38,035 nucleotides of DNA from assembly GCA_018303285.1 (NCBI GenBank), contig JAGVYL010000014.1:1-38035 (forward strand), written 5' to 3'. Under the pieces are notes generated by a model, which saw only the letters and a list, made by a program, of their open reading frames with translations, was not told the DNA's origin and ran no database searches. A program made the translations under genes and the position numbers. Numbering within the stretch: position 1 is the first letter of the stretch; the number at the start of each line of letters is the position of its first letter. Below, one piece after another: positions 1-38,035 of the stretch. This DNA is from Candidatus Woesearchaeota archaeon (GTDB lineage: Archaea > Nanobdellota > Nanobdellia > Woesearchaeales > GW2011-AR9).

Positions 1-57
1 GCTACAATCGCTTACATTGAGAATCAAGAAGTCCATCATGGGATAGCTGCCGCGTAA
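1..57 (+). CDS. C-terminal end of a probable IS200-type Y1 transposase (TnpA), truncated by window edge
   Basis: Frame 1 reads ATIAYIENQEVHHGIAAA*; YIxNQxxHH resembles the catalytic-Tyr helix of TnpA_IS200 proteins; followed at once by an IS605-like right-end hairpin. Confidence 0.5.
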   Translation, partial: ATIAYIENQEVHHGIAAA

Positions 58-61
58 TCAC

Positions 62-96
62 GAGGAAGCCCCACCCTTTAGGGTGGGGAGGACGTC
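62..96 (+). mobile_element. IS200/IS605-like right end hairpin
   Basis: GAGGAAGCCCCACCC-TTTA-GGGTGGGGAGGACGTCAC: perfect 8-bp stem (69-76/81-88) with TTTA loop; GAAGCCCC...GTCAC is the usual look of IS605-family right ends. Confidence 0.6.
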
Positions 97-98
97 AC

Positions 99-467
99 TT
101 GTTTCCTTCTTCCTTAAAGGAATACGAAAAAGATTTGGCCAGACGCAGGGCTACAGAGAGAGCCATCCAGCTCTTGATTGAAGAGTGTATGGACATTTCT
201 AATACGCTTTTAAAAGAATTAAAGTTGGGGCTGCCAGAAGAAGAAGAAAACATTTTCAGAAAATTGGCGGAAAAAGGGGTAATCTCTGAAGAGATGGCCG
301 AGAAACTGAAAAGAATGAGAAAATTCCGCAATGTCCTTATTCATAAATATGCCAAGGTAGATGACCGTTTGGCGTACGAAAATATCTTTGATAACCATCA
401 CGATTTTGAAGAGTTTAAAAAAGAGGTTTTAAGTTTTTTGAGAGAGCAAAGGAAAAAGAAAAAATAA
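99..467 (+). pseudogene. HepT/DUF86-like HEPN protein, N-terminally truncated by the IS end
   Basis: RRRATERAIQLLIEECMDISNTLLKEL...ERLKRMRKFRNVLIHKYAKVDD is HepT-like including RNxxxHxY; the usual ~25 N-terminal residues are missing and the frame runs into the IS end; only a TTG start is available. Confidence 0.6.
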
Positions 468-474
468 AAATATC

Positions 475-1992
475 TTATTTCACCACTAACGCCCCCAGTA
501 TCGCTCCTTTCTTGCTGCCGCAGGCAGAATTACAGATGATATCATACGTTCCTGCTTTATCGGCCGTAAAACTTAGCTCAGCTGTCTGACCGGCTTCTAC
601 GTCTTTATCAGCATTAAACGCAGATACTTCATAGCCCAGTTTAATATCCGCAGTATTAGCTACAATTAGTTTGACCGTATTTCCTTTGCCAACAGTCAAT
701 TCAGCCGGAGTAAAGACAAACTTTTTCATGCTTACTTTCAGTTCAGTAGTCTGGGCAGGCTTAGTTTCTATAGCCTTAACTGTTTCTTGAGCAGTATTTT
801 CCACTTCTTTTACGGTTTCTGTTACAGCTGCAGGAGTATTACCTGCTGCCGCTTTAGCTAATTCTGTTTCAATCAGCTGTTTGATCTGAGCGTAAGGCAA
901 AGCTCCGCTGTAAAGCTGGCCGTTGATCAAGAACGCCGGTGTTCCTTGAACTCCTGCTTTCAGGCCTTCCTGTTGGTCTTTAGCCACTTCACTTTCATAT
1001 TTCTTGCTTTCAAAACAGGAATTAAACTTGTTTTCATCCAATCCAACTTCTTTGGCCCATTTCTTCAGGTTGTCATTGCTCAAACTCTGCTGGTTAGCAA
1101 ACAATTTGTCATGGTATTCCCAAAACTTATCCTGTTCATGAGCGCATTCTCCTGCTTGAGCAGAAGCTTGAGCCATAGGATGAATATTGTCTAAAGGAAA
1201 ATTTTTGAAGACCAGCTTCACTTTATTTTTAGCCACATAATCTTTTTCCACTTCCTTCATCACTTCCCATCCTTTCTGGCAGAAGGGGCATTGGAAGTCA
1301 GAGAATTCAACGATAGTAACCGGAGCATCGGCTTTGCCTTTAACCGGCTCACCTGCAAGATCCACTGAGATTTTAGTTGCTTCAGGAGCAGGTGTTGTAT
1401 CCTTGCCATCTACGCTAGGCAGGGCAGCATCCAGTTCTAATCCTTGAGGGAAAAATAATTTACCGTCTTTAGTGACATAAGAATCAATCTGTCTTCCCGC
1501 CACATCAATCTTGATTTTGTACATTCCGTTTAATTCTTCAGTTTTAACTGCAGTAGCAGTGAAAGGAGGCTGTAATAAGTTAGAATTGATATATCCTAAA
1601 GCTTTTTGCTCTGCTTCAGAGGGAGTGATTGAGCTAGCCACAGCCTTGCCAGTCAAACCAAATCCGTTGGTAAACACAGCAGCTACTAGGGTAATAGCTA
1701 ACAATAAAGCAATAAACTGCCAGGTTCCTGCTTTACTCCAGAAGGAATCCTCGTCCTTACCAAAACTAGGGTTACTTTTAGAAGGCTCCCAAGCAGGAGT
1801 CTCTTTCTTTGGTTCTATTTTAATTTCCTTTTTTTCTTCTTTAAATTCTGGTTTGGCTTCGGCTTTATGTGTTTCTTTCACTTTCTTTTCCTTCGGCCGA
1901 TCCAAATAATCGACGGAGATGAAATCTTCTTCCCCTTCCTGTTTTATCGGCTGAAAAACATCTTCCTCTTCATCAGAATATCGGTTTACCAT
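475..1992 (-). CDS. Membrane-anchored DsbA-like thioredoxin fused to a C-terminal cupredoxin-like domain
   Basis: N-terminal cytosolic charged tail, TM segment, VEFSDFQCPFCQKG (DsbA CPFC), C-terminal MKKFVFTPAELTVGKGNTVKLIV...AGTYDIICNSACG cupredoxin/COX2-like strand pattern. Confidence 0.85.
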   Translation of the reverse strand: MVNRYSDEEEDVFQPIKQEGEEDFISVDYLDRPKEKKVKETHKAEAKPEFKEEKKEIKIEPKKETPAWEPSKSNPSFGKDEDSFWSKAGTWQFIALLLAITLVAAVFTNGFGLTGKAVASSITPSEAEQKALGYINSNLLQPPFTATAVKTEELNGMYKIKIDVAGRQIDSYVTKDGKLFFPQGLELDAALPSVDGKDTTPAPEATKISVDLAGEPVKGKADAPVTIVEFSDFQCPFCQKGWEVMKEVEKDYVAKNKVKLVFKNFPLDNIHPMAQASAQAGECAHEQDKFWEYHDKLFANQQSLSNDNLKKWAKEVGLDENKFNSCFESKKYESEVAKDQQEGLKAGVQGTPAFLINGQLYSGALPYAQIKQLIETELAKAAAGNTPAAVTETVKEVENTAQETVKAIETKPAQTTELKVSMKKFVFTPAELTVGKGNTVKLIVANTADIKLGYEVSAFNADKDVEAGQTAELSFTADKAGTYDIICNSACGSKKGAILGALVVK

Positions 1993-2083
1993 CGCTCATC
2001 ACACTCCATAAGTTTCTTTCGGCCAATAATCCAGGACAGCCTTTATAAGCATTTAGATAGAGTAATATAGAAAATAAAAATTC

Positions 2084-2422
2084 TTAATAATTAAACTTCT
2101 TTTCATAATCTTTATGAGAAAACCATTCTAAAACGATGCCCACAATTCTAACTTCATCGCTTTCTAATGTATAAATTAATCTCCACGCATTTGGCAGATC
2201 ATATTTCCACAAATTGGTAATACCGTAACTCTGGATATACTCTTTTGGCCAAAGCTTTTTTGGAATTTTTATTCCGCAGGTTGGATCTTTTTTAATGTCA
2301 TCTAACGCTCGGCCAATAAACTTATACAACTGTTGGTCTTCAAACTTTCCCGAATTAAGCGATTCAAACTGTCCTTTAAGTTTTTGAGAAATAAATGCGA
2401 CATTAACAGGTTTGGCTATCAT
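2084..2422 (-). CDS. RelE/ParE-like type II toxin
   Basis: 112 aa; ...YDLPNAWRLIYTLESDEVRIVGIVLEWFSHKDYEKKF typical of RelE-fold toxins; overlaps upstream partner by 4 nt. Confidence 0.65.
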   Translation of the reverse strand: MIAKPVNVAFISQKLKGQFESLNSGKFEDQQLYKFIGRALDDIKKDPTCGIKIPKKLWPKEYIQSYGITNLWKYDLPNAWRLIYTLESDEVRIVGIVLEWFSHKDYEKKFNY

Positions 2423-2685
2423 CTTATTACTAAATCTTCCTTAATCAATCTTTTTATTCGTTGAGGATTAAACACCCACATTATGCAGCCTTCTTTATCA
2501 ATAAGTATCTTTCCAGATTGTTCTAAATAATCTAAAATCACCTGAAATGTCTGATACATCATCTTTCTAGGCAGTTTTTTCCAAAGCTGGTATCGGCCGC
2601 ATTCTTGGCTATATTTTTCTATAGTTTTCTCTACCATCAAGACTGATTCCAAGGTAGGGCTATGCAAAACAGTTAATTGTTCCAT
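2419..2685 (-). CDS. Putative cognate antitoxin / winged-helix-like small protein
   Basis: 88 aa ORF, 4-nt (ATGA) overlap with the RelE-like toxin; wHTH-like LDYLEQSGKILIDKEGCIMWVF. Confidence 0.5.
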   Translation of the reverse strand: MEQLTVLHSPTLESVLMVEKTIEKYSQECGRYQLWKKLPRKMMYQTFQVILDYLEQSGKILIDKEGCIMWVFNPQRIKRLIKEDLVIR

Positions 2686-2785
2686 TATATATATTTATAT
2701 AAGCTTCTATTTAAACCTTTCGCTGATTTTTTGTTAAATTCGAAGTAATATGTCCTCCGTTTATTAATCAACGAGGAAGATAAAC

Positions 2786-3571
2786 CTACCCGATATAACT
2801 TGTCTCTCTTCCAGAAGTCTGGTTATTGGCCGGCCGCATGATTTTCTCCAGCTCTTTCGTTCGCTTTAGAGATTCTTTTTCAATCCGGTTAATCTCCTTA
2901 TCCATCTGCTGTAAATCTAAGTTAAGAGAAAATTTGGCATTGAGCACTCGTAGAACTTCCTTGGCGCCCGGCAAACCAAGATACATAGGATGGCCGAAGG
3001 TCTCAGCCAAAAGAATGGCCGCAGTCAATCCCTGGCGTTTGGCCAGGCCCGGCAGCAGGCCGGAGATGCCCATGATCGGCCCCACCACACCAAATATATT
3101 CTCTTCCACTGCTGGAAGTTTGGTAAATTGTTTAATTGTTTCTTTATCCGTACCAGTGCAATAGACCTTAGGTTTCTCCGGCACATTCTGCTGGCCGATG
3201 CCCCCCAAAGTGATAATCTCGTTGCCCTCAAATTCTTTAAGTAAGGTAATCATGGTCTGACAGAATTTATGGCTGCTTTCTTCATTCATAGGTTGAATGT
3301 CTCCCACTAAAAAAAGTAGATCATTCTTTGCCTTGCCGTTGAACTGTTTAAGATACATCTCAATCCTCGGCAGTTCAATAAGATTATTTTCTGTCACAAA
3401 GACAGTCTGGGGCAGAGTATAAGAAAAGAAGGAAAGTATCTTTTTCGCCTTTAATTCTTCTACTAAAAAGTCTCCGCAGAGTTTTCCTACATTGCCGATG
3501 CCGGGCAGGCCGACAATAAGTACTGGCTGATTCAGTTTACTTACTTTGCTTTCTTTGACAACTTCCCACAT
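2786..3571 (-). CDS. PAC2 family protein (proteasome assembly chaperone-like)
   Basis: PVLIVGLPGIGNVGKLCGDFLVEEL...GLLPGLAKRQGLTAAILLAETFGHP match the archaeal PAC2 family. Confidence 0.85.
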   Translation of the reverse strand: MWEVVKESKVSKLNQPVLIVGLPGIGNVGKLCGDFLVEELKAKKILSFFSYTLPQTVFVTENNLIELPRIEMYLKQFNGKAKNDLLFLVGDIQPMNEESSHKFCQTMITLLKEFEGNEIITLGGIGQQNVPEKPKVYCTGTDKETIKQFTKLPAVEENIFGVVGPIMGISGLLPGLAKRQGLTAAILLAETFGHPMYLGLPGAKEVLRVLNAKFSLNLDLQQMDKEINRIEKESLKRTKELEKIMRPANNQTSGRETSYIG

Positions 3572-3594
3572 ACATCAAAGTTTAAGGCAATTGT

Positions 3595-4149
3595 TTATAA
3601 TGGTTTCGGAGAAGAGACTCCAATCATGGTCGCTAACTTTTCTTTAATCTCTTGGTGATTATCCTGCTTCAGAAAAAGCACTTCTCCTAGATGGCCGAAC
3701 AAGGGTAAATAACTAACATGTAACGTAGCTACAATAATTTTGTTGGGTGTATGGAGAACTGTATCTAAAGCCTGAGAAAAAGTTTCTGAAAACAGGCCAA
3801 ATCTTCCAATCTCATCAATAAAGACATATTCTGCCAAAGGAAAAGATTTTTCAAATCTGGCCAAAGATTTGTCAATAGCACCCATACTGACATGAAATCG
3901 TGACAGATGATATCCGCTGTTGACGAACCGGGAGTCGAGATGGGCCAAAAGCTCTTTTTCTCCGGAAGCCAGATCTTTCATAAAAAATCCTTTGCGTACC
4001 TCTCCTTCTCTAATCTCTTCCATCAAAAATCCCGCTACTTTGCGTTTTGGCTTTTTGTCCTTGCCCTTTTCAGCTTGCAATTGAGAAGCTAATTCGGCCA
4101 GCATACTGGTTTTACCCACTCCTGGCTTACCGGTAAGAAAGATGAGCAT
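3595..4149 (-). CDS. THEP1-like nucleoside-triphosphatase
   Basis: Start reset to MLIFLTGKPGVGKTS (Walker A); KVAGFLMEEIREGEVRKGF and EYVFIDEIGRF are THEP1 motifs. The upstream part of ORF 3595..4569 is antisense to another CDS. Confidence 0.8.
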   Translation of the reverse strand: MLIFLTGKPGVGKTSMLAELASQLQAEKGKDKKPKRKVAGFLMEEIREGEVRKGFFMKDLASGEKELLAHLDSRFVNSGYHLSRFHVSMGAIDKSLARFEKSFPLAEYVFIDEIGRFGLFSETFSQALDTVLHTPNKIIVATLHVSYLPLFGHLGEVLFLKQDNHQEIKEKLATMIGVSSPKPL

Positions 4150-4210
4150 AAAGAGAACTATCCTCTTATCTTTAAAAATATTTATATCATGCAACCCCCT
4201 TTGGCAAAGA

Positions 4211-4597
4211 ATGGATTTTTCTGAGATTAAATCATCTGCTGATTTAGAACGCATCAGTAAGGGAGGGCGATGGCAGAACTTTGAGCAGCTGGCCGCATTT
4301 ATTTTTGAGGAAAACGGTTTCAAGACTAAAGTGAACGTAGTTAAAATGTTTGGCAAAAAGCGGCGGCAGTATGATGTTCTGGCCGAGAAAGGAAACAAAC
4401 TATACGCAGTAGACTGCAAAAGATGGTCTGGCAGTAGATATCGTTTAAGCGCCATCAAAACCGCAGTCAAAAAACACAAAGAGAGATGTATACGGTTGGA
4501 GGGAACGGCCATACCATTGATTGTTACAAAGACATTGCTGGGTTTAAAGCCCCGCGCTTTAGCGCCCAATGTCGTGTTCCAAAACTCGCCGATATAG
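4211..4597 (+). pseudogene. Restriction-endonuclease-like (Mrr/PD-(D/E)XK) protein, truncated by an 84-bp insertion
   Basis: RWQNFEQLAAFIFEENGFKTKVNVVKMFGKKRRQYDVLAEKGNKLYAVDCKRW; removing 4528-4611 restores an in-frame C-terminus TLIEEEIQTYKDVPIVPMQKLNAFLQEE* ending at 4696. Confidence 0.75.
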
Positions 4598-4611
4598 GCG
4601 AGTTTTGTTAC
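4528..4611. mobile_element. 84-bp palindromic miniature insertion flanked by TTGTTAC direct repeats
   Basis: Two nested hairpins (GACATTG...CAATGTC 4531-4573; AAAACTCGCC-GATATA-GGCGAGTTTT 4581-4606); direct repeats TTGTTAC at 4521-4527 and 4605-4611; interrupts a coding frame. Confidence 0.75.
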
Positions 4612-4721
4612 TTTAATTGAAGAAGAAATTCAGACATATAAAGATGTGCCGATAGTGCCAATGCAGAAACTAAATGCGTTTCTTCAGGAAGAATAAATTA
4701 TTAAGAATATAAAATAAAAAC

Positions 4722-4793
4722 TGGGCCCACCCGGATTCGAACCGGGGACCTCCACCGTGTGAAGGTGGCATCATACCGCTAGACTATAGGCCC
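4722..4793 (-). tRNA. tRNA-Val (CAC)
   Basis: Minus strand GGGCCTATAGTCTAGCGGTATGATGCCACCTTCACACGGTGGAGGTCCCCGGTTCGAATCCGGGTGGGCCCA; full cloverleaf, loop TTCACAC. Confidence 0.93.
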
Positions 4794-4967
4794 AACTACG
4801 ATTTTTGTGCGGTTTGGGATATGGTCTTTCGTCATTTCATTCCGAGACCCCGTTCTCTTCGTTCACTAGGGGTTCCGAAATCGCAATTTCGATAGACTAT
4901 GAGCCCATCGTGTGATTCTATCCAGAATGAAGATAATTTATTAAGATTTGGTCAATTCTGAGAAAAA

Positions 4968-5795
4968 ATGAAATCTCTTCTTTTCGGCACAGCCGGGATT
5001 CCCTTATCTACACCTGGGTCCGGCCTCCTCGCAGGAATCAAGCAGGTACAAAAGTTAGGTTTAGGTGCTTTAGAATTAGAGTTTGTCCGGAGAATTAATA
5101 TTTCTTTGGAGAAAGCTCCTTTAGTCAAAGAAACAGCTGAAAAAGAGAAAGTGGTTCTCACTTGCCATGCCCCGTATTTTATCAACTTAAATTCTGCAGA
5201 AAAAGAAAAGGTAGCCAGGATTCTCCACTCCGCCAGAATCGCCAATGCCTGCGGAGCGTTTAGCTTAACTTTCCATGCGGCGTTTTATCAAAAAGTTCCG
5301 CCAGAAAAAGTTTACCTTAAGGTAAAAGAAGAAATAAAACAGATGATTCATACTCTGCAAGAAGAAAGAAATAATATCTGGCTGCGGCCGGAGACCACCG
5401 GCAAGCCCAGCCAGTGGGGCAGTTTAAAAGAAATCCTCCAACTCAGCCAAGAAGCGGAGCAGGTGATGCCGTGCATTGATTTTGCTCATCTTCATGCCAG
5501 AGAAAACGGAAAAAATAATTCTTTGGCAGAATTTCGGGAAATTCTTGCAGAAGTGGAAAAAAGCTTAGGCCGCCAAGGCATGGAAAACCTGCATCTGCAC
5601 ATGTCCGGTATCCATTACGGAGAAAAAGGAGAGAAGCATCATCTCATTCTGGAAGAAAGTGATTTTAGATATCAGGAACTGATGCAGGCCTTGAAAGAGT
5701 TTCGGGCGGCCGGAGTATTAATCTCCGAGAGCCCTAATCTTGAAGGAGATGCTCTGCGGATGAAAAACTATTTTGAGAAACAGGTTATTCAGTAA
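4968..5795 (+). CDS. nfo: Endonuclease IV-like AP endonuclease (xylose isomerase-like TIM barrel)
   Basis: LLFGTAGIPLSTPGSG..., LTCHAPYFINL, PETTGKPSQWGS, PCIDFAHLHAR, HLHMSGI are endonuclease IV metal-site motifs. Confidence 0.85.
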   Translation: MKSLLFGTAGIPLSTPGSGLLAGIKQVQKLGLGALELEFVRRINISLEKAPLVKETAEKEKVVLTCHAPYFINLNSAEKEKVARILHSARIANACGAFSLTFHAAFYQKVPPEKVYLKVKEEIKQMIHTLQEERNNIWLRPETTGKPSQWGSLKEILQLSQEAEQVMPCIDFAHLHARENGKNNSLAEFREILAEVEKSLGRQGMENLHLHMSGIHYGEKGEKHHLILEESDFRYQELMQALKEFRAAGVLISESPNLEGDALRMKNYFEKQVIQ

Positions 5796-5855
5796 TTTGA
5801 AGAAATTTTATTTTTTTTAAGAAAATTATTTAAAGTATAAAACATACAGAAATTA

Positions 5856-6335
5856 ATGGTAAAAATAGTTAGATTAGACAAAGGTTCTATCGGAGATAGT
5901 TATCTTTTATCTCTTAATGAATTAGCCATAAGAAATCTGATTAATCCGTCCTTAGATCGAAGCGTGTCCACTGCAGGACAGGAAACTTTAGAACGGCTGC
6001 TTTCTCCGCATTCTTTTAATCGAGAGTTTGTAGATTCCACACTTCAAAGACTCTATGTACTTCAGGGCGTTCCAGACTTAAGTGAGATGGATGCTTTTGT
6101 TTTAAATGCGGCGGAAATATTGGGGGAGGTTCCTTTTGAGAAAAGACTGAAAATTCAGCAGTATTTTCAAAGCTTATCGATGTCCGAAGTCTGTTTTTAT
6201 ACTCTTGCAGCGATAAAACTGTTAAAAGATGCAACCGAGATGTGTTTAATCGAGGTTAATCCTGCCGGATGTCCAATAGACCAATGCTATGTTAAATATC
6301 TGATAGAAAAACCGTTTAGTCCTAACAATAATTAG
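5856..6335 (+). CDS. Hypothetical protein
   Basis: 159 aa ORF between two base-excision-repair genes; no recognised motif. Confidence 0.55.
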   Translation: MVKIVRLDKGSIGDSYLLSLNELAIRNLINPSLDRSVSTAGQETLERLLSPHSFNREFVDSTLQRLYVLQGVPDLSEMDAFVLNAAEILGEVPFEKRLKIQQYFQSLSMSEVCFYTLAAIKLLKDATEMCLIEVNPAGCPIDQCYVKYLIEKPFSPNNN

Positions 6336-6339
6336 CAGT

Positions 6340-6891
6340 TTATTTCACTTTACTGACAAAAGGACTATTCTTGACAAAGAAGCGCCATTCTAATTCCTTC
6401 CCAGAACTGATGCCGATGCGGGAAGATTTTCCAATTTCAAACTTTCCCAATTTATTGCAATGACGCAGAAAAATCTTCTCATTTAAGTCCGTGCCGTTTA
6501 GTCCTTTAGTGATGCCGAAAGCCGTGCAAAGCTTCCCTGGCCCAGAACAGAGATTAAGTAGTTCTGTTGTTTTCCTTCTTTTTTCCATTGCCTCGATTCC
6601 ATCAATCGGTTGAACCGCCCTAATCAATACCGCTCCCGGTTCGCCTTCATTTGTGGTGATATTCAAGCAAAAAAACATTCCATAAACAAAGTAAATGTAC
6701 CACTTGCCGTAAGAATCAAGCATTATCCGGCTGCGAGGAGTAATTTTATACGCATGAGAAGCCGGATCGCTTTTGTACGCTTCTGTCTCTACAATGATTC
6801 CCCTGCAGTTATTATACTGGATTTCCCTGCCTAATAAGAACCGCGCCAGTTCTACGGCATCTTTCTTGAATATCTCTTTTTTTAGTAGCAT
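6340..6891 (-). CDS. 3-methyladenine DNA glycosylase (AAG/MPG family)
   Basis: LARFLLGREIQYNNCRGIIVETEAYKSDPASHAYK..YGMFFCLNITTNEGEPGAVLIRAVQPIDG..LCSGPGKLCTAFGI: clear AAG family. Confidence 0.92.
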   Translation of the reverse strand: MLLKKEIFKKDAVELARFLLGREIQYNNCRGIIVETEAYKSDPASHAYKITPRSRIMLDSYGKWYIYFVYGMFFCLNITTNEGEPGAVLIRAVQPIDGIEAMEKRRKTTELLNLCSGPGKLCTAFGITKGLNGTDLNEKIFLRHCNKLGKFEIGKSSRIGISSGKELEWRFFVKNSPFVSKVK

Positions 6892-6959
6892 TCTTCTTGG
6901 TTTGTTCTTTTCCTTAAAATATCTTGCGTAAATAGCTTCTCCAGCATAAGTTTATAAAT

Positions 6960-7523
6960 ATGAACTTAAACACTAAAAAAGTAGGACAAATGGTTCAATT
7001 ATACGAACTACTAGGGAAACGCAGTAATCTTAAGCTGCTTAATTGGTTTACAGAGCATCCTGGCGGAGAATTCTCTTTTACCGAATTGCATAAAAAAACT
7101 CATTTAGCCAAAGCCACTCTTTCTTCCAGTCTTTCACATCTACAAGGCGGTAGTTGGATAAAGATGCATCCTCTCGGTCCCCTTAATATTTACTCTTTAG
7201 AACGAGAAAATCCTTTAGTCAAGCAGTTTAAAATTTTGAATATGTTATTCTTTCTGCAACCACTTAAAGGCATCTCCGCCTGCCAAATTTATCTCTATGG
7301 TTCTGCCGCCAGAGGAGAAGAAAAAGAAGGAAGTGATATCGATCTGTTGGTGGTGGGAGAGATAAAAGAAGAGTCTATATACAAGCAGATAATATCTTCC
7401 TTGCCAAAAATAAAAAAAGAGATTAAGATTCAGGTTTTTCGGCCGTTGGAATGGGCAGAGATGGAAGCAAAGGATCGTTCATTCTATGAACGGATAGAAA
7501 AAGATAAGATTAAACTTAATTAA
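6960..7523 (+). CDS. wHTH-nucleotidyltransferase (MNT) antitoxin-like protein
   Basis: N-terminal wHTH; IYLYGSAARGEEKEGSDIDLLVVG = GSxxRGxxxxxSDID of MNT family. Confidence 0.85.
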   Translation: MNLNTKKVGQMVQLYELLGKRSNLKLLNWFTEHPGGEFSFTELHKKTHLAKATLSSSLSHLQGGSWIKMHPLGPLNIYSLERENPLVKQFKILNMLFFLQPLKGISACQIYLYGSAARGEEKEGSDIDLLVVGEIKEESIYKQIISSLPKIKKEIKIQVFRPLEWAEMEAKDRSFYERIEKDKIKLN

Positions 7524-7524
7524 G

Positions 7525-7962
7525 ATGGACATTAAAGACTGTTTGGAAAGAGGATATCTTGCTTTAGAAACACCGGCCACAGATTTAATCGAAAAAGAAA
7601 TCAAAGAAAGCGAGTATGACCTTGCCCGGGCAGAAAGTGCATTAAAAGACAAAGATGGTAAATGGGCAATAATCAAAAGTTATTACTCTATGTTTCATGC
7701 CGCTAAGGCGGTTTGTTTTAAAGCAGGTTACCGCGAAAAAAAGCATCTAGCTATTCTTATTCTTTTGGAAGAACTTAACAAAAAAGGAAAATTAGAGAAT
7801 AAATTTGTTAATTATTTTACGGCTGCTATCCAAGCGAGGGAAGGCGCAGACTATCATTACAATTATTCCCTAGATAAAGCAGCCTCTCTGCTTCATCTTG
7901 CCAAGGAATTCAACCTCGGAATGAAACTTTTGATTAAAGATGTTTTGCCAATACTTTTTTAA
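7525..7962 (+). CDS. HEPN domain protein
   Basis: DLARAESALKDKDGKWAIIKSYYSMFHAAKAVCF..., Rx5H motif REGADYHY; adjacent to MNT. Confidence 0.85.
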   Translation: MDIKDCLERGYLALETPATDLIEKEIKESEYDLARAESALKDKDGKWAIIKSYYSMFHAAKAVCFKAGYREKKHLAILILLEELNKKGKLENKFVNYFTAAIQAREGADYHYNYSLDKAASLLHLAKEFNLGMKLLIKDVLPILF

Positions 7963-7982
7963 ATAATCCCTGCCTAAGAAAA

Positions 7983-8921
7983 ATGATGTACGACGTTTTA
8001 ATCGTGGGAGCCGGACCTGCAGGATTAACTGCAGCTATCTACTGCGGCCGCAAGAAACTGAAAACTTTAGTTGTTTCTTTAGATGTGGGGGGACAGATTA
8101 ATCTTACTCCCAAGATGGAGAATTATCCAGGTTATGAAGAAGTAAATGGTATTGATTTGGCTCGCATTGCGGAAAAACAAGCAAGAAAGTTCGGAGCCGA
8201 GATCACCTCCAGCAAAGTAACCTCCGTAAAAAAGATTAAAAATGGTTTCGAAGCTCTTACTTCCACCGGCCAAAAATTGCAGGCCAAAGCGGTTATTCTT
8301 GCCTTCGGCCGTCTGCCACAAACATTAAACATCCCAGGAGAAGAAAAATATCTCGGCAAGGGAGTGCATACTTGTGTTACCTGTGATGCACCAATGTACA
8401 ACAAAAGAACTGCAGCAGTTATCGGCGGAGGCAATGCTGCGGTTGATGGAGCATTAGAATTAGTGCGTATCGGGGCCAATAAAGTTTATCTCATTCACCG
8501 TCGGGAAGAGTTCCGGGCGGATGCAGCTACGTTAGCCAAAGCCCGCAAAGAAAAAAAGATAGAAATGTTTACTAACCTTCTGCCAGTAGAAGTAAAAGGA
8601 ACACGGTTTGTAGAATCTCTCCTGCTGGAAAATAAGACTAGCGAAGAAAGATTCGAATTAAAATTGAATGGGATATTCATCGAAATTGGCTCTATCGTCG
8701 ACACTTCTTGTGTTAGGGATTTAGTCAAACTGAATGAAAAGAAAGAAATCATCATTGATAGTCTTTGCCGCACTTCACAGGAAGGAGTTTTCGCTGCAGG
8801 AGAAGTAAGCAGTATGCCTTACAAGCAGGCAGTCATTTCTGCCGGAGAAGGAGCTAAAGCCGCTTTAAGCGCGTATCAATATTTAACTGGAGGAAAAGGG
8901 GTGATGTTGGATTGGAAATAG
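7983..8921 (+). CDS. trxB: Thioredoxin reductase-like flavoprotein
   Basis: DVLIVGAGPAGLTAAIYCGRK, CVTCDAPMYNKRTAAVIGGGNAAVDGALEL, GVFAAGEV. Confidence 0.92.
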   Translation: MMYDVLIVGAGPAGLTAAIYCGRKKLKTLVVSLDVGGQINLTPKMENYPGYEEVNGIDLARIAEKQARKFGAEITSSKVTSVKKIKNGFEALTSTGQKLQAKAVILAFGRLPQTLNIPGEEKYLGKGVHTCVTCDAPMYNKRTAAVIGGGNAAVDGALELVRIGANKVYLIHRREEFRADAATLAKARKEKKIEMFTNLLPVEVKGTRFVESLLLENKTSEERFELKLNGIFIEIGSIVDTSCVRDLVKLNEKKEIIIDSLCRTSQEGVFAAGEVSSMPYKQAVISAGEGAKAALSAYQYLTGGKGVMLDWK

Positions 8922-9628
8922 GCTATGAAAAAGAGCATAAAGATGTCAGAGAAACAAAAGAAAGAGCGCCATTGAGAGGACCGACGAGCAGGCCGGCAGG
9001 AAGGCCCGTAGTAAGACCGCGAATAGGAGGAAATGCTGTTCCTCGAGGAAGACCTCCAGTCCATCATTCCGAACATTCGTATCCCACCCATCACCGAGCT
9101 CATCTTGTCGAGTCAGTAAAAAAAGTTTCTCCTCCCAGCTATGCGGGTCAGAGAGTAGGAATTTTTATTGATGTACAGAACATGTATTACAGCGCCAGAA
9201 ACTTATACGATAAACGGGTAAATTTTGAAGGAATTCTGAAAGAAGCAAAAAAAGATCGTATTTTAATCCGTGCTTTGGCTTATGTCATCAAGGCAGAATC
9301 TGCGGCAGAACAGACTTTTTTTGATGCATTGGAAAGGATTGGCTATGAAGTAAAATCTAAAGACCTGCAGATTTTTTATGGAGGAGCAAAAAAGGGAGAC
9401 TGGGATATTGGCATTGCCATGGATATGATAGAACTGGCCCCAAAATTAGATGTAGCCGTCTTAGTTTCCGGTGACGGAGATTTCATTCCTCTCGTCCAGC
9501 ATCTGCAGAAAGCCATGGGCTGTAAAGTGGAAGTGATGGCCTTTGGCCGAAGCGCTTCCGGCAAGCTTCAGGAAGCGGCCGATGTCTTTACTGATATAGA
9601 CAAAGAAAGCCGAAAGTTTCTGCAGTAA
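8912..9628 (+). CDS. LabA/NYN-domain (PIN-like) protein with Arg/Pro-rich N-terminus
   Basis: RVGIFIDVQNMYYSARNLY..., KGDWDIGIAMDMIELAPKLDVAVLVSGDGDFIPLVQHLQ: LabA-like NYN motifs; TTG start proposed. Confidence 0.85.
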   Translation: MEIGYEKEHKDVRETKERAPLRGPTSRPAGRPVVRPRIGGNAVPRGRPPVHHSEHSYPTHHRAHLVESVKKVSPPSYAGQRVGIFIDVQNMYYSARNLYDKRVNFEGILKEAKKDRILIRALAYVIKAESAAEQTFFDALERIGYEVKSKDLQIFYGGAKKGDWDIGIAMDMIELAPKLDVAVLVSGDGDFIPLVQHLQKAMGCKVEVMAFGRSASGKLQEAADVFTDIDKESRKFLQ

Positions 9629-9654
9629 AGAGATAAATAAAAGAAATAAAAAAA

Positions 9655-9711
9655 CTAATTGCCGCAGCAGCACTTCTTGCTGCCTTTTTTCTTTGTTGTT
9701 TTCTTGGGCAT
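9655..9711 (-). CDS. 18-aa Lys/Cys microprotein MPKKTTKKKGSKKCCCGN
   Basis: ATG preceded by strong SD (GGAGGTG, 6-nt spacer) and an AT-rich TATA-like CCTTATAATACT; stop TAG at 9655-9657. Below the ORF track size cutoff. Confidence 0.6.
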   Translation of the reverse strand: MPKKTTKKKGSKKCCCGN

Positions 9712-9762
9712 GTGTTTCACCTCCGAGTATTATAAGGATGGTTCCGAAAATAGCAATTTTCG

Positions 9763-10872
9763 CTACCTCCTTTGCAAAGTATAAATAGTATATCTATTTT
9801 CTCCTCGTTTAGTTTCTCGTTTCTCTTTTAGTTTAAGCTCTTTGTTCTCCGGCAGGATGAACTTTTCTCCGGTCATCAGAACAAAAGTGCCGCCTTTTTT
9901 CAGAACATAACCTATCTGATACAAAAGCTCTTTGGCCTGAGTTTCTTCAAGAGAATTAAGATAGCAAACAGCACAGTCGATTTCTCCTTTCTTGAATAAA
10001 ACATCAGTCTGCTCAATCCCCAAACGGCTGATTTTAAGCGGCAGTTTAGCGATAGAAATATTTTTTTCTGCGGCTTTGGCATTGGGAGAAAAGCTATCTG
10101 AAGAAAAAATATTTTTTATTTTATAATTTCGTTTTTTCTCTTCTCCGGCAAAAAACTTTTCCCAGTCAATATTTTTGAACGGTTTTAACTTCAAAAACGA
10201 AAATTCCGCAGTTCTTTGGGGAGAAATCTTACCTGAACAATATCCTGCTTCAACAGCTAAGGTGCCGTCCTTGACAAAAGGCAGAAGCATTTTTTCTTTG
10301 CCGGTATAGCCGGATAAATGCAGGAGAGAAGCAGCCAGCGGCCCTTTCAGAGAATGGCGGTTAGTAAAAATTTTATAATCCCGGTGGCTTAGATCTCCGG
10401 CCAAATCGATTCCCCAATAGCAGGAATTCTTGTACAGATAAATCAAGATTAAAATACCCGGCTTTTCCAGAGAGACGGCCGGAGTAAATTTCTTTTCCTT
10501 TTTTATCTTGTTTAAAACAAATTCTCCAATCTTTGGCTCAAGCATATTTTTTTCCATCTCTCGCGTTTCTACAATCAAACTACGCACACAGAAAGTAGTT
10601 TTCTTCTCAAACCACTCGGCCAAACCAGAGATCTCCACACTTTTTTTTAATTTTTTTAATAATTCAGATGCATCTTCAAACGAGAACGAATCCATCAAAG
10701 ACAGCAAACGATAGATGGTTTGACTGTGATAGGCAACTTTGGCCAGTTCTTCGGCCTCAGCTCCAAACAGAATAATTGTCTCTTTAGCCGCAGTCTTTGT
10801 TTTGATTAATCCATTAATCTCTTTGGTCGCACAGTCTTCTAAATTCAAATTCGTGATGGCTAAGGCGCGCAT
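9763..10872 (-). CDS. THUMP-domain RNA methyltransferase-like protein (RlmL/Trm14-like), catalytic motifs degenerate
   Basis: HRDYKIFTNRHSLKGPLAASLLHLSGYTGKEKMLLPFVKDGTLAVEAG parallels R-xx-hR-pL-A-l-L...lDPFCGSGTixIEA; NPPY replaced by AVCYLN. Confidence 0.7.
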   Translation of the reverse strand: MRALAITNLNLEDCATKEINGLIKTKTAAKETIILFGAEAEELAKVAYHSQTIYRLLSLMDSFSFEDASELLKKLKKSVEISGLAEWFEKKTTFCVRSLIVETREMEKNMLEPKIGEFVLNKIKKEKKFTPAVSLEKPGILILIYLYKNSCYWGIDLAGDLSHRDYKIFTNRHSLKGPLAASLLHLSGYTGKEKMLLPFVKDGTLAVEAGYCSGKISPQRTAEFSFLKLKPFKNIDWEKFFAGEEKKRNYKIKNIFSSDSFSPNAKAAEKNISIAKLPLKISRLGIEQTDVLFKKGEIDCAVCYLNSLEETQAKELLYQIGYVLKKGGTFVLMTGEKFILPENKELKLKEKRETKRGENRYTIYTLQRR

Positions 10873-10915
10873 AATTTCTACAAAGATTTAAATACTTAAA
10901 AAATGTTCTCTTTTT

Positions 10916-11410
10916 ATGGCCTTGGCAGCAGCGCATATTATTATCGCAATCTTTATCTTGGATTTATTCCGCCATTACGTCTTTGGCAAAAAGAAGTTTC
11001 CCCGCTACCTGCTGATAGTTGGCGGCATTGCCGGCTTGGGGCCGGATATAGATGTAATTTTAACTTGGATATTAAATTTTATCACGGGAAATAGTGATAA
11101 TCTTCACGGCACCTTTACACATAGTTTTTTCTTCGTTTCTGTTTTTTTAGTAATCGCTTTGTTCTTCCATTATCAAAAAGATAAGAAATGGGCGAGAATC
11201 TTTTACGTCATTTCCGCAGGTTGGCTGGTTCATCTGTTTTTGGATTGGTTGTATGGAGAGTATAAGTTTTTGTTTTGGCCGTTTCCTACGCCGATGAGCA
11301 TTTTTCCTAATACTGGCATAGTCAATTACGCTATAGAAATAGATGCTATTATCCTAGTGCTTTGGTTAGTGCATGAAGAGATTTATTCTAAAATCAAAGA
11401 TTATTATTAA
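10916..11410 (+). CDS. DUF457/YdjM-like membrane-bound metal-dependent hydrolase family protein
   Basis: AAAHIIIAIFILDLFRHYVF...GPDIDVILTW...HGTFTHSFFF...LVHLFLDWL: H/D motifs within TM helices. Confidence 0.75.
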   Translation: MALAAAHIIIAIFILDLFRHYVFGKKKFPRYLLIVGGIAGLGPDIDVILTWILNFITGNSDNLHGTFTHSFFFVSVFLVIALFFHYQKDKKWARIFYVISAGWLVHLFLDWLYGEYKFLFWPFPTPMSIFPNTGIVNYAIEIDAIILVLWLVHEEIYSKIKDYY

Positions 11411-11412
11411 AA

Positions 11413-11886
11413 ATGTACCCCCAGACTCATTTTTTAGTGCCCTTCGTCTTGGCCGAGATTTTAGTAAAGTTAGGCTTGTTCAACCATAAACTTGCTTTAA
11501 TTGCGGGTGTAGTGGGAGTTATAATAGATTTAGACCATTATTTACACAGAATAATTATTCATCACGATTTTAGTGTAAAAAGCGCTTGGAATAAAGCCAT
11601 CCTTCAGCATGACATTCACGGTGAAAGAACGTTTATCCATCACTGGGGCGGTTTGATAGTTATAACTAGTATTCTGTTGGCTTTTGTTTTTTTCTCATGG
11701 CACATATCAATGGCTCTTTTCTTAGGGTACTACTCGCATCTCTTCTTGGACGGCCTTCACATTCATATCAAGAAGCGATGGAAATTCAAAGAAGGAGGAT
11801 TAATCTTCAGAATTCCGATATATGAAATTATTTTGGATATCATTCTAGTTTTATTCGCGCTTCTTCTTAATAATCTTTCTATATGA
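11413..11886 (+). CDS. DUF457/YdjM-like membrane protein
   Basis: THFLVPFVLAEIL...GVIIDLDHYLHR...HGERTFIHHWGG...YSHLFLDGLHI. Confidence 0.7.
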   Translation: MYPQTHFLVPFVLAEILVKLGLFNHKLALIAGVVGVIIDLDHYLHRIIIHHDFSVKSAWNKAILQHDIHGERTFIHHWGGLIVITSILLAFVFFSWHISMALFLGYYSHLFLDGLHIHIKKRWKFKEGGLIFRIPIYEIILDIILVLFALLLNNLSI

Positions 11887-11926
11887 ACATAAATATTATA
11901 AATAGGACATTTTTGAAAGAAAGAAA

Positions 11927-12805
11927 ATGAATCGCCGGAAATTTTTAATCGAAACTGGAGCTTTAACCACCTCCACCGCTCTGGCTGGCAGTGGTTATTT
12001 AGTTATAGAAGACCAAAATATGAAACCTGCACCAAAATTGAAAGATAGAATTCTAGCTGATTTCCATGCTCATCCGGCAAATTACCACAGCCAGGAAGAA
12101 ACATTGGGGATGCTAACACGGAGATGTTTAATTGGTCTTTCTTGGTTGGATTATCCTGGAGCAAAAACAATCCTAACTTACGAACAAGCTTTAGGTTTAC
12201 CCAAAGTAACAGAAATTGATTCTGGTCTCTTGGCTAGAATTGATAACAAACATAAAACGGGTTATTTTATTAAAACTCAAGAACTCCAGCCAGAACAAAA
12301 TATTGTTCACCTCTTAGCTTTGGGGTGTAAGAAATATATTTCAAAAGAACTCGATGCCAAAGAAGCTATTAAGACCATTCATCAACAAGGCGGCCTAGCT
12401 ATTCTTAATCATCCTTATGTTACAGTAAACAGAGGTTCCAGAATTATTCCATATCGATTAATCAATTCAGAAGAGGAAAAAGAAGTTGAAGAGATCTCCT
12501 CTCTGGTCGATGAAATAGAAGTTTTTAATGCTCAGAATATTAATCCTACATTTGGTATCGTTGTTCCCAACATGAAAAAAGCCAATGAACTCGCCCAAGA
12601 ATTGACAGAAAGACAGGGTAAAATTGGCATTGCTGCTTCTGATGCCCATCGAAGATTAGAACAAATTGGTATTACCGGAATTTATCTTCCAGAACAGGAT
12701 CTTTGTTGGGAAAGTATTCGGAATAATATTTTGACAAAAAACTTTGAACGATACGAACAATATGTCAGCAGATGGAGTTTCATAAACGGGATGTTTTTCA
12801 GTTAA
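11927..12805 (+). CDS. PHP-domain phosphoesterase with Tat-like signal
   Basis: MNRRKFLIETGALTTSTALAGSG (RR-x-FL); ILADFHAHPANYHS, GLAILNHPYV, GIAASDAHR are PHP motifs. Confidence 0.8.
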   Translation: MNRRKFLIETGALTTSTALAGSGYLVIEDQNMKPAPKLKDRILADFHAHPANYHSQEETLGMLTRRCLIGLSWLDYPGAKTILTYEQALGLPKVTEIDSGLLARIDNKHKTGYFIKTQELQPEQNIVHLLALGCKKYISKELDAKEAIKTIHQQGGLAILNHPYVTVNRGSRIIPYRLINSEEEKEVEEISSLVDEIEVFNAQNINPTFGIVVPNMKKANELAQELTERQGKIGIAASDAHRRLEQIGITGIYLPEQDLCWESIRNNILTKNFERYEQYVSRWSFINGMFFS

Positions 12806-12818
12806 GAATTTTCATCAT

Positions 12819-13087
12819 TCAAATAAAATCCCTAATCTTATGCTTCATTTCTTCGTGAGTTAGCCAGGCTAAGAGCAGTATCGCATCCAAAGTAGCATAA
12901 AAGCCTAAAACGTTTCCCGAAAGCAATCTCCAGCTAAAGTCAGCCGTGCCAAAAGGCCATAACAACATAATGTTGCCTTCCGAGTTGAGAACTAAGTCAA
13001 GTAAAATGTGCAAGAGTATCCAAAAGGCTGCTACTAGAAACAAAATAGCTGATTTATGCTTTTTATAAGGCCACGTAATTAATCCGG
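12819..13087 (-). pseudogene. C-terminal fragment of a DUF457-like membrane protein
   Basis: FLVAAFWILLHILLDLVLNSEGNIMLLWPFG...DAILLLAWLTHEEMKHKIRDFI parallels the C-terminus of the 10916-11410 product; no N-terminal half, open frame begins after an in-frame TAA. Confidence 0.6.
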
Positions 13088-13099
13088 GAATGACAATTT

Positions 13100-13222
13100 T
13101 TAATTAAACCATTGTACACAAATTTCTTCTCTGTCAGCCTCTTCAGCGGTCGCTTCTGTTTCTCCTAAACGTAGCCCCAAATAAAAAGAGCGATGATGCT
13201 CTCTTCGTTTATATTCCCCCAA
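13100..13222 (-). CDS. Possible 40-aa small protein
   Basis: TTG-initiated MGEYKRREHHRSFYLGLRLGETEATAEEADREEICVQWFN*; protein-like composition in an otherwise empty gap. Confidence 0.25.
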   Translation of the reverse strand: MGEYKRREHHRSFYLGLRLGETEATAEEADREEICVQWFN

Positions 13223-13280
13223 AGCTTTAAAAATAAACAACAAAATAATACTAAACAACGAGAGAAGGAAGGAACTTAAT

Positions 13281-13955
13281 ATGGGTTTATTAGTAAAAGA
13301 AAAAGAAATTGTCATTCCCGGCGAAGTGGTTGCTGATGGAGATGCTAAGCCATCGTATGGCACTTATAAAGACGGAGATAAGATTTATTCTGCTTTTTTA
13401 GGTTTAGTAGAAACAAACGAAGGATACGTTAAGATTATTCCTTTATCCGGCTGTTATCTGCCTAAGGTCGATGATAAAATCATTGGCCGAGTAATTGATA
13501 TCTTGATGACTGGCTGGAGAATGGATACTAATTCCGCTTATTCTGCAGTTTTAAGCGTCAAGGAATTCGTCACTTCCCGCTACGGCGGCCGAGAAGACGA
13601 TCTTTCCCGCTTGATTGCTATTGGAGAGTATGTTTATGTCCGGATTATCAAGGTCACTTCTCAGAATCTGATTGATTTGAGCACAGCTGAACCCGGATTG
13701 GGTAAACTAAAAGGAGGCAGAGTTATCACTATCAATTCTCACAAAGTGCCAAGAGTAATCGGCAAGAAAGGAAGCATGGTTACGTTAATCAAAGAAAAAA
13801 CCGGAGCCGATATCAAAGTCGGCCAGAACGGGGTAATTTGGTTAAGAGCTGAAAATCCTGATGCAGAATTAAAAGCAGAAAAGGCTATTCGATTAATCGA
13901 AGAGAAAGCCCATACTGAAGGATTGACTCAGACAGTGGAGGCATTTTTACAATGA
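13281..13955 (+). CDS. rrp4: Exosome complex RNA-binding protein Rrp4
   Basis: VIPGEVVADGD..., S1 and KH domains (GGRVITINSHKVPRVIGKKGSMVTLIKEKTGADIKVGQNGVIWL). Confidence 0.95.
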   Translation: MGLLVKEKEIVIPGEVVADGDAKPSYGTYKDGDKIYSAFLGLVETNEGYVKIIPLSGCYLPKVDDKIIGRVIDILMTGWRMDTNSAYSAVLSVKEFVTSRYGGREDDLSRLIAIGEYVYVRIIKVTSQNLIDLSTAEPGLGKLKGGRVITINSHKVPRVIGKKGSMVTLIKEKTGADIKVGQNGVIWLRAENPDAELKAEKAIRLIEEKAHTEGLTQTVEAFLQ

Positions 13956-14656
13956 GCTACAAACGAAGATGCGATGGCAGAGGATGGGATGAGATTCGTC
14001 CTACTGAAGCTAAAGCCGGAATTATTCCTAATGCAGACGGTTCAGCATATTTCCGTATGGGCAATACTGCTGCCTATTGTGCAGTTTACGGCCCTCGTGA
14101 ATTGTTCCCTAAATTTTTGCAGAATCCTAAAACTGGCATTATCCGCTGTCATTATAATATGCTGCCTTTTTCCGGTATGGGTGAAAGAATCCGGCCAGGG
14201 GGCAATCGCCGAGCTCAAGAGATTTCATTAGTGATGGAAAAAGCCCTTTCTGCAGTGGTTGATTTAAGTGATTTTCCCAATGCCGTGGTGGATATATACA
14301 CGGACTTGCCAGAAACTGATGCTGGTTCAAGATGTGTAGCTATTAATGCTGCAGCTATGGCTTTAGCCGATGCTGGCATTCCCATGAAAGATATGGTCAG
14401 TGCTTTGGCAGTGGGTAGAGTAGACGATAAGATTGTAGTCGACCTTTGCTATGAAGAGGAAGCCTATGAAGGCGGCCCGGTAGCGGATATTCCTATTGCC
14501 GTAGTTCACAATACTCAAGAGATTGCTTTGCTTCAGATGGACGGAGAGATTTCAAAAGAAGAGTTGATTCGCGCCATTGAAATGGGGCGAAAAGCCATGG
14601 AGCAAGTTTATGAAATTCAAAAGAAAGCTTTGAAGGAGAAGTACCAAGATGCCTGA
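13952..14656 (+). CDS. rrp41: Exosome complex exonuclease Rrp41
   Basis: RCDGRGWDEIRPTEAKAGIIPNADGSAYFRMGNTAAYCAVYGPRE; RNase PH fold. Confidence 0.95.
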   Translation: MSYKRRCDGRGWDEIRPTEAKAGIIPNADGSAYFRMGNTAAYCAVYGPRELFPKFLQNPKTGIIRCHYNMLPFSGMGERIRPGGNRRAQEISLVMEKALSAVVDLSDFPNAVVDIYTDLPETDAGSRCVAINAAAMALADAGIPMKDMVSALAVGRVDDKIVVDLCYEEEAYEGGPVADIPIAVVHNTQEIALLQMDGEISKEELIRAIEMGRKAMEQVYEIQKKALKEKYQDA

Positions 14657-15431
14657 TATCCGAGAGAATATGTTGAACCTGGCGGCTTTAGGCAGAAGAC
14701 AGGATGGTCGAGGATTGGAAGATTATCGTGAACCAATCTCTGTAGAAGTAGGTATCAGCCGCTCAGCTGAAGGCTCGGCTTTAGTGAAAATAGGCAAGAC
14801 CGTAGTCATGGCCGGAGTAAAATTAGCTGTAGATAAGCCTTATCCCGATACTCCTAATGAAGGTTCAATGATGATCAATGTAGAATTGCTTCCGTTATCT
14901 AATCCTAAATATGAATCCGGCCCCCCGTCTATCAAAGCAGTAGAACTGGCAAGAGTGATAGATCGAGGAATCCGAGAAGCCAAAGCCATCGATACCAAAA
15001 AATTGTGCATCGTTCCCGGAGAGAAATGCTGGATGGTGATAATTGATTTGATTAGCATCAATGATGACGGCAATTTATACGATGCAGCGGGATTAGCCGC
15101 TATGGCGGCTTTGGATAATGCAGTTTTCCCCAAACTTAAAGAGGGGAACATTCCAGATTATAAAGAAAAAAGCAATATTCCTATCCCTTTGACCAAGAAT
15201 ATTCTACCTGTAACAGTCTTTAAAGTCGGCCAGTATCTTTTTGTCGATCCTAATCAAGAAGAAGAGGAAGGATATGACGGCCGCTTATCTGTAGCCGTGG
15301 CTGCCGATGGCAATATTGCCGCTCTGCAGAAAGGAGGAGAAGACACTTTCACTTTGGAAGAGATTGAAACCATGGTCGATTTAGCGGTTCAGAAGGCAAA
15401 ATTTTTAAGAGAGAAGCTAAAATCAATATAA
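14649..15431 (+). CDS. rrp42: Exosome complex subunit Rrp42
   Basis: RQDGRGLEDYREPISVEVGISRSAEGSALVKIGKTVVMAGVKLAVDKPYPDTPNEG. Confidence 0.95.
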   Translation: MPDIRENMLNLAALGRRQDGRGLEDYREPISVEVGISRSAEGSALVKIGKTVVMAGVKLAVDKPYPDTPNEGSMMINVELLPLSNPKYESGPPSIKAVELARVIDRGIREAKAIDTKKLCIVPGEKCWMVIIDLISINDDGNLYDAAGLAAMAALDNAVFPKLKEGNIPDYKEKSNIPIPLTKNILPVTVFKVGQYLFVDPNQEEEEGYDGRLSVAVAADGNIAALQKGGEDTFTLEEIETMVDLAVQKAKFLREKLKSI

Positions 15432-15437
15432 ACTAAC

Positions 15438-15665
15438 ATGGCAAAAGAAAAAAGCGCAATTGCAATGGTTCTTACTCGTTACGAAAAAGCCCGCATCATC
15501 GGCTCTCGCTCCTTGCAGATTGCTATGGGAGCTCCTTTACAGATTAAACTTTCTCCAGAAGAATTGACAAAAATCAAATATAGTCCCATCAAGCTGGCTA
15601 TTAAGGAATACGATGCAGGAGTCATTCCTATTACGATCAAGCGGCCCAAAGCCAAAGTACGTTAG
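15438..15665 (+). CDS. rpoK: DNA-directed RNA polymerase subunit K
   Basis: LTRYEKARIIGSRSLQIAMGAPLQIKL...AIKEYDAGVIPITIKRP (Rpb6/RpoK). Confidence 0.93.
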   Translation: MAKEKSAIAMVLTRYEKARIIGSRSLQIAMGAPLQIKLSPEELTKIKYSPIKLAIKEYDAGVIPITIKRPKAKVR

Positions 15666-15710
15666 ACTTCTGTAGTTACTCTTTAGTGAAAATTAACCAA
15701 AAGGTTTATA

Positions 15711-15722
15711 AATAAAGTATCT
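15711..15722 (+). promoter_or_regulatory. TATA-like promoter of the TrmB-family gene
   Basis: GGTTTATAAATAAAG; SD AAGGAGGAA before ATG at 15799, implying a ~50-60 nt leader. Confidence 0.5.
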
Positions 15723-15798
15723 TTTGTAACCTGTATTCAGTTAAAGAGGTTCTAGAGACATTAAACTATAAAATAAAATACAGAAGGAGGAACATAAA

Positions 15799-16590
15799 AT
15801 GATTGTCAGAAAAGATTTCCTGAATAAGTTGAAAGATTTTGGTTTAAATAGTTATGAGTCTAAGCTTTGGCTTGCTCTGTTGAGCAGAGGAGTCTCTTCT
15901 GCTGGAGAATTATCTGACATCTCTAATGTTCCCCGTAGCCGAACATATGATGTTTTAGAAACTTTAGAAAAGAAAGGATTTATTATTACTAAGGTGGGTA
16001 AGCCTTTGAAGTATATTGCCATCCCTCCCCAAGAAGTTGTGGAGAGAGTAAAGAACAATGTTTTATTGGAAGCAGACGAAAAAAAGAATATGCTTGACCA
16101 AATCAAAGGAACTCCTTTGATGGAAGAATTGACTTCTTTGCATACTGACGGTATCAAGTTGATTGATCCCACTGATAAGACTGGTGCGTTTAGAGGCCGA
16201 GACAGAGTCTATGAACATCTTCATACCATGCTTAAGAATGCCCAGAAGAGCATTGTCATTATGACCACTGCTGATGGCTTGGTTAGGAAGAACGATGCCT
16301 TCTTAGCTCCATTAAAGAAAGCTCACAAACGAGGAGTAGAGATTAAGATTGCCGCCGCTTTAGGCAAAAACGCTAAGGAATATGCTGAATTATCTCAGTT
16401 CGCCAGCTTGAAACACACCAATAAGGATGCCAGATTTGTCATCGTGGACGGCAAGGAAATGGTTTTGATGATTACTGACGATAAGAAAGTGCATCACAAC
16501 TACGACTGCGCAGTTTGGATTGATGCACCTTACTTTGTAGATTACTTCCAAGCTCTTTTCAATGAAGACTGGGGAAGAATGAAGGAGTGA
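15799..16590 (+). CDS. TrmB-family transcriptional regulator
   Basis: LKDFGLNSYESKLWLALLSRGVSSAGELSDISNVPRSRTYDVLETLEKKGFI wHTH; PLD-like C-terminal sensor. Confidence 0.85.
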   Translation: MIVRKDFLNKLKDFGLNSYESKLWLALLSRGVSSAGELSDISNVPRSRTYDVLETLEKKGFIITKVGKPLKYIAIPPQEVVERVKNNVLLEADEKKNMLDQIKGTPLMEELTSLHTDGIKLIDPTDKTGAFRGRDRVYEHLHTMLKNAQKSIVIMTTADGLVRKNDAFLAPLKKAHKRGVEIKIAAALGKNAKEYAELSQFASLKHTNKDARFVIVDGKEMVLMITDDKKVHHNYDCAVWIDAPYFVDYFQALFNEDWGRMKE

Positions 16591-16871
16591 TTGTAAAAAT
16601 GGAAATAAATTATTGTCGTTACCTTGCTCTCGGAGGGCAAATTAAATATGAGTCGCCAAAATGTAGGATGTTGGAGAGAGTAACCCTCGGATTTGCAGAT
16701 TCGCTGTGCCCGTTAACCAACGAATATCTCACTCGTGTATGTGCTAATAACGAAGTTGCCGGAAGAGTTTGTGCGCATTTTACGGCATTAAACAATGTAG
16801 GACAAACCGCAGAAAAATTAGAAAAACTTATCGTAGATACGAAACGTTTAGTCGAGAAGTCGCCCTCCTAA
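16587..16871 (+). CDS. Hypothetical protein
   Basis: 94 aa ORF overlapping TrmB stop by 4 nt (ATGA-type; start could be the internal ATG at 16599). Confidence 0.5.
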   Translation: MIVKMEINYCRYLALGGQIKYESPKCRMLERVTLGFADSLCPLTNEYLTRVCANNEVAGRVCAHFTALNNVGQTAEKLEKLIVDTKRLVEKSPS

Positions 16872-16931
16872 GTTATCATCTTCGCATTCAAAAAGTTATT
16901 ATACAAAATTAAAAGACAGGAGGAACGAAAA

Positions 16932-17228
16932 ATGGAAACTTTGGATTATAGCTGGGAAGAAATGGTTACAAGAAGAGTAAAACGCATTGTTCAAAAGACT
17001 CTAGACGATATTGTTCCCACTACGGAAATTTCTCCCGACAGAGCAGAGCGTATAAGAACTGGAGTGGTAGATTATGTAGAGTTTGCCGCTATAAGTTACT
17101 CGGGGAAGGCTTATAAAGCACCCGCGAGATACATCGCAAAGGAACTTTTAGAGAATGTAGAAGGAGAACGCGATCAGTATGTGTTGGAGGAGATAAAGGG
17201 ATTGGCTGATATACTAAGTTTATTATAA
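16932..17228 (+). CDS. Hypothetical protein
   Basis: 98 aa ORF with SD GGAGGAA. Confidence 0.55.
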   Translation: METLDYSWEEMVTRRVKRIVQKTLDDIVPTTEISPDRAERIRTGVVDYVEFAAISYSGKAYKAPARYIAKELLENVEGERDQYVLEEIKGLADILSLL

Positions 17229-17331
17229 ATAAGTTCAATTCTCAATGAATATCCAGAGGAGCGTATAAGTTAGGAATAGCTTTTCTCAAGCTGATTAAAT
17301 AGTCGATGTAGTAATTTAATAAAAAAAACAA

Positions 17332-17454
17332 TAGCCCTGGGCGGACTTTCGTGCAACAACAGATAGTTGCTGGCATTCGAACCGCCGTCAACGGCTCCAA
17401 AGGCCGCTATCCCAAGCCAAAGTTTTGCTTTATTGGCCGCTAGACGACAGGGCT
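17332..17454 (-). tRNA. tRNA-Gln (TTG) with two predicted non-canonical introns
   Basis: Mature model AGCCCTG-TC-GTCT-AGCGGCCAAT-GGAT-A-GCGGC-CTTTGGA-GCCGT-TGAC-GGCGG-TTCGAAT-CCGCC-CAGGGCT-A; inserts of ~19 nt (17413-17431, D-loop) and ~30 nt (17345-17374, T arm). Confidence 0.85.
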
Positions 17455-17513
17455 ATAGTTAAAGAGAATTCTTCAAGTGATTTAAATTCTTTGCTCAGAA
17501 AGTATGTGTATGT

Positions 17514-18302
17514 CTAAGAAAACAGCTCAACAATAATTTTAGCGGCAACAGCCGTTGTTCCCGCGTCTTTTGCCGGATTAACTTCTACTATATCTCCCCC
17601 TTTAAAATTATGCAGTTTCTTCAAGCGGTGTAAAAAATAGATTAACTCCCGGGTGCTTAATCCGCCCGGCTCTAAATAACCCGTGCCCGGAGCAAAAGCT
17701 GGATCTAAGACATCAATATCGATAGAGATATACAATCCATCCCATTTATTTGCTAATTCCATCACTGCTTCCGAGATATCATACAATCCCATAATGGAAA
17801 TGTCTTTGGCCATGAAATTTCTGATCTTGTTCTCTTTCAAAAACAGGAATTCATCTTTATGCCAGTTTCTTACTCCTATCAAAATAACATTTTCTGGCTT
17901 AATCTTTTTCTCATTGATTAAGACTCGCAGAAAATCTTCATGAGTCGGAGGAGAAAAATCCGTGCAGCAGTCCGGATGGGCATCAAATATAACAATCCCT
18001 GGATTTGTATATTTCTCGGCAAATCCTTTGAACGTAGAATAAGTGATAGAATGGTCTCCTCCGATAAAAAATGCAGGAGCAGAAAAAGAAAAACCATCTT
18101 TGGCTGTATTGTAGATACTCTGGTTAGTCTCTTCAATGTTGTTGGGATTTACATTTACTTCAGCAATATCAAAAACCGGAATTTTCCCATCTTCAGTCAA
18201 ATAAAAATTCTTCAGATTTTTAACAATCTCTTTCGGAGCTTGCTCGCAGCCAAGATTCTTGCCAAGACAGCCGCCAGAGAAAGGAACTTTGATCAGTTTC
18301 AT
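17514..18302 (-). CDS. Agmatinase/arginase family ureohydrolase
   Basis: FIGGDHSITY, IVIFDAHPDC, LYISIDIDVLDPAFAPGTGYLEPGG metal-binding motifs. Confidence 0.92.
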   Translation of the reverse strand: MKLIKVPFSGGCLGKNLGCEQAPKEIVKNLKNFYLTEDGKIPVFDIAEVNVNPNNIEETNQSIYNTAKDGFSFSAPAFFIGGDHSITYSTFKGFAEKYTNPGIVIFDAHPDCCTDFSPPTHEDFLRVLINEKKIKPENVILIGVRNWHKDEFLFLKENKIRNFMAKDISIMGLYDISEAVMELANKWDGLYISIDIDVLDPAFAPGTGYLEPGGLSTRELIYFLHRLKKLHNFKGGDIVEVNPAKDAGTTAVAAKIIVELFS

Positions 18303-18303
18303 T

Positions 18304-18975
18304 TTAAGCAGGATAGGCGTTAAGAGAAATGGTGGGGATCGCTATTTCCCATATCTTCTTTGCTTCCGTTTGCACCTCATAAAGAACATCTGCTTCCAGA
18401 TTTTCCAAAGTGCTCGGGTCAGCCCATTCATTTAATTTTTTCCCTCTGCTGTGCCGCCCAATCTTCCTTCGGCAGAGATGCAGCATAGAAGCATTATAAT
18501 CATGATCTGTGAGATAAGCTTTGCTTACATTAGTGATGCGAAAGTTCACTTCTCCTTCAATGCAAATAGTTTTCGGTTCAGGGTCAACAGTCATAACCTT
18601 CACTAAAGGAATCTGCCCGGTTTGCAATTGAATAGAATCCTTGTGAAAGTGGCTTACAAATGGCGGATAGACATATGTCCCCGGCTCTAAATCTTCGGCA
18701 AACCGATTTTTATGCATAGGTTGGCCGTAGAATCCTCTGCGAAATTCTTCTGGAAAATTAGGAGTTAAGAACGGAAGATGGTGATACCATTTCAATGCCT
18801 TTTTTACATCAGCTTCTTTCTGTAAAATTATTTCCAATTCTTCAGAAGGAATCTCTTTGCGTTCTTTTTTCATAATTCTTCCTGAACGGAACAATATTCC
18901 TCTCTGGCCTGTTTCAACTACTTCCCAACAGTCCGCATCTACAATCGTTTCCCACAAATTTTTTATTTCTTCCAT
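18304..18975 (-). CDS. Uncharacterised protein in agmatinase-deoxyhypusine synthase operon
   Basis: 223 aa; start 1 nt after the deoxyhypusine synthase stop; no recognised domain. Confidence 0.75.
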   Translation of the reverse strand: MEEIKNLWETIVDADCWEVVETGQRGILFRSGRIMKKERKEIPSEELEIILQKEADVKKALKWYHHLPFLTPNFPEEFRRGFYGQPMHKNRFAEDLEPGTYVYPPFVSHFHKDSIQLQTGQIPLVKVMTVDPEPKTICIEGEVNFRITNVSKAYLTDHDYNASMLHLCRRKIGRHSRGKKLNEWADPSTLENLEADVLYEVQTEAKKIWEIAIPTISLNAYPA

Positions 18976-18976
18976 C

Positions 18977-19900
18977 TTATTCAGAAACTTTGTCTTTTAC
19001 TGCGGCCCAGATTAAAGGCAAAGCGATAGTAGTATCGCAGATAACATCAACAAACTGGCCTTGCTCCTGCATCTTGCCCCAGGAGATGCCTTCTCTTAAT
19101 TCTGCTCCGGAACTTCCACCCGGTTCAGGTCGATCCATTGTAATCTGGATGCCATACATAGCTCCCTTGGAAAACTGCATGGCTTGCTGGATGTAATTCT
19201 TAGGCACTCCTCCGCCTAGATATATCACTCCGGTCTTTTTAGCAGTCCAAGATAATTCCATCATATCTTTTAAATCTTCAAAAGCTTTAGTCTTTACTTC
19301 CTTGCCCTGAGCTAATTTTCCCCAGAGCATTAGACCAATGCCTGAATCAGAGATGGCCGGACAGAAAAGAGGGATATGTTTCCTATAACACACGGTTAAA
19401 ATAGAATCTTCCTTGTCTAATAATTCTCCTAATTTCCAAAGAAATTGGCTGATGTTTTCAATATTTCTTAATTCTTCAAAATGAGCCGTAAAAAAATCTT
19501 CCATTTTTTCATAGACCCCATTAGGCATAAAAGAGTCATAAATCCGGTCCATCCCTTGTTTGTTCAGTTCAGCATCATTGACCTGATGATGGCCTTGGAA
19601 GTGATGATAACCTAGGGCTTCAATCAAATCATGAGTTAGATTAGCTCCGGTAGAAACTAAGACATCTGCAAAACCGCTTTTTAGCATATCTAACACAATC
19701 TGCTTCATTCCCCCCGGCACCATTCCTCCGGCCAGGCCGAGAAAGACTTTGCACTCTTTATCCTGAGCCATAGCTTCAGCAATCTTGGCTGCTTTAGCGA
19801 TCCGGCCGGCTCCCATCACTCCGGAAGCGGCCATTTCTTGGACTAGCTCTTTGGCAGTCATTCCGACTTTGATTTCTATCTGTTTAACAGGATGCATCAT
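18977..19900 (-). CDS. dys: Deoxyhypusine synthase
   Basis: GLAGGMVPGGMKQIV, STGANLTHDLIEALG, GVIYLGGGVPKNYIQQ (active-site Lys), SSGAELREGISWGK. Confidence 0.93.
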   Translation of the reverse strand: MMHPVKQIEIKVGMTAKELVQEMAASGVMGAGRIAKAAKIAEAMAQDKECKVFLGLAGGMVPGGMKQIVLDMLKSGFADVLVSTGANLTHDLIEALGYHHFQGHHQVNDAELNKQGMDRIYDSFMPNGVYEKMEDFFTAHFEELRNIENISQFLWKLGELLDKEDSILTVCYRKHIPLFCPAISDSGIGLMLWGKLAQGKEVKTKAFEDLKDMMELSWTAKKTGVIYLGGGVPKNYIQQAMQFSKGAMYGIQITMDRPEPGGSSGAELREGISWGKMQEQGQFVDVICDTTIALPLIWAAVKDKVSE

Positions 19901-20003
19901 TTCTTTTTAATTTTTAGGATTATTTAAATGTCTTACCTAAGAAATGGTAAAAAATTATAATTCGTGCATAACATTTAAATAATTTCGAAGAGTTACTGCT
20001 TAA

Positions 20004-21005
20004 ATGTCCTTAGAAAAACTTTTGAAACGGATTCCCCTGAGTTTAACAGCTTTATTTTTAAGCTGCGGTTCTGAGAACGGCCAAAGCGGAGAAGGGGCCG
20101 GCTGCACTTCTGATTACGACTGCAAAGGAGAGCGCATCTGCAGTAGTGGACAGTGCGTTACCCTAGAAGAACGCAATCAAAACAATAATCCATATACTTC
20201 CCCAAATGATGATCCTACTTGTTATCCGGAATGTTCAGATGATTCCTGCAAGGATGATGGTTGCGGAGGAATCTGCGGTCAAGATTGTGGAGAGTGGGGA
20301 GAAGTGCAGGGGATATGCAACGAAGTGGATATTCAATGCTGTTATGGCTCAGCGTGTACTGCGGGCGGTTCTTGTGATGGCTTTACTTTATCTGGATATG
20401 AAGATGATTGTTTTCCGTCATTAACGAAAAGCAATGAAACCCTCCTTTTTTATGATGATTTTGAAGACAAAGAAAAATCAATTGCTCAGTGGAATGATAT
20501 CTTTGATTCAAGCTATCTCAAGCATATCTGTGAAGAGGGAGGTAACCGTTCATTTTGCATAAATGCCGCGGATACAGGTGTTGCTGGTCTCGTGACTACA
20601 GCATTCGGCAATCTTGAGAAGAGTGGTAATAATCAATGGGCAGGATATTCATTAAAATTTCGAGCAAGAACTGATCAAGCAACTATCTATCTCTTATTGA
20701 TGGTAGGAAGTTTACCTCAAGAAAACAACCACGTGTTTTATCTTAATGATATGTGGGGTAATGATTTCTCTAATTCTCAATGGACAGATTATGAAATCTC
20801 TTATAAAAAAGATCCCAATCTTTACGTTTCGTATACTTATCAAGATGGTGATCTGCTTTCTGCGGATTACGGTCTAGCAACTTTTGGGGGAGCAGGATAC
20901 TCCTTAGAAAACTTTAAATTAAAATGGCCGTTGGGTCTTATGCTCGGTTGCGAAGACGGATTAAAATGTTTCATCGATGACATAAAACTAACCGGTTTTA
21001 ATTAA
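20004..21005 (+). CDS. Secreted/lipoprotein-like Cys-rich protein with C-terminal jelly-roll-like domain
   Basis: LLKRIPLSLTALFLSCGS lipobox-like; GCTSDYDCKGERICSSGQCV Cys module; FYDDFED...VFYLNDMW...CFIDDIKLTGF LamG/CBM-like pattern. Confidence 0.65.
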   Translation: MSLEKLLKRIPLSLTALFLSCGSENGQSGEGAGCTSDYDCKGERICSSGQCVTLEERNQNNNPYTSPNDDPTCYPECSDDSCKDDGCGGICGQDCGEWGEVQGICNEVDIQCCYGSACTAGGSCDGFTLSGYEDDCFPSLTKSNETLLFYDDFEDKEKSIAQWNDIFDSSYLKHICEEGGNRSFCINAADTGVAGLVTTAFGNLEKSGNNQWAGYSLKFRARTDQATIYLLLMVGSLPQENNHVFYLNDMWGNDFSNSQWTDYEISYKKDPNLYVSYTYQDGDLLSADYGLATFGGAGYSLENFKLKWPLGLMLGCEDGLKCFIDDIKLTGFN

Positions 21006-24000
21006 TTCTTAATCGTCCCGTCAGCTGCGGCCACCAGAAGTTAATATCATTAGGATCGCTGATGAGCAGATTTTTATTCTTTTCATCGCAAATGACTGAA
21101 AGCTCTCCCTGCAGAGGCAGTTCTTTTCCTTCGTGCGCCTCTTCGGCCAGCCACCACTGTTTTTCCTTCGGCGTGTGGCTGACATAATCACAGATAGGCG
21201 TAACAAAATTATAATAAGAAGCGCTGAGAGTATTATTCCAGACACAGGCCATTGCAGATTTACCTTCGCCGAAGAAGGAGAAGTAACGGGAAGTATCCAT
21301 GCCCGGGCAGATAGTAAATGCACTAGTCACCGTTTTTTCAGCCAGCGGTTCAGGCAGTTGACCAGGCTCCATTTTTTCAATCTTTATTCCAACTAAACCT
21401 CCGACAAAATCAATTGCTCCGCCCACAGCATCTTTAACTCCAGTCCAAATTTTTGTCAAGGTGCTTGGCTCAAACGCAAATTTTTCTGAAGAATAAGCCA
21501 CTAAATTCAGTTTAGGATGATATTTTAAGAAGCCCACAGTTTCCTTGCAGTCAACCCAACCTTCTCCTTCTGTCGGACAATAGCTTTGGATCTCTTCTGG
21601 AATCTCAATACCTAAAGAACGTAAGAAAGAATTGCTGGCATCATCAATTGGCTGATTCAAAGAAACCGCAAAGATAGTCTTCTGTTCTTTGTCTTCTTCG
21701 TGTGTCAACAGGCAGAAGTTATTGACGCAGGTATTTTCTTCATCCGGAATTAAATTTTTATTTGCTCCGCTAAAGCAGAGCTTGCCCGTAGTCTGGCAGG
21801 TCGAATCATCTTTCTTGAACTGGCATCCTTTATCGGCAGAGGTTTTGGTGTAATCCTGCTCTCCTCCGATAAACTGTTCTACATCGTAGACTGCCGAGCC
21901 GTATTCGTTTAAGGTTTCTCGGTATGGTCCGCAATAAAGAGTATACTTTTTATAATTATTATTCTTAGCCAGATCCTGAAGAGAAGTAATCACAAATTTA
22001 GTTCGAGTAGTCCATTCACCATTCTGACAGTAATGGTCAAAGATGGATTCAGTATCATTGATACAGGAAGGAGTGGTTCCTTTGTAAAACTCTCCGGCGG
22101 ATACTCCCGCAGTTGCCCCCTGCATTTCCGGAGATAAGGGGGTGATAGGTGCGACAAAGCATTGAGTTTCCTTTTCACAGTAACCTTGAATTTTATTAGC
22201 CCAATCCCACTTTTTCTCCTGGGCTGTCCAATTTCCCTTGAGGCAGCGATAAGAGACTCCTTCGGTTACTATCTCTTCTCTTTCTGTCTGTGAAGACATA
22301 TCTCCCACGCAGGTAAATCCATTCCAGCAGGAATTCTCAGGGCAGCACTGTTGGGCGGTCAGGGGCTGATGCAGGGCATCGTAATTGAAAGATATTTCGT
22401 TAAAAGCAGGAGGAAGAAGATATAAAGAAAGATTGGCTAAACTGCACATTCCTAACGGAGAGAATTCTACTTGATACTCCCCAGCCAGAGGAGTAAAGGA
22501 AAATAGATAATTATTGCCTGTTTGTTGGGGTGAAGAAAGTGTAATTTTTTCTCCTTTTTTGTTTATTGCAGAAACAAAGAGAGTATTATCAACCTTACAA
22601 TCCGAATTAAATGAAAGTGAATATAGTTTATTTTCCAGATAAAAGAAAGGAGATTTGATTGGATCTGTTCCGGTTATAGTCAGTATATTATTCCCCAAAG
22701 TTAGTATTGACACTAACGGACCTTGTTCCCAATCTTTTATTTTCTTGTCAGCAATTTCCAATTGAGCATTAGGAATCAAATTCCTGCCGAAGACAATCGA
22801 GCCGGAATGATCAAAGACGGCCGGCTCGTAAACATCTTCTGTCGGCTCATACTCTTTAGTTTCTGGATTAAAATTAAACTTGGCCGGAGCCTTGTTCGTC
22901 CAGCCGTTGGCCGAGCAGTAGTTATCGCCGGAAATGGAGCAGAGAGGCATTTCCTTTACTTTTTCTTCCATTCCCGCACTCATCCCGGCCAAATTTGCTC
23001 CGCAGGTAAAGAATTTGCCATTCCCGTTTTCATCTTTTCCCACGATGGCTATGGCGGGGACATTCTTTGCTTCTAAATAGTATTTATTACGGTCTACTTC
23101 TACTTTTTCAGCAGTTATTTTTATTTCAAAAGGTAATCCTTGATTGGCAGCTTTATTATACAATCTAGCCGTTAAATCGTATTTTTCAGGATATAAGTTG
23201 CTCAACTTTACTTTTTCTATTATTTTGTTTGCATCATTAATAATACCTTTAATGAAATATCTGCATTCTTTTCCTGCGTCTTTTTTGCAGGGGTAAGTTT
23301 CTTCTAAACTTTTACCTCCTGCACTAATCGTAAATTTAATCTGTCCCACAGCTTCTCCCTCTTTTAGAGAAATTCCCGCCCAGCAGCCCCGCGGCTTTTC
23401 CGAATCAAGAATCTGATTGCCTTCCTCATCTAATCCGGTGACAAAACCATCATCGGCGTAAAAATCGTCCAAACCAGAGTACATGTCATCCCCGCAGCAT
23501 TCGTTTCCAGTCCAAGTATAGCCGTTGGCTTCACAGGCAGTTTTATCATCAGGCAATTTAGGGCTATCATCAAGGTCAGCAATCCAGCTGCTTTTTCCTT
23601 CTTCAAATTCTTCCTTGCCAGAACAGAACAAGTTGTTATTGCTGCCGCCAATATAAATTTTTTTGATTTGAGCAGGAATAACGGAAATAATGGTCGGTTC
23701 ATTGACTGGATAATAAATATCTGCTGTTAAAGGCACATCTTTTTCTAAATACGGTACGGATAAATAATCATTGAATAAATTATCTTCGATAGGTTTGTTG
23801 TCTGGAGAAAGGCCGGAAAAAATTACTTTAGGATCGAGATTTTCGGTAGCTAACTTAAAATAAGGATCTTCTGTGAAACTAAAGATAAGTTTTAGTATTT
23901 GGCTGTATTCAGGAATAGCTTTTCTTTCGTATTCTGTAGGAACACTAGACAAGGGAATCTGTCCTTCGGCGGAGATTGATTGGATATCTTTGGGATAAAG

Positions 24001-25380
24001 AGTTAATAAGTTCTCTCCCAGGAGTATCTGGCGGGAATAATCATTAATCGGTTTCTGTTCTTCTTCAGTAATGCATTCTTTCCAGAAGCCGAAGGCACCA
24101 TTTCCTAAGCAAAAGAAGCGGCCAGCCTTTCCAATGTCACCGGCACTTTCTATACCTTCTTTTTTCAATAGCCCCGCGTTTGTATCATTACATGTATACC
24201 AGTGCATTCCATTAGAAAGAAAATCTTGGTTCGTATCAACTTTTGTTTTGATTATAAAGCTTCCTTCAGAAGCAGAAATCCATTTCCAGCTTCCTTTGTA
24301 ATTCTCTTTTACGTCTTTATAAACATCAGATATAGATTTCCCGGTTTCTCCACCATAAGTAACAATGTCAGACGTAATCTGTTCATTCATACATAAATAC
24401 TTTTTATCTTTCGAAATACTCCCCAAATCCTCTAATCCGTCATCTCCGCAGCAGCCGGCTTGGTCATTCCATGCCGTGCTGCTAATAATCGTGCCATCAT
24501 CTTTGGTTTCTTTTTCTCCGTAACTGTTTACACAAGCAGCCATATTGCTATCACAATTTCCTCCTTCGGATTCTACATCTTTGCAAATGAGGGGGCTACT
24601 GACCCATTGATAAGAAACTTGAGATGTTTGTTTACAGAAATAGGCATTTGCTCCGTCCTCCGCAACCACAAATTTTTCTAAACTACTGGCATCACAAACA
24701 ATCCACGCATACTCATTATCTGGAGTATACATATTAAGTCCATCAGTATTAAAACAACCATACGATTTTGGAAAAGCAATCTCTTCAGGAAAAATTGGAG
24801 CGGATAGTTTGTTATAATTTCCTTTGATGAGATATTCACTCGGAACAGTATCAAACACAGCACCATCTAAGTCTTTTTTCATTTCTTTATTTGTCGTTAT
24901 GATTGTTCCTGGTTGGATTAAACTAGCTGCACAACCAACATCATAATTTAAATCTGGATCTAGCGTAGATGAAAGATAATAACATCCCGCGGTGGAGCGT
25001 GGAACTTTCCAAACGCATCCATTATCCATTGGAGCCCCCATAAGCCCCGATGATACATCAGCTAATAATAAATTTCCATCTTTAAAATTCTGAAAGATGT
25101 TATATCCTAATAACCCAGAAGAGGTAGGATCATAAAAATCTATACCCCTAAATCCTCGTCCAATAGCATACATAAAATTAAGCTGTTTCACCTCAGCTGT
25201 ATAACCAAGGCAGAAAAAATTTTCTCCTCCAAGTTCATAACCAACATTAAATGCTACCCATATGCACATACCAAAAGATTTTTCTGGATTAATTTCCGCA
25301 TTGTTCAAGGGTAGATAAAGAAGGATTGATAAAAGTATACTCACTATTACCAAAACCAACCTCTTTTTCTCCATTTTCAT
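20998..25380 (-). CDS. Very large secreted Cys-rich surface protein (~1460 aa)
   Basis: Start reset to MKMEKKRLVLVIVSILLSILLYLPLNNA (signal peptide) at 25380; many Cys modules including repeated CCGDD. Confidence 0.85.
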   Translation of the reverse strand: MKMEKKRLVLVIVSILLSILLYLPLNNAEINPEKSFGMCIWVAFNVGYELGGENFFCLGYTAEVKQLNFMYAIGRGFRGIDFYDPTSSGLLGYNIFQNFKDGNLLLADVSSGLMGAPMDNGCVWKVPRSTAGCYYLSSTLDPDLNYDVGCAASLIQPGTIITTNKEMKKDLDGAVFDTVPSEYLIKGNYNKLSAPIFPEEIAFPKSYGCFNTDGLNMYTPDNEYAWIVCDASSLEKFVVAEDGANAYFCKQTSQVSYQWVSSPLICKDVESEGGNCDSNMAACVNSYGEKETKDDGTIISSTAWNDQAGCCGDDGLEDLGSISKDKKYLCMNEQITSDIVTYGGETGKSISDVYKDVKENYKGSWKWISASEGSFIIKTKVDTNQDFLSNGMHWYTCNDTNAGLLKKEGIESAGDIGKAGRFFCLGNGAFGFWKECITEEEQKPINDYSRQILLGENLLTLYPKDIQSISAEGQIPLSSVPTEYERKAIPEYSQILKLIFSFTEDPYFKLATENLDPKVIFSGLSPDNKPIEDNLFNDYLSVPYLEKDVPLTADIYYPVNEPTIISVIPAQIKKIYIGGSNNNLFCSGKEEFEEGKSSWIADLDDSPKLPDDKTACEANGYTWTGNECCGDDMYSGLDDFYADDGFVTGLDEEGNQILDSEKPRGCWAGISLKEGEAVGQIKFTISAGGKSLEETYPCKKDAGKECRYFIKGIINDANKIIEKVKLSNLYPEKYDLTARLYNKAANQGLPFEIKITAEKVEVDRNKYYLEAKNVPAIAIVGKDENGNGKFFTCGANLAGMSAGMEEKVKEMPLCSISGDNYCSANGWTNKAPAKFNFNPETKEYEPTEDVYEPAVFDHSGSIVFGRNLIPNAQLEIADKKIKDWEQGPLVSILTLGNNILTITGTDPIKSPFFYLENKLYSLSFNSDCKVDNTLFVSAINKKGEKITLSSPQQTGNNYLFSFTPLAGEYQVEFSPLGMCSLANLSLYLLPPAFNEISFNYDALHQPLTAQQCCPENSCWNGFTCVGDMSSQTEREEIVTEGVSYRCLKGNWTAQEKKWDWANKIQGYCEKETQCFVAPITPLSPEMQGATAGVSAGEFYKGTTPSCINDTESIFDHYCQNGEWTTRTKFVITSLQDLAKNNNYKKYTLYCGPYRETLNEYGSAVYDVEQFIGGEQDYTKTSADKGCQFKKDDSTCQTTGKLCFSGANKNLIPDEENTCVNNFCLLTHEEDKEQKTIFAVSLNQPIDDASNSFLRSLGIEIPEEIQSYCPTEGEGWVDCKETVGFLKYHPKLNLVAYSSEKFAFEPSTLTKIWTGVKDAVGGAIDFVGGLVGIKIEKMEPGQLPEPLAEKTVTSAFTICPGMDTSRYFSFFGEGKSAMACVWNNTLSASYYNFVTPICDYVSHTPKEKQWWLAEEAHEGKELPLQGELSVICDEKNKNLLISDPNDINFWWPQLTGRLRIN

Positions 25381-25381
25381 T

Positions 25382-25405
25382 AAGATTATTCTTGGGGTTT
25401 TTAAA
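25382..25405 (-). promoter_or_regulatory. Promoter block TTTAAAAACCCCAAGAATAATCTT (copy 1)
   Basis: Identical 24-mer directly upstream of two genes; contains TATA-like TTTAAAAA about 20-25 nt before ATG. Confidence 0.75.
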
Positions 25406-25423
25406 GTTATATTATTATCTTCT

Positions 25424-26758
25424 TTAATTTTCCTTCTTAGGCTCTTTAGCGATTTCCCAATGGCCGCCTTTCGCTCCACCGACTCTTTTCAGCAAGCCCC
25501 TCTTCTTGAGGACATTTATATTCTTGTCAACAGCCGTTGTGCTTATGCCAATTTTTTCCGCCATCTCTCGTTTAGAAATGAGGGGATTATCCGCCACAAA
25601 TCTCAAGATTTTCTTCTGATTCTCTACCAACCCTTCTACCAACCCTTCTACCAACCCTTCTACCGCCTTCCGGTTAAACGTCACAATAAACTGTCTTCCT
25701 ACCTCTTTAAATTTAGTATCTGGTTCTCTGGCTAAAATCAAACCAATGCCTCTGCCCCACTTTTCGACAAAATGGATCTGATGAAACATTTCGGCGAGAA
25801 GTTCATTCCTACGTTCAGAAACTCCGCCGGCTTTGATTTTCTCAATAGTTAGCCCGCCGTATAGTAAACCCGGACTTCTAATCTCCAGTCTATCTTTGAA
25901 GATAGCAATATTGACAGAATCGTAGAGATAATAATCCCGATGGCAAAAAGCGTTGATGATTGCTTCTCGGAAAGCTTCCTTATCAATCTCGGGAACATCT
26001 ACTCGATATAATCCTTCCAACCTCATCCCCATATGGATATTTTCCAGAATATATCTTTCAGCTTTTTCAATCAAGGTAAACACATCTCCAACAAATTCCT
26101 GCATATCAATTGTGACCGCAGTTGTTTCGCCAAAGACTGCACAGCGTAACTTTACATTAGGGAAAAACTTTTCTGGATTTTTAGCGAAGAGAATAACTGC
26201 CGTGTTCAATATTTTTCCTTGCGAGAGGAGACTGAGTTTCTTCAAAGAATTCTCGACGGTATCAAAGCTTTTTCCTGCTTTTTGTAAGAACCACCACAAC
26301 TTTTTCTGGCTGATATCGCTTATTTTCGCCTCTTTACAAACCTCTTTATCCCACGCCATTTTTTCTTTATTCTTGTCAAGAATCATCCTTTCAACTTCTT
26401 TGGCGTTTAATTGCCTATCTTCATCCCCTACCCTTATGTATGCTCTTCCTTGCGCGAAATATGGAATGTTGTTGCCTGCAAATTCTATATGGACGCAGGG
26501 CATTCTTTCTATTACCAACTCATTGACTTTGGGGAATATCTTTGGTTCAATATGTTCAGAGATAGCTCTCGAAACCTCTCGCAAAGTATTCTCAGTGACA
26601 GTTTGACCGACTACTTTTCCATTACGGTCAACACCAAAATACAATTCTCCTTGTTGGTGTTTATTAAGAATAGAAGCTATAGAGATAAGCGCTTCTTTTA
26701 GTTCTGAAGTTGACTTCTTCAACTCTAAAGTTTCGTTTTCTCTTAGCTTTTCTGTCAT
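25424..26758 (-). CDS. AlbA_2/Schlafen-like ATP-binding transcriptional regulator with C-terminal wHTH
   Basis: ENETLELKKSTSELKEALISIASILNKHQQGELYFGVDRNGKVVGQ; AFREAIINAFCHRDYYLYDSVNIAIFKDRLEIRSPG; wHTH NPLISKREMAEKIGISTTAVDKNINVLKKRGLL. Confidence 0.88.
   Translation of the reverse strand: MTEKLRENETLELKKSTSELKEALISIASILNKHQQGELYFGVDRNGKVVGQTVTENTLREVSRAISEHIEPKIFPKVNELVIERMPCVHIEFAGNNIPYFAQGRAYIRVGDEDRQLNAKEVERMILDKNKEKMAWDKEVCKEAKISDISQKKLWWFLQKAGKSFDTVENSLKKLSLLSQGKILNTAVILFAKNPEKFFPNVKLRCAVFGETTAVTIDMQEFVGDVFTLIEKAERYILENIHMGMRLEGLYRVDVPEIDKEAFREAIINAFCHRDYYLYDSVNIAIFKDRLEIRSPGLLYGGLTIEKIKAGGVSERRNELLAEMFHQIHFVEKWGRGIGLILAREPDTKFKEVGRQFIVTFNRKAVEGLVEGLVEGLVENQKKILRFVADNPLISKREMAEKIGISTTAVDKNINVLKKRGLLKRVGGAKGGHWEIAKEPKKEN
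25623..25664 (-). repeat. 12-bp in-frame tandem repeat encoding VEGL
   Basis: TCTACCAACCCT x3 plus 6 nt; encodes VEGLVEGLVEGLVE linker. Confidence 0.9.
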
Positions 26759-26764
26759 TCCCTA

Positions 26765-26788
26765 AAGATTATTCTTGGGGTTTTTAAA
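26765..26788 (-). promoter_or_regulatory. Promoter block TTTAAAAACCCCAAGAATAATCTT (copy 2)
   Basis: 24/24 identical to 25382-25405, upstream of the AlbA_2 regulator start. Confidence 0.75.
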
Positions 26789-26801
26789 CCTATTTACTCT
26801 T

Positions 26802-26900
26802 ATTTATTGAGAAAAACAATCTCTCCGGCCTGTTCCTCATCTGCACCAAGCGCTTTGGCCAGCTTGCATATTAAAACCAGTAGATTGCCGCTTTCGAAAG
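26802..26900 (-). pseudogene. Displaced rpp30 3'-end fragment
   Basis: Minus-strand ESGNLLVLICKLAKALGADEEQAGEIVFLNK* parallels Rpp30 C-terminus MRSPFDLQKLAKVLGADEGTAEEIILR*. Confidence 0.6.
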
Positions 26901-26951
26901 GTTTTTAAATAGTTATGTTTTTTGTATAGTATAACAAGCAAAAAACATAAA

Positions 26952-28151
26952 ATGGAGCCGCCGTTAATAAAAAGAAAATTAATAGAAAAGATTGTAAAAT
27001 ATACTAATTCTAAAGAAGCGTTGGTAATTCACGGAGCCAGGCAGGTAGGCAAAACCTCGTTGATGAAGTACCTTTTAAAAAATTACATCTCTCAAAATGC
27101 GTTTTATTTTGATTTAGAACTGCCGGGCTTATTAGAACTATGCAACCAAGGTCCGGAGAGTGTTTATCAATATCTGCTTCAAAAGGGAGCCAGGGAAAAT
27201 CAACGAATTTTTCTGGTAATTGATGAAATTCAGTATCTCGATAATCCTACCAACTTCATAAAAATACTCTGCGACCATTATTCCTCAATCAAATTAATCG
27301 TCTCTGGCTCATCCACCTTTGAAATAAAAAAGAAATTTAAAGACAGTCTTGTCGGAAGAATTCTCACATTTGAACTTTATCCATTGAGTTTTGAAGAATT
27401 TCTTCTTTTTAAAGAGAAAAAGTATAAATTAACCAAAGAAAACGTCAAAGCAATAAATGATGAGCTTATTCTGTTAGCTGAAGAGTATATCCGATTTGGC
27501 GGGTATCCGCGAATAGTTTTAGAACACTCGGAAGAAAAAAAGTACACCTTTCTTTCCCAGATAATCAATACTTACCTCAGAAAAGATATTCGAGACATTG
27601 GAAAGATAAGAGATATTTCCTCGTTCAACAAATTGTTGGAGTTGTTGGCTTCACAATCCGGACAAATTTTAAATATTCTGGAAATTTCTAATACTCTCAA
27701 GATTAACAGGGAAACCGTTTCCCTCTACTTGGAGTTGTTGGAGAATACATTCATAATAAAACGAATCTCCCCTTTTCATAAAAACTTGAGAAGCGAATTG
27801 TCAAAAAATCCAAAAATATTTTTTTTAGACACGGGGTTAATGCATCTGCTATGGCTAAAAGAATTTCCTAAAGTTATTCTGGGCAATGCCTTTGAAACAT
27901 TTGTCTTTTTAGAGTTGATGAAATTAAACCGAGAGATACATTTCTGGAGAACGACAAATAAGCAGGAAATAGATTTTATTGTTAAAAACAAAGAGTTGTA
28001 TGCTATAGAATCTAAGTACAACTTTCATAATATTAATAAAAAAAGTTTAATTTTTTTCTCTGAAACATATCCCTGTAAGATGAGGGTTGTTGGTTTAAAA
28101 GGAGAACAAGCCGGGAAGTATGTCTGGGAATTAGTGAAAGAGTTAGAATAG
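26952..28151 (+). CDS. AAA ATPase with DUF4143-type C-terminus
   Basis: LVIHGARQVGKTSLMKYLL (Walker A), IFLVIDEIQYL (Walker B), GSSTFEIKKKFKDSLVGRILTFELYPLSFEEF, C-terminal FETFVFLELMK..EIHFWRTTNKQEIDFIV nuclease-like. Confidence 0.9.
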   Translation: MEPPLIKRKLIEKIVKYTNSKEALVIHGARQVGKTSLMKYLLKNYISQNAFYFDLELPGLLELCNQGPESVYQYLLQKGARENQRIFLVIDEIQYLDNPTNFIKILCDHYSSIKLIVSGSSTFEIKKKFKDSLVGRILTFELYPLSFEEFLLFKEKKYKLTKENVKAINDELILLAEEYIRFGGYPRIVLEHSEEKKYTFLSQIINTYLRKDIRDIGKIRDISSFNKLLELLASQSGQILNILEISNTLKINRETVSLYLELLENTFIIKRISPFHKNLRSELSKNPKIFFLDTGLMHLLWLKEFPKVILGNAFETFVFLELMKLNREIHFWRTTNKQEIDFIVKNKELYAIESKYNFHNINKKSLIFFSETYPCKMRVVGLKGEQAGKYVWELVKELE

Positions 28152-28160
28152 ATTTCTAAT

Positions 28161-28772
28161 TCAACGAAGAATAATCTCTTCAGCCGTCCCCTCGTCTGCA
28201 CCCAGCACTTTGGCCAGCTTCTGCAGATCAAAAGGGCTTCTCATTGCTTCAGTATAAGCAGTAAAACTGCCCAAAAAAGTTTTCACTCCAAATTTCCGGC
28301 AGAAACGGATATTCTGCATCATCCTTCCTAAAACCAACCCTCTCTTTTCTGTCTCCAAAAGAGAAGAAAAAGAAAATGCAATAATCTTCCCGTTCCGAGC
28401 TGCAATCCGGCAGATTATCTCATCCAGACCGGATTTGCGGTAATGCAGATGATCTTTTTTATGCGTATATTCAAGATTAAAAAGTATATCTGCCGCAGTC
28501 TTCTCCAAGACAAAGCGGTTGAATTCTTCTTCTCCGGCCGGTACCAAAGCTAAAAATTTCTTTCCTTTGATTTGATCGATTTTTCTGGTTAATTTGTTTC
28601 CTATCAAATCAGCCACCAGCACCCCATAAAGCAGTTTAATTTTCCCTGCCGGTAAAATTTTTACTTTCTCCGGTGCATCATAAATTAGGACTAACTGCTC
28701 GTAGCCTAAGGCTAAAGCCATTTCAATCAGTTCCGATTCATTTCCTTCCGGAAAAACCAAATCCGTTTTCAT
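28161..28772 (-). CDS. Ribonuclease P protein component 3 (Rpp30)
   Basis: PHP-fold Rpp30: ILFNLEYTHKKDHLHYRKSGLDEIICRIAARNGKIIAFSFSSLL...NIRFCRKFGVKTFLGSFTAYTEAMRSPFDLQKLAKVLG. Confidence 0.85.
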   Translation of the reverse strand: MKTDLVFPEGNESELIEMALALGYEQLVLIYDAPEKVKILPAGKIKLLYGVLVADLIGNKLTRKIDQIKGKKFLALVPAGEEEFNRFVLEKTAADILFNLEYTHKKDHLHYRKSGLDEIICRIAARNGKIIAFSFSSLLETEKRGLVLGRMMQNIRFCRKFGVKTFLGSFTAYTEAMRSPFDLQKLAKVLGADEGTAEEIILR

Positions 28773-29344
28773 ATTAAGCGAACTCCGTCACGCAAAATGT
28801 TTTTAACCAGTAAATCTTTTTTATGTTTATAAAAACCAGTTTTCTCAAAATAATGTATCTCAATCTTTTTATTATAAATCTTTTCTAATTTAGCCACTAT
28901 TTTATTGATGTTCTCTTTACGAATCTCCTGTGAATATAAGACTGCTATATCCACATCCGAATTTTCTTTGTACACTAGTTTAGCATAAGAGCCAAAGAGC
29001 CAGACCTCATCTCCCTTAAGGAACAATAGGGAATCAACCAAATCAGTTAAAAGATAGAACACCGTAAGAGGCAATTCTCTCAACTGCTGATATTGATACT
29101 GGCATATTTCTAAAAGTTCTTTAGCCGATTTATCGGCAATATTTAGAGAGTAATAATTTTTTTCTCTTTTGGCAACGCCGGAGGCAAGAATCTGGCGAAG
29201 AGCTTTATCTAAAGGTACATTATTCAACCGGGTTTTCTCTTTGATTTCTTTCCGGTTAAAGCGGGAGCCGGGGGATAGGCTGAATAAAATTAATAGTTTA
29301 TAGCAATCTGAATTAAAAATCAGACTAATCACTATTCTCACCAA
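28769..29344 (-). CDS. wHTH-nucleotidyltransferase (MNT) antitoxin-like protein
   Basis: VWLFGSYAKLVYKENSDVDIAVLY (GSxxxx...SDVD); wHTH N-terminus. Confidence 0.85.
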   Translation of the reverse strand: MVRIVISLIFNSDCYKLLILFSLSPGSRFNRKEIKEKTRLNNVPLDKALRQILASGVAKREKNYYSLNIADKSAKELLEICQYQYQQLRELPLTVFYLLTDLVDSLLFLKGDEVWLFGSYAKLVYKENSDVDIAVLYSQEIRKENINKIVAKLEKIYNKKIEIHYFEKTGFYKHKKDLLVKNILRDGVRLI

Positions 29345-29618
29345 ACAAAAGATTTATTTTCTTCAAAATGATGGTAGTAGCATGCACTTCTAATTCTACC
29401 TTTAGGCGAAACTGTTTGGCTAGAAGTAACTTCGTAATATCATGCATTGCATAATAGCCGGAGATAATGCTCCATCGAGGAAAGGTTTTTAAAACTGCTT
29501 GGCCATGGTGAAAATTGTCTAAATACGAATGTTTAAAGAAATTAGTGTATCTTTCTAATTCTAACTCGCCAATACGGCTAAGTTTTCCTTCTTGAAGTAG
29601 TTTCTCAATTTTTACCAT
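29325..29618 (-). CDS. Short HEPN-like protein, apparently lacking C-terminal Rx4-6H region
   Basis: FPRWSIISGYYAMHDITKLLLAKQF is HEPN-like; ends early at LLFGENSD and overlaps MNT by 20 nt. Confidence 0.65.
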   Translation of the reverse strand: MVKIEKLLQEGKLSRIGELELERYTNFFKHSYLDNFHHGQAVLKTFPRWSIISGYYAMHDITKLLLAKQFRLKVELEVHATTIILKKINLLFGENSD

Positions 29619-29679
29619 ATTTTAGGTATAATCTGTTATTTGTTTATATACTTTACCTAAAAAATGGTATTTTATTTAC

Positions 29680-29750
29680 AAGAAACTTCGTGGTTAAAAG
29701 GTTCTGGCTTTAGCACGAAGTTTGTTGTTTCAAAACAGTGGTTTTGTTAC
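29680..29750. repeat. Palindromic element resembling the 84-bp insertion
   Basis: AAACTTCGTG/CACGAAGTTT (29683-29692/29714-29723) then CAAAAC-AGTG-GTTTTG (29731-29746), ending GTTTTGTTAC; TTAC at 29676-29679 and 29747-29750. Confidence 0.55.
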
Positions 29751-30633
29751 CAACTAACTGTTCAACAATCTGGCAAGCCCGGCAGATCTCCTGCCGACCA
29801 GCTTCTCCGCAGATCCGGCAGGCCTGCGGCTCTTTGGCCGAAGAGTATTTCTTCCGAATCGCCGGCAAAAGACCGATAAAATTTTTGACCAGCCTTTCGT
29901 TCACATTTTTCTCCGACAGTTCTAATTCATTTAGTCCATCCCGCACTTTGCCTCGGAAAGAAAGATATGCATACGGGCATTCATGATAAGAAACTTCAAA
30001 TTCCTTAAGCAGAGAATACGCCATCACTTCTTTCTCCGAGCAGAAATAAAGCGGCTTGATGCGTTCAGTAAATTTCTTATGAGAGAATGCTCCGGTCTTC
30101 GGCCCGAGATTAGCCGAAAGAGCCAGATTGCCGTTGCAGAGATTCATCAAGATGCTCTGGCTTTCATCATCTAGATTATGGCCGGTGGCAATTACATCAA
30201 AACTCCGCGATTTCTGATTAAGCAGATATCTCCGCAGAATCCCGCAGGCATAGCAGGGATGACCGCCCAGTTTTTTTAGTATCTTGTCCAAAGAAGCGCC
30301 AAACTCTTTCTGAAATGAATAAATCTGCAGAGGAATTTTATTCTCTCGGCAGAACTTCTGCAAATCGAGGAGAGTATGCGGCCGATAGCCTTTGATTCCT
30401 TCATCTATGGCCAAGGCAGTTGGTTTATAGCCCCATTTATTCAGCAGATACAAAGCTACTGTGCTGTCTTTGCCGCCGGAGCAGGCCACAACCAATTTAA
30501 TTTTTTTATTCGGCAGCAATTTGTACTTTTGGATTGTTTCCTTCACTTTACTTTCAAAGTAGGCCAAGAAGTGATTCTTGCAGAGGGCCGGAGAAGAGAA
30601 AACAGCTTTCTGGAGGCATTTTGAACAGTTCAT
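29710..30633 (-). CDS. NcsA/Ncs6/TtcA-like tRNA 2-thiolation ATP pyrophosphatase
   Basis: CSKC...LVVACSGGKDSTVALYLL (PP-loop), HPCYACGILRR, ATGHNLDDESQSILMNL, C-terminal CRICGEAGRQEICRAC Zn motif. Confidence 0.92.
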   Translation of the reverse strand: MNCSKCLQKAVFSSPALCKNHFLAYFESKVKETIQKYKLLPNKKIKLVVACSGGKDSTVALYLLNKWGYKPTALAIDEGIKGYRPHTLLDLQKFCRENKIPLQIYSFQKEFGASLDKILKKLGGHPCYACGILRRYLLNQKSRSFDVIATGHNLDDESQSILMNLCNGNLALSANLGPKTGAFSHKKFTERIKPLYFCSEKEVMAYSLLKEFEVSYHECPYAYLSFRGKVRDGLNELELSEKNVNERLVKNFIGLLPAIRKKYSSAKEPQACRICGEAGRQEICRACQIVEQLVGNKTTVLKQQTSC

Positions 30634-30664
30634 TTTAACAAGTAAAATGCCGATATATTTTATA

Positions 30665-30870
30665 TGCTTCTATTTTTATCGCAGGAGCGGCTTATACGGT
30701 TGCTGTTTGCCGACCCGACAGGGGTTGTCCCTACGGGATGTCGGGTAGGACAAGCTTTTCGACTATCAAATTATAGAAGTGAGGAGGAACGACTTTCGAG
30801 TTTGGCTTCGAGGAGAAAAGTTGCCCGTCTGCCGTCGGTGGCGGTTCAAAATTTATTGTAGTCACTTCAT
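30665..30870. other. Structured intergenic region (candidate ncRNA or repeat element)
   Basis: CCCGACA...TGTCGGG stem-loop (about 30714-30746) and further GC-rich palindromic segments in an otherwise AT-rich gap; no convincing CDS. Confidence 0.4.
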
Positions 30871-30949
30871 AGTTACAATTCAACCAAAAGCTTTATATAG
30901 GTGTGGCTCTTTTTAGGTCTATAATAATCCAAATTGGAGGTAAAATAAA

Positions 30950-31348
30950 ATGACTTACGCAATGGCACAAGCGGAATTGGAAGGTTTTCCTGTTCAATAT
31001 GGTGAAGAAATAGTTCGGCACTTGAACAGAGTAGTTAGTGCTAGACTGAAAGATAATACCACTCTCAAAGAAATCGGAGAGGCAGTTTCGCCGTATGTCA
31101 GACATGCTTTGAATGATGATACAAAAGACGGATATACTTGGTATGGTGGGCTTTATTATGATGTTAATGGAGCAAGAGTAGCTGTTCTTTTTCCATGGCA
31201 TCAAGATTGGAAGCATCCAGAAACTCAAATGGATAGATCCATAAATGTTTATAGTGATAGAGAATTACCTCAAGAAGTTGTTGGAAATTTATTAGAGCAA
31301 ATTGCATATCAAACAGCTCTGAGAGTTCCTCTTTCAAAAAGAATCTAA
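30950..31348 (+). CDS. Hypothetical protein
   Basis: 132 aa; TATA-like TTTATATAGG near 30891-30901 and SD GGAGGTAAA before ATG. Confidence 0.7.
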   Translation: MTYAMAQAELEGFPVQYGEEIVRHLNRVVSARLKDNTTLKEIGEAVSPYVRHALNDDTKDGYTWYGGLYYDVNGARVAVLFPWHQDWKHPETQMDRSINVYSDRELPQEVVGNLLEQIAYQTALRVPLSKRI

Positions 31349-31501
31349 TCTTCTTATTCTTTTATAACTTAAGCCCTCCTCCTCAATTCAATTTGCAAAA
31401 TTCGAGAGAGCAAAGCGAACCGCTAAATAATCGTTAGAGGATAGTGCGGAGCATTTCCAAGTCGTTTCGTTATCAGATTTAGCGAAGGCAGACTCGGAAA
31501 T

Positions 31502-31696
31502 TTATCCTCCCGAAACCACAGAAACAACTTTTATCTTATCTTTTTCTTTTATTTTTTCATCAAGAGTAATCAGCTCTTTGTCTCGAATCACTAAGACGGC
31601 CGCTTCATTAATCCCCAGCTTCTCCAGCAGTTCTTTGGCCGTGCCTGTAAACTTCAGGTTTCTCTTTTTATTTTCTCGTTCTAAGTAAACTTCCAT
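31502..31696 (-). CDS. Ubiquitin-like small modifier / sulfur carrier (SAMP/MoaD/ThiS-like)
   Basis: 64 aa beta-grasp-like sequence ending VVSVVSGG (diglycine C-terminus). Confidence 0.85.
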   Translation of the reverse strand: MEVYLERENKKRNLKFTGTAKELLEKLGINEAAVLVIRDKELITLDEKIKEKDKIKVVSVVSGG

Positions 31697-31698
31697 TT

Positions 31699-32493
31699 TT
31701 ATTCTCCAACCAACGGCCGCATAACCACAAGCGTTGTCTTCAACTCTTTAAAGTTTTCCATCCGCTGGCCCACTGCCATCGCTCCTACTTTTTCTTTCTC
31801 GGCCCACGCTTCAATTTCTTTAATCGTTTTCACAATCTTCAGCTCTAAAGGAAAAGGAGAGTATTCTTGCAGCAAAGAAATATCTTTTTCTTTCAAAGCA
31901 AAAGGATAAATCGCGCAGCCCCGCTTCATCATCAACTTTCCAGCTTGCAGGCTGTCTTCATTTTCTACCAGCAAAGCCACTCTTCCCTCACAGCCGACAG
32001 GTAATCCTCCTACACTTGGGATTTTCTCAGCGAATAAATAAACACAATCCTCTTCTACTTCCACCCCTAATTCTATATCCGGCTGGTGCATATCCACTTC
32101 TTTTTTTGTTTTCGCTTCTAGATACTTCCCCAGTTCGCGGTTAATCTCAGGAGAAGTAAGGGGAAACTTCTTGTTCTGTCTCTGAGCATTGACCTTGAAA
32201 GTCTTAAATTTTAGTTCCTGCACAAAGCCCACAGCTGTCTTTTTCAGCTCGTCCCAATCTAAGGTTGCCTTTCTGACAGGAGAATAAGAAACTAAACCAA
32301 AGACTTTGGCCAAAAAAAGTAGTTCTTTATCTTCACTTTCCACTAGCAGACGGTTATGTATTTTTTTAACTATGATACTCAAGTTCCGCTGCTCGGCCAT
32401 CAGCTTGATATTGCGCATCAAAGCATCTTCAAAATGCTTCCGGTTCAGGCCTTTGAGGAAGATTTCCCCATAGCGGCAGAGGTAAAGGGTCAT
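31699..32493 (-). CDS. ThiI-like THUMP protein with degenerate/shortened PP-loop domain
   Basis: RYGEIFLKGLNRKHFEDALMRNI (ThiI NFLD), THUMP, GGLPVGCEGRVALLVENEDSLQAGKLMMKRGC where SGGxDS should occur, ...MRPLVGE* terminal. Confidence 0.88.
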   Translation of the reverse strand: MTLYLCRYGEIFLKGLNRKHFEDALMRNIKLMAEQRNLSIIVKKIHNRLLVESEDKELLFLAKVFGLVSYSPVRKATLDWDELKKTAVGFVQELKFKTFKVNAQRQNKKFPLTSPEINRELGKYLEAKTKKEVDMHQPDIELGVEVEEDCVYLFAEKIPSVGGLPVGCEGRVALLVENEDSLQAGKLMMKRGCAIYPFALKEKDISLLQEYSPFPLELKIVKTIKEIEAWAEKEKVGAMAVGQRMENFKELKTTLVVMRPLVGE

Positions 32494-32674
32494 TTTTGCT
32501 TAAAAGCCAAAAACCTTTATAATTCTTTAGTTCTCCCCGGTTTATTCAAAAAGACAGCTCGTAAAACAAGTATTCTCATTTCTTATGGAACTCTTTTCTA
32601 GCTGTTCTATCTCTTAAACCTCCATCGGAAATCATGGGGTCGGCCATACTCTAAACTACCCATTTAAGCTTCAA

Positions 32675-32798
32675 AATATATTTAAAAAGCCGGCCATTTC
32701 CTTTATAAATAGCTCAAAAACAGCAAATTCAGGCAAATATTTAAATACTATCAGCATTTATAAATGGTTTATAAACAATATTTAATGATTTATAAACC
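32675..32798 (+). promoter_or_regulatory. Array of TATA-like boxes upstream of tbp
   Basis: ATATATTTAAAAA, TTTATAAATA (32702), AATATTTAAATA (~32736), TTTATAAATG (32758), TTTATAAAC (~32768), TTTATAAACC (~32789). Confidence 0.65.
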
Positions 32799-32813
32799 AG
32801 GGGGTGCATTGGC

Positions 32814-33392
32814 ATGGCAAAGATAAAGAAAGAAGTTAAGATTCATAAGAAAGAGATTGCAGTGGTCAATATCGTAATCAGTTCTGCATTGGAAAAAGAT
32901 ATTCCTTTGGAAAAGATGGCCGCTACATTAAGCAACACTGAATACAATCCTGAGCAGTTTCCTGGATTAGTTCTTAGGATCAAAGAGCCGAAAACCTCCG
33001 CACTAATTTTCTCCAGCGGCAAGATTGTTCTCACTGGCGCCCGCACGATGGAAGATGTGCAAAAAGGCATTGAAGCCATTATCAAACAGCTGAAAAAATT
33101 GAATATCAATGTAACTATCAAGCCAGAGATCACAGTACAAAATATTGTTGCTTCAGGAAATGTGGGAATGGATCTCAATCTCAACGTTTTAGGCATTAAA
33201 TTGCCTAATACTGAATACGAACCAGAACAATTTCCCGGGTTGGTACACAAGCTTAAAGGAACTAATGCTACGTTCCTTCTGTTTTCCAACGGGAAGATTG
33301 TCTGCACCGGAACCAAAAGCGAACAGCAAGCCAGAGATGCCTTGGACAAGCTAATTGAAACCCTGAAAAAGGTAATGGCGGAAAAATCCTAA
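32814..33392 (+). CDS. tbp: TATA-box-binding protein
   Basis: Two direct repeats NTEYNPEQFPGLVLRIKEPKTSALIFSSGKIVLTGA / NTEYEPEQFPGLVHKLKGTNATFLLFSNGKIVCTG. Confidence 0.97.
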   Translation: MAKIKKEVKIHKKEIAVVNIVISSALEKDIPLEKMAATLSNTEYNPEQFPGLVLRIKEPKTSALIFSSGKIVLTGARTMEDVQKGIEAIIKQLKKLNINVTIKPEITVQNIVASGNVGMDLNLNVLGIKLPNTEYEPEQFPGLVHKLKGTNATFLLFSNGKIVCTGTKSEQQARDALDKLIETLKKVMAEKS

Positions 33393-36300
33393 TGAATGCG
33401 GATGAACAAACACGTATCTTTAAGGAATTTTTAGAAAAGTTTTATTATCCTCCCTTGCTGGAAACAGTGCGCAAGGGAGAAAATTTTCTTCGTATAGATT
33501 TTATGGAACTGGCCAAGTTCAGCCCGGAAATCGTTGAAGAATTATTAGAACATCCGGAAGAGATAATCAAAGCAGGAGAAAATGCCGTCAAAGAATTTGA
33601 TCTTTCTCATTCCATCAATCGTTTCTATCTTCGTTTTTTTAATCTCCCTGAATCCCAAAAGATCCGCTTAAGCGAAATCCGCAGCAAGCATCTGGGAAAA
33701 TTTTTTTGGACAGAAGGAGCAGTAAGAACTAAAAGTGAAGTCCGCCCTCATGTGATGGAAGCCAAGTTCGAATGCCCCAGCTGCGGCAGCATCATTTCTA
33801 AATTACAGGACAGCAAAAGTTACACCGAACCTTCCCGCTGCGCCTGCGGCCGAAAAGGCAAGTTCAAGGAAGTGAGCAAAGAATTAGTCGATGGTCAAGG
33901 TTTAACTTTAGAAGAATCTTCAGAAGATTTGGAAGGGGGAGAACAGCCCAAGCGTTTGCATGTCTTCTTAAAAAATGATTTAGTCAGTCCCCTCAATGAA
34001 CGACGGGCCAGTCCAGGAACTAAAGTGCGGGTGGTGGGCTGGGTAGGAGAAGTTCCCATCACCTTGCGCACTGGCGGCCAAAGCACTAAATTTGATTTAC
34101 TAATAGAAGCCAATAATGTCGATACAGTGGATGAAGATTTCTACATGGTCAAAGTAACTGAAGAAGAAGAGAAAGCCATCAAAGAGTTGGCTGAAGATCC
34201 TCATGCTTATGAAAGATTAATCAACAGTCTCGCTCCCTCTATCTACGGCCACGAAAAAGTCAAAGAAGCTTTAGTTCTCCAATTGGCCGGCGGAGTAAAG
34301 AAGGAGCGGCCGGATGGAGTGACTATCAGAGGAGATAGTCATATCTTATTAATAGGAGATCCGGGCAGCGGTAAATGTCTTCATCCAAGAACTAGCATAG
34401 TCTGCACTGATGGCAGTATCAAAACAATCGAAGAATTGGTTCAAACTCGCAGCGGAAAGATTGTAGAAGAACACGCATGCTGTCCAAATGCTGTATTCGA
34501 AGTTGCTGCTTTAAATGAGAGAGGCATTTTAAATTCCAATAACGCCACTCTTCTCTGGAAGCGGCCATCACCTCAAAATATGCTTTATCTACGAACTAGT
34601 TCTGGCAGTGAAATCATTGTTACTCCTAATCATCCTTTTTTTGTTACCGAAAGTGGAATCGTCTTTGCCAAAGAAGCGCAAAGCTTGACTTCTTCAGATT
34701 TTATCGCCGCTCCTCGTATCTTAAGAATCGAAGGATCTCTTCAAAAAATTAATCCGATTTATCAGTCAACTCCCGCCCATAATCGCCGCAGCATTATTTT
34801 TCCTGGGGTATGCGATCAAGAAATCGCCCGCCTTTTTGGTTACTTAGTTGGCGATGGCTATGTCGCCTTTTCTCAGACCAGCGGATGGGTCAGTTTAACC
34901 AATAATAATCCTCTGCTCTTAGAAGATTTTAAGAACATCTTACAAACGAAATTCAATGCAAAGGTTATCCTTAGGCAATCGCATAAAGGAAAATCTGCGC
35001 AGGAGTGTTATGCTACTTCTATCGAATTGGTACGTATACTTCAAGCTATTGATCCCTCTTTAATCCGCAAATCTCAAGGCAAACGAATTCCAGAAATAAT
35101 CTGTAAATCGCCTCTTTCAGTGATTAAACCATTTTTGCAGGCATTGTATGAATGTGAAGGCTCAGTTCACATAAAAAAACGAGCCATCGAGATTTCTTCT
35201 GCCAGTAAAGATCTTATCTCTGATTTAAAGATCATCCTTCTTCGTTTTGGCATAATCAGTTTCATAAATAAAAAAGAAAAATTTGCTTCGAACACGGTGC
35301 AGAAAAAAAGAAGAAGCTATTATGAATTAGTAATATACGGTGAACATACATTGGTCTTTGCTCAGCAGATTGGTTTCTTAAGTTCAGAAAAACAATCAAA
35401 ATTGACAGCCATTAGTTCCTCTGCAGTCAAGCACAATACTAATACTGATGTTATTCCTAATGTGCAGAGGATTCTTAAGTTTCTGCGCAAAAATGCTTCT
35501 CTCTTCCAAAGACAGTTAAATATTCCTCGAGGAACATATCTTCATTATGAATTGGGCGATCGTAATCCCAGTCGTTCCAACTTTCAAAAAGTAGTGGCTA
35601 AACTTAAAGAGCAGCAAGCTACTGCTGCACAGGCAATAAACCTTTTAGAAGAGTTTGCCTCTTGCGACATCTTTTGGGATAAGGTGGAGGAAATTAAAAG
35701 TATTTCTTCTGATTGTGATTTTGTATACGATCTTCAGGTGGAAGAAGTTCATAACTATATCGCTAATTCTTTAGTTGTGCATAATTCTCAACTCCTTAAA
35801 CGAGTGGGTAAGATTGCTCCCAAAGGAAGATACACTTCTGGTAAAGGCGTTTCTGCAGCCGGCCTTACTGCTTCCGTAGTCAAAGATGAATTGCTTGGCG
35901 GCTGGTCTTTGGAAGCCGGAGCATTAGTTCTTTCTAACAAAGGTTTCTGTGCTATTGATGAGATGGACAAAATGGCCAGGGAAGATACTGCCGCTCTTCA
36001 TGAAGCCATGGAGCAGCAGACCATCAGTATTTCTAAAGCTAATATTCAAGCTACTCTTCATGCAGAGACCACTATTCTTGCTGCGGCCAATCCCAAATCC
36101 GGCCGTTTCAATCCATACGATCCTCCTGCCCAGCAATTGGATCCCGTGGCTATGCCTTCCACTCTTCTAAGCCGTTTCGATCTGATTTTTCCAATAAAAG
36201 ATTTGCCGGATAAAATAAAAGATGAAAAGATGGCGTCTCATATTTTGGGAATGCACCAAAATCCAGGAGAAGGCAAACCAGAATTAGAGACTAAATTTCT

Positions 36301-36637
36301 GCGTAAATTCTTTTCTTATATCCGCCAGCATTGCAAGCCCCAGCTTACAGACGGAGCTTTGAAAGAAATAAAAGATTATTATGTCCAGATGCGCGGCATG
36401 GTCCAAGCCGATGGTGGTGGAATGCGGGCCGTGCCAATTACTGCCCGTCAGTTGGAAGCTCTGACCAGATTAGCCGAAGCTTCAGCCAAATTACGTCTTT
36501 CTCCCAAAGTCACTAAAAAAGATGCTCAAAGAGCTATTGATATGATTGATTACTGTCTGAAGGAAGTGGCTATGGACAAAGAAACAGGAGTAATTGATAT
36601 AGATAGAATGTTTCCTCTTCCCAGCGCAATAAGATGA
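33392..36637 (+). CDS. mcm: MCM replicative helicase, intein-containing, lacking fused C-terminal wHTH
   Basis: Zn motif CPSCG...CACG, GDPGSGK|SQLLK Walker A split by intein, CAIDEMDKM Walker B, LLSRFDLIFPI Arg finger. Confidence 0.97.
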   Translation: MNADEQTRIFKEFLEKFYYPPLLETVRKGENFLRIDFMELAKFSPEIVEELLEHPEEIIKAGENAVKEFDLSHSINRFYLRFFNLPESQKIRLSEIRSKHLGKFFWTEGAVRTKSEVRPHVMEAKFECPSCGSIISKLQDSKSYTEPSRCACGRKGKFKEVSKELVDGQGLTLEESSEDLEGGEQPKRLHVFLKNDLVSPLNERRASPGTKVRVVGWVGEVPITLRTGGQSTKFDLLIEANNVDTVDEDFYMVKVTEEEEKAIKELAEDPHAYERLINSLAPSIYGHEKVKEALVLQLAGGVKKERPDGVTIRGDSHILLIGDPGSGKCLHPRTSIVCTDGSIKTIEELVQTRSGKIVEEHACCPNAVFEVAALNERGILNSNNATLLWKRPSPQNMLYLRTSSGSEIIVTPNHPFFVTESGIVFAKEAQSLTSSDFIAAPRILRIEGSLQKINPIYQSTPAHNRRSIIFPGVCDQEIARLFGYLVGDGYVAFSQTSGWVSLTNNNPLLLEDFKNILQTKFNAKVILRQSHKGKSAQECYATSIELVRILQAIDPSLIRKSQGKRIPEIICKSPLSVIKPFLQALYECEGSVHIKKRAIEISSASKDLISDLKIILLRFGIISFINKKEKFASNTVQKKRRSYYELVIYGEHTLVFAQQIGFLSSEKQSKLTAISSSAVKHNTNTDVIPNVQRILKFLRKNASLFQRQLNIPRGTYLHYELGDRNPSRSNFQKVVAKLKEQQATAAQAINLLEEFASCDIFWDKVEEIKSISSDCDFVYDLQVEEVHNYIANSLVVHNSQLLKRVGKIAPKGRYTSGKGVSAAGLTASVVKDELLGGWSLEAGALVLSNKGFCAIDEMDKMAREDTAALHEAMEQQTISISKANIQATLHAETTILAAANPKSGRFNPYDPPAQQLDPVAMPSTLLSRFDLIFPIKDLPDKIKDEKMASHILGMHQNPGEGKPELETKFLRKFFSYIRQHCKPQLTDGALKEIKDYYVQMRGMVQADGGGMRAVPITARQLEALTRLAEASAKLRLSPKVTKKDAQRAIDMIDYCLKEVAMDKETGVIDIDRMFPLPSAIR
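34376..35785 (+). other. Intein (470 aa) with LAGLIDADG homing endonuclease, in MCM P-loop
   Basis: Begins CLHPRTSIVCTDG after GDPGSGK, ends NYIANSLVVHN before S; endonuclease motifs LFGYLVGDGYV and FLQALYECEGSV. Confidence 0.95.
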
Positions 36638-36828
36638 TGGTAGTCAAAGAAATGCTGGTAAAAATAGAAGAAGAGATGGGCGGCAATAAGCAGATTGAAA
36701 AAGAGAAATTAGTTGCTGCCTGTGTAGAGAAAGGAATCAAGAGTGATGAGCTGGAAAAGATTTTAGAATTAATGCATCGTTCAGGAGAGGTCTTCGAACC
36801 CAGAAGAGGAGTGATTCAACGGCTTTAA
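36634..36828 (+). CDS. Detached MCM C-terminal winged-helix domain
   Basis: MMVVKEMLVKIEEEMGGNKQIEKEKLVAACVEKGIKSDELEKILELMHRSGEVFEPRRGVIQRL = MCM wHTH; overlaps the MCM stop (ATGA). Confidence 0.85.
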   Translation: MMVVKEMLVKIEEEMGGNKQIEKEKLVAACVEKGIKSDELEKILELMHRSGEVFEPRRGVIQRL

Positions 36829-36902
36829 TCATATATAGACATCCCTGGCATTAACCATTAAAGAATACAAATAGTTAAAAAGAGAGTAGTTAGGAGTTAA
36901 TT

Positions 36903-37568
36903 ATGGCCGATGATTTAGTCCAACGGCAGACTGCTGTCAAGTTGCTGATTACTGATCTTCTTAGCGGAGAATTTTCTAAAGAGGAAAGCCAGACTCCAGT
37001 CCTCTCGTTGGGAGAGCAAAAGATTTACCGAGTCAATGTTATTGGAATGGTAATCGGAAAAGCAGAAGAAGAAGTTCTGGCTAATCTTTTTCTTAACGAT
37101 GGCACAGCCAGCATTAATCTTCGTTTCTTTGAACGCAATTCTGCATTAGATGAACTGAATGCTGGAGATGCAGTGATGGTAGTCGGCCGCCTGCGCGATT
37201 ACAACGGCGAACGTTATCTCTCTCCGGAAATTGTCAAGAAAGTAGACCGCCTATGGCTGCAGCATCGAAGGAAAGAGCTGGGAGCAGAAACTCGCCAGAT
37301 TAACGCAGCGGTTAAAGAAGAACCAGCCGGAAAAATCATGCCTAAACAGGAACCGGTTGAAGAAGAAAGTAAAGACGAAAGCAGTGAATTCCTCAGCCCT
37401 GAAGGAAAAATTCTGAAAAATATAGCAGATTTGGACAAAGGCGAAGGAGCAGAGATTGAAGAAGTCTTGGCGGCCAGCAAGGTAAACTATGCCGAAGAAA
37501 TCATCAAACGGATGCTGGAAAGAGGAGAACTATTTCAGATAATGCCCGGAAGAGTGAAAGTGGTTTAA
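36903..37568 (+). CDS. RPA-like OB-fold ssDNA-binding protein with C-terminal wHTH
   Basis: RVNVIGMVIGKAEEEVLANLFLNDGTASINLRFFE...GDAVMVVGRLRDYNGERYLSPEIVKKV OB-fold. Confidence 0.8.
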   Translation: MADDLVQRQTAVKLLITDLLSGEFSKEESQTPVLSLGEQKIYRVNVIGMVIGKAEEEVLANLFLNDGTASINLRFFERNSALDELNAGDAVMVVGRLRDYNGERYLSPEIVKKVDRLWLQHRRKELGAETRQINAAVKEEPAGKIMPKQEPVEEESKDESSEFLSPEGKILKNIADLDKGEGAEIEEVLAASKVNYAEEIIKRMLERGELFQIMPGRVKVV

Positions 37569-37624
37569 TTTTTTTTATATAGCCGAACAGAAAGTTTTTT
37601 ATATCCATGCAAAGTTATTTTTTT

Positions 37625-38035
37625 ATGGCAGCTTCGCTATCAAAAACTTCTCTTAAAGCCCCCCTACGAATTTACATCCGTCCGATGCGGTTAGAAGATG
37701 CAAAACTGGTTTCTCAATGGTATAATGATTCAGATACAAAGAGATATATGAGCACTACGGTCCGAGGTTACAAATACTCTCCCCAAGACATAAAGAAAGA
37801 AATCCAAGAAAACAATCCGCGGGAAGAGTTGTGGTTCATGGTCTGCTTGAAATCCAATCGCAAGCCCATCGGCCAGGCAGGAATCGACGACTTAGACTTT
37901 TTAGACATGAGGGGAGAAATATTTTTCCTTATAGGAGATAAGAATGAAAAAGGTAAAGGATATAGCAAAGAGATTGTCCAGCTTCTGCTAAATCATGCCT
38001 TTAAAAAGCTAAAATTAACCAGCTTGTTTGCTACA
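37625..38035 (+). CDS. GNAT-family N-acetyltransferase, truncated by window end
   Basis: Open frame MAASLSKTSLKAPLRIYIRPMRLEDAKLVSQWYND...PIGQAGIDDLDFLDMRGEIFFLIGDKNEKGKGYSKEIVQLLLNHAFKKLKLTSLFAT, no stop; absent from ORF track. In-frame ATG also at 37607. Confidence 0.82.
   Translation, partial: MAASLSKTSLKAPLRIYIRPMRLEDAKLVSQWYNDSDTKRYMSTTVRGYKYSPQDIKKEIQENNPREELWFMVCLKSNRKPIGQAGIDDLDFLDMRGEIFFLIGDKNEKGKGYSKEIVQLLLNHAFKKLKLTSLFAT

Follow-up and report, generated by a model that had tools for sequence, protein, structure and literature searches.

The minus-strand gene at 31699..32493 of the window (the whole 38,035-nucleotide stretch of DNA analysed, which is contig C35 of a woesearchaeal genome, G000, of ~1 Mb in 50 contigs and 93.6% complete) probably encodes the tRNA-binding pseudoenzyme subunit of a two-gene, or split, tRNA 4-thiouridine-8 (s4U8) synthase. 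Its catalytic counterpart, a ThiI PP-loop domain that stands alone, is encoded on another contig of that genome. What we observed directly is that the two proteins complement each other, that they occur together, that each keeps residues which the other lacks, and what folds are predicted for them and in which operons they lie; from homology with ThiI, the dead half would pair physically with the stand-alone half, and U8 would be the target.

The ThiI-like protein of the window

The 264-aa product begins with a ferredoxin-like domain (NFLD; residues 4–71, 32281..32484, minus strand; Pfam ThiI_fer PF22025, E 2e-16), followed by a THUMP domain (residues 79–154, 32032..32259, minus strand; PF02926, E 1e-16). 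Both score above the Pfam cut-off, in agreement with the initial annotation of this DNA, which had described these parts as retained. In a profile search, the ThiI equivalog TIGR00342 matched residues 5–202 (E 1e-44) with 153.2 bits against a cut-off of 264.5, and, taken alone and without the PP-loop motif SGGxDS, the protein does not count as a ThiI. At the PP-loop site, motif comparison revealed VENEDS (residues 176–181, 31951..31968, minus strand), the replacement that had been read from the sequence at the outset. The alignment placed the GG of the GGLP linker at residues 162–163 (32005..32010, minus strand), with G163 equivalent to Gly168 of Thermotoga ThiI (TmThiI).

The C-terminus had also been described as cut. 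It is indeed shorter than in ThiI, but it is not merely truncated: by predicted fold and alignment, residues 162–264 (31702..32010, minus strand) form a compact, shortened, catalytically dead alpha/beta domain of PPase type. The model of the dead half has a mean pLDDT of 94.5, rising to ~97 over most of this domain, which we infer to be a dimerisation module. The best match of the model among solved folds is Pyrococcus horikoshii PH1313 (PDB 1vbk; TM 0.89), which is also the best PDB sequence match (E 2e-29). Like PH1313, the window protein joins an NFLD and a THUMP domain to a shortened PPase fold that lacks the PP-loop motif, and it is a protein of the PH1313 type. The survey of homologues that the initial annotation had proposed returned ~65 distinct proteins across the phylum with this same form, all without the PP-loop motif.

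The stand-alone catalytic half

The initial annotation had asked whether an intact ThiI lies elsewhere in the genome; we found no complete ThiI, only a catalytic half. The catalytic domain of ThiI (PF02568) is matched just once in the genome, on another contig (G000:C30:15661-16221), and the stand-alone PP-loop ORF (locus L001, 1468-2127) encodes 219 aa with PF02568 as its only domain. This protein carries LLSGGFDS and a cysteine aligned to the catalytic Cys344, and the model of the stand-alone half matches the PPase domain of TmThiI with a TM of 0.89 and an rmsd of 1.5 Å. The motif S[GS]GxDS was present in none of the short proteins, in all full-length ones and in 23 of 24 stand-alone proteins, the 24th having SDGIDS.

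We aligned 30 complete, 65 dead and 44 stand-alone proteins together and compared the conserved positions of ThiI, using TmThiI numbering. All 65 dead halves keep the RNA-binding Lys17 (K14 in the window protein) and, in the linker, Gly168 and Pro170. Ser182, Gly184, Asp186, Gln291 and Lys320 are each kept in all 44 stand-alone halves, which also keep Gln295, Asp319 (42/44) and Cys344 (35/44). The PP-loop residues, Gln291, Gln295, Asp319, Lys320 and Cys344 are lost or variable in the dead halves, and the column of Cys344 is absent from every one of the 65. Thus, each conserved catalytic or RNA-binding position of ThiI is found in one or the other protein. In the TmThiI crystal dimer, Gly168 contacts Asp319 of the other subunit across the interface (PMC4041423); judged from the alignment, each of these residues survives in the half that would need it for a split in trans.

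The two halves also occur together. In a sample of 279 genomes from across the phylum, both halves were present in 71, the dead one alone in 6, the catalytic one alone in 8 and neither in the rest (p ~1e-49, with genomes counted individually and shared ancestry ignored), and the pair spans 29 families, as defined by family codes. Complete ThiI was found in 55 of the 279 genomes, and alongside the split pair in only one of them, so that the two forms are almost mutually exclusive. The dead half is associated with the stand-alone PP-loop domain with a phi of 0.88, compared with 0.18 for NcsA and 0.06 for E1. Hence, of the initial proposal that the dead ThiI is an RNA-binding adaptor for chemistry done by another enzyme, the kind of role stands, and NcsA as the partner gives way to the stand-alone domain. 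The window's genome and 60 relatives fall mostly into three classes, having a short dead ThiI with a stand-alone domain, a complete ThiI, or neither; 31 of these genomes have the dead form, and 30 of the 31 also have the stand-alone domain, which is a contig-edge fragment in G023 and is missing from G012. The 14 genomes with a single half in the larger sample are perhaps explained by incompleteness. In G016, the start of the dead gene runs into a frame of ~24,000 codons, and NcsA, the ubiquitin-fold protein (UBL) and E1 are missing as well; we read the long frame as a run of N, and some of the one-half cases would then reflect missing data.

A split enzyme of this kind has a structural precedent in the ThiI homodimer. 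In the crystal, each tRNA is bound at its acceptor stem and CCA end by the NFLD and THUMP domains of one subunit, which bring U8 close to the active site of the partner subunit; dimerisation is mainly through the PPase domains (PMC4041423). Because the tRNA-binding domains of each subunit in the homodimer already serve the active site of its partner, a split ThiI can work in trans. By analogy, the dead subunit would grip the acceptor stem and the CCA end with its ferredoxin-like and THUMP domains, and the separate PP-loop domain of ~200–220 aa would act as the catalytic subunit, in which U8 would be adenylated with ATP before sulfur is added. The UBL, E1 and NcsA would form a sulfur-relay neighbourhood that may feed both the split enzyme and 2-thiolation.

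Near residue 85 of the L001 protein, the stand-alone proteins show two cysteine patterns. In many other families, a CxxC accompanies the Cys344 equivalent, as in the Fe-S ThiI of methanogens; in the window's family there is one upstream cysteine and no CxxC. We dropped the idea that CxxC marks an Fe-S route cleanly separate from that of the UBL, several CxxC stand-alone proteins being from genomes that bear E1. In G105, G130, G140 and G188, in the last of which the stretch examined is cut at its edge, a free-standing ORF of 80–95 aa overlaps the start of the stand-alone PP-loop gene (L147 866-1120, L151 50-310, L152 98-364 and L157 1-288). These ORFs are homologous to the C-terminal domain of E1 from their own genome and match that domain only (reference L122 2983-4155, residues 313–390). 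They matched no Pfam or NCBIfam family of their own, and may represent a third component or a docking module.

Gene neighbourhoods and possible sulfur supply

In the window, the dead gene is followed after a 2-nt gap (31697-31698) by a 64-aa ThiS/SAMP2-like UBL (31502..31696, minus strand) that ends in the C-terminal Gly-Gly of VSGG. It matches ThiS (PF02597; 34.9 bits against a cut-off of 22.5, E 2e-8) and is below the cut-off of the SAMP2 equivalog NF041919 (23.3 against 70 bits). Located 868 bp further is an NcsA/TtuA-like tRNA 2-thiolation enzyme of 307 aa with SGGKDS intact (29710..30633, minus strand). These are the beta-grasp protein and the intact PP-loop NcsA of the initial annotation, at the spacings it had given. 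The latter protein passes the C-terminal family TIGR00269 (74.5 against 62.75 bits) and misses the equivalog cut-offs of both NcsA (187.7/450 bits) and TtuA (155.5/500 bits), scores compatible with specificity for either U34 or U54. Its gene is probably the ancestral operon partner of the dead half. The sporadic 132-aa ORF between the UBL and NcsA genes (30950..31348, plus strand) is not part of the system; its only clear homologue among the 60 relatives is in G044 (62% identity, E 2e-49), and it is probably a lateral arrival. Elsewhere in the window are an MCM helicase gene (33392-36637, plus strand) with an intein that contains LAGLIDADG domains and is inserted at the Walker A motif, a likely RNase P subunit p30 (28161-28772, minus strand; 33.2 bits against a cut-off of 35) and an AAA_14/DUF4143 ATPase (26922-28151, plus strand).

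The link between dead ThiI and UBL that had been seen in the window proved to be conserved. Co-directional dead ThiI–UBL–NcsA operons, often with overlaps of a few bases, were found in 11 genomes from nine families (the window's own, where the operon is interrupted, and G040, G043, G109, G120, G150, G155, G165, G180, G217 and G248), and NcsA lies within ~5 kb of the dead gene in 28 of the 31 genomes with the dead form among the window's genome and its relatives. The usual layout in the window's own family is a UBL–NcsA–E1 operon convergent with the dead gene. The two halves themselves are mostly unlinked, and are 3–4 kb apart in G255 and G077. The stand-alone gene has E1 0–1.3 kb upstream on the same strand in eight genomes (G082, G102, G109, G165, G180, G182, G217 and G251), a UBL directly 3′ of it in G134, and NcsA nearby in G082, G090, G102 and G251. 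In G071, G092, G094 and G099, the slot next to NcsA that the dead gene otherwise takes is filled by complete ThiI; two of these genomes have a UBL there as well, and G092 has E1 nearby. In L126 (G099) and L128 (G092), the UBL gene directly precedes complete ThiI with gaps of 1–5 nt, NcsA follows, and the G092 cluster includes E1; this arrangement supports a link between the UBL and s4U8 beyond the split form. ThiI, UBL and NcsA were probably together in an ancestral cluster, perhaps with E1, and the dead half stayed in its slot. Such a cluster explains the linkage of the dead half and NcsA without the dead half serving NcsA.

That linkage is what recommends the alternative, close to the proposal of the initial annotation, in which dead ThiI is a tRNA-binding adaptor for NcsA/TtuA in 2-thiouridine formation, with the UBL as sulfur donor. 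We consider it unlikely: however strong the synteny, in both the 28 of 31 genomes and the 11 operons, 99 genomes have NcsA without any ThiI, dead ThiI follows NcsA with a phi of just 0.18, and G089, G219, G247 and G255 hold both halves with no NcsA match. Complete ThiI in the same slot indicates, moreover, that the dead half could owe this linkage to the ancestral enzyme, and on the phyletic pattern we set aside NcsA adaptor as the main role of the dead protein. A broader version, in which dead ThiI is a tRNA-docking platform shared by the stand-alone domain and NcsA, with one UBL feeding both, would accommodate the links of the dead half to both enzymes, and a few NcsA genes that lie near a stand-alone gene (the four genomes named above) speak for it too. 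However, NcsA functions without a THUMP partner in other archaea, and we hold a shared platform to be quite improbable.

The C-terminal GG of the neighbouring UBL would suit a role for dead ThiI as target or adaptor of UBL protein conjugation (SAMPylation), yet no E1 was detected in 35 of the 77 genomes with the dead protein, and we regard this role as very improbable. Lastly, the loss of the catalytic motif and the reduced length might indicate a pseudogene or neutral ThiI remnant. This is scarcely credible, and conservation refutes the decay that the initial annotation had considered: in the homologues examined, the frame is open at 37–46% identity to the window protein, 23 columns are invariant in an alignment of 29 members, and the protein co-occurs tightly with the catalytic half.

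The sulfur supply of the split ThiI bears on a wider question, as the literature names no known donor of the sulfur in archaeal s4U8 (PMC5372739). From operon structure, the UBL is a reasonable candidate donor for the split ThiI. We tentatively suggest a specific route, which we hold to be possible rather than probable: the split ThiI may take sulfur from a UBL thiocarboxylate made by E1, with the dead subunit bringing the tRNA and the chemistry falling to the PP-loop subunit, whose gene often lies next to that of E1. Because no E1 was detected in 30 of the genomes that have both halves, the E1/UBL route is unlikely to be the only sulfur donor, and UBL and NcsA are not essential to the split enzyme. 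The window's genome also has three PF00266 matches (aminotransferases of the cysteine desulfurase family).

Relation to known systems and origin of the halves

Taken together, the two proteins contain all the parts of ThiI/TtuI, in the trans arrangement of the homodimer (PMC4041423). The split form differs in having two genes and one dead subunit, so a 1:1 heterodimer would contain a single live PPase domain. Heterodimers of an inactive and an active paralogue are familiar in tRNA modification from Ncs2/Ncs6 and ADAT3/ADAT2, although these are other enzymes acting at other tRNA positions. Tan1/THUMPD1 with Kre33/NAT10 is likewise a case of a non-catalytic THUMP protein assisting a separate tRNA-modifying enzyme (PMC9957541), but there the reaction is acetylation and the catalytic partner is unrelated. 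Haloferax 2-thiolation by SAMP2, UbaA and NcsA involves UBL, E1 and NcsA homologues that are present here too, often in one operon, but it is not described as including ThiI. Searches of the open-licence literature turned up no account of a split ThiI, which is weak evidence of absence.

The split ThiI apparently places two jobs of ThiI on separate genes and keeps the dead catalytic domain, and so puts the trans model to a natural test. The split also predicts a likely function for PH1313, whose structure was released in 2005 and whose activity a 2023 review lists as unconfirmed (PMC9957541). Each half alone resembles a broken ThiI, and recognising the pair corrects the annotation of many archaeal genomes. 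Through the operons that include E1 and UBL, the identity of the archaeal s4U8 sulfur donor becomes directly testable, and a UBL-dependent route, if true, would identify that donor in at least some archaea.

As to origin, one duplicate of an ancestral ThiI may have lost catalysis and kept its PPase surface, and the other lost its RNA-binding domains, leaving one working site between them. The tree of RNA-binding halves is poorly resolved and weak on the number of origins. In the tree of catalytic domains, 40 of 42 stand-alone domains form one clade (SH-aLRT 99). The remaining two, L145 (G299) and L149 (G089) of family f25, group among complete ThiI, although a single clade is not rejected (p 0.27); their position hints at a second, independent split or a replacement.
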